From Nitrospirales bacterium (GTDB lineage: Bacteria; Nitrospirota; Nitrospiria; Nitrospirales; UBA8639): a DNA stretch of 64,000 nt. Of the stretch, positions 1 through 64,000 are shown one piece after another; within the stretch, counting starts at the first letter, position 1; the number at the start of each line of letters is the position of its first letter. A program made the position numbers and the translations under genes. The stretch is from NCBI GenBank assembly GCA_029261295.1, contig JAJDBP010000017.1:62001-126000 (forward strand). Direction: 5' to 3'. The notes below the pieces were generated by a model, which was given only the letters and a program-made list of their open reading frames with translations, ran no database searches and had not been told where the DNA came from.

Positions 1-515
1 TCTCTGTTTGCTGGAATGGCAAAATTATTAGAACCGCTTAGCCATACCCATATATAAGCGTCGCTTTATAATCTGTTAGACTAGGACCGCGGGCTCAAAA
101 AATATTCACCAGCAATGATGAAAGTATTCGTGTCGCGAGGTATAACCGAAGCCCGAGAGCCACCAATAAAAATCGCATCAGCTCAGAATGGCATGACTCC
201 AAAAAGAAAAATGGAACATGGCACAACTCCCATGAGGACCCAACGCATCCTTGCGAGACTTGTCATGCTTCAAAACAGCAACAAGAGTGCCATTAAGATA
301 TTTTCATCAAAAATGTGAGAAGGACCACTAAAGAAGCACTTACCGTGGGAATAACCACATGGAGAAGGAAGAACTATTGAAGTTTAAATTTCCACACTTT
401 TGGACAAATAGTAAGGGAACATTTAAGACATCAATTTTTCATGAACTTGCGTGTCCGAATACTCAGACAGCAAAAAACGTGAGGTGTAGCATTTAGGGGC
501 AGGGATACGAAAATA
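1..515. other. Non-coding or unassigned left edge
   Basis: I see no gene here that I can support. A 67-codon open frame at 115-318 (+) has no ribosome binding site and no recognisable protein character. The segment ends at the stop of the sigma54 activator gene. Confidence 0.5.
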
Positions 516-1940
516 TTATGAAATGTTGTTATCTCGCAATTTATTGTAAAGGCTTGAACGACTAATTTTTAGAAGCCTCGCCGCACGAGTTTTATCTCCC
601 TTGGCATTAAGTAGAGCTTGGAGAATCTGGCTTCGCTCAGCTTCCTGCCGTGCAACTTTCCCAATTCTATTCAAATCATTTTTGAAAGGCTGAGTGCTCT
701 GCCCATGAAATAAATCCCCAGGTTGAAGGATAGAATGTGGGCAAGTCACGACACCTCGTTCAATGACATTTTCCAGTTCGCGAACATTCCCGGGCCAATG
801 ATGTTGAACGAGCGCCAACTGAGCATTTGGACTCACACTGATTGGAGCACGGCCATTTTTTTGTGCTGCCTCTCGCAAGAAATACTCAACCAATAATGGA
901 ATATCTTTTTTGCGTTCTCGTAGGGAAGGGACCGTTAAAGGTAGGACAGCCAGCCGATAATACAAATCAGCCCGAAATGTTTTGGCCTTGACTAATCCCT
1001 CAAGAGGTTTATTCCCAGCGGAAAGCACTCGCACATTCACCTTAATAGACTGATTACTCCCGACAGGTTTAATTTCTCCTTCTTGTAATACCCGAAGCAG
1101 TCGGGCTTGAAACGCGTGTGTGGTATCGGCAATTTCATCTAAAAAAATTGTTCCTCCTTCAGCTTCCTCGAAAAGCCCCTTTCTGTCAGATACCGCTCCC
1201 GTAAACGCCCCACGTTTATGGCCAAAGAGTTCACTTTCCAACAAGGTTTCGGGCAAAGCACTGCATTCCACGACAACAAAAGGCTGCGTCCGTCGACGGC
1301 TCAACGCATGAATAGTTTTCGCCACAAGTTCCTTGCCGGTCCCACTTTCGCCCTGAATCAATACGGTGGCCTCACTCGCAGCCACCAATTGAATCATTTC
1401 TACTAAAGATTGGATGGGTTCACTGTCACCAATAATTGATCGAATTGGCCCCTTTGCATCTGATGACGCTTCATGTCTGGAATCCAGGCGTCCTTCATTT
1501 TTCGTCTCTGACTGAGGGGTGACAAGACTTTCAGTACCCCGAACACCCATCATGACTGCTAAATGCGTCTGCCCCGCTTCACTTTGTAACGGCACAGCGT
1601 TAGGCAGGGGACACCTTGAAGAGAACTCAATACTCAAAGGAGACGCAGGCACGACTCCAGAATGTTGGTTTCTGTCCGGAAATAGGCTGGTGGCAGGACA
1701 AGACTCACAGGGAGATACTTGAGAATTTATGGAATGAGAACCGTTTGTTTTTGATCTGAGAATTAAGGGACAGTCCTTCGAAATTTTTTCGGAGGCAGGA
1801 TTGGCATACACCATTTCCATTTTTGGATTAAAAATGACAATAGGCTCTTCTAAATGATGCGCTAATAATTTTAAACCCTCAATGCGGGCACAAACATGTT
1901 CAGGAAGATCAGCTCCCGTTGGCGAATACGATCCGGCCAT
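516..1940 (-). CDS. sigma54-dependent Fis-family transcriptional activator with PAS-like sensor
   Basis: A 474-aa bacterial enhancer-binding protein that would remodel sigma54-RNA polymerase at -24/-12 promoters. The N-terminus (about 22-130) is PAS-like and holds Cys57, Cys78 and Cys81 (the last two as CESC), which could be a metal or redox site. The AAA+ core has Walker A GESGTGKE at 197-204, a canonical GAFTGA loop at 244-249 and Walker B ending in FLDE near 265-270. A Fis-type helix-turn-helix ends the protein (about 430-474). There is no receiver domain, so its signal would come through the PAS region or a partner. It lies 27 bp downstream of a stand-alone receiver protein on the same strand, so the two may work together. 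It is one of two NtrC-family proteins here and a candidate activator of the sigma54-like promoters listed. Confidence 0.93.
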   Translation of the reverse strand: MAGSYSPTGADLPEHVCARIEGLKLLAHHLEEPIVIFNPKMEMVYANPASEKISKDCPLILRSKTNGSHSINSQVSPCESCPATSLFPDRNQHSGVVPASPLSIEFSSRCPLPNAVPLQSEAGQTHLAVMMGVRGTESLVTPQSETKNEGRLDSRHEASSDAKGPIRSIIGDSEPIQSLVEMIQLVAASEATVLIQGESGTGKELVAKTIHALSRRRTQPFVVVECSALPETLLESELFGHKRGAFTGAVSDRKGLFEEAEGGTIFLDEIADTTHAFQARLLRVLQEGEIKPVGSNQSIKVNVRVLSAGNKPLEGLVKAKTFRADLYYRLAVLPLTVPSLRERKKDIPLLVEYFLREAAQKNGRAPISVSPNAQLALVQHHWPGNVRELENVIERGVVTCPHSILQPGDLFHGQSTQPFKNDLNRIGKVARQEAERSQILQALLNAKGDKTRAARLLKISRSSLYNKLRDNNIS

Positions 1941-1967
1941 CGTATTGACTCCTCTCTTTACTTTCCA

Positions 1968-2354
1968 TCACAGAATATTCCCACATGGATTCCCGAGGCA
2001 CACTTGTGCAATCCATCCTTTCAAATCGTTCAGATGAAGCGGCTTTTCAAAATATCCTTGAGCACCACACTCCAACGCTTTGGCTTTCGACTGACTATCA
2101 CCATGAGCAGTCATCACCACGATGGAACTCTGAGGAGCCGATGCCTGTAGTAACCGTAGATAGGGATAGCCTCCATCAGGAATTCTTAAATCCGTGACAA
2201 TAACCTTCGGGATGACCGTTTGAAGCGTTTTGAACGCCCCCTTTCCATCAGAAGCTTCAACGACCCGACAGCCCTTTTCCTGAAGAGCGTCGACCAACAC
2301 CGCTCGCATGGCCTCATCCTCATCAACCACTAGAATGGTACATTCTTTACCCAT
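1968..2354 (-). CDS. Stand-alone response regulator receiver protein
   Basis: A CheY-like receiver domain with almost nothing else (about 128 aa). Near the start is VVDEDEAMR, which supplies the acidic pair. The phosphoacceptor Asp is in VTDLRIPDG, a Thr follows in VVMTAHG, and the conserved Lys is in FEKPL. I chose the ATG at 2354 because it places the first beta strand at the usual distance. The open frame reaches 2429, with an ATG at 2384 after GGTGAGGTG, so the start is uncertain. It precedes the sigma54 activator by 27 bp and probably shares its transcript. A phosphorelay or protein-protein role is inferred. Confidence 0.85.
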   Translation of the reverse strand: MGKECTILVVDEDEAMRAVLVDALQEKGCRVVEASDGKGAFKTLQTVIPKVIVTDLRIPDGGYPYLRLLQASAPQSSIVVMTAHGDSQSKAKALECGAQGYFEKPLHLNDLKGWIAQVCLGNPCGNIL

Positions 2355-2667
2355 CCTATGATTATGAACTGGAACAGACCCCATCACCTCACCACTAAGC
2401 CCGAGCAACGGCTTCCCTAAGTAAGTCAATTAAAACGCTACTTTGGAATTGAGCAAAATCTAGGCCTGAAAATTTTGGCCAGATTATCTAAAAAGTGTCG
2501 CACTTTTGGAAAATTGAAAGGTACTTTTAGGAAAGTAGTGTGGAGTTTTTCCACAGAAAGTCTATTCGGAGGAATGCACACCTTCAAGACGTACCATCTT
2601 TACGTCATCAAGGAACATGAAGGCAGGAACAACAGATCCCCTTGCAGGAAATCTCCTCAAATTTTTT

Positions 2668-3600
2668 CTACCCTTTCTTCCTAGATCGCACAACTAGCAC
2701 AGAACAAGGAGCATGTTGACTAACCGATTTGGCCACACTTCCCATCAACAACCGTCTCAACCCAGTCAACCCCTTTGAGCCCATGAGCACTAAATCCACC
2801 TTCTGTTGTCGTGCTGTTTTTAATATTTCCGGTGCTTCATGTCCCGAGGCTATCCGCTCATTAATATTTAGAGGGAGAGAAGCCAGTGTATTGCGCGTGT
2901 CTTTCAACAGACTTACACCAACAGCACCTTTATCCCGGCACAAATTCTTAGCCAACTTAGTAAATTCAGCCTGACTCTTTCCGGCACGATCCACAAACTG
3001 GTCAGTTTCATACATATGTTTTCTCTTCACATGAAGTAACATAACGGTAGAGTCAGCAGGAACCCTGACGACCTCTTTGAGAAATTCTACAGCTTTCCAG
3101 GAATCGTCGGACCCATCAGTGGCAAGAAGTACCTTGAAGTTCGATGACGCTTTCGTCTTTCGAGCAGTTGGTCGTCCAATGAGGACGGAACATGGGGCAT
3201 CATTCAAAACCCATTCACTGACACTTCCCAGCAAAAGGCCTGACATGCGAGACAAGCCTCTAGAACCAAGAACCACCAGATCAATTTTTTTCTTCTGAAT
3301 GAGGCTTAAAATTTCTTGGCCAGGAACACCGTTCACCACGATCGATTGCACCTGCAACGTTTCCGACGCAAACTGCTTTTCCAGGCGCCGAAATTCTGCA
3401 TGAACTGGCAGTGGCGGATTTCTCAAATCATCTAATTTCTTTTTTTGCAAACGACTTAAACTTTCTCCAGACATCTCGTCGTCCAGAGTCGTGACATGGA
3501 GAATAATCAAGGTTGACCCAGGTGGCCACTTCATTTTTTGGAGCAAACTTATCACAAATTTTGAATCTTTTGAGTGATCAATCGCTATTAATATTCGCAT
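2668..3600 (-). CDS. Universal stress protein, two UspA domains
   Basis: A 310-aa protein with two tandem UspA folds. Each ends in the family's ATP-binding signature G-x2-G-x9-G-S: GSRGLSRMSGLLLGSVS in the first half and GSKGLTGLRRLLMGSVA in the second. The start is the ATG at 3600 (MRILIAIDHS, the first UspA beta strand); longer forms would overlap the ATPase gene. It begins 4 bp after the stop of the P-type ATPase gene, so the two are cotranscribed and probably coupled. USPs of this kind are cytoplasmic stress or energy-state proteins, and pairing with a cation ATPase suggests regulation of ion transport (inference). Confidence 0.93.
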   Translation of the reverse strand: MRILIAIDHSKDSKFVISLLQKMKWPPGSTLIILHVTTLDDEMSGESLSRLQKKKLDDLRNPPLPVHAEFRRLEKQFASETLQVQSIVVNGVPGQEILSLIQKKKIDLVVLGSRGLSRMSGLLLGSVSEWVLNDAPCSVLIGRPTARKTKASSNFKVLLATDGSDDSWKAVEFLKEVVRVPADSTVMLLHVKRKHMYETDQFVDRAGKSQAEFTKLAKNLCRDKGAVGVSLLKDTRNTLASLPLNINERIASGHEAPEILKTARQQKVDLVLMGSKGLTGLRRLLMGSVAKSVSQHAPCSVLVVRSRKKG

Positions 3601-3604
3601 GAAA

Positions 3605-6322
3605 TCATTCCTTTGGTTTTTGTGAGATCCAGAATCGAAGCGTTTTTTCAAAACCAACAATCCCATAGATGAGAAATCCCCAGCCAATAATAAACCGCCA
3701 CTCACTGAAAGCCAACGGTGCTGATCGAAAGATTTGATTCATCCACGGCCAATAGGTAAATACTAGTTGTAGCCCAATCATGATCGTCACGCCGATCAAT
3801 AGCGATCGGTTGGAAAAACACCCAATACGCCACATCGAAAACTCAAGAGAACGACAATTAAAGACATAGAACATTTCTCCAAACACAAACATATTCACCG
3901 CAGCCGTTCGGGCAACTTCAATGGGTTGCCCTTGAGCGAGTACCCATTCAAATAACCCAAATGATCCAACCAATAACAGAGTACCGACCATCCCAATTCG
4001 GTAGACCAGCGTACTCGTTAATATGGAGGTTTGTGGATCGCGAGGCGGTCGGGCCATCAGGCCCGGCTCTTTTGGTTCGAAAACGAGCATTAACCCCAAC
4101 AACACAGCGGTCGTCATATTTATCCAAAGGATTTGAACTGGAAGAATGGGCAGGGTGACCCCAGCAAACACTGCAACCATAATGACCAGACCTTCACCAA
4201 TATTTGTGGGAAGCGTCCAGGTTATAAACTTTACGAGATTATCGAATACCCCACGTCCCTCCTCTACGGCAGCCTCAATCGTCGAAAAATTGTCGTCTGT
4301 CAGCACCATGTCCGCCGCTTCCTTGGCAACTTCAGTTCCCATTTTCCCCATCGCAATCCCAATATTTGCTTGTCTCAAGGCCGGGGCATCATTCACGCCG
4401 TCTCCAGTCATCGCTACAATATGCCCAAGAGCTTGCAAAGCATCAACCAACCGGAGTTTTTGTTCGGGTGCGACACGAGCAAATACAGAAATCTGTTCTA
4501 CTTGCTTGACCAGTTCAACATCACTCAACCTGGCAACCTCATGGCCACTTAAGACTGGCAGACCGTGCGCCGGCCGAGCTAACTTCATCTGCTTGGCAAT
4601 AGCCACAGCAGTACCCACATGATCCCCAGTAATCATTTTGACTTGAATGCCCGCACGATGGCAGGTCTGCACAGCTCGAATCGCTTCTGATCGAGGCGGA
4701 TCCATCATGCCCTGCAACCCTAAAAACACCAGCTCCCTCACATCATGATGCGATATTGAACACTGATCGGATGACAAAGTTTTTGATGCAAACGCCAGAA
4801 CACGCAAACCTTTATTTGCCATCTTTTGAACTGCATACTGAATGGCCTGGGCATCTAAATGCACTAATTGACCCGTGAGATCCAATGCTTTGTCGCAACC
4901 CATGACAATTCGCTCCACAGCACCTTTGACATACATCACCTTGGATACGGCTTCATCGGGTTGACTATGCAACGTCGCCATCAATTGATCCTGTGACTCA
5001 AAGGGAAGGGTATCTAAGCGAGGAAAATTTTGTGTCATCAACCTGCATGAGAGCCCAACTTTCTCTGCTACTGACAACAGAGCCCCTTCTGTTGGGTCTC
5101 CTTCCACTCCCCAACCTCCATTCTTTTGAACGAGGCTTGATTCATTACACAGAAGTCCGGCCTTTGCGCATTCAAGCAAAGGCGGATACGAAGCAGGGTC
5201 GATAGAAGTCCCATGAAACTGAACTTCCCCAACCGGGGAATATCCTAATCCTGAAACGGAAAAAGACTTGTGACACACAAAAATTTCTTGCACGGTCATT
5301 TGATTCTGAGTCAGAGTTCCGGTTTTATCAGAACAAATCACCGTCGTACTGCCTAATATTTCCACCGCAGGAAGTTTTCGCACGATGGCATGACGACGTG
5401 CCATACGTGATACACCAATTGCCAGCATAATGGTCATGGCGGCTGGTAACGCTTCGGGAATAGCCCCGACAGCTAAGGCGACAGCGGCCATAAACATATC
5501 GAAAGCCGATTCACCCCTAAGCCATCCAACCAAAAAGGTTAACCCTGCCAACACAAGAATGACCCACAGCAACACACCACTGAAATTTCTAATTTTTTTG
5601 GTAAGCGGGGTGTCCAACACCTCCGCCGATTCGATCAGCTCTTTGATTCGTCCTATCTCAGTCGTATCCCCGCTTGCCACGACCACACCCAGACCTCGAC
5701 CCGCCGTCACCAACGAAGAGGAAAAAGCCATGTTGGCTCGATCGGCTAATACCGTATACTTGGGAAGCACTTGAACCTGTTTCGAAACGGGGATGGATTC
5801 TCCCGTGAGAGCCGATTCATCAATCTGCAGATTGCGCTCATTCACCAGTCGAAGATCAGCTGGAACTTTATCGCCAGCTTGCAAGACCACTATATCTCCT
5901 GGCACCAGCGCCGCAAAGGACAGCCGTTGCTTTTTCCCACCACGAATCACCATGGTCATGCCATCCATGGTTTGCGCTAGAGCTGCAATAGCGTGCAACG
6001 CCTTGGATTCTTGGATATAGCCAATCACGGCATTGATGAGTACCACCCCAAAGATCACACCAGAATCCACCCACTCTTGAAGAACAGCGGTGATCAGTGT
6101 GGCTGCAAGAAGGATATACACCAAGGGTTGATGAAATTGAAGTAAGAAAAGGAGGACAGAGCTGGTTCCCTCATAAAGGCTCAAGCTATTCGGACCGAAC
6201 TGTTTCTGTCGATGAGAAACCTCAAAATCATCTAAGCCTTGCTCAGCATCGGTCTCCAATAGAGTCAGGACCTCGTTGAGAGAAAGGTGATGCCAGTGTT
6301 TTTCTAACAAGGTTTCAAGCAT
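3605..6322 (-). CDS. P-type cation-transporting ATPase (type II-like)
   Basis: A 905-aa inner-membrane P-type ATPase. It has the N-terminal cation-ATPase domain, the actuator motif TGES at 173-176, the phosphorylation site DKTGT at 332-336 after SDK, and the hinge motif TGDGVNDAP near 625. The membrane-segment-4 motif reads PEALPAAM (289-296) where calcium pumps usually have PEGLP, so the transported ion (Ca2+, Mg2+, Na+ or H+) cannot be fixed from sequence. Ten hydrophobic segments fit the family. It lies 23 bp after the pentaheme cytochrome gene and 4 bp before a USP gene, so it is the third gene of a cytochrome b - cytochrome c - ATPase - USP unit. Confidence 0.95.
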   Translation of the reverse strand: MLETLLEKHWHHLSLNEVLTLLETDAEQGLDDFEVSHRQKQFGPNSLSLYEGTSSVLLFLLQFHQPLVYILLAATLITAVLQEWVDSGVIFGVVLINAVIGYIQESKALHAIAALAQTMDGMTMVIRGGKKQRLSFAALVPGDIVVLQAGDKVPADLRLVNERNLQIDESALTGESIPVSKQVQVLPKYTVLADRANMAFSSSLVTAGRGLGVVVASGDTTEIGRIKELIESAEVLDTPLTKKIRNFSGVLLWVILVLAGLTFLVGWLRGESAFDMFMAAVALAVGAIPEALPAAMTIMLAIGVSRMARRHAIVRKLPAVEILGSTTVICSDKTGTLTQNQMTVQEIFVCHKSFSVSGLGYSPVGEVQFHGTSIDPASYPPLLECAKAGLLCNESSLVQKNGGWGVEGDPTEGALLSVAEKVGLSCRLMTQNFPRLDTLPFESQDQLMATLHSQPDEAVSKVMYVKGAVERIVMGCDKALDLTGQLVHLDAQAIQYAVQKMANKGLRVLAFASKTLSSDQCSISHHDVRELVFLGLQGMMDPPRSEAIRAVQTCHRAGIQVKMITGDHVGTAVAIAKQMKLARPAHGLPVLSGHEVARLSDVELVKQVEQISVFARVAPEQKLRLVDALQALGHIVAMTGDGVNDAPALRQANIGIAMGKMGTEVAKEAADMVLTDDNFSTIEAAVEEGRGVFDNLVKFITWTLPTNIGEGLVIMVAVFAGVTLPILPVQILWINMTTAVLLGLMLVFEPKEPGLMARPPRDPQTSILTSTLVYRIGMVGTLLLVGSFGLFEWVLAQGQPIEVARTAAVNMFVFGEMFYVFNCRSLEFSMWRIGCFSNRSLLIGVTIMIGLQLVFTYWPWMNQIFRSAPLAFSEWRFIIGWGFLIYGIVGFEKTLRFWISQKPKE

Positions 6323-6345
6323 ACTTTTCTCAATATTGGGGAAAG

Positions 6346-6915
6346 TTAATCATCCTCAACATCCAATAGCCCGCCATGATGACACTTCAGACAATTTGCA
6401 AAATGCCCAAGGCGATGCGCACCTTCCCCTTCTTCTATAATATGGCTAACCCGCGCATTGGAAAGCACAGTCATCTTATTCCCCTCCTCCCCTGATTCCA
6501 GCAGATGACAATTAGAGCAGGATGTCGCACCCGTGGCTCTAAAAATAATTTCTCCATGAGGATTTCTCAATGCACGCGTGGTTATCGAAGCTAAGACACC
6601 TTGATGCTCCACATGACACGTCCAGCAGGGTTGGGCCTTGGCAATAATGTCTGCATGAAAGCGAGCCACAGCAGGTTCAGCACGTGTCGCAAAGATTTCT
6701 TTTGAATGACAAGAAAGACATTTCTGAGGAATCGGTCCTTGAAACGGTTGGTGGCAGGAAAGGCAAGACTTCACATCTGTATGGTACCGACTGAGATGCC
6801 CTGGCGCCCATAAAGCCTCCGTGTAGTCCGGTGAGAACCACATCACGACTCCAATGATTACAGCCGTGATCCCCCATACAAGCGGAGCGACCCATGATCG
6901 TAAGCATCCGATCAT
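6346..6915 (-). CDS. Membrane-anchored pentaheme c-type cytochrome
   Basis: A 189-aa protein with an N-terminal membrane segment (about 9-27) and five CxxCH haem c sites at Cys51, Cys66, Cys97, Cys133 and Cys175, with many extra His residues for bis-His ligation. The haem part should face the periplasm. Its ATG directly follows the TGA of the cytochrome b gene (no spacer), so the two are translationally coupled. This supports a membrane b / periplasmic multihaem c electron-transfer pair, probably taking electrons from or giving them to the quinone pool (inference). I cannot match it to a named complex. Confidence 0.9.
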   Translation of the reverse strand: MIGCLRSWVAPLVWGITAVIIGVVMWFSPDYTEALWAPGHLSRYHTDVKSCLSCHQPFQGPIPQKCLSCHSKEIFATRAEPAVARFHADIIAKAQPCWTCHVEHQGVLASITTRALRNPHGEIIFRATGATSCSNCHLLESGEEGNKMTVLSNARVSHIIEEGEGAHRLGHFANCLKCHHGGLLDVEDD

Positions 6916-7500
6916 TCATACCCCTCCGAAAAATAATGCACCACCAATATGAAGCAAAGCCAACACTACAAACGACCAGGCCATAGGACCATGAAGGCAC
7001 TTCCACCATCGCAACGATTCTTCTTGTAAGGCCAAATCATGCAACTGTGCTTCCACGGTTTCTTCCGGCATCCCCTTGAACGCCAATTGATGACGACGGT
7101 CATATAACTGTTGAAACGCCCAGTGATGCAATGCTTGGCCAACAATCCCACTTATTACTACCAACACCATGGCGCCTAGCGCGAGAATCGGCACCCAGGC
7201 ATGAAAATGTGCACCCGAATGAACAAAGATAATCGAAGGGCCTAGAACACCAGCCCCTATATGAACGTGGAACCAACGTTTTGGCCAAACCTGGTTCGGA
7301 CGCCACCACCATTTCAATGGATACACAAAGGTTAATCCAATGAAGCCCATACCAATCCACCCAACCAGGTGTGCCATTTGCGTATGACCGAATGGCCGAC
7401 TTGGAGTCGTACTCAAGAAATATTCAAGAAGGAAGGTGCTGATGATGGCCAAGCACACAAGGCCAAAAACTAAAGCCGTGCAACGGGAAAGAGTCGGCAT
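6916..7500 (-). CDS. Integral membrane cytochrome b-like protein
   Basis: A 194-aa protein with four or five hydrophobic segments. His residues sit at typical haem b positions: HVHIG and FVHSG in one pair of helices, then QALHH, LHGPM and LLHIG. This is the pattern of small membrane cytochromes b that pass electrons between quinol and a c-type partner. The next gene is a pentaheme cytochrome with an abutting stop/start, which supports that role. The family is not named with certainty; a ferric reductase-like or NapC-partner type are alternatives. Confidence 0.75.
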   Translation of the reverse strand: MPTLSRCTALVFGLVCLAIISTFLLEYFLSTTPSRPFGHTQMAHLVGWIGMGFIGLTFVYPLKWWWRPNQVWPKRWFHVHIGAGVLGPSIIFVHSGAHFHAWVPILALGAMVLVVISGIVGQALHHWAFQQLYDRRHQLAFKGMPEETVEAQLHDLALQEESLRWWKCLHGPMAWSFVVLALLHIGGALFFGGV

Positions 7501-7547
7501 GATGTTGAATGATCACTGGATCTTATGACTATACGCACATCGTCGAG

Positions 7548-8015
7548 TCAAAGAGCCTGAGTAAAGACGGGAGAAGAGGCTGGAAGAAGAGCCCGCAACT
7601 TTGTTCCGACAATTTCTGGATTCTTGACCCCACGAAATCGCAGGGTCCGATTCGAATCATGAGACCGAATGACCACGGTACCTATTCCTAAGAACTTGGC
7701 GAGAGGCCCTTGCATGATTTCAACGGCATGGATTCTCTCATGGCTGGCGCATCTGATCGTTTTCCCAGAATATCCATTCCGAATCATGACTTGCCGTGAG
7801 GTGATAACATATTTTGCCCAATATCGGAGTACCGCCGCCACTCCAAGCAAGAAACACGCTCCTACTATCCACAGCATCCAACCTGAGACATCGGCATACA
7901 GAAAAATTAACCCTCGCGAGGCCGTCCAGAGGCTCAAAAAATACAGCCAACTGAACTGACCCCACGAAGGATAAGCTTCCCATACTATCCGTTCAAATTC
8001 ATCTTGACCACTCAT
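7548..8015 (-). CDS. Bacterial PH-domain membrane protein
   Basis: About 155 aa. It starts at the ATG at 8015 (MSGQDEFERI). Two membrane helices (about 20-62) are followed by a basic beta-rich part containing YVITSRQVMIRNG and later GTVVIRSHDS, the typical form of the bPH2 (YdbS-like) domain. The function of such proteins is poorly known, though membrane-stress roles have been proposed for the family. It stands 47 bp upstream of the cytochrome b gene on the same strand, probably in the same transcript. Confidence 0.8.
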   Translation of the reverse strand: MSGQDEFERIVWEAYPSWGQFSWLYFLSLWTASRGLIFLYADVSGWMLWIVGACFLLGVAAVLRYWAKYVITSRQVMIRNGYSGKTIRCASHERIHAVEIMQGPLAKFLGIGTVVIRSHDSNRTLRFRGVKNPEIVGTKLRALLPASSPVFTQAL

Positions 8016-8070
8016 GTTATTCGTGTGTGTTCTGCAGAAAAATGCCGCATGATTCAAGGCAAAGCTATCA

Positions 8071-9102
8071 TTAAATTCCTATATTCATTAACTGTTTGTC
8101 TCTCCCTGAAAATGAAGTACTCCTTTCACCTCTGACAGCAAAGGCAGGTTCTGTACCGATAGAATCCAGCGTATCCTGAATACGTGTGGGATGCCCCCAA
8201 TCACTCCACATAACATCCTGCATTTCAAGCACCCCGACTTGTTCGGAAACTTTTTGTAGAACATCCGATGAAAAATTTTTGTGCGGCATATCTTCATATA
8301 TCATCCGAAGAGTTTGTGTCTCTAATGCAGTCCCAATAGTATTTCCAAACGCTTCAAAATGCTGCATCACTTCAGGCAAGCACTGCCACCCAAGCTGCCA
8401 AAGCATTTCAACGTTAGCCGCCATGACAAACGTATTCCAGAGCCCTCCAGCATTCATAGCCGCCATCGCGCGGGAAGAATCAGGTTTCTCAAAAAATGCT
8501 CCAACTTGACGGACTTGAGAGCCACGAATCCACCCAAGAGACTGCGTTGGCTCAATCCACCCATAGTCTAATTCGGTTCCGGTCGGAGAAACTCCAAGCA
8601 GCATGAGACGCTCAGAAAACAATTCGGCTGCCCGAATGAGTTTTCCGGCCATTTGGACAAATCGATATTCAGGAAACACAAAGTGATCCGAAGGATACAC
8701 AATGACCGTCGCCTGGGGATCACGATGACGAATATATGCCAAAGGAAGAAAAATACCCGCAACCGTACCACAATTTTTGGGCTGATGAATTACCCCACCA
8801 CGTGGATTCCCTCTTAATTGCCATGACATTTCTGCAGCATGATGAGCAGCCACCACAGTCACTTTCTGTTCGGGCACAGTCAATTGATCCGCTCGATCCC
8901 AGGTATGTTGCAACATCGAACGGGATCCGACAAATGAGCAAAATTGCTTAGGCTTATGATACCCCAGCCATTTTTCGATAAACGGTCGAGTCCGTTCGCC
9001 TTCTCCCCCAGCCAAGACGATTGACCACCGATGAATGGGATTCCTTTGTTGCACGATCACGGCCGTCCTTCTCTTTCTCGCACCACTAAACAATTCATAC
9101 AT
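8071..9102 (-). CDS. Mannose-1-phosphate guanylyltransferase-like nucleotidylyltransferase
   Basis: A 343-aa sugar-1-phosphate nucleotidylyltransferase. It has the nucleotide-binding signature LAGGEGERTRPF (about 29-40), KPKQFC, the metal-site strand VYPSDHF and the sugar-binding FFEKP, followed by NAGGLWNTFV, in the order seen in ManC-type enzymes. These make GDP-mannose from mannose-1-phosphate and GTP for surface polysaccharide. The isomerase domain of bifunctional ManC is absent. Sugar specificity is inferred from the motifs. A seven-codon reading frame with a strong ribosome binding site ends one base before this start. Confidence 0.85.
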   Translation of the reverse strand: MYELFSGARKRRTAVIVQQRNPIHRWSIVLAGGEGERTRPFIEKWLGYHKPKQFCSFVGSRSMLQHTWDRADQLTVPEQKVTVVAAHHAAEMSWQLRGNPRGGVIHQPKNCGTVAGIFLPLAYIRHRDPQATVIVYPSDHFVFPEYRFVQMAGKLIRAAELFSERLMLLGVSPTGTELDYGWIEPTQSLGWIRGSQVRQVGAFFEKPDSSRAMAAMNAGGLWNTFVMAANVEMLWQLGWQCLPEVMQHFEAFGNTIGTALETQTLRMIYEDMPHKNFSSDVLQKVSEQVGVLEMQDVMWSDWGHPTRIQDTLDSIGTEPAFAVRGERSTSFSGRDKQLMNIGI

Positions 9103-9103
9103 G

Positions 9104-9127
9104 CTACAGAGTTTGAAAAGTGCACAT
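9104..9127 (-). promoter_or_regulatory. Seven-codon leader frame before the nucleotidylyltransferase
   Basis: On the minus strand a strong Shine-Dalgarno (AAGGAGG) lies 6 bases before an ATG that opens a frame encoding MCTFQTL. It stops with TAG at 9104, one base before the ATG of the long gene. The long gene has no good ribosome site of its own, so stop-restart coupling is plausible. A mis-set start of the long gene is unlikely because the frames differ. Confidence 0.4.
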
Positions 9128-9523
9128 ACCTGACCTCCTTAAAGAAGGCCAAACCATGCACTCAAGCTTCCTTTTGATGTTGTTTCCTAATCTAGGCTAC
9201 AAGTTTAATACCATCTCTGACCGACATGATTTCTTAGGTTTTTCAGTGAACTACCAACTTTAGGGAATAGCATCTTTGGGGCATTTCGCAACACAGGGAA
9301 TCAGACGGTAGTGAAATTTTCGGTCCAATGAAGTAAAGAGGTTCCCAGAAAATTCACTTTGGAAGGACTGGAGGAACGATCTTAAGCTTCTCTTGAGAAC
9401 CTATTTGAGCTTCGAGCTAGAAGGAGAGGAATGAAGAAAGACTCATAATTATCTTTCCTTTACTAATGAGAATTCCTACAATGGTCCGGTAAAGTAAATA
9501 CAGTCTTTAGGAAACCAATTTTC
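9128..9523. other. Intergenic region, nothing clear
   Basis: About 400 bp between the nucleotidylyltransferase leader and a small plus-strand gene. I see no gene, convincing terminator or -24/-12 match. It should hold promoters for both flanking units. Confidence 0.4.
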
Positions 9524-9694
9524 ATGAATTTTGACGAGGCCGGTCGTCTACAAAAGGCATGGAAAGCCAAAAATGGCGACCTACCCTGCATGCATTCTCG
9601 TGTTGTGGATCATCTGAATGTCCCCGAAGGACAATCCACAGGGAAATTGGTCTGCAAAGAATGTGGAACGATCTTTCCAGATGCAACCCACTAA
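9524..9694 (+). CDS. Small zinc-ribbon-like protein, 56 aa
   Basis: A short gene starting ATG AAT TTT GAC and ending TAA at 9694. The product begins MNFDEAGRLQKAWKAKNG and has Cys22, His24 and a C-terminal CKEC pair (Cys44, Cys47) followed by GTIFPDATH. This spacing suggests a single treble-clef or zinc-ribbon site. A TTTAGGAAA ribosome site lies about 9 bases upstream. The protein looks well formed (charged helix, then knuckle), unlike the overlapping frames. I do not recognise a named family. It is near Hsp20 but on the other strand. Confidence 0.6.
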   Translation: MNFDEAGRLQKAWKAKNGDLPCMHSRVVDHLNVPEGQSTGKLVCKECGTIFPDATH

Positions 9695-9935
9695 CTTTCT
9701 CGCCTCATTCCAACGACTTCTGCCCAAACATTTCTCTTTTCCTACCTCGACGCGGAAATTTCGATTTGCAATTTTGCCATGAACAACTCAGAAACAGGAC
9801 TGTATAGCAGGCTTCTTTTTAGCCCCAAACAGGGCAGCCGAGATGATGGCCATGACGTTTGAGCAGTCATCTCCATTCGAAAAGATTCCTTTCAGACCAA
9901 TTGTACCTGTCAGAACCTACCCAACTCTTTTCAAA

Positions 9936-10388
9936 TTACGAGACTTTGATTTGCAGACGTTTGGGCTTCGCAGTTTCTCCTTTTGGCAAATGAATCATTA
10001 GGACACCGTCCTTGAATTGGGCCGAAACTTTCTCTTCTTCAGCATCGGCAGGAACCGAAAAACTTCGCTCGAAACTCCCATAGGAACGTTCCACTCGATG
10101 ATACTTTTTCCCTTTTTCCTCTTTTTCATACTTTCGTTCGCCTGAGATGGCTAACACCCCATCCTCAACGGAAATTTTCACGTCTTCCCTTTTGATCTCT
10201 GGAAGATCCGCTTTAATCAAGTATTCTTTGTCATCTTCCGTAATATCGACTAATGGAGCCCACTCCATCACTCGCATAGATTCTTTGTCACGATCCTTGG
10301 GAAGCGAAGGCCGTCCCATCCAAGACGATAACCGTTTTTCAAATTCCTGAATGTCCTGCATTGGATCCCAGCGTGTTAAAAGACTCAT
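9936..10388 (-). CDS. Small heat-shock protein, Hsp20/alpha-crystallin family
   Basis: A 150-aa holdase chaperone. The alpha-crystallin domain spans about 45-140: VDITEDDKEYLIKADLPE, the EDVKISVEDGVLAISGER strand pair, the FERSFSVP segment and the near-terminal DGVLMIHLPKGE. The N-terminus MSLLTRWDPMQDIQEFE is typical of bacterial class A Hsp20. An ideal GGAGGTGA ribosome site lies 6 bases before the ATG. It stands as a single gene. Hsp20 genes often sit among USP, phosphoketolase and CBS genes in low-oxygen regulons, which matches this region. Confidence 0.97.
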   Translation of the reverse strand: MSLLTRWDPMQDIQEFEKRLSSWMGRPSLPKDRDKESMRVMEWAPLVDITEDDKEYLIKADLPEIKREDVKISVEDGVLAISGERKYEKEEKGKKYHRVERSYGSFERSFSVPADAEEEKVSAQFKDGVLMIHLPKGETAKPKRLQIKVS

Positions 10389-10491
10389 GATGTCACCTCC
10401 ATTGTGAATGAAAAGTTAAAAATTGTGCTGCGAAACTACCCCCTCACTTAGACAGCCCTTAATAATGACCTACTAATTTCGATACTCAAAT

Positions 10492-11055
10492 CTATTCCTG
10501 GCAACATTCGCCCTGACTCCCGTGTCTTCCATGAGGCCCACCCATCCCTTGTGGCCCAGGCTGACTTCCTCCACTCCTTGGCCCCATTCCCCGATGACGT
10601 CCTATACCTCCAGGGCCACGGCCTTTCGCAAATGACCGTTCATATTGCATAACCGTCCAAATTTCCTCATCTGATAAGAGGCCTCCAAACGGAATCATCC
10701 CAGTCCCTGGGGAACCATGCTTGATGACCCAAAAGATTTCTCCCTCCGACCGATGCCACCACATCCCATGGTGCCAAAAATTCCTGGGAGAGGGATTGAG
10801 AGAGAGTCCTCCCGGGCCATCACCACGACCCGATGGCCCATGACAATTAAAACAGGTACCTTTCCCTTCATAAATCGCTTTCCCCTTCTCAACATTTTTT
10901 AGAGAATCTGACAAAGGACTCACCAATCTTCGTGCCTCTTCAATGTTAGCTTCCGGAACACGTGGCTCCATGATATGTCGCTCCATCGCAAATAATGAAC
11001 TCACCAAAAAGCTGCCAAACATCACATTCAGTGCAAAAACCGACCTCCAGAACAT
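10492..11055 (-). CDS. Exported monohaem cytochrome c with Gly/Arg/His-rich tail
   Basis: A 187-aa protein. I chose the ATG at 11055 because GGGGAGGA lies just before it; the longer frame needs a TTG. A signal peptide covers about 1-24. One haem site, CFNCH, is at 68-72, followed by GPSGRGDGPGG, and a class I cytochrome c domain follows with a likely Met ligand in TGMIPFGG. After about residue 140 the protein becomes a low-complexity tail of Gly, Arg, His, Pro and Gln ending in ECCQE. The tail is unusual for this family and could bind metal or a partner (inference). It is one of four small monohaem cytochromes c in the window. Confidence 0.88.
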   Translation of the reverse strand: MFWRSVFALNVMFGSFLVSSLFAMERHIMEPRVPEANIEEARRLVSPLSDSLKNVEKGKAIYEGKGTCFNCHGPSGRGDGPGGLSLNPSPRNFWHHGMWWHRSEGEIFWVIKHGSPGTGMIPFGGLLSDEEIWTVMQYERSFAKGRGPGGIGRHRGMGPRSGGSQPGPQGMGGPHGRHGSQGECCQE

Positions 11056-11492
11056 ACATTCCTCCCCTGTTATCAATATTATCCTTGTCTTAATTCATCA
11101 CTAAACGAACCTTTGCTATGTCCATGCCAGATAACCCAAGCAGGCATCCTCCTGTTTTAGAAGCAAGGCTTTCTATAACAATTTGTGGCCACAACCAGGA
11201 GAGACAGCTCCACCGATGATGGAAAATGCCTCATCGTACAAAAGGACAATGTTGCAACTTGCTACAGGACCATGAGGGGGAGCGAAATTTTTATGGCTGG
11301 CACTGAACACGTGTGAGGAGAAAAATTTTTGAAGAATGTCCATTCATGAGAGACAGAAAGGATAGCGCACTCACCAAATCTTCGAGATAGGGAATTATAT
11401 TTGAAATTTATTCGAAGTCTGGCAAAAAGGGTTATAATGAATTACTTTCCTACACAAAATATTAAGCCGGATAGTCAACCAGGATAAATCAG
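11056..11492. other. Intergenic region between divergent genes
   Basis: About 440 bp between the cytochrome c gene (minus) and the MarC gene (plus). Short frames are present but lack ribosome sites. I see no sigma54 match, repeat or terminator that I would defend. Confidence 0.4.
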
Positions 11493-12122
11493 ATGCTAGA
11501 AACTGCTGCTGTTGCCTTTACGACGTTCTTTGTGACCCTTGGTCCAATTGAGGCAGCCGCAATGTTTGCGGCCTTAACACAAAACCGAACGGCCCAACAT
11601 CGCCGATTGATGGCGATTCGTGCCACCCTTGTCGCCACCGGAATTCTCTTAACATTCGCTGTACTTGGAGATTCGTTGTTAGGTCTTCTAGGAATTTCTT
11701 TGGCGGCCCTACAAACTGCGGGTGGCATACTGCTGTTGCTGATTGGAATTGATATGGTGTTTGCGCGTGCGTCAGGGGGAACAACCACGACGAATGCGGA
11801 AACTCAAGAAGCCGAACACAAGCAAGATATTTCAGTCTTTCCTTTAGCCACACCGCTCATTGCCGGACCTGGAGCGATGGGAGCCATCATTCTGCTCATT
11901 GCCAATGCCCAAGGGGATTTGGCAACTCAGCTCATCGTTATCGCCTCACTCATCGCCGTATTACTAATCACCCTCTTGTGTCTCTTTGGGGCTACATACA
12001 TTCAGAAGAGACTCGGTGTTTCAGGTCAACATGTTTTCAGTCGGGTATTCGGTGTGCTTCTGTGTGCTTTGGCCGTGCAATTTGTATTTGACGGTATCGG
12101 GCAAAGCGGTCTGTTACCATAG
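11493..12122 (+). CDS. MarC family integral membrane protein
   Basis: A 209-aa inner-membrane protein with six hydrophobic segments and the MarC/UPF0056 layout: FVTLGPIEAAAMFAALT near the start, a central loop rich in Thr, Glu and Gln (about 92-112), and FPLATPLIAGPGAMGAII at about 115-132. Length is normal for the family. The function of MarC proteins is not settled, and the old link to multiple antibiotic resistance was not upheld. The next gene is convergent, 17 bp away. Confidence 0.9.
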   Translation: MLETAAVAFTTFFVTLGPIEAAAMFAALTQNRTAQHRRLMAIRATLVATGILLTFAVLGDSLLGLLGISLAALQTAGGILLLLIGIDMVFARASGGTTTTNAETQEAEHKQDISVFPLATPLIAGPGAMGAIILLIANAQGDLATQLIVIASLIAVLLITLLCLFGATYIQKRLGVSGQHVFSRVFGVLLCALAVQFVFDGIGQSGLLP

Positions 12123-12139
12123 ATTTCATTCAAAGATTA

Positions 12140-12889
12140 TCATTGTACGGAATCTTGTTGAGTTTCACCCGTCATGGGAACAAACCGTACTGACAACAAT
12201 TCGGTGCTCTGGTAACCCTCTTCGGTTCGTCGAATAACAACCAGATTTTGAGAATGATCCCCGACAGGAGAAATGAGACGCCCGCCTACGGCTAGCTGGT
12301 CTAGGAGAGGAGAAGGAATACGTTCTGGCGCGGCGGTAAGAATCACCGCATCAAAGGGGCTTTCTTCTGGCCAACCCTGATATCCATCACCAGCTCGTAC
12401 CACAACGGTGTCATAACCTAATTCGGCCAAAATTTCTTTGGCCTGACTCGCAAGGGGCTCCACAATTTCAATAGTAAATACGTTCGCGCCCATTTCGGCG
12501 AGAATCGCAGCCTGATACCCTGATCCCGTTCCAATCTCTAAGACTTTCTCACCAGGTTTTACGCTCAAAACTTCTGTCATGAATGCGACAATATAAGGTT
12601 GAGAGATTGTTTGTTCATACCCTATAGGAAGAGGGAAATTACCATACGCCTCTTCAGATTCCTGAGCAGGGATAAACCGATGTCTCGGCACCCGGCGCAT
12701 AGCCGATATGACGACCGGGTCAATAATTCCCTCCGCCACAATTTGTGTATCGACCATCCAATCCCGTTCGCTTTGTCGTGACTGATCGTGAAACTGTTTC
12801 ATTCTTGAGCGCCCTTCCTCAAATATCCCCATGGCAACCCACGTTGCACATGCTACAAGGATGAGGACAGATATTTTGACCTTCAACAT
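12140..12889 (-). CDS. pcm: Protein-L-isoaspartate O-methyltransferase with signal sequence
   Basis: A SAM-dependent methyltransferase that starts repair of isoaspartyl residues in damaged proteins. The SAM motif is VLEIGTGSGYQAAIL, preceded by the family's QTISQPYIVAFMTE segment; later come GDGYQGWPEESPFDAVILTAA and the PVG of motif III. About 249 aa from the ATG at 12889 (GGAGTGAGGAG upstream). Unlike the usual cytoplasmic enzyme, it has a hydrophobic leader at 1-20 (MLKVKISVLILVACATWVAM), so it is probably exported or membrane-anchored. SAM supply outside the cytoplasm would be a problem, which makes the location worth testing. Confidence 0.9.
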   Translation of the reverse strand: MLKVKISVLILVACATWVAMGIFEEGRSRMKQFHDQSRQSERDWMVDTQIVAEGIIDPVVISAMRRVPRHRFIPAQESEEAYGNFPLPIGYEQTISQPYIVAFMTEVLSVKPGEKVLEIGTGSGYQAAILAEMGANVFTIEIVEPLASQAKEILAELGYDTVVVRAGDGYQGWPEESPFDAVILTAAPERIPSPLLDQLAVGGRLISPVGDHSQNLVVIRRTEEGYQSTELLSVRFVPMTGETQQDSVQ

Positions 12890-12956
12890 TGAACTCCTCA
12901 CTCCCACCTTCCTTCATCAAACCTCTATCCGGCCAGCTCAGTTTCAACATTTTTCC

Positions 12957-13577
12957 TTAAGGAGCCGTAATCTCATTGGACTTTTCCCGTAAGGTCGTCA
13001 CCAGTTCCTCATAAGAGGAACGATGGATAATCCGAGCAAACTGACTTCTATAGTTTTTCACTAAACTCACGCCATTCACTACCACGTCATACACCAACCA
13101 TCGATTATTTTTTTGAAGCAATCGATAGTCTAGGAATATTTCCGTTTTAGGGGAAAGTATCTTGGTTTGAACTTCTGCATAGGGATCCTTACGCCGCTCC
13201 TTAAGATACTGCACTTCTTCGCCTGAATAGTCTTCAATTTTACCAGCATACGTCTTGGAGAGCAGCGACTGGAATAATCGGACAAATTCCTGATGCTCTT
13301 CCTCGCTACGGTTTTTCCAATGTGAGGCTAAAGATCGCTTCGCCATTTCTGTAAAAGAAAAATAGGCACTAATAGTCTCTTCAAGCAAGATTCTTCGGCG
13401 AGAATGATTTTCAGATGTTCTTAGTTCCTTATCCGTCACAATTTCAATCACTTCATCAATAGTCTTTTTTACCACACTCGTAGGATCAGGAATCTCGTTG
13501 GTACCGGCTATTCCCAGGACATTACACCACAACAAAAGCTGGCATAGTAGAATCTGTAACAATATCGTTTTAATCAT
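12957..13577 (-). CDS. mlaC: MlaC/Ttg2D-family periplasmic phospholipid-binding protein
   Basis: About 206 aa with a signal peptide (MIKTILLQILLCQLLLWCNVLG). The mature part is an MlaC-type fold: VVKKTIDEVIEIVTDKEL, the FSFTEMAKRSLASHWK helix, the FVRLFQSLLSKTY segment and YDVVVNGVSLVKNYRSQFARII near the end. MlaC shuttles phospholipid between outer and inner membrane complexes. No other mla genes are adjacent. I chose the ATG at 13577; an upstream ATG at 13616 would add 13 residues before the leader. It is 67 bp upstream of the isoaspartate methyltransferase gene on the same strand. Confidence 0.88.
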   Translation of the reverse strand: MIKTILLQILLCQLLLWCNVLGIAGTNEIPDPTSVVKKTIDEVIEIVTDKELRTSENHSRRRILLEETISAYFSFTEMAKRSLASHWKNRSEEEHQEFVRLFQSLLSKTYAGKIEDYSGEEVQYLKERRKDPYAEVQTKILSPKTEIFLDYRLLQKNNRWLVYDVVVNGVSLVKNYRSQFARIIHRSSYEELVTTLREKSNEITAP

Positions 13578-13786
13578 AGCTAATACCGAGGAGCCATTTT
13601 CTTCCCCTAATATCATCAATCATCAGAATATTAGTTCTTGTGCCCTTTCCGAACATTTTTGGCAGCATTAAGGCATAGGTCTTGCTCTATTTTTATCTAT
13701 TCAAAGCCTTCTATACTCGGGTAAGAAATTCGTTTTTCCTCATTCTGCAATAACGTCACCAGAATAAGAAACCACGGTGTGAAGAT

Positions 13787-14206
13787 ATGAGTCATCCCAT
13801 TGTTAACAAAAAAAATACTAGTCCCATTGAAAAAATCCTAAAGAACTTGAGACTATCGCTTTTAGGAATCATCACAATCCTTATAATATTTGTCGGCAAC
13901 ACCAGAGCCCAAGATTTGATAAATAATCCCTTTGCCGGAAAGGTTCTCTATCAGACCCATTGCTTACGATGTCATGGTCTTCTTGGTGACGGCAAAGGAC
14001 CTGACGCGGCAACGCTCACTGTACCTCCCGGAGATTTTCATACATCTAAATCAAGTGCAAAAAATGCGTATGAATTGCGTTCAATCATTATTTGGGGATT
14101 GGTATTTAGTCCTATGCATGGTTGGGGTCACCGACTCACTCCAGAGGAAATTCGAAGTCTCATCAGTTATATTCGAGAACTTGCGCCCTATCAACCACGA
14201 ATTTAA
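13787..14206 (+). CDS. Monohaem cytochrome c
   Basis: A 139-aa protein with an N-terminal hydrophobic export or anchor segment (about 22-40) and one haem site CLRCH at 59-63, followed by GLLGDGKGPD. A Met ligand is likely in SPMHGWGH. The domain is the short class I type also found at 10.5, 20.7 and 46.7 kb. It probably moves electrons in the periplasm. The gene stands alone between divergent MlaC and convergent phosphoketolase genes. Confidence 0.88.
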   Translation: MSHPIVNKKNTSPIEKILKNLRLSLLGIITILIIFVGNTRAQDLINNPFAGKVLYQTHCLRCHGLLGDGKGPDAATLTVPPGDFHTSKSSAKNAYELRSIIIWGLVFSPMHGWGHRLTPEEIRSLISYIRELAPYQPRI

Positions 14207-14254
14207 CCAAAAGCATCCTCGGAAACGTTTTCAAACTAGCTGAACAAATCATTC

Positions 14255-16621
14255 CTACGAGGCGGGCCACTTCCAATCACGGATTTCCGGCATATCATCG
14301 CCATGCGTCGAAATGTAGGTCTTATGATCAACACGTTTATCACGAATGGCTTGTTTGGCATAGGCAGCGAGATATCCCAGCTTCGGAACGCGATCAATCA
14401 CATCCGCTACAAGATGGAACCGATCCAGGTCGTTTTGTACGACCATGTCAAAAGGCGTGGTGGTCGTTCCTTCTTCTTTATACCCCCGCACATGAAGATT
14501 CATATGATTCGTCCGACGATATGTCAGCCGATGGATTAACCACGGATACCCATGAAAGGCAAAAATAACGGGCTTGTCTGTCGTGAACAAGGTGTCAAAC
14601 TCTTGATCTGTTAAACCATGCGGATGTTCATTTTGTGGTTGAAGCTTCATTAGATTCACAATATTCACCACACGCACTTTCAAATCTGGGACTTGTTGGC
14701 GCAGCAGGTCCACCGCCGCTAATGTCTCTAATGTTGGTATATCGCCCGCACAGGCCATCACTACATCCGGCTCTTCCCCTTTGTCGTTACTGGCCCATTC
14801 CCAGATCCCAATTCCAGCGGTGCAATGCTTGATCGCCGCATCCATACTGAGATACTGCAACCCAGGCTGCTTGCCCGCGACGATCACATTTACGAGGTGT
14901 CGACTGCGCAGACATTTATCCGTGATGCACAACAAACTATTGGCATCAGGAGGCAAATAAATACGAATGATTTCAGCTTTTTTGTTTACCACATGATCAA
15001 TAAAGCCCGGATCTTGATGAGAAAATCCATTGTGATCTTGTCGCCAGACATGTGAGGTCAACAAATAGTTTAACGACGCAATGGGTCTTCGCCAAGGAAT
15101 ACCCTCTCGTGTCACCTTGAGCCATTTTGCATGTTGGTTAAACATGGAATCCACAAGATGGATGAACGCCTCATAGCAAGAAAAAAATCCGTGGCGTCCA
15201 GTCAAAAGGTACCCTTCTAACCAACCCTGACAGGTATGCTCACTCAGCATTTCAAACACACGACCGTCTGTTGAGAGATTGTCATCTTCCGGAAGAGTCT
15301 CGGCCATCCACCGCCGCTTGGTTACCTCAAACAAAGCACTCAAACGATTCGAGGCTGTTTCATCTGGTCCAAACACCAGAAAATTTCGATTTTCCAAATT
15401 GCGTTTCATCACATCTCGAAGAAACCGCCCCATCACGCGAGTGGCCTCAGCCACAACAGTGCCTGGTTTCGGAACATCCACGGCATAATCTTGAAAGGCC
15501 GGCATCTTCAGCTCTTTCAAAAGAAGGCCGCCGTTCGTATGTGGATTCGCTCCCATGCGCCTGTTTCCCTTTGGAGCCAGCGCAGCTAAACGTGGATCAA
15601 ACTGCCCCTGCTCATCGAACAGTTCATCTGGTCGATAACTTTTCAACCAATCTTCCAATAGCTTGAGATGTTTCTTATTAGTCGCCATGTCCGAAAATGG
15701 GACTTGGTGTGATCGCCAGGAATCCTCGGTCTTTTTGCCATCCACTTCTTTTGGACCCGTCCACCCCTTTGGAGTTCTTAAAATAATTAGAGGCCAGCGT
15801 GGACGCGTGACATCTCCTGTGTTTCGTGCATGCTGTTGAATGGCTCGAATCTCGTTGATCGCATCTTCTACTGTTTGAGCCATCAGTTGATGCATCATGT
15901 CGGGATCTTCCCCTTCGACAAAATGGGGTTGATAGCCATATCCCAAAAACAAACTATTCAATTCCTCATGGCTAATACGCGCCAGCAATGTAGGATTTGC
16001 AATCTTGTACCCATTGAGGTGAAGAACTGGGAGAACGGCCCCATCGGTTATAGGATTCAGAAATTTATTGGAATGCCAGGCTGTCGCCAAGGGTCCGGTT
16101 TCCGCTTCACCATCACCGACCACGCAAGCTGCAATTAAACCAGGATTATCAAATACCGCCCCAAAAGCATGGGCAACCGAATACCCCAGCTCCCCGCCTT
16201 CGTGAATGGAACCTGGAGTTTCAGGCGCCACATGACTCGGAATGCCACCAGGGAAGGAAAACTGTTTAAACAGCTTTTTTAGCCCTTCCACATCTTGAGA
16301 AATGTTGGGATACACTTCACTGTAGGTTCCTTCGAGATAGGTATTCGCGACCAATCCTGGCCCTCCATGCCCAGGGCCCGCAATGTACATCATATTCAAG
16401 TCATGCTTGTTAATAAGACGATTCAAATGCACGTAAATAAAATTTAAACCGGGAGTCGTCCCCCAATGACCCAACAAACGCCGTTTCACATGGTCAAGAG
16501 TGAGCGGCTTTGTTAGCAAAGGGTTATCAAGCAAGTAAATTTGGCCGACCGACAAATAGTTTGCCGCTCGCCAGTATGCATTGATCGCAGCCAGTTCCTG
16601 CTCGGAAAGTATGGTCGTCAT
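14255..16621 (-). CDS. xfp: Xylulose-5-phosphate/fructose-6-phosphate phosphoketolase
   Basis: A 788-aa thiamine-diphosphate enzyme that splits xylulose-5-P (or fructose-6-P) with phosphate into acetyl-phosphate and a smaller sugar phosphate. Family signatures are clear: [48 protein letters not shown] and [12 protein letters not shown]-type residues (here [15 protein letters not shown]). Length is normal. It is last in an operon with treT (14 bp upstream), ackA and a galT-like gene. Acetyl-phosphate would feed AckA to make ATP. A GGGAG ribosome site precedes the ATG. Confidence 0.98.
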
Positions 16622-16635
16622 ACATCGCTCCCTAT

Positions 16636-17904
16636 TTAATTCACCAGCTCTTTGATCAGCTCTTTGATCAGCTCTAATTCATCTCGTACCAATCGAGGCG
16701 TCAAGAAATGTTTTCGTACATGTTCCCTGGCAGCCCGAGCAAATGAGCCCCGCTCACCGGGATGCTTCAGAAGATGGAGAATTTTTTCGGCGCATTCTTC
16801 TTCATTATCTTGAACCAAATACTGATGGTACTCCTCTGGAAATTGCATGGGAATGCCTCCGGCTTTTCCTGCCACCACCGGTTTTTCTTTCCAAAAGGCT
16901 TCCGAGACCACTAGTCCAAATCCTTCTCGAATCGAATTTTGAACCACGACATCGCACCCGCGTTGAAACATATTCACTTCGGCATTCCCCACTCCACCCA
17001 AATTTGTGAACACAAAAATGTTCGGATCGTTCACCGACTCTTCCTCAACCTGATCCATAAGCACCCACCCCTCTGGATCATCCCCAGCCATGGCTCCTAT
17101 AAACACCAATTGAACGTCTGGTATCACTTTCTTGACCAATTTATAGGCGCGGACCACACCAAGTGGATTCTTCCAGGGGTCAAATCGAGACACTTGCAAT
17201 AAAACCGGTCGTTGAGGATCAATGCCCGAGTCTGCCATGGCTCGCTGACAAATCTCTAAAGGCAACTCCATATTTTTTGTGGCCAGCGGATCAATGGCGG
17301 GAGCGATAAACGCGACACGTTTCGTCCGAAGGTTAGGCAACACAAATTGGGGCATGGTAAAGACCATGGCATCGTATTCCTCTAAAAAAGGACGTAAAAA
17401 TCCACTCACCTGCTCATCAGGTTGTGAACTATCAATATGGCACCGCCAGATCCATTTGGCATTCTGTGGTCCCGCAAAAGCCCGTAGAGCCGCCGGTTGA
17501 GGATCATGAACAATGAAGACATCATAGGAGGTTTCGAGCAGCTTTGCGCTCTGCTCATTCACTTGGGCATAGAGATCTTTCTCGGTCTGAGTCAATGCAT
17601 GCGGTTTACCTTGCAAGGCATTATGAAAAGCTTTTGTCACAGTAAAAAAATCTGCAGGCGCATGAAGCAACCGCCAGTCGCAATCAATACCCAACGCACT
17701 CAGAATGGGAATAATCCGGGGAAGAAGTTCCGCTACCCCACCTCCGTAAGCCGTGGAATTAATCTGACAGATCCTTACTCCTTTCAAGGCTTTCGCAAGG
17801 TCGAGAATTTCATCAATCAGTTCATCACCAACCAGCCAACGATAATGTTCAATGTGAGCGGACTGAAAACCTGATCGCCTTCCAATATTCACCTCTTGAA
17901 GCAT
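16636..17904 (-). CDS. treT: Trehalose synthase TreT-type glycosyltransferase (GT4)
   Basis: A 422-aa GT-B glycosyltransferase that by homology joins a nucleotide-activated glucose to glucose to form trehalose. Visible features are [20 protein letters not shown] (about 49-68), the WRCHIDSS segment, [17 protein letters not shown], and the GT4 donor site [21 protein letters not shown] with its E-x7-E pair, then AGKAGGIP. An ideal AAGGAGG lies before the ATG. The C-terminus ends [12 protein letters not shown], caused by a perfect 12-base tandem duplication (16647-16670), a likely recent slippage. It sits between ackA and xfp in one operon. Confidence 0.9.
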
Positions 17905-17966
17905 CGGTGTCCTCCTTGAATAACAAAAAGTAAGAAGAGAAATGAAAAAGACGATTTCTACGCATT

Positions 17967-19205
17967 TTATTGTTCAAGACAACGCACAGCTTCCCGAGCA
18001 ATGAGTGTGCCTTCAGCAGTCCCTACCACATAAGCGGCGATGGCGGAATCATCGGAACTTATTTTGGCCCCATCCCCTGGTCTCACGTTGATAGCCTGTT
18101 CATTTCGAACAGAATTCAGATGCAGCCCACACCACGCCATACCAGCACACACCTTGGACCGTATCTCAGGGGAATTCTCCCCAATTCCTCCCCCAAATAC
18201 GACGGCATTTGCCCCATGTAAGACAGCCAAATACCCTCCAAGATATTGCCGAATGCGATAGCAAAACATGTCGATGGCCAATTGAGCCCGCCTATCCTGC
18301 TCCTTGGTTACCGATTCTAACAGGACTTGCATATCCGAGGATCGCCCTGACACCCCTAACAGACCTGATTGTTCATTCAACAGTTGTTCAATTTCTCCAA
18401 AACTCATGGCATGATGCTTCATCAGGTAGCCAACAACGGCAGGATCGACATTTCCTGCGCGAGTGCCCATCACCAACCCTTCCAAGGGAGTAAATCCCAT
18501 GGATGTCTCAACTGATTGTCCTTGTGCAATCGCAGCCATAGAGCACCCATTCCCTAATTGCAACGTGATGAGGCGTACTTGCTGGAGTGGCTGCTCCGTA
18601 AACTTTGCATAACCCTCTGCCAAGGACGCATGGGCAATACCATGAAACCCATAGCGTCGAATTCCTGTTTTCAGTACTAACTCCCAAGGCAGGGCATAAT
18701 TTCTGGCTTGTTCAGGAAGAGTGGCGTGAAAACTTGTATCGAACACAGCCACCATTGGGGGAGCATCGCCTAACACGTGTTGCAACATTCGGATGCCCGT
18801 CACACCGGAAGCATTATGAAGGGGCGCTAAGTCATTCATTTGTTCAATCTGCTGAAGCACATCGTCGTTAATGCGCACCGCTTGAGTGAAGGCTTCTCCT
18901 CCATGCACAATCCGATGTCCCACAACTTCGATACCTTCCCAATACCCATACGATTGTTCAGCATCTTGCAAAAAATCACACATCCATTGAATCGCGGCAC
19001 TGTCATCGGATATTGCCCGTGAAAAAGTATGAGCTAAACCCTGGCAGTCAATCAGGACGCACTCAGCCTTGCCCCAGACCCTAGTGATTTTTCCGTTGAG
19101 CAATGTTTGACAATCCGATGCCTCAACATTTCCCCCAGAACCACAGATGTCATGGACTGAAAATTTCAAGGATGAGCTTCCACAATTGACGACTAAAATC
19201 CTCAT
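17967..19205 (-). CDS. ackA: Acetate kinase
   Basis: A 412-aa enzyme interconverting acetyl-phosphate + ADP and acetate + ATP. It opens with NCGSSSLKFS, and later shows RYGFHGIAHASL, LGNGCSMAAI, TSMGFTPLEGLVMGTRAGNVDP and GGGIGENSPEIR, all family hallmarks. Where most members have HLGNG, this one has QLGNG, and RYGFHGTSH is RYGFHGIAH, so the phosphate-site region deviates slightly. It lies 62 bp upstream of treT and 16 bp after the galT-like gene, in one operon with phosphoketolase. Confidence 0.97.
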   Translation of the reverse strand: MRILVVNCGSSSLKFSVHDICGSGGNVEASDCQTLLNGKITRVWGKAECVLIDCQGLAHTFSRAISDDSAAIQWMCDFLQDAEQSYGYWEGIEVVGHRIVHGGEAFTQAVRINDDVLQQIEQMNDLAPLHNASGVTGIRMLQHVLGDAPPMVAVFDTSFHATLPEQARNYALPWELVLKTGIRRYGFHGIAHASLAEGYAKFTEQPLQQVRLITLQLGNGCSMAAIAQGQSVETSMGFTPLEGLVMGTRAGNVDPAVVGYLMKHHAMSFGEIEQLLNEQSGLLGVSGRSSDMQVLLESVTKEQDRRAQLAIDMFCYRIRQYLGGYLAVLHGANAVVFGGGIGENSPEIRSKVCAGMAWCGLHLNSVRNEQAINVRPGDGAKISSDDSAIAAYVVGTAEGTLIAREAVRCLEQ

Positions 19206-19221
19206 GTTCTTGACCTGCTCA

Positions 19222-20220
19222 CTATAAATATTCCTTTAGATACAGGGCTGCGTCCTCGGGAAGGATCGTGTTGATGAAAATTCCAGATCCCAATTCAAAC
19301 CCCGCGATGGTCGACACTCGCGGCAAAATTTGAATATGCCATAGGAAGTAATGCTTCGTGTCATCCTCGGGTGGAGCCGAATGAAGGATGTAATTGAAAT
19401 CAGGATTGCCGAGTGCATCATCGAAGGCCTTGAGTGTTCTCCTGAGCACATCGGCCAGTTCAGCAAGATGCCTGGGGGTTACATGCCCAAAGGTAGCTTC
19501 TTCATTCTTGGGTGCAATCCATGTTTCAAAGGGAACACGGGAAGCAAATGGATGAAAGACCACAAAGCTTGGTGATTCAAACAACACACGAACCTTGGCC
19601 AAACGTTCCTCGTCCACTAAATCACGATAAAGGCATCGCCCAGTATCATCGAAATGACTGATAGCCACTTCATACTTTTTTCGAACCAATAAGGGAGCCA
19701 CTGGCGTTCCAACGATTTGGGAATGTGGATGAATGAGTGATGTTCCAGCTCGCTCACCATGATTTTTAAATAACACAATACTTTTTACTTGAGGATCCTG
19801 CCTCAATGCGCAATAGCGGTCATGATATGCTGCCAACACCATTTCAACCTCATTCGTGGTCATCCGAGAAAGACTCTGATCATGTTGCGGTGTTTCAATA
19901 ATCACTTCATGATGCCCTACCCCACCCATTTCTCGAAAAAAATGATCTGTTTCTTTTCGATAGAGTTCCCCTTTTAGCCCAACTGCTGCATATTTATTCG
20001 GAACAACTCGCACACCCCAATCGAGAAGGGAGTCGTGGGGATAGCGAAGAATCTCTGGAGGGGTCAAATTTTCTTGTCCAGGACAAAAAGGGCACAACGG
20101 ATCATGGGGCAGCAAAGCGAATTCTGTGGCAGTTTTTTGAAAGTCATCAGGACGCTTGCCTCGATCCGTCGCAATTATCACCCAATCTTTAGTCGTTGGA
20201 TCTTGCCGAAGGATAGACAT
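19222..20220 (-). CDS. galT: Galactose-1-phosphate uridylyltransferase family protein
   Basis: A 332-aa HIT-superfamily nucleotidyltransferase. It begins MSILRQDPTTKDWVIIATDRGKRP and has CPFCPG, the SIVLFKNHGERAGTSLIHPHSQIVG block with the active-site His-Pro-His, and a C-terminal HWHIQ-like site (LWHIQILP). I chose the ATG at 20220; a longer frame needs TTG. In this operon (with treT, ackA, xfp) it may transfer nucleotidyl groups to glucose-1-P to supply the trehalose donor rather than handle galactose. That role is inferred. Confidence 0.88.
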   Translation of the reverse strand: MSILRQDPTTKDWVIIATDRGKRPDDFQKTATEFALLPHDPLCPFCPGQENLTPPEILRYPHDSLLDWGVRVVPNKYAAVGLKGELYRKETDHFFREMGGVGHHEVIIETPQHDQSLSRMTTNEVEMVLAAYHDRYCALRQDPQVKSIVLFKNHGERAGTSLIHPHSQIVGTPVAPLLVRKKYEVAISHFDDTGRCLYRDLVDEERLAKVRVLFESPSFVVFHPFASRVPFETWIAPKNEEATFGHVTPRHLAELADVLRRTLKAFDDALGNPDFNYILHSAPPEDDTKHYFLWHIQILPRVSTIAGFELGSGIFINTILPEDAALYLKEYL

Positions 20221-20460
20221 GAAATGGTTCAATTCAGACTGCGATAACCCATACCGTTATATCTTAAAAATTTCTTCTTAATAACAAACGAACATATCAT
20301 TTACTTCATAAACGTAGGCGCAGAACATTAACCCATTTTTCAATCTCAACGGCTGTTGCTGAGGTTATCTGGGACTCCACGATAAAGGCATGTGGGGCAA
20401 TATGCATCATTTCAACGAGTAAGCTCCGAACTCATCCCTTCCCGCAGTCGATATTCGTAT

Positions 20461-20498
20461 GATATTCAGAAGGAACTCTTCTGATATTTTCTTTTTTT
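20461..20498 (+). terminator. Intrinsic terminator-like hairpin
   Basis: CAGAAG-GAACT-CTTCTG forms a perfect 6-bp stem with a 5-base loop, extended by AT-rich pairs on both sides, and is followed by TTTTCTTTTTTT. This is a good rho-independent terminator on the plus strand. Confidence 0.55.
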
Positions 20499-20604
20499 AC
20501 ATATCGTCAATTACCCTCGCCCTCTCTATTTTCAATGAGCATCCAGGTTCCTTTTCTCTCATCATCATGTTCTTCCAAAGATCTTCATACAAACAAAATA
20601 TGCG

Positions 20605-20620
20605 TGGCATGAAGCTTGAT
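20605..20620 (+). promoter_or_regulatory. sigma54-like promoter before cytochrome c
   Basis: TGGCATGAAGCTTGAT matches the -24 element (TGGCA) and has the exact -24/-12 spacing, but the -12 part reads TTGAT rather than TTGCT. Start of transcription would be near 20631, about 58 bases before the cytochrome c ATG. Confidence 0.4.
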
Positions 20621-20688
20621 CTTCTATGACCGTCAGAGGCTGGTTGTGCAAATATGAAACCTTTCCCGTTTAATTACTCAGGACTACG

Positions 20689-21135
20689 ATGAGAAGAATA
20701 CAAAAAATCATCCACTCTTTAGGATGGACGATATGTGCAATCATGATGACTATAGCGGTAATTGTGAACTCATCTTGGGGGCAAGAACAGGAAGTCGTAG
20801 CTGGCGGCGGGTATTTATTTCAAAAATTTTGCAGCCCCTGTCATGGCCAACGGGCCACGGGTGATGGCCCCAAAGCCAAGAACCTTGTTCCGAAGCCGGC
20901 AAACTTAACAACCCTCCAAGAACGCAATGGAGGCACATTTCCCTTCTGGCGAGCCTATGGCATGATTGATGGTCGCAAACATCTCTCCAGCCATGGCCCA
21001 CGCGACATGCCGGTCTTTGGGATATGGTTCCGAATACCTGATGATGAGGTCTCGATTGAAACAGAATGGGCCGATCAGGTTAGGGGACGGATTTGGCAAC
21101 TATTGTCATTTCTCGAATCGATTCAAATTCCGTAA
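20689..21135 (+). CDS. Monohaem cytochrome c
   Basis: A 148-aa exported protein: a signal peptide to about residue 31 (VNSSWGQ), one haem site CSPCH at 48-52 followed by GQRATGDGPKAKN, and PMP-type Met candidates in RDMPVFG. It is similar in form to the other short cytochromes c here. A weak sigma54-like promoter lies upstream. The next plus-strand gene, a membrane peptidase, follows after 40 bp. Confidence 0.88.
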   Translation: MRRIQKIIHSLGWTICAIMMTIAVIVNSSWGQEQEVVAGGGYLFQKFCSPCHGQRATGDGPKAKNLVPKPANLTTLQERNGGTFPFWRAYGMIDGRKHLSSHGPRDMPVFGIWFRIPDDEVSIETEWADQVRGRIWQLLSFLESIQIP

Positions 21136-21175
21136 ACATTTCTCCTGAAATATTCAGAATGTATCAGGGTAATTG

Positions 21176-22219
21176 ATGGCCAAACCCCCGATACGTTCCA
21201 TGATTACTTGTCACCACCAAGAACAATTAACTCGGCGTTTATCCTTCTTTCTTTCTAGCATCGTTTTTTTGTTCGGCTTGACCATTCTGTTGTCGGGAAG
21301 GCCCTCTCCTACAGGAATGGTCACCTGCATCATTGTGGCGTTTCTTGTAGGCACATTTCTGTACCGTTTTCTGACTCGGAAAATACGACGCCGGGCACGC
21401 CTTCGTCAGGAACCCTTTCCCACTGCGTGGGAAACCATCCTCCAGCGTGAGGTTTCGTATTTCCAAACGCTTGATAAATCAGAACAAGGTCGTTTTCGAG
21501 AAGAGGTCGCGATCTTTCTGAACGAAAAACGGATCACCGGGATTAAGACCTCTGTTGACGACACGGTAAAAGTGTTCGTTGCCGCCAGTGCCATCATACC
21601 AATTTTCGGATTTCCTGGATGGGAATGGGACCAAATTAGTGAGGTCCTCATTTACCCCACCACCTTCAATGAACAATTCGAGATCGGGAGGGAGGGAGAT
21701 CAAGATGTGCTGGGCATGGTCGGGCGCGGAGCGATGAATCGCATGATGATTCTCTCCAAGCCAGAGCTCCTACAGGGGTTTCGCGCGGCCCATGATCGAA
21801 AAAACGTGGGCATTCATGAATTCACACATTTACTCGATAAGTCCGACGGCGCGGTCGATGGCGTACCTTCCGTGGGACTCCCACGGTCTGTCGTCACCCC
21901 ATGGCTGAAGCTGCTACATCATGAAATGGGAAACATTCAGGCCGGTCATTCGGATATCAATCCGTATGGATTGAAAAATGAAGCCGAATTTTTTGCGGTG
22001 GTTTCTGAATACTTTTTCGAAAACCCTGACAAAATGAAGCGGAAGCACCAGGAATTATACGCTATGCTTGAAAAAATCTTCCAGCAAAATCCACAGGGGC
22101 GCGTCAAAAAAGCTTTGGGGGCCATGGTCAAACCAGCAGCTAGACGTCTAGGCCGCAATACACCCTGCCCCTGTGGAAGCCGGAAAAAATATAAGCACTG
22201 TTGCTTAGCGAATGGTTGA
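21176..22219 (+). CDS. MtfA-like zinc peptidase with membrane segments and SEC-C tail
   Basis: A 347-aa protein. Two membrane segments (about 22-40 and 46-64) precede an MtfA/M90-type domain with the zinc motif HEFTH at 214-218 and a second Glu in NEAEFFAVVSEYF. The C-terminus carries a SEC-C motif, CPCGSRKKYKHCC, a small zinc knuckle found on SecA and other proteins. The order membrane - peptidase - SEC-C differs from plain E. coli MtfA (a cytoplasmic Mlc-binding peptidase). The start is the ATG at 21176. Substrate unknown. Confidence 0.88.
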   Translation: MAKPPIRSMITCHHQEQLTRRLSFFLSSIVFLFGLTILLSGRPSPTGMVTCIIVAFLVGTFLYRFLTRKIRRRARLRQEPFPTAWETILQREVSYFQTLDKSEQGRFREEVAIFLNEKRITGIKTSVDDTVKVFVAASAIIPIFGFPGWEWDQISEVLIYPTTFNEQFEIGREGDQDVLGMVGRGAMNRMMILSKPELLQGFRAAHDRKNVGIHEFTHLLDKSDGAVDGVPSVGLPRSVVTPWLKLLHHEMGNIQAGHSDINPYGLKNEAEFFAVVSEYFFENPDKMKRKHQELYAMLEKIFQQNPQGRVKKALGAMVKPAARRLGRNTPCPCGSRKKYKHCCLANG

Positions 22220-22253
22220 ACCCTGCCCTTTCTTATTTTGAACGAATTCCTCT

Positions 22254-22742
22254 TTACAGTTTCTCTATCGCCTGGACTCCAGGATGGTAAGTTGAATAGA
22301 TCACGATAGGAACAGACAGATCGCCCAGATGTTTTTCAATGAGCGGTTTGACATCTTTCCAATCCAACCCACCAACCCCTGTGGCTAATTTCGGCAGCGC
22401 CACACTGGTGAATTTTTCGGCTTCAATGGTTTTTCGCAATGCCTTAAGGCAATGATTAACGTTCTCAACAGAAGCTTTCCCTGGTCGACTTCCTTGGTTA
22501 GGTGGTGGTTCCTGTGTCAGGAGATTGATAATACGGACACCCCCTGGCCCACCCCAGGTCCACAACCCACCGGATTTCGGTTCAGACACCTGACAGGCGT
22601 GCTTGAAGTCTTTATACATTGCGGGCCACCGCTCCCGCAGCGCAAGGGCCAACCCATTGGCAAAATTGTCATGTGGTGCAACTCCATGTGCCACAGCTCC
22701 GGCTTTGGTTAACAGAATGTCACCTTCCACTTCTTGAATCAT
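22254..22742 (-). CDS. Macro-domain (ADP-ribose-binding) protein
   Basis: A 162-aa single macro domain. VEGDILLTKAGAVAHGVAP is the first strand/loop of the ADP-ribose pocket, FANGLALALRERWP matches the helix after the N-x-x-G segment, and LPKLATGVGGLDWKDVKPLIE is the second phosphate loop and helix. Such proteins bind or remove ADP-ribose from proteins or nucleic acid, or process ADP-ribose-1''-phosphate. AAGGAGGAGAGTTC before the ATG is an ideal ribosome site. It follows a haem-binding-domain gene by 66 bp on the same strand, probably in one transcript. Confidence 0.88.
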   Translation of the reverse strand: MIQEVEGDILLTKAGAVAHGVAPHDNFANGLALALRERWPAMYKDFKHACQVSEPKSGGLWTWGGPGGVRIINLLTQEPPPNQGSRPGKASVENVNHCLKALRKTIEAEKFTSVALPKLATGVGGLDWKDVKPLIEKHLGDLSVPIVIYSTYHPGVQAIEKL

Positions 22743-22808
22743 GAACTCTCCTCCTTGTTACGGTGATGAGAATATCTAACAATGTTTCCCTCGATCTTAG
22801 ACCAATGC

Positions 22809-23264
22809 TTAATGGTCATTTCCCTCTTCTGAAACAGACGGAACACTTCCTGCCCAGGCGCGCAATAAGCCATGATCCTGATCTGAAAGCTGTGCTTCTG
22901 GGTGTAGAGGGAGGTAGAACCATGGCGGCATTTCACCCTCCTCAACCTCTTCCCAGATTTCCTTGATAATTTTGTGGCGTTTCTTTTGGCCGTACCGATT
23001 CCAGGTTGAGAAGTTGAGTTCTTCTCGACCCTTTCGCACATCCCAGGCTAACAGCCAGGAAACAGGTGCCACTCGACTATACTCAGGCCAGATCGTCTCA
23101 TGTGAATGACAGTCGTAGCAGGCGCGTTTCAAAATCGCTTTCACTTCAGGGGATACCGAGATTTCTTCTTGAATTGGAGGATTGGTCATGGTCACGGGGA
23201 CAAATTGGATGCCCACCAATACGATGACAATCACCAAAAAAATTCTTATCATTGGTTTTTTCAT
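22809..23264 (-). CDS. Exported haem-binding domain protein
   Basis: About 151 aa from the ATG at 23264 (AGAGGAG upstream). A hydrophobic leader (about 4-22) is followed by a domain with one CYDCHSHET haem motif, YSRVAPVSWLLAWDVRKGREELNFS, and GEMPPWFYLPLHPEAQLS. This is the haem_bd (PF14376) pattern: a periplasmic monohaem c-type protein with a likely second ligand in the PPW or HPEA region. A good sigma54-like promoter lies 104 bp upstream. It is followed by the macro-domain gene. Confidence 0.88.
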   Translation of the reverse strand: MKKPMIRIFLVIVIVLVGIQFVPVTMTNPPIQEEISVSPEVKAILKRACYDCHSHETIWPEYSRVAPVSWLLAWDVRKGREELNFSTWNRYGQKKRHKIIKEIWEEVEEGEMPPWFYLPLHPEAQLSDQDHGLLRAWAGSVPSVSEEGNDH

Positions 23265-23367
23265 GCAAGTACTCCTCTTCACTACCTTATTAGGCTCAGG
23301 TTGACCCTGCTATTCAGAGCTTTCGAATATCTTCCCTCAACATCTGGAGATTTCCGATTGAAATTAA

Positions 23368-23383
23368 AGCAAGCTCCATGCCG
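23368..23383 (-). promoter_or_regulatory. sigma54-like promoter for haem-binding/macro genes
   Basis: Read on the minus strand this is CGGCATGGAGCTTGCT: GGCA at -24, 10 bases between the GG and GC doublets, and TTGCT at -12. Only the first T of TGGCA differs. Transcription would start near 23358 and give a leader of about 95 bases before the ATG at 23264. Confidence 0.55.
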
Positions 23384-23489
23384 TTCTCAATTGTTTTTAT
23401 GCAGAGAACGCAATTTGCTAAACTTCAAAAGAACTGTATGGTTTCTCGCTTATTTCAACGGTCGCATTCCCATAGAATTGCCAATCGCC

Positions 23490-24170
23490 ATGTCCGTTGC
23501 TTCTCATACCATATTAAAAGTCTTGGTCGGGTCTCATGCTCATGGACTGGCAACTCAAGACTCCGATCATGATTATCGAAGCGTATTCGTCATTCCCACT
23601 GAAGACATGTTCAAATTGGGGTTTAAGCAACCCAGCACCCAATGGACCAAGGGACAGACGGATGAAACCGCGTGGGAAGTGGGAGCCTTTCTTACATTGG
23701 CCACTCAAGGCCATCCACTTGTCCTAGAAACGTTTTTGGCCCCCGTCGAGCAGTCTGATGGATGGGGACAGCGCCTGCGTTCACTTTTCCCAGATGTGTG
23801 GTCTTCGGAAAAAGCTATTGATGCCTTCGTGAACTACGCACATAATCAACGGCAGAAATTCCTAGAGAAAAAAGATGGGCGCCCGGAGAAATATGCCGCA
23901 GCCTATTTGCGAGTCCTACAAAATTTATGTGAGCTCTTAGAAACGGGTAATTTTACGATTCACATCCCACAGACAGAGTTGGGAAAGAAAATTTTTGATA
24001 TTAAGCAAGGAAACTATCGTACGGGCGAAGTGATTGACATGGGGGAAACCTTATTATTAAAAGCACAAAAACTTCGAGCCGCCTCTTCTCACACAAAAAA
24101 TCTGACTAACATTAACTCTTTTCTTATCAACATTCGTCGAGAATTCTTGGCAGATCATCCACCAAATTAA
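23490..24170 (+). CDS. Predicted nucleotidyltransferase (PF10127/RlaP-like)
   Basis: A 226-aa protein. GSHAHGLATQDSDHDYR at 14-30 is the minimal nucleotidyltransferase signature, G-S followed by metal-binding Asp26 and Asp28. The longer open frame overlaps the divergent gene and its promoter, so I start at the ATG at 23490 (MSVASHTILK). The rest is helical and fits the family of stand-alone transferases linked to RNA repair or nucleic-acid modification. No ribosome site is evident. It is divergent from the macro-domain unit, so a shared nucleotide/ADP-ribose theme is possible but unproven. Confidence 0.85.
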   Translation: MSVASHTILKVLVGSHAHGLATQDSDHDYRSVFVIPTEDMFKLGFKQPSTQWTKGQTDETAWEVGAFLTLATQGHPLVLETFLAPVEQSDGWGQRLRSLFPDVWSSEKAIDAFVNYAHNQRQKFLEKKDGRPEKYAAAYLRVLQNLCELLETGNFTIHIPQTELGKKIFDIKQGNYRTGEVIDMGETLLLKAQKLRAASSHTKNLTNINSFLINIRREFLADHPPN

Positions 24171-24181
24171 TCTCGTTTTTC

Positions 24182-24880
24182 TTAATTGTTTTCAATAACG
24201 GCTTTGAAGGCTTTGGCCATGGCTCGATGTCCAGCGTTTGAAGGATGTACTTCAAACTGATCTGCGCCATTTCGTTGAATCAATCTCAACCCCTTTTTCC
24301 CTTCAAATGCCGAAAACACATCCGCTACCGGGACACCAAACGCTCCGGCGACACCATCAACAATACTGTTGAAGAGGAGTACAACATTTGTCGCCATTGG
24401 AATTTCAGGAATATCATATAAATTACTGACATAGATTTCGGCTTCTGGGAGTTCTGTTCGTAATTGAAAAAGGATATTAGTTAAATTGGCTTGAAAGTTT
24501 CCCAGCACGGTTGCAGGATCTTCTCCGGTCAGAATGCTGGCCAAATCATTACCTCCGACCGTGAGGGTAATCACTGTTGGAACAAAGGGATCAATGGCTA
24601 AAGGTACCTGCTTTTCCAACACATCCTGGCTTGTCGCTCCAATCAACCCCACATTACTCAAGAGTGTATTCGGAATCTTGTCAAACACGCCTTCTTTATA
24701 GAGTAAATAAGCATACCCCTGCGTGGCAGGAACTGCTCCATACCCAGCAGCAAGACTATCGCCCATGGCCATATACCGAGTATTATCTGCAAACTGCCAA
24801 GGCACTTCTGCAGATACCCCTAATGGTGAAAGTAATAGTGCACCCAAGGCCACCGCTCTAAACCAGCTCATGGAGGACAT
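24182..24880 (-). CDS. Exported SGNH/GDSL hydrolase
   Basis: A 232-aa esterase/lipase-fold hydrolase with a signal peptide (to about residue 24, GVSAE). Catalytic blocks are visible: GDSLAAGYG at 40-48 with the nucleophile Ser42, GGND at about 108-111 (oxyanion Asn), and HPSNAGH near 213 with the Asp/His spacing of block V altered to H-P-S-N. AAAGGAG precedes the ATG. The substrate could be lipid, acylated sugar or peptidoglycan. It stands between a convergent nucleotidyltransferase gene and an exported protein of unknown function. Confidence 0.9.
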   Translation of the reverse strand: MSSMSWFRAVALGALLLSPLGVSAEVPWQFADNTRYMAMGDSLAAGYGAVPATQGYAYLLYKEGVFDKIPNTLLSNVGLIGATSQDVLEKQVPLAIDPFVPTVITLTVGGNDLASILTGEDPATVLGNFQANLTNILFQLRTELPEAEIYVSNLYDIPEIPMATNVVLLFNSIVDGVAGAFGVPVADVFSAFEGKKGLRLIQRNGADQFEVHPSNAGHRAMAKAFKAVIENN

Positions 24881-24964
24881 AACCGACTCCTTTCAGTTGG
24901 GGTAAACAAAAAAATTCTTTCATATATTGAAAATCGGTTAATGAGAATTTCCCTAGACCTCTTC

Positions 24965-25537
24965 TTATGGTGTACGAACTGCGCCATAGGCGATCCATTG
25001 ATTCAACAACATGCCCGGATTGGCCACACGAATGAGGAACGCCATATCATCACACACGATCGGAAGGTTCACCGTTCCCTCAAACCGCGCATCACCTTGC
25101 CGTGAGAGAGGCACTGAATCCGTGTCGACAAGCACCACTCCACCGAAAGGAGCTGGAGAAGCCGCATTACATACGACGGTGCCCTTTACCGCTGTGACTC
25201 CCGGACTTGGGGTTCCAATAACCAAACCACCCGGGGGAATACTTTGACTGCCCAGAACTAATCCTTTGACCCAAAACTTAACCTGCTCGTCTAAGAGATT
25301 GAGCGTTGCCTTTCCCCTGCTGGTCGACCAGGAAACTCCCACACTATTCACGCCAGCAACCACATTAAGATTATTAAAAACATTTCCGGGAACCGTGACC
25401 CCTTCAATTCGTTCCCATTTCACCAATGAATTCTCTGCTTGGGCTTCACTACTCAGCACTAGCGGAACTGCTAATACACTCAGAATAAACATGAGGCACC
25501 AGTAAAGATGTCTCCCGTTTTTACCTGTCTGCTTCAT
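24965..25537 (-). CDS. Exported protein of unknown function
   Basis: A 190-aa protein with a clear signal peptide (about 11-34, ending SSEAQA). The mature part is beta-rich with Gly, Val and Pro and two Cys residues (VVCNAAS and LPIVCDD) that may pair outside the cytoplasm. I do not recognise the family. GGAGGAGAAC before the ATG is a strong ribosome site. A sigma54-like sequence lies about 80 bp upstream. It may be cotranscribed with the SGNH hydrolase 84 bp downstream. Confidence 0.8.
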   Translation of the reverse strand: MKQTGKNGRHLYWCLMFILSVLAVPLVLSSEAQAENSLVKWERIEGVTVPGNVFNNLNVVAGVNSVGVSWSTSRGKATLNLLDEQVKFWVKGLVLGSQSIPPGGLVIGTPSPGVTAVKGTVVCNAASPAPFGGVVLVDTDSVPLSRQGDARFEGTVNLPIVCDDMAFLIRVANPGMLLNQWIAYGAVRTP

Positions 25538-25614
25538 GTTCTCCTCCTTTTTTAAAAAAAATGTAATTGTTCATTAATCACTTACTTCTTCGTTTCTTCC
25601 TGTTAATGGAACAA

Positions 25615-25630
25615 TGCAAATGTAAGTCCA
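25615..25630 (-). promoter_or_regulatory. Possible sigma54 promoter, exported protein gene
   Basis: On the minus strand: TGGACTTACATTTGCA. TGG, the exact GG-to-GC spacing and TTGCA are right, but the CA of TGGCA is replaced by AC. It lies about 78 bases before the ATG at 25537. Confidence 0.3.
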
Positions 25631-26409
25631 GATCTTAAAAATCTCTCAGTGATCTATAAACACTAGAATGCTTTCAGGCAGCAGGATCCACTTGAAACAT
25701 CTTGTCCGCTTCTAACCACAAGATGGGCGTCTCCAACAAATAGGAAAAACAAAGCGAACATGTTCAATGCAAAATATCCCTAAAATTTATCCACTCCTTT
25801 TCTTGCCCCCCCTCGCCTCACTAACGAATATTGGGTCTGTAGATTTCTACCTCAAATGTGCTCTTCCTCGTTAAGATCAAAAAATCAAACTAGAACCTTA
25901 TGGCAATAATTCGTGCGGTTAGGATTTATAGGAACCAGAAATTTAAATTTTAAGAATACAACTTGCTCTACTGTCAGAAAAAAAGCGAAATTAAATACCT
26001 ATTTTCTGCATTTCTCTTTCTGATTCTCCTATTTTTCTTTTCGAGGAAATGCAACGGGGCAACGGCAAGATGGTAGATGTAAGTGTCACCCTTTAATCGA
26101 TAAAATCAGTAATGGTCCGCACGCTTTAGTAACGGAAGACGAAGTTGTTTCCCCAATTCCTAAATTGAGTTAGGTATTTCTGTATGTATGCGTCTGTTCT
26201 CCCCATCAAGCTTGATTTGAATTACCCAGTCATTATTTAAATCCCTTCTTCTCATCGTTCTTTTTTCAGGTTAGAGAGAACATTGTTTGACGGATTTTCT
26301 GAGGCTAAGGGCCACATCCTCCAAAAATATCTGAGGAATATTGCGACAATACCCATCCTTCCTCAATGCCATCTATTTGAAAACTCAGAATATCGAGGCT
26401 AAAAGGCTA

Positions 26410-26425
26410 TGGCACAACTCTTGAT
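26410..26425 (+). promoter_or_regulatory. sigma54-like promoter for receiver/rhodanese/USP operon
   Basis: TGGCACAACTCTTGAT has a perfect -24 hexamer (TGGCAC) and correct spacing, with TTGAT at -12 (consensus TTGCW). Transcription would start near 26436, about 30 bases before the ATG at 26467. Confidence 0.45.
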
Positions 26426-26466
26426 CTACCTTGAATACAAGACAACAATTTGAGGAATCAATTCCC

Positions 26467-26814
26467 ATGGTGGTGATTGCGACAATCGACTCAACCCTAC
26501 GGATCGACTTGCAGCAAAGTCTGACTGATAAAGGCGATCTTTTTCTTTTGCTCAAGGAGGGAGAGAACATTGTAGATTCTGTATTCCGCCATCACCCATC
26601 TTTAGTAATTCTGGACTTATATTTAACCCACCCCAGTGGGATAGAAACTCTACGGCAACTTCGCACAGAAGGCTATAAGGGGAAAATCGTCATGCTAGGG
26701 GGACAATCCAGTCAATCGTTAGCGCCTGAAGCAACCCGGTTAGGCGCATGGCAAATTGTTGGGCGTCCATTCAATGCAGGCCAAGTCTTAGGAGCAGCAG
26801 GCACAACTCATTGA
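26467..26814 (+). CDS. Degenerate receiver-domain protein
   Basis: A 115-aa CheY-fold protein. The start ATG at 26467 follows GAGGAA by about 10 bases. The phosphoacceptor Asp survives in LVILDLYLTHPSG. The usual acidic pair is reduced to one Asp (VVIATIDSTLR) and the conserved Lys near the end is replaced (VGRPFN has Arg where KPF is normal). Phosphorylation may be weak or absent, so it could be a binding or sensing domain. It heads a cluster with a DUF2892 protein, a rhodanese-type enzyme and a USP. Confidence 0.75.
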   Translation: MVVIATIDSTLRIDLQQSLTDKGDLFLLLKEGENIVDSVFRHHPSLVILDLYLTHPSGIETLRQLRTEGYKGKIVMLGGQSSQSLAPEATRLGAWQIVGRPFNAGQVLGAAGTTH

Positions 26815-26870
26815 AGAGGTAGATCTTTAATACCAAGAGACCCAGATAAAACATGATAAGGAGGTAAATC

Positions 26871-27149
26871 ATGAAAGCCTTACGGAATCTAGGACATCAT
26901 GAACGAATTATCCGTGTCGGAATCGGCCTCGCCCTACTAGCCTTATCGGGATTTTCTGCTTTTCCAGTATGGGGGGATTTCTTACTTATGACAGTCGGGC
27001 TCATTGCGTTGTTGACCGGCATTATTGGCTACTGCCCCGCCTGGAAGGCAGTGGGTATCAACACCTGCAAATTCGACCAGCAGCATTCTAGCTCAAACCC
27101 AAAAGAAGGACTCCATGAGCACAGCGTCTCTACCAGACAGCAATCGTGA
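26871..27149 (+). CDS. DUF2892-type inner-membrane protein
   Basis: A 92-aa protein with two membrane helices (about 17-30 and 34-55), the usual NLGHHERIIRVGIGLALL opening and IIGYCPAWKAVGINTCK after the second helix. This is the DUF2892/YgaP-tail fold, often fused to or next to rhodanese domains, as here where an MBL-rhodanese gene follows. The two Cys may take part in sulfur transfer (inference). The C-terminal 30 residues are polar and probably disordered. GATAAGGAGG precedes the ATG. Confidence 0.88.
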   Translation: MKALRNLGHHERIIRVGIGLALLALSGFSAFPVWGDFLLMTVGLIALLTGIIGYCPAWKAVGINTCKFDQQHSSSNPKEGLHEHSVSTRQQS

Positions 27150-27265
27150 GATAAAGGAGGGATCGAATCTTCGATTTACTCCAATCTTGGCAAAAAATGA
27201 TAAGAGCAACAATCAAAATTCAAGCAGCAGATCGTCTTCTATTCCCATAAAAAATGGAGTAGCCC

Positions 27266-28714
27266 ATGATTTTCAAGCAATATTATCTCCAGAGTTTGTC
27301 ACACGCTTCCTATATGGTTGGGGACAAGGAAAGTCATATCGCAGCAATCGTTGATCCACAACGAGATATTGATCAATATTTGACGGACCTAGACTCACAT
27401 CAATTACATCTCCGGTACATTTTTCTCACACACTTTCACGCTGATTTTTTAGCTGGACACCTTGAACTCCACCACCATACTGGGGCGGGCATATTTCTTG
27501 GCTCACATGCAAAAGCCAATTATGCGTTTCATCCTCTTCATCATGGCTATGAAATAGAATTTGGATCAACGCGGTTGAAAATACTTGAGACACCAGGGCA
27601 TACGCCGGAAAGCATTTCCATCGTCGTGTATGATTTACAAGAAGATCCCGAACAACCAAGTGCAATCTTAACCGGAGATACGTTGTTTGTCGGCGACGTG
27701 GGGCGGCCAGATTTAATGGCCTCATTCGGCGTGAATAGTCGCACACTTGCCGGCCAACTCTATGATTCACTCCATCATCACATTCTCGCTCAACCTCCAC
27801 AAACAAAAATCTTCCCAGCACATGGCGCCGGAAGCCTGTGCGGGAAACATCTGAGTGATCAATTATCCTCGACGCTGGAAGATGAACAACTCACGAATTA
27901 TGCCCTAAAACAGATGAGCAAACAGACGTTTATTGATGTCGTGACGGCAGATCAACTAGAAGCCCCCGCCTATTTTTCACATGTGGCATTCTTGAACCGC
28001 CGAGAACATCCCATTCTGGAACACGTTCTCACAAAAGCTTATCAGCCTTTCACCGTCGACCAGGTCCTACATGAAAAAAGTGGCGGCGCGCAAATTCTTG
28101 ATGTGCGTTCTCCCAAGGATTTTAGTATGGGGCATCTCTGTGGAAGTGTGAATATCGGCCTATCAGGAAAGTTTGAAATGTGGGCGGGAATCCTGCTTGA
28201 CCGTGAAACCCCGATTATCCTCATTTGTGATCCAGGACAAGAACGGGGGGCCATCATCCGATTGGCTCGTGTCGGGTTAGATCAGATCAAAGGCTTTTTG
28301 AATCATGGCATGCACGCACTCGCCTCGACCCCAGAGCTGATCCGACACACCAACCGCATGACGGTGACGCATCTTGAAGAACACCTGATGCAGGCCGATC
28401 GGCCCCACTTGTTAGACGTCCGAGGTACCCATGAGTGGGAAACCCGTCACATTGATGATAGCCGCAATATTCCCCTGCAACATCTTTCAACGCGTCTTGA
28501 AGAAATCCCACGGGATCATACCATCGCGGTGTACTGTTCGAGCGGCTATCGATCATCCATTGCGGCAAGCATCTTGGAGCACCATGATTTTAACAACATT
28601 GTGGATCTCGTTGGAGGCTTCGACGCATGGGAGGAAGCCATTGTGAATCCATCCCTGCATTCCGCTGAAGCACTCCAAGAACCTGGTGGACGAACACCAC
28701 AAGAAACATCATGA
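27266..28714 (+). CDS. Persulfide dioxygenase-like MBL protein with two rhodanese domains
   Basis: A 482-aa fusion. The metallo-beta-lactamase part (about 1-240) has THFHADFLAGH at 55-65, ETPGHTPES, and TGDTLFVGDVGRPDL: the ETHE1/persulfide dioxygenase pattern. Two rhodanese modules follow (about 260-355 and 370-465). The first has ICDPGQERG with a Cys but an atypical loop; the second has the active loop YCSSGYRSS. Known relatives oxidise glutathione persulfide to sulfite and move sulfur between thiols. It follows DUF2892 and overlaps the next USP start by 4 bases (ATGA), so the operon joins sulfur handling to a stress protein. Confidence 0.92.
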   Translation: MIFKQYYLQSLSHASYMVGDKESHIAAIVDPQRDIDQYLTDLDSHQLHLRYIFLTHFHADFLAGHLELHHHTGAGIFLGSHAKANYAFHPLHHGYEIEFGSTRLKILETPGHTPESISIVVYDLQEDPEQPSAILTGDTLFVGDVGRPDLMASFGVNSRTLAGQLYDSLHHHILAQPPQTKIFPAHGAGSLCGKHLSDQLSSTLEDEQLTNYALKQMSKQTFIDVVTADQLEAPAYFSHVAFLNRREHPILEHVLTKAYQPFTVDQVLHEKSGGAQILDVRSPKDFSMGHLCGSVNIGLSGKFEMWAGILLDRETPIILICDPGQERGAIIRLARVGLDQIKGFLNHGMHALASTPELIRHTNRMTVTHLEEHLMQADRPHLLDVRGTHEWETRHIDDSRNIPLQHLSTRLEEIPRDHTIAVYCSSGYRSSIAASILEHHDFNNIVDLVGGFDAWEEAIVNPSLHSAEALQEPGGRTPQETS

Positions 28715-29634
28715 AACGAGCCAACGAAAACACGAATCGCAACCTCAAAACTATCTTAATTCCTGTGGATGGGTCACCACAGGCTGACGAAGCGGTTCGA
28801 AGCCTCCAAGCCTTCTCTCAACCCAATCGCATACTTCTGCTTCATTGTTTTTCCATTCCCCAACTGGCGTATCCGGGAACAGGCATGAGTGTGGGTCGAG
28901 AATTTTCGGAAGTCGCCGAGCAGGAGTTGCGAAAAGAAGGTGCACGAATTCTCAAAAAATCGGCTGCGAACCTACCAGCGGTGTGTGGAGAGGTTTCCCA
29001 ACACCTCGAAGTGGGCGACACCGCATCAGTCATTCTGTCTATGGCCCAAAAAGAATCTGCAGATTTGATCATCATGGGTTCACGCGGACTGGGAATAATT
29101 AAGGAACACGTTCTCGGAAGCGTGTCGCACCGAGTGACCACCCACGCGCCCTGCCCAACACTCCTCGTTAAATCTCCCTTGATGCCACTCAATACCATTC
29201 TACTTCCCATTGAACATCCTCGGGATATGGAATGGGTGGTCGAATGGTTAGCTCAGAAGCCTTTTCAACCTTTCCCCCATCTTTCGGTGTTGCACGTCAT
29301 CCCATTTACGCAACCAGTTCCTCCTATGGGCCTCTTATTACCTGGAGCTTGGAAAAATGAACTACAGGCAGAAAGTGCTCAATTCACACAAGATGTCACA
29401 AACACATTGAATAAATTAGGCTATCAAGCTGACGGCATTGTCCAGCCAGGGGCTCCGTCTTTCATCATTCAAGAACAGATTGCTCAACTTCAACCCCAAC
29501 TCGTGCTCATGTGTACCTACAATAGACCCACATGGGACCGACTAGCTCATGGAAGTATTTCCCATACGACAATTCACCATGCTCCTTGTTCGGTGCTGTT
29601 ACTCAGAGGGAAATCTGAAGTTCCTACAATCTAA
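28711..29634 (+). CDS. Universal stress protein, two UspA domains
   Basis: A 307-aa tandem USP. The first half has IIMGSRGLGIIKEHVLGSVSHRV, a complete ATP-binding loop. In the second half the loop is altered to MCTYNRPTWDRLAHGSIS, so only one site may bind nucleotide. Its ATG overlaps the TGA of the persulfide dioxygenase gene, so the two are translationally coupled. It is most similar in style to the USP at 55.8 kb. Confidence 0.93.
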   Translation: MKRANENTNRNLKTILIPVDGSPQADEAVRSLQAFSQPNRILLLHCFSIPQLAYPGTGMSVGREFSEVAEQELRKEGARILKKSAANLPAVCGEVSQHLEVGDTASVILSMAQKESADLIIMGSRGLGIIKEHVLGSVSHRVTTHAPCPTLLVKSPLMPLNTILLPIEHPRDMEWVVEWLAQKPFQPFPHLSVLHVIPFTQPVPPMGLLLPGAWKNELQAESAQFTQDVTNTLNKLGYQADGIVQPGAPSFIIQEQIAQLQPQLVLMCTYNRPTWDRLAHGSISHTTIHHAPCSVLLLRGKSEVPTI

Positions 29635-29685
29635 ACGATTTGGGAACACCTGTTAAAGAACAAGAACCATTTCATTGAACCTGCC

Positions 29686-30687
29686 TCAGAGTGCTAACCG
29701 GTCAAATACGTCCATCAAGCGTCGAGCATAGCCAAATTCGTTGTCGTACCAAACAAGAACCTTGACCACATGTCCTTGCAGGACCCGTGTCGAAAGCGCA
29801 TCCACAATACCGGAATGGGAGTCCCCAAGGATGTCCGCCGAGACTAACTCCTCCTCACTATAGCCTAGAATGCCATGCATTGAACCTTCGGCCGCCACTT
29901 TAAAGGCCTCATTTACCAGCGCCACTGTACATTCTTGACGAAGGTGCACAACAATGTCAGTGATCGCGCCATCGACGACTGGCACGCGAATGCAAATGGC
30001 GTCCATGCGCCCCTCAAGTTCCGGGAGCACTTGTGTGGTAGCCACGGCCGCCCCCGTGGTCGTAGGGATCAGCGAGATTGCCGCAGCTCGACCTCGCCGT
30101 AGTTTCTTGGCCGGACCATCAACCAGCGCTTGCGAGATCGTATAGGCATGCACAGTGGTGACCATGGCATAGTCAATTTCAAAATGGTCATGCAACACTT
30201 TCAATGGTGGCGCCAAGGAATTGGTTGTACAAGAAGCCAACGAAATTATGTGATGTTTTGTCGGATCAAACTGATGGTCGTTAACCCCTGGGACAATGGT
30301 GACATCAGCTGTTGCTGATGGGGCACTGATAATGACTCGCTTCGCACCGGCATCCAAATGCTTGGCGGCTAGGTCGCGTTTGGTAAATAACCCGGTACAT
30401 TCAAGCACCACATCCACGTCCAATTCTTTCCATGGCAGCTGAGCCGGATCCTTTTCAGCATAGATTGGAATCCGATGCTCTTTCAGATGCAGTTTGTCAC
30501 CCTGACAAGTCACTGGGTAAGGCGTACGCCCATGCACCGAATCATACCGAACGAGATAAACCAAATTCTCCGGTGAAACCAAATCATTGACCGCCACGAT
30601 CTCCAATTCTTTGTGTGTTCCCTCACAGTACTGTCGTAATAATAATCGTCCAATCCGCCCGAGTCCGTTGATCGCTACACGTTTCAT
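29686..30687 (-). CDS. gap: Glyceraldehyde-3-phosphate dehydrogenase, type I
   Basis: A 333-aa phosphorylating GAPDH. NGLGRIGRLLLR is the Rossmann loop, ASCTTN contains the catalytic Cys, TVHAYT is the next conserved block, and WYDNEFGYARR lies near the C-terminus. AAGGAGAATAAG precedes the ATG. The coenzyme loop reads VAVNDLVSP; NAD versus NADP use is not decided here. It lies 30 bp after a 48-codon gene and probably shares a transcript from the sigma54-like promoter at 30909-30924. It works with the aldolase at 33 kb in gluconeogenesis/glycolysis. Confidence 0.97.
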   Translation of the reverse strand: MKRVAINGLGRIGRLLLRQYCEGTHKELEIVAVNDLVSPENLVYLVRYDSVHGRTPYPVTCQGDKLHLKEHRIPIYAEKDPAQLPWKELDVDVVLECTGLFTKRDLAAKHLDAGAKRVIISAPSATADVTIVPGVNDHQFDPTKHHIISLASCTTNSLAPPLKVLHDHFEIDYAMVTTVHAYTISQALVDGPAKKLRRGRAAAISLIPTTTGAAVATTQVLPELEGRMDAICIRVPVVDGAITDIVVHLRQECTVALVNEAFKVAAEGSMHGILGYSEEELVSADILGDSHSGIVDALSTRVLQGHVVKVLVWYDNEFGYARRLMDVFDRLAL

Positions 30688-30717
30688 CTTATTCTCCTTA
30701 TCTACAAGAAACCATTT

Positions 30718-30864
30718 TTAAACTTCTGTTGTAACGACGCGTACGGTCTTAGATTTCTTGCAATGATTCTTTGAGTACCGATCCATAGCCAGTGCGGGAA
30801 AATCTTCCGTAATCTTGTTTGCTGATTTACTTCCAATCTTGAGGATGTCCCATTCTTTCCCCAC
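30718..30864 (-). CDS. Small hydrophilic protein upstream of gap, 48 aa
   Basis: A short frame that begins at GTG (30864), 7 bases after GGAGGG, and stops with TAA 30 bp before the gap gene. The product begins MGKEWDILKIGSKSANKI and ends KSKTVRVVTTEV; it is charged, with one Cys, and looks like a real cytoplasmic protein. A sigma54-like promoter whose start point would fall near 30899 places this as the first gene of the transcript. An overlapping frame on the same strand gives a less protein-like product. I know no family. The start could also be a TTG at 30903, but that lies above the predicted start of transcription. Confidence 0.5.
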   Translation of the reverse strand: MGKEWDILKIGSKSANKITEDFPALAMDRYSKNHCKKSKTVRVVTTEV

Positions 30865-30908
30865 ATCGACTCCCTCCGCCTGACTGGAAGGACTAGAAGA
30901 CAATCATT

Positions 30909-30924
30909 AGCAAAGCTCTTGCCG
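30909..30924 (-). promoter_or_regulatory. sigma54-like promoter for small ORF and gap
   Basis: Minus-strand sequence CGGCAAGAGCTTTGCT: GGCA at -24, TTGCT at -12 and the correct spacing. Only the leading T of TGGCA differs. Transcription would begin near 30899, about 35 bases before the GTG of the small gene. Confidence 0.55.
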
Positions 30925-31275
30925 TTAAATAGGCCTCTCAAAACAAAGAAGATTTTGAACGGAAAGGTTTGAGCTGCTGCCTCGAATGTATTAATTCCAA
31001 AAATTGTGACTTTTATCTACAGTAATTCTTGGAAGCAATGGGGCCAAAGGCCACAGTACGGATATCCCAACCCCTAGAGCGTCCCTGCCTTGTCACAGAG
31101 ATTGAAACCTCTCACATCTTCCGAAAGAAATGGGCTGTTTGGCTTCATCATTGCTTTACCTCACATTGTAAGGAAAGGAGAAGAAGAGGAAAACAATGAT
31201 GAGAGTACCGAACCCGTTCCAAAGGAAAAGTGCTTCACGGATTTCCCTCTATACCTGGCCACGGACCATTCCAAT

Positions 31276-32907
31276 ATGACCATGACGGCTATGCAAAAGG
31301 GAGAACGTCTTATCGAAGCCCTCCACAATCCGCAAGCTTATGTGCATCCAGTTACAGCCGTTCACGAAATCCAAACCCATACGGCTTGGGTATTACTCAC
31401 GGGCAAATATGCCTACAAGATTAAAAAGCCGGTTGACTTCGGTTTTCTTGACTTTTCGACATTGGAAAAGCGTCGGCACTGGTGTGAGGAAGAGGTGCGT
31501 CTCAATCGGCGCTTTGCACCCGATATCTATTTGGGAGTGACCGAGTTCCGGGGAACCCTCAAACAACCACATACTGGGGGCTCTGGGCCAGTCCTCGAAT
31601 ACGCCGTACACATGCGCCAGTTTCCGGACGGGCAGCTATTAAGTGAACTGGCCGAACACAAGCAGCTGAAGGCCTCACATATCGATCAGTTGAGTGAAAA
31701 GATTGCTGCGTTTCATCAGACCACCGATCAAGCTGCGCCGGACTCCAATTATGGTCAGTCCGGTCGGATTCATCACTGGGTCGACGAAAATTTTCGATAC
31801 ATCCTTCTCCACATGAACACGGTTGAAGAACGCGCACAGTTGGAGCGTATTCAGCACTGGGCACATGAACATCTGCAGCAATTGGAACAACACTTCACTC
31901 ATAGAAGACAGAAGGGCTTTATTCGGGAATGCCACGGCGATTTACACTTGCGCAACTTAACCCTCATTGACGGGAATATCACCCTTTTTGATTGCATTGA
32001 ATTTAATCCTGAATTGCGCTGGATCGACGTGATGAGTGAAGTGGCTTTTCTGGTCATGGACCTTGAGGAACGTGGCTATCCCCACTTCGGTCACCAATTT
32101 TTGAATGGCTATCTCCAGCTCACCGGCGATTACGAAGGCCTCATGTTGTTGCCCTACTATCTTGTGTATCGCGCACTGGTGAGGGCTAAGGTTGCCATCC
32201 TACGCAGAGAGCAAGTCTCCCCTCAGTCACAGGATTACCAGGAATCTTCAGCCGACTACCGACACTATATGCAGTTTGCCCACCAACACATGAACAAAGC
32301 TCCACCGGTCTTGTTCATCGCTCATGGATTATCTGGCTCCGGAAAATCCACACTGGGTAAGGGATTAAACCAAGCAAAGGGAATCATCCAGATTCGGTCG
32401 GATATCGAAAGGAAAAGACTTGGAGGCTTGAAGATTAGCGAACGGAGCAGGTTCGAGGTTGAAACCGGGCTTTATTCTAGCCAACAGACGGAGGATACCT
32501 ACCAGCGATTGGCGGAGCTAGCGGCTTGTGTCATTGAAGCCGGCTTCTCAGTATTGCTGGATGCGACGTTTCTCAAGGAAAAGCACCGCGACATCATGAG
32601 GAAACTTGCCAACACACTCCAGATCCCCTTTTTCATTTTACACTGCGTTGCACCCAACGCGATCATCGAACAACGTATTGCCGTACGCGAAAAGGTCGGC
32701 CAGGATCCCTCTGATGCAACGCTACCAGTGTTGGAAGCACAGCGAGACAAAGAACAGTCTTTGCGAAATGATGAACGAATCCTGACGTTCACCGTCGACA
32801 CCAGCCAGGAAGATTATATGAAAATCCTACTGAAACATTTGAATGAGAGAGGGTATTCCGGAATGGATGAGCTAGACCACTCAGAAAGAAAACACGTTAC
32901 TAAATGA
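31276..32907 (+). CDS. Aminoglycoside phosphotransferase-like / P-loop kinase fusion
   Basis: About 543 aa from the ATG at 31276; an upstream extension to a TTG at 31090 has no ribosome site. The N-terminal domain is a phosphotransferase-like kinase with GKYAYKIKKPVDFGFLDFS, the catalytic loop HGDLHLRN at about 220-227 and LFDCIEFN. The C-terminal domain is a zeta-toxin/gluconate-kinase-type P-loop protein: HGLSGSGKST at about 350-359. This two-domain architecture (COG2187/COG0645) is widespread, but the substrate is unknown. It is plus-strand, divergent from the gap unit, and followed by the aldolase gene. Confidence 0.85.
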   Translation: MTMTAMQKGERLIEALHNPQAYVHPVTAVHEIQTHTAWVLLTGKYAYKIKKPVDFGFLDFSTLEKRRHWCEEEVRLNRRFAPDIYLGVTEFRGTLKQPHTGGSGPVLEYAVHMRQFPDGQLLSELAEHKQLKASHIDQLSEKIAAFHQTTDQAAPDSNYGQSGRIHHWVDENFRYILLHMNTVEERAQLERIQHWAHEHLQQLEQHFTHRRQKGFIRECHGDLHLRNLTLIDGNITLFDCIEFNPELRWIDVMSEVAFLVMDLEERGYPHFGHQFLNGYLQLTGDYEGLMLLPYYLVYRALVRAKVAILRREQVSPQSQDYQESSADYRHYMQFAHQHMNKAPPVLFIAHGLSGSGKSTLGKGLNQAKGIIQIRSDIERKRLGGLKISERSRFEVETGLYSSQQTEDTYQRLAELAACVIEAGFSVLLDATFLKEKHRDIMRKLANTLQIPFFILHCVAPNAIIEQRIAVREKVGQDPSDATLPVLEAQRDKEQSLRNDERILTFTVDTSQEDYMKILLKHLNERGYSGMDELDHSERKHVTK

Positions 32908-33021
32908 CCATTATTCACTCTAACTCTTTCGTTTTTTTATTCTTTCAACATTTCCAAGACCTTTCTTCCTAAAAAATCATGATTCAGTCATCTTCAGACA
33001 AAAAGAATAGGAGACTACGTG

Positions 33022-34071
33022 ATGACCAACATTGAAATCGTATTGGCTGATGAGTCGGAAAGCCTTCTTCAGCATCATTGCACAACGATCCCCAAGGACA
33101 GCCTGAACTTACCGGGCCCAGATTTCGTCGATCGGGTGGTCGCACTGAGTGACCGCAGACCGCGCACCTTGCGTAGCCTGCAAACCTTCTTCAATCATGG
33201 TCGACTGGCTGGCACGGGCTATCTTTCCATCCTTCCAGTAGACCAAGGCGTGGAACACGCGGCAGGTGCCTCATTCGCCCCCAATCCCATGTACTTCGAC
33301 CCAGAGAACATTATTCGTTTAGCCATGGAAGGGGGTTGCAACGCCGTAGCTTCCACCGTCGGCATCCTGGGTTCGGTAGGGCGCAAATATGCCCATAAAA
33401 TTCCTTTTCTTGCGAAAATCAACCATAACGAACTGTTAACCTATCCTCCCATTCATGACCAAACCCTATTCGCGAGTGTGAATCAGGCCTTTGACCTTGG
33501 TGCCATGGCCGTCGGCGCCACCGTCTATTTTGGTTCTCCAGAATCCCGTCGCCAAATAGAAGAAATCAGCGAAGCCTTTGCTCATGCCCATGAACTGGGT
33601 ATGGCCACCGTACTGTGGGCGTATCTGCGAAACAGTGCATTTAAAAAAGACGGAAAAGACTATCACAATGCTGCGGACCTGACAGGCCAGGGAAACTACT
33701 TGGGTGCAACCATTGAGGCAGACATCATCAAGCAAAAACAGGCAGAAAAAAACGGTGGGTATCCCGCCATTAAATTCGGCCGCACCGATGATAGAGTCTA
33801 CCGGGAACTGACTACTGAACACCCTATCGATTTAGTTCGCTATCAGGTTGCCAACTGCTTCATGGGTCGAGTCGGCATGATCAACTCAGGTGGGCCATCG
33901 GGCAAGGACGATTTACACCAAGCCGTTCGAACGGCGGTGATCAACAAGCGCGCTGGAGGGATGGGAGTCATCAGCGGACGAAAATCTTTCCAGAAACCAA
34001 TGAAGGACGGCATTGCCTTATTGAACGCCATTCAGGATGTGTATCTCTCAGAAAAAGTGACCGTGGCCTAA
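33022..34071 (+). CDS. fbaB: Class I fructose-bisphosphate aldolase (DhnA/FbaB type)
   Basis: A 349-aa Schiff-base aldolase. Recognisable parts are [21 protein letters not shown], the barrel strands [11 protein letters not shown] and [13 protein letters not shown], the Lys-containing segment [11 protein letters not shown], and [15 protein letters not shown] at the phosphate end. The AGGAG site could serve GTG 33019 or ATG 33022; I use the ATG. It cleaves or forms fructose-1,6-bisphosphate and complements GAPDH nearby and phosphoketolase at 14 kb. Confidence 0.95.
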
Positions 34072-34078
34072 TGGTTTT

Positions 34079-34432
34079 CTATTGGTGAGTTTCGTGTTGG
34101 TGCACCGATTCCGCCACATCCATCGAAAACCCTCCATCGTCCTTTAATATCAAAGCACCATCTTGATCTAAATCAAACCGCACTGAATCCAAGAGAACGG
34201 TCACAGGCAATTGATACACAATGAACGTCCCTGAGACGATAGGCATGATTTTTATGCGAGAAGCAGACTTCTTCTTCATATTTCCGCTAAACAGATCTTT
34301 GACAAACGTATAGCCTTTAACCTTAGCAATCCCAGCTTCATAGGCTTGCACCTCTCCGACAAAAAATCGTGGCGTATCTTTTTCAAACAATCGTCGATGG
34401 ACAATTAAAAGTTTCTCTCCCTGTTCCAGCAT
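34079..34432 (-). CDS. Conserved-looking protein of unknown function
   Basis: A 117-aa soluble protein starting at the ATG at 34432 after AGGAGGA. It opens LEQGEKLLIVHRRLFEKDTPRFFVG and has KGYTFVKDLFSGNMKKKS followed by a beta-rich half (VSGTFIVYQLP, ALILKDDGGFSMD). The style suggests a small beta-barrel or ligand-binding domain. I do not recognise it. It is the downstream partner of a CBS protein gene (93 bp). Confidence 0.75.
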   Translation of the reverse strand: MLEQGEKLLIVHRRLFEKDTPRFFVGEVQAYEAGIAKVKGYTFVKDLFSGNMKKKSASRIKIMPIVSGTFIVYQLPVTVLLDSVRFDLDQDGALILKDDGGFSMDVAESVHQHETHQ

Positions 34433-34525
34433 AGTTCCTCCTCTTCTGCAAGATATCAACCCCGGTCTCTTTTTTCGATACGACCTGAAACCATTACTGA
34501 AGCAATAGAGATGTCGGGGTTCGCA

Positions 34526-35164
34526 CTAGCCCCATTGTTCAAAATTGGGATGAGAGACAATCACCCGCAAAATATCGGTACGGGTGATCATGCCCAATAA
34601 TCCCTTTTCCTGTGAAACTATAGGGATAGCACCTATTCGTTCCTCTAATAACACACGTGCAATAGCCAATAAGGTTGCGTCGGGGGCAGCCACTAGCACT
34701 GGATGACTGACATACGATTCAATGGTTATTTTAGCCAGATCGGCCAATCCTTTCGTACCAGTAAAATCTGAACCGACCGTACCACGAGAGAGATCTCGAT
34801 CAGACAATATACCGACCAGCGTCCCAGTCTGAGCCTGAATCGGAATATGCCGAAATCGCTTGTTCTTCACCAAGTCCCACGCTTGAGCCAGTGACGCACT
34901 TAAAGGAAGAGTCAAAACCGGTGTGGACATGATGTCTCGAGCCAACAGAGTAGACGGGCTGACTTGCGAAAAGGCCTGTACTTGCTCATAGAGACGAGTT
35001 TGGAATGAGGAAGATTCTTGGTGTGGTTGCTGTTCAGGTGCCTGGCTTTCATAACCAACTGATTGGATAGCAGGTGTCTTGAGAACTTTAGTCACCTTCC
35101 GGTCTCTAAATACCCCGGCCACATAAGGCGACCGAAAGCCACCTACGTCAACGACTGCAAACAT
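34526..35164 (-). CDS. CBS-domain pair protein
   Basis: About 212 aa. After an N-terminal beta-hairpin region (FAVVDVGGFRSPYVAGVF) and a linker rich in Gln and Ser, two CBS motifs follow: ARDIMSTPVLTLPLSASLAQAWDLV... GILSDRDLSRG, and ESYVSHPVLVAAPDATLLAIARVL... GMITRTDILRVIV. CBS pairs bind adenine nucleotides and report energy charge. The ATG at 35164 follows GAGGGA; a GTG start 12 bases earlier is possible. Such proteins often sit with Hsp20 and USPs in energy-stress regions. The upstream gap has two palindromes. Confidence 0.92.
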   Translation of the reverse strand: MFAVVDVGGFRSPYVAGVFRDRKVTKVLKTPAIQSVGYESQAPEQQPHQESSSFQTRLYEQVQAFSQVSPSTLLARDIMSTPVLTLPLSASLAQAWDLVKNKRFRHIPIQAQTGTLVGILSDRDLSRGTVGSDFTGTKGLADLAKITIESYVSHPVLVAAPDATLLAIARVLLEERIGAIPIVSQEKGLLGMITRTDILRVIVSHPNFEQWG

Positions 35165-35536
35165 CGCGTCCCTCACAATTGCATAGAGAGTACTTCCTAA
35201 ATTGTTGTACGGAGGGAATGGCTAACAACTTACTAACCAGCCTCTATACCAGACGCACCGTTGTTCAACCAGTAGGAGTGGGATTCTAGCCTGAAAAGTT
35301 TGAGTTTCACGTCTCGAATGGCTTGAAAGTAACACGGATTCTCATGACAACATGTTTACTTAACCCCTAACAAACTACCTAAAACAACAAATGCAATATG
35401 TCTACTTTTACTATACATGAATCCTTTATAGGATCAATCTCATCCAAATTTTGGATTGAGGAGCATCTTGCATTAAAATCATGTAGATCATCGGGTCATA
35501 AAAGGAATAGGAAAACCCCTGACTGTTTTTTGCCAT
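35165..35536. other. Intergenic region with two palindromes
   Basis: About 370 bp between divergent CBS and DUF2238 genes. It holds ATCCT-TTAT-AGGAT (35421-35434) and, 7 bases on, CTCATCCAAA-T-TTTGGATTGAG (35440-35460), a near-perfect inverted repeat. They could be operators or transcript hairpins. A weak -24/-12 resemblance (TGGCTA..TTACT at 35219) is not convincing. Confidence 0.4.
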
Positions 35537-36262
35537 ATGATTCATTCTCATAAACATTATGTGCCCATCCTGGCGACGCTATTTTTGGTGGAATGGATTG
35601 CGCTAGCCATTCACCCACTACACCGGCAGGACTGGTTTCTTGAAAATATACTGCTTTTTCTTGTTGTCCCGATTCTTGTCATGACCTATCACCGCTTCCC
35701 TTTCTCGAAAGTTTCTTACACTTTGCTTTTTATCTTTGGGTGCCTACATGTCGTCGGTTCCCATTATACGTATGCCGAGGTTCCATATGATTCCTGGTGG
35801 GAATCTGTCACTGGCTATTCCTTCAATGATCTGCTCAGCTGGGAACGAAATAATTTCGACCGTCTCGTTCATTTTTTATATGGTCTCTTGCTAGCCTATC
35901 CGATTCGAGAAGTGTACTTGCGAATTGCTGGCGTTTGGGGTTTTTGGGGTTATGTCTTCCCACTTAGTTTCATCATGGCTACATCCATGACGTTTGAACT
36001 CTTAGAATGGGGGGCCGCCACAGTCTTTGGTGGTGACCTAGGAATAGCGTACCTTGGGACCCAAGGCGATGAATGGGATGCCCACAAAGATATGGCATTA
36101 GCAAGTCTTGGTGCGTTCATTGCCATGAGCTCCACAGCAATGTTGAATATGTACCTTCAACGAGACTTCGCCCGAGAATGGGCAGAGAGTCTGCGAATTA
36201 AGCAACCAATTCCTTTGGGCGAGCGGGAATTAGAACGCCTGTGGGAACAACGACGAAAGTGA
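35537..36262 (+). CDS. DUF2238 (YjdF-like) membrane protein
   Basis: A 241-aa inner-membrane protein with six or more helices. Typical family segments are HVVGSHYTYAEVPY, ERNNFDRLVHFLYGLLLAYPIRE, the FELLEWGAA helix and LGTQGDEWDAHKDMALASLGA. The His, Asp and Glu residues in these loops suggest a metal site, but no function is established for the family. It stands alone, divergent from the CBS gene. Confidence 0.9.
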   Translation: MIHSHKHYVPILATLFLVEWIALAIHPLHRQDWFLENILLFLVVPILVMTYHRFPFSKVSYTLLFIFGCLHVVGSHYTYAEVPYDSWWESVTGYSFNDLLSWERNNFDRLVHFLYGLLLAYPIREVYLRIAGVWGFWGYVFPLSFIMATSMTFELLEWGAATVFGGDLGIAYLGTQGDEWDAHKDMALASLGAFIAMSSTAMLNMYLQRDFAREWAESLRIKQPIPLGERELERLWEQRRK

Positions 36263-36546
36263 AATTCGCCCCAAAGTAAAACCATTCATCGACAAGTTCG
36301 AACTCCGAGGAAGAAAACGGAAAAGAGAGAATGTCGTTTAGGTTGGGGGAAAGGTAGAGACAAATAAAATTTGGGGAAAGAGTGTACCCGATAACAATTA
36401 CCGTGGGAAAATAGCATTTTGGGTGATGAAGGCCTCCTCCCTTAATCTAGGTAGTCGATTCCTCCTCTAGCCTAAAGGAAACAACCACTGGCGCAGTTGC
36501 CAGACAACCATCTGCTCTAACACCCTAATTGCAAATAGTTTGGAAT

Positions 36547-37023
36547 TTAATCATTATGCCTCGGCGTCATGGTTGATGTGAGCCGAATTACGTCACCTTC
36601 AATGCTAGTTTCCAGATAGTGTGGTGCAAGCAAGCCAAGAGTTGGGAAACTAGTTAAAAGAGAAACAATCCCAACACCCAGGTTATCTTCTGTTTTTATC
36701 CGTAGATTAACAATCGCTTCTCCATTGTATGAGCTTAATAACTCATCAAATTCGTTGCTAAGGTCAACCCTCTTTGGTTTATCTTGCAAAGCATTCCACG
36801 CATTCCAGGTGAAGTGGCTCTTTTCCATTTTAAAATGATGAACAATCTCGTAATTTTCTCTTAAAATCAATTCATTATTATAACCAAAAATCCCTTCTGA
36901 AAAGGATATTGGAAATGAATTGTTTTGAGCCGTAAGAGTAAGTTTAGCCGCAGAACATCCCTGCAAAATCAATATGAAAGATAGCCCACTTACCACTAAA
37001 AGACGAATTACAAGAATACGCAT
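36547..37023 (-). CDS. Lipoprotein of unknown function
   Basis: A 158-aa protein with a lipoprotein signal: hydrophobic stretch then LILQGCSAA, Cys23 being the lipidation site. The mature part is beta-rich (AIVNLRIKTEDNLGVGIVSLL). I do not recognise a family. Its ATG abuts the TAA of the gene before it, another lipoprotein, so they are coupled. Second gene of a lipoprotein pair; a third unrecognised lipoprotein lies upstream. Confidence 0.75.
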   Translation of the reverse strand: MRILVIRLLVVSGLSFILILQGCSAAKLTLTAQNNSFPISFSEGIFGYNNELILRENYEIVHHFKMEKSHFTWNAWNALQDKPKRVDLSNEFDELLSSYNGEAIVNLRIKTEDNLGVGIVSLLTSFPTLGLLAPHYLETSIEGDVIRLTSTMTPRHND

Positions 37024-37419
37024 TTAATTGACTTTTACAACAAAACCTTTTAACGAGACTCTTGTCTCATTATATCCCCAAGGAATGGGGAAAAAGCTCC
37101 CGACGATATAACCCTCTACATTTATTTCAATGCCTTGGATGGCATGCCTCTTTGAGCCCTTCACCACTTCGATCATTTGGTCTTGGACAAGATTTGATTT
37201 TTGAGACGATGGCATTCGGGGAGAAGCCGTTGCAGAAAATTTCATAACCTCTTGATAATTTTGATTTGGACTGACTCCAACCGTTGGACTCATTGATGCA
37301 GGCTTAAGCAAGTCAGGGGTACTAATAGAAATAGACTCACACCCCACCAGTAGAAGTAGGATTAAAATGATTGTTGCTCGGGACAATCCATGTATTTTGT
37401 TAGGGATTTGCTTTTTCAT
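37024..37419 (-). CDS. Lipoprotein of unknown function
   Basis: A 131-aa protein with a long basic leader and the lipobox LLLVGCES. The mature part begins with a disordered Ser/Pro/Asn region and ends in a beta-rich piece (GIEINVEGYIVGSFFPIPWGY... VSLKGFVVKVN). I do not recognise it. Its stop directly precedes the next lipoprotein start. A 354-bp gap separates it from the larger lipoprotein gene upstream. Confidence 0.75.
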   Translation of the reverse strand: MKKQIPNKIHGLSRATIILILLLLVGCESISISTPDLLKPASMSPTVGVSPNQNYQEVMKFSATASPRMPSSQKSNLVQDQMIEVVKGSKRHAIQGIEINVEGYIVGSFFPIPWGYNETRVSLKGFVVKVN

Positions 37420-37773
37420 AGCAAACTCCTATTGTTGGAATTTGATATAAGCAACCAATTTATCTAAAAATATTAAGAGAGACATTGATAGGAATGGCGA
37501 CTCATTTCCTAGTAAAAACCCCCGATGACCAGTTTTAATAAAAAGACTTTAGAATATGGTAGCCACAATTTGGCCTACAAACCTACCGTACCTCCTCTAA
37601 AATTCTCCTAAAAAAAACTGCATTTCATTAGCTGCCCATTGGTCGAATACCTACGACTTCCTCTCATGCTGCCAGGTGTTATCGTACAGGACAACCTTGT
37701 CGGCAGCCCGAGCCCGGCCGGACTCGTATTTCCATACCCAGTAAATCTAGCCCCGCACCATCTCCGCAATTCT
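37420..37773. other. Intergenic region with a GC-rich relic-like patch
   Basis: Most is AT-rich and empty. From about 37660 to 37760 the composition jumps to GC-rich. On the minus strand the patch encodes YWVWKYESGRARAADKVV, continuing to a stop near 37667, with no start and no ribosome site. It also contains the near-palindrome GAGCCCGGCCGGACTC. It may be a broken fragment of an older gene or mobile element. I cannot name it. Confidence 0.35.
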
Positions 37774-38802
37774 CTAGGGTGTACGAAATCGATACATGTT
37801 ACGATGAGGCACAGTTTCGTCCGGAGTTTTCCTCATGCCAATTCCAGATAGGTGACTCCACGGGGTGACCCGCCGTTGACTGTTTTTCCAATATCGTCCT
37901 CTGACCGCCCAAAAATAGGCTGTATCTGGTAGCAGCAACTGGGCAATGTGATGAGAAGGAGAATCCAATCCTTTTTTGCTATACATGAGGAGGTCAGGAA
38001 CATCATTCCTCGCGTTCCAAATTCGCAGATCATAGGTGACATTTTCTGTCTGGAGAAAGGGCTCCCATTGCAAAACTGGATTTAGCGATGGAACGAGGGC
38101 ACCATTTAGAGGGGCCTTGGGCATGAGGCTTGTATTGTCATATGATGAAACCATTAACCCAACACTATAGGAAACCTTAAGGATTTCAGGGTCAACTAGG
38201 AATATTTCGTCAATGATTTTTTCCGCCAACATAGCTTCGCACTCCCTTATCGCATTCAGATAATTATTTTCCACAAATTCCAACGAATCATTGCCTCGTT
38301 GGCAGATAAAAGTTGGAAAAGAAAAAATTGCCTTATGCACCTTCGGATAAAGTAGCCTCACATCCACAAACATCCTGATGGAATATCTTTCTGTGTTCCA
38401 AATCCGGCTGAAGAAGGCTCGATTGTCTTGTAGATCAACCCTTTGCACTATGACCTCTAAGATTGTATCGATCGCATTAGCATCACCTAGGACAACAAGC
38501 TGGCGGTCAGCTTGAACCTGAGCTGGGTGAATGATTTGTCCTAAAAGATTATTTGGAATTTCCTCCATTATACCGGCATGTGCCCTAGCAACCCTGACCC
38601 CTACCAAGCCTAATTGGCTTCGAATACTTTGTGTGTATATATTGTGAGTAGTATATGGATCGTACCTCTTAGGAAAAGCCGATTTAATAGCCTCACTTAT
38701 TAGCGCATCCCCTATCGCTGGGATACATCCCACAAGCAGAAAGAGAATTCCTGTAAGAAGAATACGAGGTAAGTTACGGGAGAGTGTTGGTCTGGCTCTC
38801 AT
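37774..38802 (-). CDS. Large lipoprotein of unknown function
   Basis: About 342 aa from the ATG at 38802, with basic leader, hydrophobic stretch and lipobox FLLVGCIP. The middle part is mixed (LVGVRVARAHAGIMEEIP... ILEVIVQRVDLQD) and the C-terminal 110 residues look like a fibronectin/Ig-type sandwich (LNPVLQWEPFLQTENVTYDLRIWNA... LLPDTAYFWAVRGRY). Probably an outer-membrane or periplasmic-facing protein that binds a partner. I do not recognise the family. It is upstream of two small lipoproteins on the same strand. Confidence 0.78.
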   Translation of the reverse strand: MRARPTLSRNLPRILLTGILFLLVGCIPAIGDALISEAIKSAFPKRYDPYTTHNIYTQSIRSQLGLVGVRVARAHAGIMEEIPNNLLGQIIHPAQVQADRQLVVLGDANAIDTILEVIVQRVDLQDNRAFFSRIWNTERYSIRMFVDVRLLYPKVHKAIFSFPTFICQRGNDSLEFVENNYLNAIRECEAMLAEKIIDEIFLVDPEILKVSYSVGLMVSSYDNTSLMPKAPLNGALVPSLNPVLQWEPFLQTENVTYDLRIWNARNDVPDLLMYSKKGLDSPSHHIAQLLLPDTAYFWAVRGRYWKNSQRRVTPWSHLSGIGMRKTPDETVPHRNMYRFRTP

Positions 38803-38954
38803 GAAAAGGAAATCAAAAAAAATCGTCTTCAATGATCTTTTTCAGCCACTGATATAATTGTCCTTTTTCACCTATTCCAATTCAAAAAACCAAGTCGCCC
38901 GAATCTCTGAGAAATCAGGATCTTTAGCGTCACTTATGTAATGATTCGTCTTGC

Positions 38955-39644
38955 CTACGACCTCGAATGCTTTCGATAGCGCCAGGCAACGAGCCCAGCT
39001 AGCCCTGAACAAAAAAGCAGCATGGTCGAGGGTTCGGGAATGGAGTTGAGACCAACATCACCATCACGGACGGCCCAGGCAAAGCGACCGATGAAGATGT
39101 CGTCCTTGAAGACCGGGTTCTGGATACCTTGGCTGAAGCCGACGGCCCAAGCAAAGATAGTATTAGGAGAAAACACTGTACCAGACCAATAGAGGGTGGG
39201 CTGCAGGTTACTGAACGGTCCCGGCGCCACTGACGTAATGCCTTCTTCCCAGTATAGGAAACCCATTTCATTGTCGGCACACCCTGCGACTCCGCCGCCA
39301 AAACAATTGACGACCGTCCCATCTCCATTGAGGTCCGCACTGGGGAGTCTCCAATCCGTAAAGCCCCCCACGGTCAGGCTGCCCGCCCAATTGAGTGCAT
39401 TTTGCCAGGTCATTTTACCATCTGTGGGCGAAAACCCATCATCAATTGCCGAACCCGCCCCAAAGTTGGTATCCCCTAACCACGTGATGTTCAATTCATC
39501 ATCGTAAATCAGGTTCATCAAGCCACCAAAGCCATCGTCAACTAGCCCCTGATCCATCAACGTTGCCTACGTTGACCCTATCATTCCAAGCGGCAAGACC
39601 AGGCTTCCCATAAAAGTGAATAATATTATTCGTAATTTCATCAT
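38955..39644 (-). pseudogene. PEP-CTERM exported protein interrupted by an in-frame amber codon
   Basis: The frame starts at ATG 39644 (GGAG upstream) with a perfect signal peptide (MMKLRIILFTFMGSLVLPLG), then meets TAG at 39567-39569 and continues without a shift as ATLMDQGLVDDGFGGLMN, YDDELNITWLGDTNF and FTDWRLPSADLNGDG to a C-terminal sorting tail SIPEPSTMLLFCSGLAG - membrane helix - RYRKHSRS. Related PEP-CTERM proteins have an unbroken join such as QATLIDRG, so the amber codon is probably CAG changed to TAG by one C-to-T. Without the signal peptide the remaining 199-201 codons could not be exported. The choices are a fresh pseudogene, a sequencing error or suppression. No exosortase gene is in the window. 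Confidence 0.8.
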
Positions 39645-40001
39645 GATCTCCAGAGAATAATAAAAAATACGTTTCCCGCTTCCAGCCAAGAAGGTCTTCC
39701 CACCCAACATTTTCTCTTTAAACCCTTACAGAAAAGTTAATTATGCAAAGCCTGTGCGCAGAAGGAGTCAACCGGAACATTATCCATATTCTCAATAGAT
39801 TACCGATGCCGCGCGTTTCCGATTCCGGTTCGCACGATTTCCAATGGGGATAAATAGGACAGTTTTTATTTGGATGTCCTTTTGGAAAATGTCCCCATCT
39901 GCTACAAACATGTCGTTGTCAAAAATGGTCATATTGAGCTGTTTACTGCTATTGACACCGGATGCCTTAGATTTCACCAATAACCCATCCGAATAAAACC
40001 C
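39645..40001. other. Intergenic region before the BCCT gene
   Basis: About 360 bp between divergent units. A minus-strand frame at 39792-40016 encodes about 74 aa of fairly protein-like sequence (MTIFDNDMFVADGDIFQKD), but it overlaps the BCCT start and has no ribosome site, so I leave it unassigned. A very weak -24/-12 resemblance lies at 39744-39759 on the minus strand. Confidence 0.35.
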
Positions 40002-41525
40002 ATGAACGTGTTCCATTCCATCAAAGCTTCCCTCATTGAATGGCGTGATGGTATTAGTCCCCCAGTCTTCTTTCTCGCAGCAGCGTTCAACGTCACTCTC
40101 ATCCTATTTGCCGGCCTCTGGACGGAGACGGCGAGAAGTGTCTTCCAAGCCACGTTGACGTTTATCACACAGACCTTTGGCTGGTACTACATTCTGGCAA
40201 CAGCGGGCTTTCTTGTTTTCGTGTTGTGGTTGGTGAGCAGTCGCTATGGAAAGATCAGACTTGGCAAGCAAGATGAACCGCCGCAATATAGTCGAGTCGC
40301 ATGGTTGGCCATGTTATTTGCAGCCGGAATGGGAATGGGCCTCGTATTCTGGGGAGTCGCCGAGCCCCTGAATCATTTCCATGCCCCACCAAGTGCCAAC
40401 CCTCTGACGGACGAAGCTGCACGCGAGGCCATCTATTTCAGCTACTTTCATTGGGGACTACATCCCTGGGCGATGTATGTCATTTTCGGTCTAGGCATAG
40501 CTCTACTTCATTATCGACAGGGTTTACCATTGGCTCCTCGCTCCCTCTTGCATCCCGTATTTGGAAATCGCATAAATGGCTGGTTAGGCCATGGGACTGA
40601 TGCTTTTTGTACCGTGGGAACATTGTTAGGTGTGGCGACCTCCCTCGGATTGGGGGCCATGCAAATCAATGCCGCCTTAAGCCAATTGACGAACATTGTG
40701 TATATCACCTCGAACCAAATTTGGATTGTGGCCTTAATCACCGCCGTAGCCACCACCTCTACCGTGAGTGGTGTGTCACGAGGCATCAAATATTTAAGTA
40801 TGGCAAATGTAGCTATCATGTGTGTGGTGTTAGGCTTTGTCTTCCTTACCGGCCCCACCATCTACCAAATGAAAACTCTCGCTCTTGGTGTTAGCGACTA
40901 TGTTCTCAACTTAGTGCAAATCAGCCTATGGGTCGACTGGGCCTCACCATCTGACTGGCAAACGAACTGGACGCTTTTTTATTGGGGCTGGTGGATTTCC
41001 TGGAGTCCCTTTGTGGGGATCTTCATCGCACGAATCTCACGCGGTCGAACGATTCGGGAGTTTGTCGTGTTTGTCTTGTTGGTGCCAACGTTGGTGAACT
41101 TCGTCTGGTTTGCCGTCTTCGGAGGGACCGCATTGTATGTGGAGCGATTTGGTGAGGGAGGGTTAGCAGAACCCATATTGAAGAATGTCGCCATGTCTCT
41201 CCCACTGTTGCTAGAGCATCTCCCATGGACAGAGTTATTACAATGGGTTGGTCTCCTACTCATGGTCATGTTCTTTATTACTTCATCAGACTCAGGATCG
41301 TTTGTTGATGATATGGTGACCTCTGGTGGCAACCCCAATCCACCCGTTGCCAATCGTGTGTTTTGGGGGGTATCAGAGGGAGCTGCCGCTGCCGTGCTAT
41401 TGTTGGCGGGAGGGCTGAAAGCGCTTCAGGCCGCATCAATCTCGGCCGGGTTACCTCAAAGTATTTTACTGATTTTCGGATGCATAGGATTAGTGAAGGT
41501 GCTCCGTCAAGAAGCTCTCAAGTGA
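40002..41525 (+). CDS. BCCT-family betaine/choline/carnitine transporter
   Basis: A 507-aa secondary transporter with 12 membrane helices. Hallmarks are GMGMGLVFWGVAEPLNHF (the glycine-rich stretch of helix 3), and WTLFYWGWWISWSPFVGIFIARISRGRTIREF with the Trp-rich substrate box. Members import compatible solutes such as glycine betaine, often with Na+. The last 97 bases of the gene occur again, diverged, at 46515-46611, on the far side of an ABC exporter cassette. No ribosome site stands out. Confidence 0.95.
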   Translation: MNVFHSIKASLIEWRDGISPPVFFLAAAFNVTLILFAGLWTETARSVFQATLTFITQTFGWYYILATAGFLVFVLWLVSSRYGKIRLGKQDEPPQYSRVAWLAMLFAAGMGMGLVFWGVAEPLNHFHAPPSANPLTDEAAREAIYFSYFHWGLHPWAMYVIFGLGIALLHYRQGLPLAPRSLLHPVFGNRINGWLGHGTDAFCTVGTLLGVATSLGLGAMQINAALSQLTNIVYITSNQIWIVALITAVATTSTVSGVSRGIKYLSMANVAIMCVVLGFVFLTGPTIYQMKTLALGVSDYVLNLVQISLWVDWASPSDWQTNWTLFYWGWWISWSPFVGIFIARISRGRTIREFVVFVLLVPTLVNFVWFAVFGGTALYVERFGEGGLAEPILKNVAMSLPLLLEHLPWTELLQWVGLLLMVMFFITSSDSGSFVDDMVTSGGNPNPPVANRVFWGVSEGAAAAVLLLAGGLKALQAASISAGLPQSILLIFGCIGLVKVLRQEALK

Positions 41526-41529
41526 GAAG
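41433..41529 (+). repeat. Direct repeat copy 1: 3' end of the BCCT gene
   Basis: From CGCATCAATCTCGGCC to TGAGAA this stretch matches 46515-46611 over 97 bases without a gap. I count 9 mismatches (about 91% identity). It covers the last 30 codons and stop of the BCCT gene plus 4 to 5 bases. Confidence 0.9.
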
Positions 41530-41646
41530 TATTTGGCGTCCTCAATATTGTATGGAGGCGCATAACGATGAGGGTTCAAGCAAGTCGCATGTCGTACGTG
41601 GCTCTGGCATGTGGTGATCCCATTTTCTTTTTTCTGGGAACAAACT

Positions 41647-42843
41647 CTAACGCTCCTTCACACTCCTCCCATCTTCAACCTCGTCACTCGGATGATTAAT
41701 CACTTTGTCCCCCTCCTTCACACCATCCAGTATCTGGGCAGACAGGCCGTTACGTTGGCCGACTTTAACTTCGTGGCGTTTGGCATGCTGGCCTTCAATG
41801 ACAAACAGGGCCCAGCCATTGTCAAAACGGAATAGACTGCTGGCTGGTACCTGCAGAACATTTTCTTCATGCCACAGTATGAACCGCGCCTCCACGCGAT
41901 ATCCATCACCTAGCCGCTGCCATTGTTCAGCGGGTGAGGTAAAATCTGAGATGATCAACACTCGTTGTTCTTCCACCCCCAGGGCGGAAACTTTGGTAAA
42001 ACCAACGGGCTCGACAATACGCACAACACCTTCCAGCGGTTGCTCCCCGCCCCAACGATCAAACAACACGTTCATGCCCGGTTTGATCTTCACGGCATCG
42101 GAGGAAAGCACATCGACTTCAATTTCCAGTATCGAGGGATCACCCACTTCGAGCAGTGGATCACTAGTGCGCACCGGGCCTTCGCATTCGTGGGGGACTT
42201 TCAAAATCCTGCCGGTAATAGGGGAACGGATAGGCAGCCGTTCAGCCGGTTTTCGGGTAGTGCTAGCCGTATAGTCCAGTACCATTCGTGCTGATCGCAG
42301 TTCATGCGTGGCTACTTTGACATTAAACTCGTCGGAGCGCCGTGCAGCTATCGTCGACTTCACTTCTGTCACAGCCTTATCGTAGACATCTCGTGCAATC
42401 AGCTCTTTGTCCATCAGTGGGCGTTTTCGTTTGAGCTCAGTGACGGCAAGCTGTTCTGCGGCGGCGGCGGCCCGGGCCTGTTCTTCGGCGGCCCGAAAGG
42501 CTGCCTTGGCAGCGGCAACCTTCGCCTCCGCCTGGGCGCGACTGCGTGGATCCAGCACCTGCGATTCCAGCGGGGTAATGCTCAACAACACCTGACCCTG
42601 TTCTACCGGATCGCCAACATCCAGTTGCACGCGACAGGCAACTCCATCCACTGGAGCCGAGATGATATAGCGATCGATCACCCGAGTGCGGCCTTCCTCT
42701 TCAATAGTCACGGTCAGGGGTGCCAACCTGACCTCGACAGCTTCCACCAGTACCGGTTGCGGCCAAAATCCCCATACCAGCAAACCGAGAATCAACACAG
42801 AGATGAGCGCAATAACCGGATGTTGCTGCAACGGGATGCGCAT
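41647..42843 (-). CDS. HlyD/MacA-like periplasmic adaptor
   Basis: A 398-aa membrane-fusion protein with an N-terminal helix (about 10-28), a lipoyl-like half motif (SAPVDGVACRVQLDVGDPVEQGQVLLSI), a long Ala/Glu-rich coiled-coil hairpin (about 100-190), the second lipoyl half (RSPITGRILKVPHECEGPV) and a beta-barrel tail. It links an inner-membrane ABC exporter to the outer membrane. It ends a three-gene minus-strand unit: ATPase, permease, adaptor. Its coding sequence is visibly richer in G+C than neighbours, with GCG and CGC codons common, as in the two upstream genes. Confidence 0.92.
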   Translation of the reverse strand: MRIPLQQHPVIALISVLILGLLVWGFWPQPVLVEAVEVRLAPLTVTIEEEGRTRVIDRYIISAPVDGVACRVQLDVGDPVEQGQVLLSITPLESQVLDPRSRAQAEAKVAAAKAAFRAAEEQARAAAAAEQLAVTELKRKRPLMDKELIARDVYDKAVTEVKSTIAARRSDEFNVKVATHELRSARMVLDYTASTTRKPAERLPIRSPITGRILKVPHECEGPVRTSDPLLEVGDPSILEIEVDVLSSDAVKIKPGMNVLFDRWGGEQPLEGVVRIVEPVGFTKVSALGVEEQRVLIISDFTSPAEQWQRLGDGYRVEARFILWHEENVLQVPASSLFRFDNGWALFVIEGQHAKRHEVKVGQRNGLSAQILDGVKEGDKVINHPSDEVEDGRSVKER

Positions 42844-42847
42844 CGAA

Positions 42848-45211
42848 TTACTCCTTGGTCTTGAGTACGGCCACCATATCCAGATGAGCCAAATTACGCC
42901 AGATCATCAGAGCAGAAATAAGGGATGAAATAATTACCACCAGTGCGGCAAAAGCATACACATTCATGCCCAGCACCAGCGGAATGCGATACAAATCGTT
43001 ATTAAACTGAAAGGCCAAGTAGGCACACAGACCATAGCCAATGAACAGACCCAATGGGATGGCCACCATGATAAGAATGCCTAGTTCGCCCAGCAGAATG
43101 TAGGCTACCTCACGACGCTCAAAACCCAACACTCGCAGACTGGCCAATTCGCGGTTGCGTTCGGACAGCGCGATGCGCATGTTGTTGTAGACAACACCAA
43201 AGGCGATGCTGCCTCCGAGCAATGTCGTGACAAACGTAAAATACAACACGGTCTCGGCTAGCGTATCATAGAAGGCCTGAATAGCCGATTTGTGCTCAAC
43301 CACGCCTGCAATGCGCGGCATGTCCTTAAGGTCCCCATACACCTCACGCTGGTAACGCTCATCCACTGTTAGTAGCGCACCAGAAATGGCATTGCCCTCT
43401 TTTAACAAACGGTTCAGCGCTTCACGCTGCATATAGGCATTCAGTCCAATAAATTCTTTGGTGGTACCAATTAGCGGCACCTGCACCGTGGGGCGATTAC
43501 CTTCCAGCACTTCGATGGTCAGCATGTCACCAGGCTTGATGTGCAGCAGTTCAGTCAGATGGTCCGTAAGGATGACACCCTGTTGCGGCAAGTCGACGAC
43601 CTTTAGATCAGTATCAAGCAGGCGTTTCAACTCACCGTCTGGCTGAAGGCCTTGCAGAGACGTGCGATAAAAACGATGTTCAAATTGCAACTTTGCCGAT
43701 ACCTCACGAAAGCCTTCGACATGTTCCACCCCCTGTAAACTGAGGAGGGAATACAATGAACGCAACGAGGTTGGCTCAGTATAAATGGCAATGAGATCCT
43801 CACGCTGGCTCATGCTGTATTGCACCTCAACCATATGATCGATGGCACCTTCCTGAAAACCACCAATCATCATCACCCCACAGGCCATTGCAATACCAAG
43901 AGTCGTCAAAAGCGACTTCAAGGGACGGCGTTCAATGTGCCGCAGTATCATGCGCGTGGGCTGGGAAAACCAACGTTGCAGACCTAGGCGTTCAACCAGT
44001 GTGGCATGATAGAGGGCTGGCGGTTCCGGACGCATGGCCTGGGCAGGCGGCAACTTGGCGGCTTGGCGTACGGCATACAACGTACCAAGGATGGCAACGA
44101 GCATGCTGAACACTGCGGCAGCGACAATCACCTTGGGTTTAAGCACATAAATCATAAATGGCAAGCTATACATCTCCATGTAAATGTTGCTCATGCCCTT
44201 GCCCATCCAAATGCCGGCCGCGATACCGCCCAGGATACCGAGCCCCACGATCATCAACACCAGTTTGAGGTAATGCAGACCCACGGCGAAGTTACTATAG
44301 CCAAACGCCTTAAGGCCGGCGATTTGTTCGCGCTCTAGACTGATCAGTCGGCTTGCCACCACATTGAGGAGAAATGCGGCCACGCCTAGAAAAATTATCG
44401 GAAACACTGTGGCAATGGTTTCCTGTTGTCTCAGTTCTTCGGTTAAAAAGCGATTGGAGAGTTGATCCTTGCGCACATAGGCACCGATCCCACCATAGGG
44501 TTTTAACAATTCATCTAGGCGATCAATGACATCCTGTTCATTGCTGTCCTTGCTCAAGGTGAGCGTGACATCATTAAATGCGCCGTCCATGTCATAGGCG
44601 CTGGCCAATGGTTTTCGTGCCATCCACATCACGCCGTAACGCTGATAATCAGGGAACATGGCACCGGGCGCGATTTGATAGATGTATTCCGGGGACAGGG
44701 CATGCCCGACCACGGTCAGTGTTTTGCGTCGGCCGTTGATGGTGGCGCGCAACGTGTCCCCGGCCTCTAGTTTATGGACCTGGGCAAACTCTTCGCTCAG
44801 AATCACTTCATGATCGCGACCCGGTTCCACCAGTCGCCCTTTACGCAGATAGATCTGGTTTAACAGGCCGCGACTGCGATCAGGTAACGAAACTAGGTGA
44901 GCGCTGACTGGATCGGCAAAGCCAGTCACGCCGAGATTGACGTAGGCCACCACCCGCGTTTCAACCTTATCAACGCCGGGAATGGTTTCGATGCGCTGTA
45001 CCAGTGGCAGCGGCGCGCGTTTGAGTGAGGCAAATACCTGCGCGAAGTGATGATCGCGGTAATAGGTTTCACGGGTTTCATATAAGGAGTCGAGCGTACT
45101 TAAGGACATGATGAAAATACTCACACCACCGACAATGACCATGGCAATGGCCAATGCCTGCATGCGCATGCCCCACAGTTCGCGCCAGAGTTTTATGTCG
45201 AGGGCTTTCAT
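42848..45211 (-). CDS. ABC transporter permease with two FtsX domains
   Basis: A 787-aa inner-membrane protein of the MacB/LolC-like kind: an N-terminal helix, a large periplasmic domain (about 45-255), helices with the FtsX pattern (VVASRLISLEREQIAGLKAFGYSN), a second periplasmic domain (about 440-650) and a second FtsX unit (NNMRIALSERNRELASLRVLGFER). It would use ATPase energy to move lipids, lipoproteins or small molecules via the HlyD partner. The ATG at 45211 follows AGTGGGA; a GTG 6 bases earlier is possible. 15 bp separate it from the ATPase gene. Confidence 0.9.
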   Translation of the reverse strand: MKALDIKLWRELWGMRMQALAIAMVIVGGVSIFIMSLSTLDSLYETRETYYRDHHFAQVFASLKRAPLPLVQRIETIPGVDKVETRVVAYVNLGVTGFADPVSAHLVSLPDRSRGLLNQIYLRKGRLVEPGRDHEVILSEEFAQVHKLEAGDTLRATINGRRKTLTVVGHALSPEYIYQIAPGAMFPDYQRYGVMWMARKPLASAYDMDGAFNDVTLTLSKDSNEQDVIDRLDELLKPYGGIGAYVRKDQLSNRFLTEELRQQETIATVFPIIFLGVAAFLLNVVASRLISLEREQIAGLKAFGYSNFAVGLHYLKLVLMIVGLGILGGIAAGIWMGKGMSNIYMEMYSLPFMIYVLKPKVIVAAAVFSMLVAILGTLYAVRQAAKLPPAQAMRPEPPALYHATLVERLGLQRWFSQPTRMILRHIERRPLKSLLTTLGIAMACGVMMIGGFQEGAIDHMVEVQYSMSQREDLIAIYTEPTSLRSLYSLLSLQGVEHVEGFREVSAKLQFEHRFYRTSLQGLQPDGELKRLLDTDLKVVDLPQQGVILTDHLTELLHIKPGDMLTIEVLEGNRPTVQVPLIGTTKEFIGLNAYMQREALNRLLKEGNAISGALLTVDERYQREVYGDLKDMPRIAGVVEHKSAIQAFYDTLAETVLYFTFVTTLLGGSIAFGVVYNNMRIALSERNRELASLRVLGFERREVAYILLGELGILIMVAIPLGLFIGYGLCAYLAFQFNNDLYRIPLVLGMNVYAFAALVVIISSLISALMIWRNLAHLDMVAVLKTKE

Positions 45212-45225
45212 TCCCACTCAACCTC

Positions 45226-45969
45226 TCACCAACTCAATTCACGGGGTGCGAGTTTCGTTAGGTTCATGCGCACGTCACTGATACTACCGTCGGCCAGATA
45301 AATCACCCGATCCGCCATTTGTGCAATGCCGGCATTATGGGTAATGACGGCGGTGGTGGTGTCTAATTCTTGGTTGACGCGCTGCAAGGCTTCGAGTACC
45401 ACGATGCCAGTTTTGGAATCAAGGGCACCGGTCGGTTCGTCGCACAACAAGACATCAGGGTTCTTGGCAATCGCACGGGCAATGGCTACCCGTTGTTGTT
45501 CGCCACCGGAAAGCTGTGCGGGAAAATGATCCAGGCGCTCGCCCAGACCAACGAGTTGCAAGGCTTCTGCCGGTTGCATGGGAGCTTTGGCAATTTCGGT
45601 GACCACAGCTACGTTTTCCTGTGCTGTGAGACTGGGAATCAAATTGTAGAATTGAAAGACAAAGCCGACATGGTCACGTCGGTATTCGGTCAGCTCACCC
45701 TCAGTGGCGCGAGTCAGATCACGCCCACCATAAAACACGTGCCCGTCTGTCGGGGTGTCCAGCCCACCGAGAATATTCAATAGCGTGGATTTGCCGCTGC
45801 CCGAAGCACCCAGCAATACCGTGAATTCCCCTCTATACAGATCCAGATCCACTCCGCGCAGAGCGTGCACCTGTACCTCACCCATCTGATAAACTTTTGT
45901 GACGCCATGGACATGAAACACCGCCGCTTCATCACGTGGCTCATGGGTGGCTTGCTTGTCCTGTGACAT
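45226..45969 (-). CDS. ABC transporter ATP-binding protein (LolD/MacB-like)
   Basis: A 247-aa ATPase with Walker [11 protein letters not shown]-loop [18 protein letters not shown], signature [14 protein letters not shown], Walker [13 protein letters not shown] and the switch His in VITHNAG. It belongs to the LolD/MacB-type group that pairs with FtsX-domain permeases, as here. First gene of the ABC/HlyD unit. No TolC-type gene is adjacent. Confidence 0.95.
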
Positions 45970-46113
45970 TAGGCTATTCCATTCGTGTCTCGGAACAGTA
46001 TAGCGATTGCTAAATAATGAGGACCGATCTGATCATACTGAGCCCGGACAAATGCAAAGAACTTGTCAAAACGGAAAAATCTATGTTGGTTAGACCATTT
46101 CCACTAATTTCGT

Positions 46114-46506
46114 ATGAAGAAGTTCATGTTCTATCTGAGTTTCAGTATGCTACTCACACATGAACTTGACGCAATGTCCAATCACGAGTGGCGTGTGCTT
46201 CCATTGGTTCGTGCGCTTCCGGATGACATTAGAATGCTGGTATTCGTCGCTATCCATAGGCCGATTTTCGGGGGTCTGGTGGCTCTGGTTGCCAGCCTTA
46301 ACCCACGGATCCGTGCCCTGTCTCGTTTGGAGGTTAGCGCCTTTCTTGTGATCCATGGACTATTGCATTTCCTATTCATTGGTTACCCAGACTACCCATT
46401 CTCTTCTCTCATATCAGAGATCCTCATTTTCGGTGGAGCCGGGTTAGGGGCAATGTATTTGGCGCTGGAGGGCAGAGAAAAAACATGCACGGGAGAGTCA
46501 TTCTAA
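46114..46506 (+). CDS. Small membrane protein, DUF6713-like
   Basis: A 130-aa protein with four hydrophobic stretches. MKKFMFYLSFSMLLTHELDAMSNHEWRVLPL at the N-terminus, with its acidic THELDA and NHEWR motifs, resembles the DUF6713 family; the later VIHGLLHFLF helix has two His. Function unknown. It lies inside the interval bounded by the BCCT 3'-end repeats, in opposite orientation to the ABC unit, and ends just before the second repeat. The family assignment is from memory and moderate. Confidence 0.7.
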   Translation: MKKFMFYLSFSMLLTHELDAMSNHEWRVLPLVRALPDDIRMLVFVAIHRPIFGGLVALVASLNPRIRALSRLEVSAFLVIHGLLHFLFIGYPDYPFSSLISEILIFGGAGLGAMYLALEGREKTCTGESF

Positions 46507-46509
46507 AGG

Positions 46510-46608
46510 ATGAACGCATCAATCTCGGCCGAGTTACCTCAAAGTATTTTATTAATTTTCGAATGCATAGGATTCGTGAAGGTACTCCGTCAAGAATCGC
46601 TCAAATGA
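46510..46608 (+). pseudogene. C-terminal remnant of a BCCT transporter gene
   Basis: In frame this reads ASISAELPQSILLIF, then ECIGFVKVLRQESLK and TGA, against ASISAGLPQSILLIF... in the intact gene. Thirty codons and the stop survive; no promoter or upstream part remains, although AGGATG gives a short open frame. Third-position and conservative changes suggest a relic of a full paralog or an old duplication. Confidence 0.75.
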
Positions 46609-46611
46609 GAA
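46515..46611 (+). repeat. Direct repeat copy 2: BCCT 3' end
   Basis: Same orientation as copy 1 at 41433-41529, 97 bases, ungapped, 9 mismatches by eye. The two copies bracket the ABC/HlyD genes and the DUF6713-like gene, an interval of about 5 kb. Confidence 0.9.
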
Positions 46612-46716
46612 ACGCCCTGGATACCCACATACAACATATGCATAACCTCGTTGGCTAGCGCTAAAACACCTCGTGATTGTTGGAGGGCTGAGAAATTTTC
46701 CTATACCTCATGAAAG

Positions 46717-47064
46717 CTAAGATCCTGCGGCTAGAGAACGAACATGCACTAGAATCGCTATGATTTCTTCATCGGATAACACAAACCTCCACATCCCCAT
46801 AGCCGTATTGGCAACTCCCATATGAATGCTTTCTCCCAATTCTTCATCCGTTTTGTTTTGGATACGAGACACCGTCAAATCCGCAACTGGTGGATTAAAA
46901 TGAGTATAGCCATCGCCCTTCCCCTCTGGACCATGGCAGATCTCACAATGCTTTAGATAAAGAGCCCTTCCCTTGTTAGAATCTCCCTCCTCCGCAAGTG
47001 ACCTATCCGGAAGAAGAAACACCACCACAGCTAGGACGATGAATAAGCCCAAAATTGGTTTCAT
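46717..47064 (-). CDS. Monohaem cytochrome c
   Basis: A 115-aa exported cytochrome. Start ATG at 47064 follows TGGAGA. Signal peptide to about residue 24 (DRSLAEE), haem site CEICH at 40-44 followed by GPEGKGDGYTHF, and a likely Met ligand in AMGMWRF. A class I, short form like those at 10.5, 13.8 and 20.7 kb. It is downstream of the pentapeptide gene on the same strand (106 bp). Confidence 0.9.
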   Translation of the reverse strand: MKPILGLFIVLAVVVFLLPDRSLAEEGDSNKGRALYLKHCEICHGPEGKGDGYTHFNPPVADLTVSRIQNKTDEELGESIHMGVANTAMGMWRFVLSDEEIIAILVHVRSLAAGS

Positions 47065-47169
47065 ATAGATCTCCATTAGAACCAATACTAGTTTCAAATC
47101 CCCCGATCCCTCTGTTTCAAATGGGAAATCGAATTATTTATGACCATACATAATGAAGACCTGCCACCT

Positions 47170-48510
47170 TTACCTTCGCTGACAGAGTGTTGGAGCCTTC
47201 ATTCCCTTTGGCAGACGCGTCCGAACATCCACACAGGCTTCATCTAATTGTTCTTGAGTAAACCCATGTGCATATCGGATTGCGACTCCCTGTAGGCCAG
47301 TCCCACGAAATGATGCCTTCACCACATTGGCTCCTCGCACATCCGCTCTATAGAGTTTTGCACGGTCTAGGATTGCTTCTTGCAGATTGGTTTTGAACAT
47401 GATGGCAAACTCTAATGTGGCCTCTGAAAGATTGGCTTCTACCAAGTTGGCCCAAGATAGATCCACGCCTTCCATATTCGCACCTTGCAAATTGGCTTTT
47501 GATAAAAACGCTTCATCCATTTCAGCCCGTAGGAGATTACTTTCGCTTAAGTTCGCTCCTAATAAATCAGCCTCTTGAAAATTGGCCCCCGCACAATTGG
47601 CTTGGTGAAGATTAACATGATAGAGAATCGCTCTCTCCAAGACCGCTTCACGGAGATCGGCTTGTTCAAGTATCGCCTCATTGAGATTGGCAGACCCCAA
47701 ATCGGCTCCAGATAAATCGGCCGAACGAAAATCAGCTTCTTGTAGATTGCTACGACTCAGATCTGCTTCAATAAATTTGGCATTGGCAAACAACGCCCGT
47801 CGAAGATTCGCCTCTCGGAGATCCGCACGCACAAGATAAGCATCTTCACCATTCGCCATTTCTAAATCGGCACCCACCAAGTAGGATTCCTCTAAATCGG
47901 CCCCACGCAAAATACTTGAATTTAATTGAGTCTCAGCCAAATTGGCCTCTCGTAAGTCCGCCCCGGAAAAGTTGACCCGACTCAAATCGGCTTTCCGAAA
48001 ATTCGAGAGACGAAACATGGCACCGGACGCATTGGCCCCTCGCATATCTGCGGCATACAGGGAGGCTTCGCTCACATTGGCTTTGTGAAAGTTCACATGA
48101 ACGAGAGTCGCAGCAGTAAAATCAGCACGAGAAAGGTTGGCGCCCTGAAAATTGGCGCCACTTAGGTCTTGCTCACGAAAGTCAGATCCAGCCAAATCAG
48201 CGCCGCATAGATCGGCTGGCTTGCCACCGGAATCATGATGATGTTGTAACCACTTTGCATGTTCCATCAAAATAGTCCGTAAGGCTTCTTCGCTCACAGA
48301 ACGACCAGCATACTTCCCCACACACCCTTGCGCCTCCATACTTGGTGGCGCTTCCTGTTGAACATGGGCCGCATGGGCATGGGGAACAAGGTAGAGGGCA
48401 CTGCACACGAGGATGGCCATCACCCCGATTATTGGCCCACTCGGGAATGCCCATATTTGCTTACCACGCAGGGTTTTCTGCAATTTCAACCTCACTTTCT
48501 TGAGAACCAA
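47170..48510 (-). CDS. Exported pentapeptide-repeat protein
   Basis: Up to 446 aa. A hydrophobic leader (about 28-48, ending PHAHA) suggests export. After a linker (about 49-95) come roughly 60 pentapeptide repeats of the form A(D/N)Lxx (ADLSRVNFSGADLREANL and so on), which fold as a right-handed quadrilateral beta-helix, then a short tail with Cys residues. The start may be TTG 48510, 7 bases after the USP stop, or an internal ATG at 48420 that still gives a signal peptide. Role unknown. Confidence 0.88.
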   Translation of the reverse strand: MVLKKVRLKLQKTLRGKQIWAFPSGPIIGVMAILVCSALYLVPHAHAAHVQQEAPPSMEAQGCVGKYAGRSVSEEALRTILMEHAKWLQHHHDSGGKPADLCGADLAGSDFREQDLSGANFQGANLSRADFTAATLVHVNFHKANVSEASLYAADMRGANASGAMFRLSNFRKADLSRVNFSGADLREANLAETQLNSSILRGADLEESYLVGADLEMANGEDAYLVRADLREANLRRALFANAKFIEADLSRSNLQEADFRSADLSGADLGSANLNEAILEQADLREAVLERAILYHVNLHQANCAGANFQEADLLGANLSESNLLRAEMDEAFLSKANLQGANMEGVDLSWANLVEANLSEATLEFAIMFKTNLQEAILDRAKLYRADVRGANVVKASFRGTGLQGVAIRYAHGFTQEQLDEACVDVRTRLPKGMKAPTLCQRR

Positions 48511-48517
48511 TGATTGA

Positions 48518-49420
48518 TTATCGTATCACCAATACCGACACTGGCGAATGAGTGCTCACCCACTCAGAGACACTTCCCAACATAAAACGGTCAATACCTG
48601 AAAGGCCTTTTGATCCGACACAGATCATCTCAGTCTTCAGTCGTTGGGCAGCCTCAACAATTTTCACAGCAGGATTCCCTTCCAGAAATTCCGTATCCAC
48701 TTGAAAGCCCACCTTGAGAAGTTTTTTTCTTGAATCAGTCAACAGCACTCGGGTCTGCTTTCGTACAGGTGCCATAAGCGCCTTGGCTTGCCTCTTTCCC
48801 AACATTTCTAAACCCAGATCGGTTAATTTTTCAGGTACCACTGAAACCGCATGTACGGCAATTTCAGTAGGGTCTAGCCAGCTTGTGATTTTTCTTATGG
48901 CCCGTGAAGTTGCTTTAGATCCATCCAACGCGATTAACGCCGACAGAGGCACTGCAAATTCTCCTTTGACCATAAAGACGGAACAAAATGCATGGATAAC
49001 GACTTTCCTCGAGACACTTCCCAACAAATATCCCGGGACATCGCTCATCCCTCTAGAACCAACCGCAATGCAATCAGCTTTCACGTTCTCACCCGCCCTT
49101 AGGATGGCCTCCGAGACATCGCCTTTCATGATCATTGATTTGAGAGAAACCTGCCGACTGGTTCCCGCTTGATTGAGCACGACTTTGAGTCGTTCTGCAT
49201 GCCCACGTAACAACTTATGGCTCGCTTCAGTCATCTTTTCAGACATGGTGGAAAATGAATCCGACTTTCCAGTTTTTCGGGGCTGCTGGTTTCCATAGGA
49301 CCCCTTAGGTAACACATGCAATAAGACAATCTCTTTGGCTCTGCTCCGAAAAATTGTTCCGACCCCTTGAATTAAAAAACGAGAAAAATCTGATCCATCA
49401 ACAGGGCATAAAATTTTCAT
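48518..49420 (-). CDS. Universal stress protein, two UspA domains
   Basis: A 300-aa tandem USP. The first domain has VGSRGMSDVPGYLLGSVSRKV and the second VGSKGLSGIDRFMLGSVSEWV, both complete ATP-binding loops. The second domain starts ALIALDGSKATSRAI. It precedes the pentapeptide-repeat gene by 7 bases, so they form one unit. A moderate sigma54-like promoter lies about 75 bases upstream. Confidence 0.93.
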   Translation of the reverse strand: MKILCPVDGSDFSRFLIQGVGTIFRSRAKEIVLLHVLPKGSYGNQQPRKTGKSDSFSTMSEKMTEASHKLLRGHAERLKVVLNQAGTSRQVSLKSMIMKGDVSEAILRAGENVKADCIAVGSRGMSDVPGYLLGSVSRKVVIHAFCSVFMVKGEFAVPLSALIALDGSKATSRAIRKITSWLDPTEIAVHAVSVVPEKLTDLGLEMLGKRQAKALMAPVRKQTRVLLTDSRKKLLKVGFQVDTEFLEGNPAVKIVEAAQRLKTEMICVGSKGLSGIDRFMLGSVSEWVSTHSPVSVLVIR

Positions 49421-49831
49421 GTTAAAAAAACTCCAATTTCATGAAATAATCTCTTGGAATCTCTCTGGCTCTAATTAGCCCATATTTATGTTTACGCACA
49501 AATCTTGCCAAGTATGAACTTTATGTACCCTTTCTTTCCCATATAATGAACCAAAATGTTATTTCATTTTTCTGTTTTCCAGGAATCGTTCTTTGGTCTG
49601 ACCCTTTTTGGAACCCTTAACTTCTTGCTAAATGTCGCGTTTTGCCACTTTAAGACTACGGTTAAAGAAGATCCCTCTCAAATAGATTTTGTCATTCTAT
49701 CCAATCAAAGTGGGGTTTAGCAGGGCCGGGGACTTCATATACGGGATAGGTTTTCGTTCTATGGTTCCCTCCAGTCGAATCAAGAATTCAGATTTTTAGA
49801 GCTCTGGTTTCGATAACACTCCTCGGTTTTT
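49421..49831. other. Intergenic region between divergent USP and antiporter genes
   Basis: About 410 bp, AT-rich, without a supported gene. A minus-strand sigma54-like match is at 49495-49510. I see no terminator or repeat. Confidence 0.4.
49495..49510 (-). promoter_or_regulatory. Possible sigma54 promoter for USP/pentapeptide unit
   Basis: Minus-strand TGGCAAGATTTGTGCG: strong -24 element TGGCA, correct GG-to-GC spacing, but GTGCG in place of TTGCA at -12. It lies about 75 bases before the USP ATG. Confidence 0.35.
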
Positions 49832-51004
49832 ATGGAAATTGTTCCTAAAATTTTAATCACCCTAGGGCTCCTTTTTCTTTTAGGTCTTTTAACCGACCTT
49901 CTAGGACGACGCACACCGTTACCCAGAGTGACCTTATTACTTTTGGCCGGCTTTGCCATTGGCCCATCAGGAATAGATGTCCTCCCTGCTTTCCAAGAAG
50001 ACTGGTTCCCAGTCATCACCAATATCGCCTTATCAATGGTGGGGTTTTTGTTAGGTCATGCCTTAACTGTTTCGTCCTTGCAACAACATGGAAAGTGTGT
50101 GTTATGGATTTCTATTGGCGCAGCCGTTGGTACAGCTCTCATCGTTGGTATTGGACTCTTGCTCCTTGGCTTCCAGCCTGAAACCGCGCTCATCCTCGCG
50201 GGTATTGCCCTGACAACCGATCCAGCTGCAACCATTGACGTAATTCATCAAACTCATTCCAAAGGAGAATTCTCTAAAATCCTTGAAAATGTCGTAGCCA
50301 TCGATGACGCGTGGGGGCTCATTCTCTTCAGTGTGTTGTTGGCCTTTGCTCAAGCACTCTCTGGCAATGGAGATGGGTTACATACCCTTATGTTAGGAGG
50401 TTATGAAGTTGGGGGTGCTATCTTCCTAGGCTTGATACTAGGGATTCCCATGGCCTACCTCACTGGACGACTTAAATCAGGAGAACCCACTCAAGCTGAA
50501 GCTTTAGGTCTCGTCCTTCTCTGTGGAGGACTTGCTGAATGGTTACAGGTATCCTTTATTTTGGCCAGTATGGTTTTAGGAGCAACTGTAGCCAATTGGG
50601 CCACGCATCATCGTCGACCTTTCTCAGCTATTGAAGGCATTGAATGGCCATTCATGATTCTCTTTTTTATTTTAGCTGGGGCATCGCTCGACTTACGGGC
50701 ATTAGAAGCAACCAGTCTCTTGGGCCTCGCCTATATCCTCTTGCGACTTCTTGGTCGAACCATCGGGGCGTGGGGAGGTGGAGCCATTTGTTGCGCGAAC
50801 CCTGTCTTACAACGGTGGATGGGGATGGCACTTTGGCCTCAAGCTGGAGTGGCATTGGGCATGGCTCTGCTAGCCAGTCAACATTTCCCCACCTTAAAAG
50901 ATGTCATTTTACCAATTGCGATTGGGTCCACTATTATTTTTGAATTGATTGGACCGTTGATGACTCGTGCCGCTCTTATTAAGGCGGGCGACGCCCAACT
51001 CTAA
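49832..51004 (+). CDS. Monovalent cation:proton antiporter (CPA family)
   Basis: A 390-aa membrane protein with about 12 helices. It has the core Na+/H+ exchanger fold: LLAGFAIGPSGIDVLP, the TDPAAT unwound helix (LAGIALTTDPAATIDVIHQ), and the adjacent acidic pair in VVAIDDAWGLILF. It lacks the C-terminal regulatory (TrkA-N) domain of KefB types. Likely exports Na+ or K+ in exchange for protons. Plus-strand, followed after 106 bp by a CDF-family gene. Confidence 0.9.
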   Translation: MEIVPKILITLGLLFLLGLLTDLLGRRTPLPRVTLLLLAGFAIGPSGIDVLPAFQEDWFPVITNIALSMVGFLLGHALTVSSLQQHGKCVLWISIGAAVGTALIVGIGLLLLGFQPETALILAGIALTTDPAATIDVIHQTHSKGEFSKILENVVAIDDAWGLILFSVLLAFAQALSGNGDGLHTLMLGGYEVGGAIFLGLILGIPMAYLTGRLKSGEPTQAEALGLVLLCGGLAEWLQVSFILASMVLGATVANWATHHRRPFSAIEGIEWPFMILFFILAGASLDLRALEATSLLGLAYILLRLLGRTIGAWGGGAICCANPVLQRWMGMALWPQAGVALGMALLASQHFPTLKDVILPIAIGSTIIFELIGPLMTRAALIKAGDAQL

Positions 51005-51110
51005 TTCAGTAGGCTTACACGAAACAAACCGTCACCTTGATTAACTTAGAAGGCCATTTCACCTGTGGTAGTATCTTAGATTTTACTTCACTTCTTTCCT
51101 TCATGATCGT

Positions 51111-51971
51111 ATGACAAAACTTCAGGAAATCAGACGAATTCTCTTGTGGGTCCTGTTGCTCAATCTGTTCGTAGCCACAGCGAAGTGGTCCTATGGGCTC
51201 ATCACTCAATCACTGGGGATGCAGGCTGATGGGTTGCATTCATTTTTTGATGGCCTATCCAATGTCGTGGGATTGTTAGGTCTCTGGCTAGCTTCACCTC
51301 AACCTGATGCCGATCATCCCTATGGTCATAAAAAATTTGAGGCCCTAGCCGCTGGCGCCATTGGTGGTTTTCTCGTCATGACCTGTCTCTACCTCCTATG
51401 GAAGGCCTACCGAGCTTGGTCGATGGATTTACACCCTGAGGTCACCACAATCAGTTTTTTGGTTATGCTCACCACAATGGGCATCAATATCTTTGTCACA
51501 AAATGGGAAGGAGAAAAAGGAAAAGAACTAAAAAGTGATATTCTGACCGCTGATTCATATCACACGGCCAGTGATGTCCTCACATCCTTGTCAGTTTTGG
51601 CCGGATTCATCGCCATTCGCGCTGGTTATCCATGGGTTGACCCATTGGTAGCCGTAATCATCGCCGGCGTTATCGCTTGGACCGCGATTATAGTTCTAAA
51701 AGACGTGTTGTCTTCATTAACAGATCAGACCCGAATAGACCCACAAGACATTCGAACAGCCGTCATGAGGATACCTGGCATTTTAGATTGTCACAACATC
51801 CGAACACGCGGTTTGGCTCATCATGTATTCGTAGACCTTTCTATTCATTTGGAGCCCACCTGGTCCGTCGAACAAGCACATGTTCTCGCCACTGAAGTGG
51901 AAAGGTGCCTGTTGTCCCATTTTGAATCAGTGGAAGATGTCTTAGTCCATATCGAACCGGAAGGACACTGA
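51111..51971 (+). CDS. Cation diffusion facilitator (CDF) metal exporter
   Basis: A 286-aa inner-membrane protein with six helices and a cytoplasmic C-terminal metal-binding domain. Helix 2 carries the ADGLHSFFDGLSN metal site (D-x3-H... D) and helix 5 the matching ADSYHTASDVLTSL. HPYGHKKFEALAA is the family's conserved loop. The C-terminus has HHVFVDLSIHLEP and DVLVHIEPEGH. It would export Zn2+, Fe2+ or similar ions with proton uptake. Which metal is not decided. Confidence 0.93.
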   Translation: MTKLQEIRRILLWVLLLNLFVATAKWSYGLITQSLGMQADGLHSFFDGLSNVVGLLGLWLASPQPDADHPYGHKKFEALAAGAIGGFLVMTCLYLLWKAYRAWSMDLHPEVTTISFLVMLTTMGINIFVTKWEGEKGKELKSDILTADSYHTASDVLTSLSVLAGFIAIRAGYPWVDPLVAVIIAGVIAWTAIIVLKDVLSSLTDQTRIDPQDIRTAVMRIPGILDCHNIRTRGLAHHVFVDLSIHLEPTWSVEQAHVLATEVERCLLSHFESVEDVLVHIEPEGH

Positions 51972-52007
51972 GTTCCTTGATCAGGAAACCCGAACGGACT
52001 ATTTGGA

Positions 52008-53942
52008 CTATACGGGTAGGGAAATTGTAAATGTCGTACCTTGATTGGGAAGACTATTCACTCGAATGGTGCCGTTATGTTCCTGAATAATCCCATGAAC
52101 CACGGTTAAGCCAAGACCAGTGCCTTCACCCACCGGCTTGGTAGTAAAAAAGGGATCGAAGATTTTGGTTATCTGATCTTGAGGAATTCCCAACCCAGTA
52201 TCCTGCAAACCAAGTTCAATCATATTTCCCTTTGAGCGAAGGGTGAGAGTAAGCGTCCCTCCTTCTGGCATAGCTTGGCAGGCATTCAACATCAAATTCA
52301 AAAGTACCTGACTAATATGGTCAGGGTCAGCTAACACCTGAGGGAGATCGGTCGCATAATCTTTGACCACATGAATACGGTAATTTTTAAATTTTTCTAA
52401 GAGCATCTCCAGCACAATCTCAATGACATTCTCTAAATCAATTCCGCGTTGTTCCGAGGGACGTTTCCGAGCAAAACTTAACAATTGATTCATAATTTTT
52501 GTAATGCGCTCCACCTGGGTCACAATGGTTTCCAATCCCTGCTTCGTTGATTGATCCTTGGCTTTGCGCATCAATAATTCAGCCCGTCCCAGAATCACAT
52601 TCATAGGCGTCCCAATTTCATGGGCCATACCGGATGCCAATGTCCCCAGCTCCGCCAACCGTTCCGTCTTTCGCAATTGATCCTCCAAGGCCCGCTGTTG
52701 GGTCATATCCACTACGTACCCTTCAATTCCCACAACTTCCCCTGTTTTTGAAAAGACCCCACACCCCTGTTCCCACACCCATTTGACCATTCCCTCTGCG
52801 GTTCGAATCCGGTAAGAGAGTTGAAACGGCTGACGATCTTTGACTGCGGCCTGTACTTCAGACCACACCCGCTTGTGATCTTCAGAAAGGATCACTTGCC
52901 GTCCATACGATACCTGTCGAGTATTGACAAATTTTCCAGGAGGATATCCGGTTAAGTCTTTACAATTTTGGCTAATAAACTCCATCGTCCAACCTTGATC
53001 ATTTTGGCACCGATAGGCCATGCCAGGTAAATTGGTCAGCAAGGTGGATAACGTTCGTTGTGCCTCCTGTAATTCCTTTTCTGTTTCGACCTGCTCACTG
53101 AGATTTAAAATTATTGCCACGAATACCTCCTGGCCCGCATGCAGCCGATGCTGAAGATGCACCTCAACAGGATAGGTCGTACCATTTTTCCTTCGATGAA
53201 TGGTTCGAAAGTCCACCTTTTGGCTCGTCCCTTTTCGAAGAGGTTCCAGAAGTTGGCGAAAGGAATCTTTGGTAAAATCAGGTTTTAAGTTGAGAGGCGT
53301 CATGGTGGACATTTCAGCCATGGTATAGCCTAAGTTTTTCAATGCCCCTTTATTCACTTGCAAAAACATGAATGTTTTTTCATCGAACACATAGAGCTCA
53401 TTTAAGGACTCGTCCAGTATCTGCCCAAGATAGTCAACTCGCTCTTCGCTAAGCTTACGTTCGGTGATGTCCCGAAGAATCACGGTCATCCATCTTTTTC
53501 CTACTCGTTCCACTTTTGAAATCGAAGCTTCCAAGGGAAAGGCTTCTCCCGTGTAGCGGCGACCAGAAATTTCCCGAAACATCCCCATTCGGCGATAGGT
53601 TTCCCCACTATCGGCAAAATGCCGAAGATGGTCGCGATGAGCCTTCCTCATGGACTCGGGAATAAACATGTCTAACGGTTGCCCCAGGACATCGGAAGCG
53701 GAACAATGAAAAATTTCTTCGGCAGCGGCATTAAAGAGGACAATGTTGTGTTCGTCATCAATCGTAATAATGCCATCCATTGCTGAATGAATGATGCTGG
53801 CAAATTGCCGCTCCAAGACATCCAACCCTTCTTGTGTGTCAAGATGCATCGTTTGGACGGCACGCAACTCTGTCACTTCTTGCCGAAGCTGTAAGAGTTC
53901 TTGCTCTAGACTTTGGTTGGTTGAGGAGGGTTTACTGTTCAT
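52008..53942 (-). CDS. PAS-domain sensor histidine kinase
   Basis: A 644-aa cytoplasmic-type kinase (no membrane segment). The start ATG at 53942 follows AGAGG. A coiled coil (about 8-35) leads into three PAS domains (about 45-160, 170-285, 295-415), then a HisKA domain with His441 in MAHEIGTPMNVILGRAE and an ATPase domain with NLMLNACQAMPEGG, LQDTGLGIPQ and GTGLGLTVVHGI. It lies 107 bp after an NtrC-type response regulator on the same strand, certainly its partner. Multiple PAS domains and no transmembrane helix suggest a cytoplasmic redox, gas or energy signal. Confidence 0.95.
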   Translation of the reverse strand: MNSKPSSTNQSLEQELLQLRQEVTELRAVQTMHLDTQEGLDVLERQFASIIHSAMDGIITIDDEHNIVLFNAAAEEIFHCSASDVLGQPLDMFIPESMRKAHRDHLRHFADSGETYRRMGMFREISGRRYTGEAFPLEASISKVERVGKRWMTVILRDITERKLSEERVDYLGQILDESLNELYVFDEKTFMFLQVNKGALKNLGYTMAEMSTMTPLNLKPDFTKDSFRQLLEPLRKGTSQKVDFRTIHRRKNGTTYPVEVHLQHRLHAGQEVFVAIILNLSEQVETEKELQEAQRTLSTLLTNLPGMAYRCQNDQGWTMEFISQNCKDLTGYPPGKFVNTRQVSYGRQVILSEDHKRVWSEVQAAVKDRQPFQLSYRIRTAEGMVKWVWEQGCGVFSKTGEVVGIEGYVVDMTQQRALEDQLRKTERLAELGTLASGMAHEIGTPMNVILGRAELLMRKAKDQSTKQGLETIVTQVERITKIMNQLLSFARKRPSEQRGIDLENVIEIVLEMLLEKFKNYRIHVVKDYATDLPQVLADPDHISQVLLNLMLNACQAMPEGGTLTLTLRSKGNMIELGLQDTGLGIPQDQITKIFDPFFTTKPVGEGTGLGLTVVHGIIQEHNGTIRVNSLPNQGTTFTISLPV

Positions 53943-54049
53943 TGAAATGCCTCTTTCCAAAGAATTCGTTGGGAGGGAGAATGAAGCCGGCACATGTCCC
54001 TAGAGCTGTCTCTAGAAAATTCACTCGTGGCGACTTTACTATTCACTCC

Positions 54050-55426
54050 TTACTTACCATTTTTTCCTTCCCCCATTTCAGACAGCTTTCGATACAATGT
54101 TTTTCGATCAATACCCAGCACTTGGGCCGTTTGATATTTATTTCCTCCCAATTTTTCCAAGACCCGACGGATGTAATTCCATTCCACTTGTTCGAGGGAA
54201 AGGGTTTGCTCCACTGCATCTTCCATGAATTGTCCTTCCCCTTGGATATCCTGAAGACTGAGAGGCAAATCCTCCAAAGAGATTTTCGATCCCTGCGTTA
54301 ACGTGGCGGCACGCTCAACAATATTTTCTAATTCCCGGACATTTCCAGGCCATGAATAATCGATCAACCGAGCCATAGCCGAATCCGCAATACCCTCAAC
54401 GTGTTTTTGCTGAGCGGTCAAACATTTTTGTAACAACCCATGAGTCAACAAGGGAATATCTTCTTTTCGGTCACGAAGAGGCGGAAGATGTATCTCAATC
54501 ACATTTAATCGATAGTACAAATCTTCTCGAAACCGTTTTGCCTTCACTTCTTCCGCCAACAGGACATTAGTGGCCGCAATCAAGCGAACGTTCACGGATG
54601 TTGACCTCGTGGCTCCCACCCGTCGAATCTCCCGCTCCTGTACCGCCCGTAACAACTTGGCCTGTAACATCATAGGCAATTCGCTGATCTCATCAAGAAA
54701 TAAGGTTCCCTCATGCGCTTCTTCAAATAAACCTCGCTTATCAGATTTGGCATCCGTAAACGACCCCCGGACGTGGCCAAACAGTTCGCTCTCCAATAAC
54801 AACTCAGGGATGGCCGCACAATTCACTGGGACAAATGGCTTCGATTTCCGTTGGCTATTAAAGTGAAGCGCTTTAGCCACCAGTTCTTTTCCTGTCCCAC
54901 TCTCCCCTGTGATAAGGATATTGGTCTGGGAGTCAGCCACTCGACGAATGAGATCAAAGATTTCTCGCATGGGCTTGCTTTTTCCAAGAATTTGATCAAA
55001 AGCAAACTCCCGATTGACCTGTTGTCGTAATTGCTGAACTTCCTGGCGAAGAAGGGCTTCCCGTAGCGCCTTTTGTACGGTCACCAACAACTCATCCGTC
55101 TTCACCGGTTTGGTGAGATAATCAAAAGCTCCTTGCTTCATGGCCTCTACCGCAGATTCCACGGTTCCAAAGGCCGTCATCATGATCAAATTGGATTCAG
55201 GATATTTTTGTACCACTTGTTCTAATAATCCCAGTCCATCTATCCCTTTCATTCGTAAATCTGTCACGACAACAGGGAATTTTTCGGATTCCATACGAGT
55301 CAGCGCCTCTCGACCGTCTGAGGCCACCACAACCCGATAGTGGTCTTCTTCTAACGTGTCCTGTAATAGTTGCCGCATTTCCGGTTCATCATCAACCACT
55401 AAAATGGAAGAGGCGTCTTGTTTCAT
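54050..55426 (-). CDS. NtrC-family response regulator with altered GAFTGA loop
   Basis: A 458-aa protein starting at the ATG at 55426 (AAGGAA upstream). Receiver with Asp12/Asp13, phosphoacceptor Asp56 in VVTDLRM and Lys in LTKPVK; AAA+ domain with GESGTGKE at 174-181 and TLFLDEISE near 241-249; Fis helix-turn-helix at the C-terminus (ALGIDRKTLYRKL-type). The sigma54-contacting loop reads GSFTDA (221-226) instead of GAFTGA. The key Thr is kept, but the second Gly is Asp, so sigma54 activation may be changed or lost. The gene sits next to two good sigma54 promoters and is upstream of its PAS kinase. Confidence 0.95.
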   Translation of the reverse strand: MKQDASSILVVDDEPEMRQLLQDTLEEDHYRVVVASDGREALTRMESEKFPVVVTDLRMKGIDGLGLLEQVVQKYPESNLIMMTAFGTVESAVEAMKQGAFDYLTKPVKTDELLVTVQKALREALLRQEVQQLRQQVNREFAFDQILGKSKPMREIFDLIRRVADSQTNILITGESGTGKELVAKALHFNSQRKSKPFVPVNCAAIPELLLESELFGHVRGSFTDAKSDKRGLFEEAHEGTLFLDEISELPMMLQAKLLRAVQEREIRRVGATRSTSVNVRLIAATNVLLAEEVKAKRFREDLYYRLNVIEIHLPPLRDRKEDIPLLTHGLLQKCLTAQQKHVEGIADSAMARLIDYSWPGNVRELENIVERAATLTQGSKISLEDLPLSLQDIQGEGQFMEDAVEQTLSLEQVEWNYIRRVLEKLGGNKYQTAQVLGIDRKTLYRKLSEMGEGKNGK

Positions 55427-55842
55427 TGAAACATTCCTTCGCTGACTGGGGTTAAGCATTCGCAATTAGAGGCGTTTGAACACAAACATATTGGCTCCGA
55501 ACAGGGAATCTTCTTAAACCTAATATCTAGGAAATTCTTAGCCATATTGAATAAACCCATCAATCTGTGGCAATTTACCCCAATTAGCAAATGATAAAAT
55601 GTAGCGATTTACGCCATTTCTGGAAAGCGAAGCGATATTGAGTGATCCTCTCCATCATGACTGGACCTTTCAAGAATAATCAATCTTGTAAAGATTTCCC
55701 ATTCACGGTAGACAATAGGATCTCATGATGTTTTTTGTCAGTAAGAGCAACGTTTAAAAGAGAATCTTCTTTGGAGTGGCATTTCTCTTGCTGAGTTAAA
55801 CATCTCATGTCGAATCCTATTGACTCCAGAAGGGATTAGTAA
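55427..55842. other. Intergenic regulatory region between divergent regulator and USP
   Basis: About 415 bp. The right part holds an excellent sigma54 promoter (55777-55792). The left part has T- and A-rich stretches with repeated elements such as GCAATTTACCCC and GCGATTTACGCC (near 55570-55612) that could be activator sites, but I cannot demonstrate this. Confidence 0.45.
55777..55792 (+). promoter_or_regulatory. sigma54 promoter for USP
   Basis: TGGCATTTCTCTTGCT: TGGCA at -24, TTGCT at -12 and exactly 10 bases between the GG and GC doublets. Transcription would start near 55803, about 40 bases before the USP ATG. Only the C of TGGCAC differs from consensus. Confidence 0.72.
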
Positions 55843-56706
55843 ATGAAAATTATTGTTGCTGTTGACGGCTCATCCTGCTCCAAACATGCAATTAAAGCCC
55901 TTGCACATCTCGCGCCTCCTGAAGAATTAACCCTGGTTCATGCCATGAACCTTCCTGATTTTAATTACGCCATGATTACCCCAGAACTTCGCGCTGAAGT
56001 TCAGGCCGAAATGGAAGAAAAATTACGAAAGGAGGGAGAAGGAATTCTTACCCAGGCCCAAGAAGAACTTCCTTCTGATTTTCCTAAAGCTCAAACCGTC
56101 CATCAAGTGGGACACCCGGTGAATGCGATTCTTGAAACGGCACAATCGGCCAAATCTCATTTGATTTTGCTGGGAGCCAGAGGGCTTGGACAGGTTAAGG
56201 AAGTGATCATGGGAAGCACCTCCCATCGTGTCCTCATGCATGCTCCCTGTTCAACTATGATCATCAAAAAGCCTCTTCCTCGCCTAAAAAAAATCCTTTT
56301 GGCAATCGAAGGACAAGAAGACACGGATACTGCCTTACAATTTTTAGCACTCCAACCGTTTCGGGAAGCCGTGTTCATAGACGTCTTCGCAGTCTGGCCT
56401 CAACCTCAACTCGCATGGCCCGTGACCCTAGGGCAATCGAAACTTCTTGAATTGCATGCCATTGAAGAGGCGCAAGATCGCATGAAACCTGTGACCGACA
56501 AACTCATTCGCATGAACTATTCTGCAGAGGCCAAAGTGGGAATGGGGGATCCCGCCTATGCCATTCTTGAACAAGCCAAAGCCTCTCAAGCAGACCTGAT
56601 CCTCATGGGCACACATGGCCGGGGAGGCCTGGCCAGGTTTCTTATAGGTAGCGTCTCTCATACTGTTCTTCATCACGCTGATTGTCCTGTACTTATTGTT
56701 CGTTAG
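55843..56706 (+). CDS. Universal stress protein, two UspA domains
   Basis: A 287-aa tandem USP starting MKIIVAVDGSSCSKHAIKA. Loops LLGARGLGQVKEVIMGSTSHRV and MGTHGRGGLARFLIGSVSHTV are complete ATP-binding signatures in both halves. A strong sigma54 promoter precedes it. It is divergent from the NtrC/PAS-kinase pair and lies just before the cupredoxin - USP - hydrogenase operon. Confidence 0.95.
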   Translation: MKIIVAVDGSSCSKHAIKALAHLAPPEELTLVHAMNLPDFNYAMITPELRAEVQAEMEEKLRKEGEGILTQAQEELPSDFPKAQTVHQVGHPVNAILETAQSAKSHLILLGARGLGQVKEVIMGSTSHRVLMHAPCSTMIIKKPLPRLKKILLAIEGQEDTDTALQFLALQPFREAVFIDVFAVWPQPQLAWPVTLGQSKLLELHAIEEAQDRMKPVTDKLIRMNYSAEAKVGMGDPAYAILEQAKASQADLILMGTHGRGGLARFLIGSVSHTVLHHADCPVLIVR

Positions 56707-56719
56707 CCAAGAGATAAAT

Positions 56720-56748
56720 CTCCCCTCTTCCTATTTGCAAAGGGGGAA
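56720..56748. repeat. Palindromic element, copy A
   Basis: CTCCCCT ... AAGGGGGAA forms a stem over a 12-base loop. The arms and the CAAAGG core resemble a second element at 60614-60646 (CCTCCCCT ... AGGAGGGG with the inner stem CCTT/AAGG). Similar short palindromes are widely scattered in bacterial genomes. It may also stop transcription, but no T tract follows. Confidence 0.45.
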
Positions 56749-56963
56749 TTTAAAGGATTTTCCTCCTTCCTCTCTATTTTTCATTCTTTCATTCATGAGA
56801 CCAATTCATGACTCTTTACGTCTAATTCCTTACTTCTGACTCCATTGCGGACATCTGCTACAACTGGAGATTTCTTCAATCTCCCCCATTTTAGCATTCC
56901 TAGAATCTCATATTTTTCTGAAAAGTTTTGGCTAACTCTTTTGAGGACTACATTGACTCTTCC

Positions 56964-56979
56964 TGGCATATCCATTGCT
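56964..56979 (+). promoter_or_regulatory. sigma54 promoter for cupredoxin-USP-hydrogenase operon
   Basis: TGGCATATCCATTGCT: TGGCA at -24, TTGCT at -12 and the correct spacing. Transcription would start near 56990. The cupredoxin ATG at 57044 is then about 55 bases downstream, which also excludes a longer frame starting at 56975. Confidence 0.75.
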
Positions 56980-57043
56980 ACATCAAAAGATTATGAGAAA
57001 AACCACTACACCACATAACAAGAATGAAAGGGAGGATCGAACT

Positions 57044-57469
57044 ATGCAGAACTATTGGGGAATCCAGGTTAAAAGGATAGGAATTCTGATTATAGCGATT
57101 ATTCTGATCGGAGGTACCCTGCTATCCAATGCTCAATCTCAACAGGAAGTGAATGTGACAATTGAAGGATATAAATTTCAAACATCACAAATGCCCCTTC
57201 AGCTGCATGCAGACACCATTATCCGAGTGAAGAATCTGGATAATGTTCGACATGACTTCGGATCACAGATGTTCTTGAATACACTGACCCATGTGGAGAG
57301 CGATGGTGTCGTCACATACGGAAAGGGAGTAGAAGGTGCCTATGTAAATTCTGGGAAAGAAGCAACGTTCAGATTAATGCTTGATCAAGTTGGCCGTTTT
57401 CAATTTCAGTGTTCCATTCATCCAGACATGAAAGGTGAGATCTTGTTGTTAATCGTGGATGCAGTGTGA
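57044..57469 (+). CDS. Exported cupredoxin-domain copper protein
   Basis: A 141-aa protein with a signal sequence (about 8-30) and a single cupredoxin domain. Type 1 copper ligands are visible: His70 in VRHDFGS, then Cys123, His126 and Met129 in FQCSIHPDMKGEI. Length and order match plastocyanin-like or quinol-oxidase-type cupredoxins. GGGAGG precedes the ATG by 9 bases. It heads an operon whose later genes make a hydrogenase, so it may carry electrons or supply copper in the periplasm (inference). Confidence 0.9.
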   Translation: MQNYWGIQVKRIGILIIAIILIGGTLLSNAQSQQEVNVTIEGYKFQTSQMPLQLHADTIIRVKNLDNVRHDFGSQMFLNTLTHVESDGVVTYGKGVEGAYVNSGKEATFRLMLDQVGRFQFQCSIHPDMKGEILLLIVDAV

Positions 57470-57513
57470 TGGGTGAGTGAGAAGCAAAACCTGAAACACC
57501 AGAAGGAGTCCTC

Positions 57514-58497
57514 ATGGTTAAGATCGTGACCCATATTCTTTTTGCCACGGATTTTTCTCCCTGCTCGGCTCCAGCTTTTCGTTATGCCGTAGAATGGGCC
57601 AAAGTCTTCGATGCCCAATTAACGCTATTTCATGGAATTTCCCTACAACCGGGAGTGGATATCGACGCGGGCATCGCTCAACGCTATTTAGATGAGCAAC
57701 GCAATGTGGCGGAAGAACATTTAAAACAACTGCTTAATAAGGCTCATCAAAAGATCCCTCACGCAGCACTTGAAATGCGCACCGGCCTTGCCTCTGCACA
57801 AATTTGCGAGGTGGCCCAAGAGCACAATGCCGATCTGATTATCACCGGCACACATGGATGGACCGGCTTTAATCGTGTCATATTTGGCAGCATCGCGGAA
57901 CGGGTTATTCAGCGGGCTCCATGCCCGGTCCTCTCGATTCCAGATCGAAGCCCTGGCGAAACTACCGATCTGCATACCTTATCATTACAACCACGGCAGA
58001 TCGTCTTGCCGATGGATTTCTCGGATTGCTCGATGGATGCGTATGAATATGCAGTTCAAATAGCCAAATGGTTTGATGCCTCATTGACCTTGGTGTACGC
58101 CATTGAGCCACTGTCCTATAGTTTAGATTTTTCCCTAACCCATCCCCTGGAAGACAAAGCCACCAGAAAAAAAATTGAACAACGCTTAAAGGGATTGACC
58201 ACCGTGCTCATCGAGCAAGGCTTAACCGCACGATATGAGTTAGTCGATAAGCCGTCGATGGACGCCATATTAAAAGCCAGTGCCTCACAGGAAGCCGATT
58301 TGGTCGTCATGGGGACACATGGCCGAAAAGGTCTACCTCGACTCATTTTAGGTAGCACCACGGCCAAGGTCTTACAGCATAGTGCCTACCCCATCCTCAC
58401 GGTCAAAAGTCCAAAGTTTGAGGGAGGGCACCACCCAGAGGCGATAAATACACCAACTTCGGCATCTACCGCATCAGGGAATGAACTGGAAGCATGA
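57514..58497 (+). CDS. Universal stress protein, two UspA domains
   Basis: A 327-aa tandem USP. Loops TGTHGWTGFNRVIFGSIAERV and MGTHGRKGLPRLILGSTTAKV are complete. The C-terminal 30 residues are a Gly/Ser/Thr/Glu tail. AGGAG precedes the ATG. Its TGA overlaps the ATG of the next small gene. Part of the cupredoxin-hydrogenase operon, and the fifth tandem USP in the window. Confidence 0.95.
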   Translation: MVKIVTHILFATDFSPCSAPAFRYAVEWAKVFDAQLTLFHGISLQPGVDIDAGIAQRYLDEQRNVAEEHLKQLLNKAHQKIPHAALEMRTGLASAQICEVAQEHNADLIITGTHGWTGFNRVIFGSIAERVIQRAPCPVLSIPDRSPGETTDLHTLSLQPRQIVLPMDFSDCSMDAYEYAVQIAKWFDASLTLVYAIEPLSYSLDFSLTHPLEDKATRKKIEQRLKGLTTVLIEQGLTARYELVDKPSMDAILKASASQEADLVVMGTHGRKGLPRLILGSTTAKVLQHSAYPILTVKSPKFEGGHHPEAINTPTSASTASGNELEA

Positions 58498-58607
58498 CTG
58501 AGGTCGCCAAATTGATCGAACAAATGGACTGCAATGATGCAGGCCTCCAATGTACGGGACAACCGACCTACGATTATTTTATTCTCCGAGCACACAGCGG
58601 GTTATAG
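58494..58607 (+). CDS. 37-aa ORF between USP and hydrogenase genes
   Basis: The ATG overlaps the USP stop (ATGA). The frame ends with TAG at 58607, which itself belongs to the ribosome site region (AGGAAGAGG) of the next gene. Product begins MTEVAKLIEQMDCNDAG, with two Cys (13, 20), and ends HSGL. The coupled spacing on both sides is that of a real operon gene. I know no family; a truncated relic is an alternative. Confidence 0.5.
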   Translation: MTEVAKLIEQMDCNDAGLQCTGQPTYDYFILRAHSGL

Positions 58608-58621
58608 GAAGAGGTCCGTCG

Positions 58622-59743
58622 ATGTCTTCAGGCTCTGTTCAAACGCTACCCCTCCAATTATTTCTGCGTGAAGATTTTCCGCAGCTCCTTCAAACACTCA
58701 AGCAGTTGGGCTATCAAACGTTAGGTCCCGTCTTGTCTCAAGGCGCTATTCAATGGAAAGCGATCACCACCCCAGAAGACTTTCCCATCGATTGGAAAGA
58801 TCAACAAGAGCCCGGTAGCTATCGCCTCGAGCCGGACCCTAGCCCCCGTTATTTCAATATCGTGCATGGGCCCGAATCATTAAAGCCGCTGACCTTTGCT
58901 CCGCGGGAAACCTTGCTAGTTCTTGACCATCAAAACAACACGTTTTCAGCTAAAGACATTCAGCCTGATACGACACCGACCGCTATTTTAGGTGTGCGAG
59001 CCTGTGACCTCGCCGGTCTCGGCATTCAAGATCAAATTTTCCTGCATGGCACCTATCCCGATCCATACTATCAACAACGACGAGAAAACTTATTTCTGAT
59101 CGCGGTTAATTGCACCAGAGCCCATGCAACCTGCTTTTGCGCGTCCATGGAAACAGGCCCAAAAGCTCAACAAGGATTCGATCTTAGCTTAACGGAAGCC
59201 GATGAAGACTTCCTAATTGAAGCAGGCAGTGTAAAAGGCTTGAAAGTTTTAGACCAACTCACTAGCTCCATCGCATCAGAGGAAAGAATCAAGGAAGATG
59301 AGGAACGGATCGGGGCATGTGCAGCAAGCCAAACTCGCAGTCTGCCCAAGGCCAACTTACCGGCTGCTTTGTATGAAGCCCACGATCATCCAAGATGGGA
59401 TCATGTGGCCGCCCGCTGTTTGTCTTGCACCAACTGTACAATGGTCTGCCCCACGTGCTTCTGCCACGGTGTAGAGGAAACACCTTCCCTGGACTTTCAA
59501 CAATCCGAACATACCCGAGTGTGGGATTCCTGCTTTACGCCTGACCATGGCTACATTCATGGAAAGAATTTCAGGCCCACGACTAAAGACCGCTATCGTA
59601 TGTGGTTGACGCATAAACTGGCCGCATGGATCGATCAATTCGGCACATCCGGATGTGTCGGCTGCGGTCGTTGCATTGCCTGGTGCCCCGTGGGCATCGA
59701 CCTCACAGAAGAAGTCCAAGCCCTCTCCCAACCACCTCTCTAG
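58622..59743 (+). CDS. Group 3b-type [NiFe] hydrogenase, Fe-S (beta) subunit
   Basis: A 373-aa iron-sulfur protein of the sulfhydrogenase HyhB/HydB type. The N-terminal half (about 10-230) has the F420-dehydrogenase-like fold, with [19 protein letters not shown] and [18 protein letters not shown]. Two 4Fe-4S cluster motifs lie at the C-terminus: [14 protein letters not shown] and [15 protein letters not shown]. The subunit moves electrons between the NAD(P)-binding gamma subunit and the small subunit. The ATG at 58622 follows AGGAAGAGG. Confidence 0.92.
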
Positions 59744-59759
59744 CTCTCCGCTTAATAGA

Positions 59760-60596
59760 ATGACACTCAATCCCTATCTCATTCATCCGGCCACGATTGT
59801 GGAGCGGAAGCAAGAATCCACCGATATTGTGACATTTCGGCTTCAGCTTACCGATCCTGCGCTCCAAGAGTCGTTTCGGTTTGAAGCGGGGCAATTCAAC
59901 ATGCTCTATGTCTTTGGTGTGGGGGAAGTCGCAATTTCTATCGTGTCTGATCCAGATGAACCTGGATTCCTGGACCACACCATACGAATTGTTGGACGAG
60001 TTACTCAGATCCTCGGCCATATGCAGATTGGCGAAAGCGTGGGAGTTCGTGGCCCGTTCGGGCAGGGATGGCCGATGAAGGAAGCGAAAGGGAAAGATGT
60101 TCTAATTGTCACTGGCGGGTTAGGATGCGCGCCGGTAGTTGGGGCCATTGAATATATATTTCAAAGGCGCGGAGAGTATGGGGCTATGACCATTCTCCAC
60201 GGAGTGAAGACTCCGCATGACTTGTTATATCGCGAGCGCTACGATGCCTGGCGACACCAACCAAATACAAAAGTCCTGCTTACCAGCGACGAACCTGGGA
60301 AAACGTGGCATAGTCATGTGGGCGTAGTCACAGAACTTTTTGACGACCTCGAGTTGGAACCCGACAATACTCTTGTCATGATGTGTGGACCCGAAATCAT
60401 GATGCGAGTCGCATGCAATGTATTAACTCATCAAGGCCTGCGCCCTGATTCGATGTACGTGTCTCTCGAACGGCATATGGAATGTGGCATTGGCCTGTGT
60501 GGCCATTGTCAGCTTGGTCCATTTTTCCTGTGCAAAGATGGGCCAGTGATGCGGTTAGACCGGGTCATGCCTTTTATGGGAAAAGTTGGAGTGTAA
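59760..60596 (+). CDS. Group 3b-type hydrogenase, FAD/NAD(P)-binding (gamma) subunit
   Basis: A 278-aa flavoprotein of the HyhG/HydG type, ferredoxin-NADP reductase-like. It has the FAD site RFEAGQFNMLYVFGVGEVAISI, the nucleotide loop VTGGLGCAPVVGAIEY, CGPEIMM, and a C-terminal Cys motif (SLERHMECGIGLCGHCQLG) for a 2Fe-2S cluster. In group 3b enzymes this subunit couples H2 to NADP(H). The start is the ATG at 59760, 16 bases after the beta-subunit stop; a longer frame overlaps that gene. No ribosome site is obvious, so translational coupling is likely. Confidence 0.92.
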   Translation: MTLNPYLIHPATIVERKQESTDIVTFRLQLTDPALQESFRFEAGQFNMLYVFGVGEVAISIVSDPDEPGFLDHTIRIVGRVTQILGHMQIGESVGVRGPFGQGWPMKEAKGKDVLIVTGGLGCAPVVGAIEYIFQRRGEYGAMTILHGVKTPHDLLYRERYDAWRHQPNTKVLLTSDEPGKTWHSHVGVVTELFDDLELEPDNTLVMMCGPEIMMRVACNVLTHQGLRPDSMYVSLERHMECGIGLCGHCQLGPFFLCKDGPVMRLDRVMPFMGKVGV

Positions 60597-60613
60597 AAAG
60601 AATAGAATTTCTA

Positions 60614-60646
60614 CCTCCCCTAACCCCACCTTACAAAGGAGGGGAA
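60614..60646. repeat. Palindromic element, copy B, inside the hydrogenase operon
   Basis: CCTCCCCT ... CCTT-ACA-AAGG ... AGGGG nests a stem within a stem. It lies in the 126-bp gap between the gamma and small-subunit genes. Compare copy A at 56720-56748. It could be a mobile-type repeat or a processing/attenuation hairpin. Confidence 0.5.
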
Positions 60647-60722
60647 CGAAAAAAGATGGTTTCCCGAATAAGAATGTCGAGAATGACCATAAAATACAGA
60701 AAAGCTATAAAAGAATTCGCCT

Positions 60723-61553
60723 ATGTCAGAATCTAACAAATCTCCAATCAGAAAACGGCCGCGAGTGGCGGTGGTGAAGTTTGCGTCCTGTGATGGTTGC
60801 CAACTGAGTATTTTAAATTTGGAAGATGATCTCCTGGCATTGGGAGCCGCTATCGATATTGCCTACTTCCCGGAAGCCTCCAGCGATATGCAGGCAGGCC
60901 CCTATGACATTGCCTTTGTGGAAGGCTCGATTACGTGTCCAGAAGATTTGCCCCGAGTACTTGAACTTCGCCAACAGACCACGACCTTGATTACCATTGG
61001 CGCATGTGCCACATCCGGCGGAATCCAAGCTCTGCGGAATTGGTCGGACATCGAAGCCTTCAAACGTGCGGTGTATCCCAACCCCGAATATATCCAGAGT
61101 TTGAGCACGTCTACTCCTATCTCCGAACATGTCACCGTGGACTATGAACTCTGGGGCTGTCCGATCGATAAGCAACAACTTCTAGGAGTCTTAACAGACT
61201 TACTGCAAGGTGTGAAACCTCATATTCCCAGGCACAGTGTCTGCTTGGACTGTAAACGGCAGGGTCATGTTTGTGTGTTGGTTGCCAAAGGCCTTCCCTG
61301 CCTTGGACCCGTCACTCGCACGGGCTGTGGCGCCATTTGCCCAAGCATGGGTCGGGATTGTTATGGATGTTTTGGCCCGGCAGAGCATGATTCCGCACGT
61401 CCACCTGGTGTGCCACCCAATACGGCCTCTCTCGCCCAACAGTTCCATCAACATCTGCAACTCATCCCCGTCGAGATGGTTCGCCGATTTCGAGGAATCA
61501 ACGGGTCGGTTCAGCCGTTTCAAGAAGAAAGTCATGCCTGGGAATCCAAATAG
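60723..61553 (+). CDS. Group 3b-type [NiFe] hydrogenase small (delta) subunit
   Basis: A 276-aa Fe-S subunit. The N-terminus has [12 protein letters not shown] for the proximal cluster, with [11 protein letters not shown] and [10 protein letters not shown] downstream. Later Cys blocks ([39 protein letters not shown]) ligate the other clusters. There is no Tat signal, so the enzyme is cytoplasmic, as expected for group 3. A 126-bp gap with a palindrome separates it from the gamma gene. Confidence 0.95.
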
Positions 61554-61588
61554 GAAATGTTTTAAAAGGCCACCATCGACATAAAAAA

Positions 61589-62902
61589 ATGAATGACCCA
61601 TTAACCAATCCCAGTAACACCCGAACCATTAAGATCGACATGATGGCCCGCGTGGAAGGCGAAGGCGCGCTTACCGTGACGGTGAAGGATGGACAGGTTC
61701 AGGATGTGCAACTTCGTATTTTTGAACCGCCCCGATTCTTTGAAGCCTTTCTCCAAGGTCGCCACGTCAACGAAGTCCCCGATATTGTTGCGCGTATTTG
61801 CGGCATCTGCCCCGTCGCCTATCAGATGAGCGCCGTGCATGCGTTGGAACCGATTTTCGGCGTGGAGATCCCACCAGCCATTCGCGATCTTCGTCGATTG
61901 CTCTATTGCGGGGAATGGATTGAAAGTCATGTCCTGCACATCTACATGCTTCAGGCCCCGGATTTTTTAGGATTCCCCAGTGGACTTGAAATGGCTCGAG
62001 TTCATCCTGATCTGGTTAAACAAGGCCTGCGACTCAAGAAGGCTGGCAATCAGTTAATCACTTTGCTGGGTGGACGCTCCGTTCACCCCGTATCAGTCAA
62101 GATCGGCGGATTTTCTCAAGTACCCACCAAGGACAAGCTTCGTGCGCTAAAAGACGAATTGCTTTGGGCCAGAGATGCGGCCGTGAAAACCCTTCAATGG
62201 GTGAGCGGTTTTGAGTTTGAAGACCCGGAGCAAGACTATACGTTCTTGGCTCTTCGTGGGCCTTCGGAATACCCCATGAATACCGGCCCGCTCGTCACCA
62301 ATGAGGGCCATCATCTGAATGTGTCAGAATTTGAAGAGCATTTCCATGAAGAACAAGTGCCGTACTCCACTGCCCTGCATTGTACGTTTCAGGGAAAGTC
62401 CTATTTGACAGGTCCCCTGGCTCGCATGGCTCTTAACCATGATCAACTCTCGCCTTTCACCAAAGAAATCTTTGCAGAGACCGGTTTTTCTCTTCCTTTC
62501 AAACGAGCGTCTATGGGCATCGTCGCCAGGTCGGTGGAGGTGCTCTATGCCTTTGATGAAGCCCTTCGCATTATTGAAAAATACGAACCACCTCCATTTC
62601 CATCGGTCCCGGTGATTATTAAAGCTGGCACTGGCGTCGCCGCCACCGAAGCACCTCGTGGGGTGCTCTATCATCGCTTTCAAGTCAACGATGACGGAAC
62701 CATTCATGTGGCGAAAATCGTCCCACCTACCTCTCAAAATCAGCGACAGATCGAAGACGATTTGCGAAACATGCTACCAAACTTTTTACATCTGAACGAT
62801 ACAGAAGCCGCCGCCAAGTGCGAACGACATATTCGAAGTTATGACCCGTGCATCTCTTGCGCCACACACTTTTTAAAATTTACAAGAGAAGAGATTTCCT
62901 GA
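61589..62902 (+). CDS. Group 3b-type [NiFe] hydrogenase large (alpha) subunit
   Basis: A 437-aa subunit that holds the Ni-Fe site. L1 is [11 protein letters not shown], with two Cys ligands, and L2 near the C-terminus is DPCISCATH, with the other two. The residues after His ([10 protein letters not shown]) would be cut off by the maturation protease encoded next. [10 protein letters not shown] near the start is also typical. The group 3b assignment rests on the beta, gamma, small and large gene order, the L1/L2 form and lack of a Tat signal. It may oxidise H2 or reduce protons with NADPH. Confidence 0.96.
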
Positions 62903-62905
62903 CCG

Positions 62906-63385
62906 ATGGTCAAAATGAAAATTATCGGATTGGGGAACCCTTTTATGGGGGATGATGCGGTTGGCGTGTTAGTGGCCCGTCAGCTTCATACCTATGCGTC
63001 TGCTCACATTTCCGTTTTAGAAGGTGGGTTATCAGGGCTTAGCTTACTGCATGATATGGAAGGGACAGATACACTCATTCTGATTGATGCCGTTCATAGC
63101 CACTCCAAAGTAGGAACAATTCTTCGTTTCACCATTCCACAAGATCTTGAGGAAATTGGAAAACTTGCCTGGGGCACATCAGCTTCTTCTACCCATGCCT
63201 TTGGTCTGGCAGAAGCGCTAACTCTGGCTCATACGCTGGAAGCCTTACCTACACACGTTGTGCTCTTTGGCATCGAGTTGGGCCATATTCAAAAAGGACA
63301 TGTCTTATCACCCGCAGTATCCAAGGCCATGACGGGCGTGGTCAACCAGATTAGGCTCGAAGAGTTGAGCTTTTCCCATGCATGA
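62906..63385 (+). CDS. Hydrogenase maturation endopeptidase
   Basis: A 159-aa HyaD/HycI-type protease. GLGNPFMGDDAVGVLVAR contains the Ni-sensing Asp, LIDAVHSH and the later SSTHAFG carry the other conserved acidic and His residues. It trims the large-subunit C-terminus once nickel is in place. It starts 3 bases after the large-subunit stop. Its end overlaps hypA by 8 bases. Confidence 0.93.
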   Translation: MVKMKIIGLGNPFMGDDAVGVLVARQLHTYASAHISVLEGGLSGLSLLHDMEGTDTLILIDAVHSHSKVGTILRFTIPQDLEEIGKLAWGTSASSTHAFGLAEALTLAHTLEALPTHVVLFGIELGHIQKGHVLSPAVSKAMTGVVNQIRLEELSFSHA

Positions 63386-63740
63386 ATTGCAATTACTTCG
63401 ACAAGTGGTGAAGCAAGTCGAACAACAATGCCAGATTCGGCCAGGGACCAGCCTGTTACGCATTCGACTAGAAATTGATAGCCATTCCCATTTAGCCAGT
63501 CATACCCCGGAAGAATTACGAGCCACCTTTCATTTTGCTGCTCAGGGCACTACGGTCAATTCCGCCGACTTAGACATTCACGTACGGGTTTCGACCGGGA
63601 CATGCCAATCATGCGAAGCGATTTTTGATCGTACCCCAGAAACCTACGGCTGCCCTCACTGTTTATCAGGAGACATTGCGTGGAAAGACCACCCAGAACT
63701 GATCATTAAAGACATTGAATTCGTGGAGAACACACCATGA
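63378..63740 (+). CDS. hypA: Hydrogenase nickel-insertion protein HypA
   Basis: A 120-aa nickel chaperone. The N-terminal Met-His-Glu supplies the nickel site (His2). The zinc site has CQSCEAIF and CPHCLSGD. It overlaps the protease gene by 8 bases and ends in ATGA with hypF, so the set is translationally coupled. Confidence 0.95.
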   Translation: MHELQLLRQVVKQVEQQCQIRPGTSLLRIRLEIDSHSHLASHTPEELRATFHFAAQGTTVNSADLDIHVRVSTGTCQSCEAIFDRTPETYGCPHCLSGDIAWKDHPELIIKDIEFVENTP

Positions 63741-64000
63741 ACTCTGGCGTTCAAGCACATATCGGATCCGAGCAGCGTGAGCGGATTCAACTGACGATTC
63801 ACGGAACGGTTCAAGGGATAGGCTTCCGCCCCTTTGTGTTTCGGTTGGCTCAAGCCTTATCGCTAGGCGGGTGGATCGCGAATACCCCACAGGGAACGTT
63901 GCTTGAATTGGAAGGGATTCAAAAGAATCTTCACGCTTTCCAGAAACGGATTACGGCCGAACTTCCTCTGATTGGAAAAATCCAGGCCATGACGTCAATC
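63737..64000 (+). CDS. hypF: HypF carbamoyltransferase, truncated by window edge
   Basis: The first 88 codons are present. GTVQGIGFRPFVFRLA is the acylphosphatase domain that opens HypF, with GWIANTPQGTLLELEG after it. HypF makes the cyanide ligands of the Ni-Fe site together with HypE. The ATG overlaps the hypA stop. The frame is open at base 64000, so the gene continues outside the window. Confidence 0.9.
   Translation, partial: MNSGVQAHIGSEQRERIQLTIHGTVQGIGFRPFVFRLAQALSLGGWIANTPQGTLLELEGIQKNLHAFQKRITAELPLIGKIQAMTSI

Follow-up and report, generated by a model that had tools for sequence, protein, structure and literature searches.

In the exosortase model of protein sorting, a PEP-CTERM protein without a signal peptide would not be sorted (PMC1569441). 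Leakage through premature stop codons has been described in E. coli, where it is favoured by a G directly following the stop codon and by stress, and where TAG is less leaky than TGA (PMC11126739); Gln and Tyr are the main residues inserted at UAG, by our reading of a figure legend that muddles the codon names. The gene described here lies in a stretch of 64,000 nucleotides that was analysed as a whole (the window). It descends from the PEP-CTERM sorted-protein family and encodes no intact member of it. A literature search on PEP-CTERM pseudogenes and on readthrough at bacterial signal peptides returned nothing to the point.

An in-frame TAG at the predicted signal-peptidase site

A sequence-only reading of the window had proposed that a signal peptide starting at ATG 39644 and the mature part of a PEP-CTERM protein lie in the same frame, parted by the TAG at 39567-39569 alone, and the sequence and its translation bear this out: both share one frame on the minus strand, from 39644 to 38955 (Table 1). 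On that strand the start region reads GGAG then ATGATGAAATTACG, with two candidate starts, ATG 39644 or ATG 39641, the spacing of the GGAG being a better fit to the second. The 25 codons from ATG 39644 encode MMKLRIILFTFMGSLVLPLGMIGST, a typical signal peptide, and are followed by the TAG and then by GCA ACG TTG ATG GAT (ATLMDQG...), in the same frame up to the terminal TAG. The earlier description of the TAG as standing between signal and mature part is right as to the common frame but not as to a join, since the codon takes the place of the residue at -2 in the predicted cleavage site (x-Q-A, cleaved after the A). The signal peptide is thus in frame with the mature part but cut off from it, and a single translated product is not encoded.

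The frame is otherwise undamaged, with this single interior stop, no frameshift and no secondary damage downstream, so that decay itself is not seen. The Lcl_C and PEP-CTERM Pfam matches, together with the alignment of the signal peptide with those of relatives, indicate that the frame is real. The second-generation PEP-CTERM model TIGR02595 also matches, at 21.1 bits against a cut-off of 16.

On the minus strand, the TAG borders a small perfect hairpin, TCAACGT-AGGCA-ACGTTGA (window positions 39542-39578). The RNA fold around the TAG is not significantly better than that of shuffled sequences (z -1.76), and the relative that shares the stop (see below) has a different sequence at the hairpin site. 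Scans for promoters and terminators gave no more matches than expected by chance.

Table 1. Features of the interrupted gene (window coordinates) and interior stops in its relatives
Feature	Coordinates	Strand	Remark	Basis
Shine-Dalgarno-like GGAG	39648-39651	minus	6 nt before ATG 39641, 3 nt before ATG 39644	sequence
Signal-peptide coding segment	39570-39644	minus	25 codons before the stop	sequence, translation; alignment with signal peptides of five relatives
In-frame TAG	39567-39569	minus	-2 of predicted signal-peptidase site	sequence, translation
First ATG after the TAG	39555-39557	minus	possible reinitiation start, giving a signal-less protein	sequence; inference
Mature-protein coding segment	38958-39566	minus	203 codons without stop	translation
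Lcl_C domain (PF07603)	39105-39512	minus	residues 45-180	hmmscan, 40.4 bits (cut-off 34.9)
PEP-CTERM sorting tail (PF07589)	38970-39044	minus	residues 201-225	hmmscan, 32.6 bits (cut-off 20.7); genome match
Terminal stop	38955-38957	minus	also TAG	translation
Relative G089			TAA at fourth codon of signal peptide
Relative G340			TAG within domain
Relative G292			TGA within domain
Relative G735			TAG in a column often occupied by Gln in relatives
Relative G244			TAG inside PEP-CTERM motif

Decoding of UAG and the sorting system in the genome

The genome amounts to 4.06 Mb in 38 contigs, with an estimated contamination of 3.5%. UAG is a stop codon in it. The RF1 gene prfA is complete; a TAA flagged inside it, which had raised the loss of RF1 as a candidate, proved on reading the locus to be the gene's own terminator. 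Of the long non-overlapping ORFs of the window, 15 out of 58 end in TAG, as does the gene studied here. Among the 44 tRNA genes detected none has the anticodon CTA, in a recovered set that lacks Ile-GAT and Ala-TGC and is hence not quite complete. Amber readthrough was one option of the sequence-only reading, which named an amber suppressor tRNA and further in-frame TAGs in the genome as points to check. As a coded system it is not supported by these results, and the 24 other PEP-CTERM genes contain no in-frame TAG.

The exosortase is intact (G000:C29; PF09721, 253 bits), and 23 of the 25 PEP-CTERM genes of the genome are uninterrupted, the remaining two being the window gene with its TAG and one gene with a single TAA. 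With the exosortase and nearly all the other PEP-CTERM genes intact, the sorting system appears still to work and the loss of one client to be tolerated. The occurrence of single stops of two kinds in two of the 25 genes favours ordinary nonsense mutations over an amber code. The TAA-bearing gene (G000:C6, about 18083-18095, minus strand) opens with a signal peptide, and its stop lies some seven codons upstream of the PEP-CTERM tail, in a frame that is otherwise open. No plasmid copy of the window gene was found.

Relatives of the gene and sporadic stops in the family

All comparisons were made with one genome per species. The genus is represented by 19 further genomes, and neither these nor a contig collection of 84,980 species yielded a close orthologue; five full-length relatives in the taxonomic family align over the whole length. 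Four of them have sense codons in the -2 column (GGG, CAT, GAG and GAG), and the TAG is common to the fifth alone, a relative from another genus with the same single in-frame stop. A shifted frame in relatives, which the sequence-only reading had named as evidence against its view, was not seen.

A profile built from the six proteins was run on the genomes of the order (235), of the phylum (395) and of a gammaproteobacterial class (369), and the junction column was covered by about 110 distinct genes from two phyla. Gln, expected at the junction by the earlier reading (QATLIDRG), is indeed common there but accounts for just 24 of the 110 (13 CAG and 11 CAA), next to 25 N, 24 H, 10 E and two TAG. 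Likewise, for the proposed origin of the stop by a change from CAG to TAG, a Gln codon is a plausible ancestor but an unproven one, the nearest relatives having GGG, CAT and GAG.

A genuine interior stop is present in seven of the approximately 110 genes (about 6%), namely five TAG, one TAA and one TGA, distributed over six different columns; the other stops flagged in the profile surveys are ordinary ORF ends. Seven interior stops, with all three stop codons represented, suggest that sporadic nonsense alleles are common in the Lcl_C PEP-CTERM family. The gammaproteobacterial Lcl_C gene G735:C2:2897329-2898624 has its in-frame TAG in DANYA*TSG (asterisk, stop) on a contig of 3.7 Mb. Adjoining Lcl_C PEP-CTERM-like genes form tandem pairs in G368:C98 and G367:C111, a sign of frequent duplication in the family.

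A second gene with TAG in the same column

An unexpected result was that the gene of G039:C74 (JACZVJ010000147.1), from another genus of the same taxonomic family, has as its sole stop a TAG in exactly the same column. The contig belongs to a MAG titled 'Nitrospinota bacterium' and placed in the window's taxonomic family, and the gene lies at 4428-5075 on the minus strand. Its junction reads ...GLAGPA*ATLMDIGGG..., with a good ribosome-binding site upstream. The two genes are 41% identical and not syntenic: the neighbours of the window gene are, as we take them, a BCCT-type transporter and a lipoprotein-like gene, and that of the G039 gene is presumably an MscS-type channel. In both genes the TAG is directly followed by G, and an ATG preceded by AGG at about 8 nt lies four codons after it.

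Scans of the phylum's 395 genomes with the DNA pattern stop-Ala-Thr-Leu-x-Asp-x-Gly, and of the contig collection of 84,980 species with a narrower version, returned 13 matches in all. Just two genes among these are real cases, that of the window and that of G039, the latter found in both scans; the other matches do not form a wider class of junction stops. Nor did the profile reveal a third junction stop in the order, the phylum or the gammaproteobacterial class.

In the tree, the G039 gene groups with the GGG and CAT relatives (support 87/90), and constraining the two TAG genes to unite costs 4.7 log units (p-AU 0.08). A stop inherited from a common ancestor is therefore not favoured, although this p-value is no firm rejection; the window and G039 stops probably arose independently, two mutations being the simplest account. 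The recurrence was evaluated with a model in which the seven stops fall randomly on the single-step nonsense targets of their own genes, with transitions weighted 3. Under this model, where the weighting is our own choice and the codon before each stop is assumed, 31% of trials place two of the seven in a common column (24% when G244 is left out), and the probability that the window and G039 pair shares a column is 0.030. The shared column thus stands between nothing and suggestive.

Origin of the interrupted gene

We consider it likely that the locus is the gene of an exported Lcl_C-type PEP-CTERM surface protein, inactivated not long ago by a single nonsense mutation at -2. This explanation is based on the single TAG, the two intact domains, the intact RF1, the lack of a CTA anticodon among the 44 tRNA genes and the scattered stops in about 6% of relatives. 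It corresponds to the very young pseudogene of the sequence-only reading, the best supported of the options put forward there, given one stop in an intact frame and sporadic stops of all kinds in the family. The same-column TAG of G039, with a pair probability of about 0.03, counts against it, and so does the lack of further damage downstream. We infer three things here: that the mutation is recent, that function is abolished and that the earlier codon was Gln. One nonsense mutation at -2 of the signal-peptidase site would inactivate the gene: ribosomes starting at 39644 or 39641 would terminate at codon 26, so that a short signal peptide is all that is made and nothing is exported; with about two dozen other PEP-CTERM proteins still present, the loss would be tolerated. 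A small leak at the TAG is plausible and, by analogy with other bacteria, may still yield a little protein from the gene. Within its group the window gene combines the longest branch with the lowest Lcl_C score, which fits relaxed constraint but could equally reflect old divergence. As an ordinary nonsense allele, the gene would illustrate how easily individual PEP-CTERM genes disappear from a genome that keeps its sorting system. An annotation starting at the TTG or ATG past the stop would be mistaken, yielding a PEP-CTERM protein that lacks a signal.

It is unlikely that the TAG results from an error in base calling, assembly or binning, the organism having a sense codon and an intact gene. 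A single substitution would explain everything, and the number of contigs and the estimated contamination leave room for such an error; a substitution, however, is not a typical assembly error, and single in-frame stops are also present in relatives, among them some whose genomes consist of a single long contig or a few such contigs (G340, G735).

We regard as quite improbable a leak in which the UAG is decoded at some rate by near-cognate tRNAs, so that a permissive residue stands at -2 again and a small, condition-dependent export results, the repeated TAG then reflecting tolerance or selection. The coincidence with G039, the G after the TAG in both genes, a favourable context in E. coli (PMC11126739), and the many residues tolerated in the -2 column are in agreement with it. 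Against this, the approximately 110 relatives offer just two cases, and interior stops in other places and with other codons are equally frequent; with seven stops, about 30% of trials give a shared column, the RNA around the TAG shows no significant fold, and TAG is the less leaky codon in E. coli when compared with TGA (PMC11126739). The stronger proposal, that the -2 amber recurs in the family's Lcl_C PEP-CTERM genes as a tolerated or selected gate and that leaky UAG gives a small, stress-tunable export, seems to us very unlikely; selection for the same-column amber, if real, would make it an uncommon natural example of a stop-codon leak controlling bacterial protein export.

Termination followed by reinitiation at ATG 39557, 9 nt after the TAG, could deliberately produce a signal-less internal form, and the ATG and AGG that both TAG genes have past the stop would suit it. 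We hold this to be highly improbable: the PEP-CTERM tail is understood to need prior export (PMC1569441), and the intact relative G043 also has an ATG there, which indicates that this codon is not tied to the stop. A general decoding of UAG as an amino acid in this genome, through a suppressor tRNA or a code change, would account for the in-frame TAG and could draw on the slightly incomplete tRNA list, but it deserves next to no credence and is already largely refuted by the intact RF1, the 44 tRNA genes without a CTA anticodon, the use of TAG as a normal terminator and the lack of in-frame TAG in any other PEP-CTERM gene.

Comparison with known systems

Set against the E. coli premature-stop readthrough, the window gene is alike in having a TAG followed by G, a context that favours leak there (PMC11126739), and differs in that any readthrough product of it is hypothetical. 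Among its closest counterparts are the other nonsense-interrupted genes of its kin (G340, G735, G292, G089, G244 and the PEP-CTERM gene on G000:C6), which likewise have one in-frame stop in a frame otherwise open, but whose stops fall elsewhere, with TAA and TGA among them. Among Lcl_C-domain PEP-CTERM proteins (PF07603), which are distantly like the flocculation protein PepA (NF033554), the gene has an Lcl_C domain above the cut-off and the same layout as the approximately 110 relatives found; identity with PepA itself is ruled out, its protein scoring 26.7 bits, far under the equivalog cut-off of 80. With the PEP-CTERM/exosortase (EpsH) proteins (PF07589, TIGR02595; PMC1569441) it shares the C-terminal PEP motif, the hydrophobic segment and the basic tail, as well as an in-frame signal peptide and an exosortase in the genome. 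It differs from them in that the TAG severs the signal peptide, so that standard decoding does not yield the complete protein.
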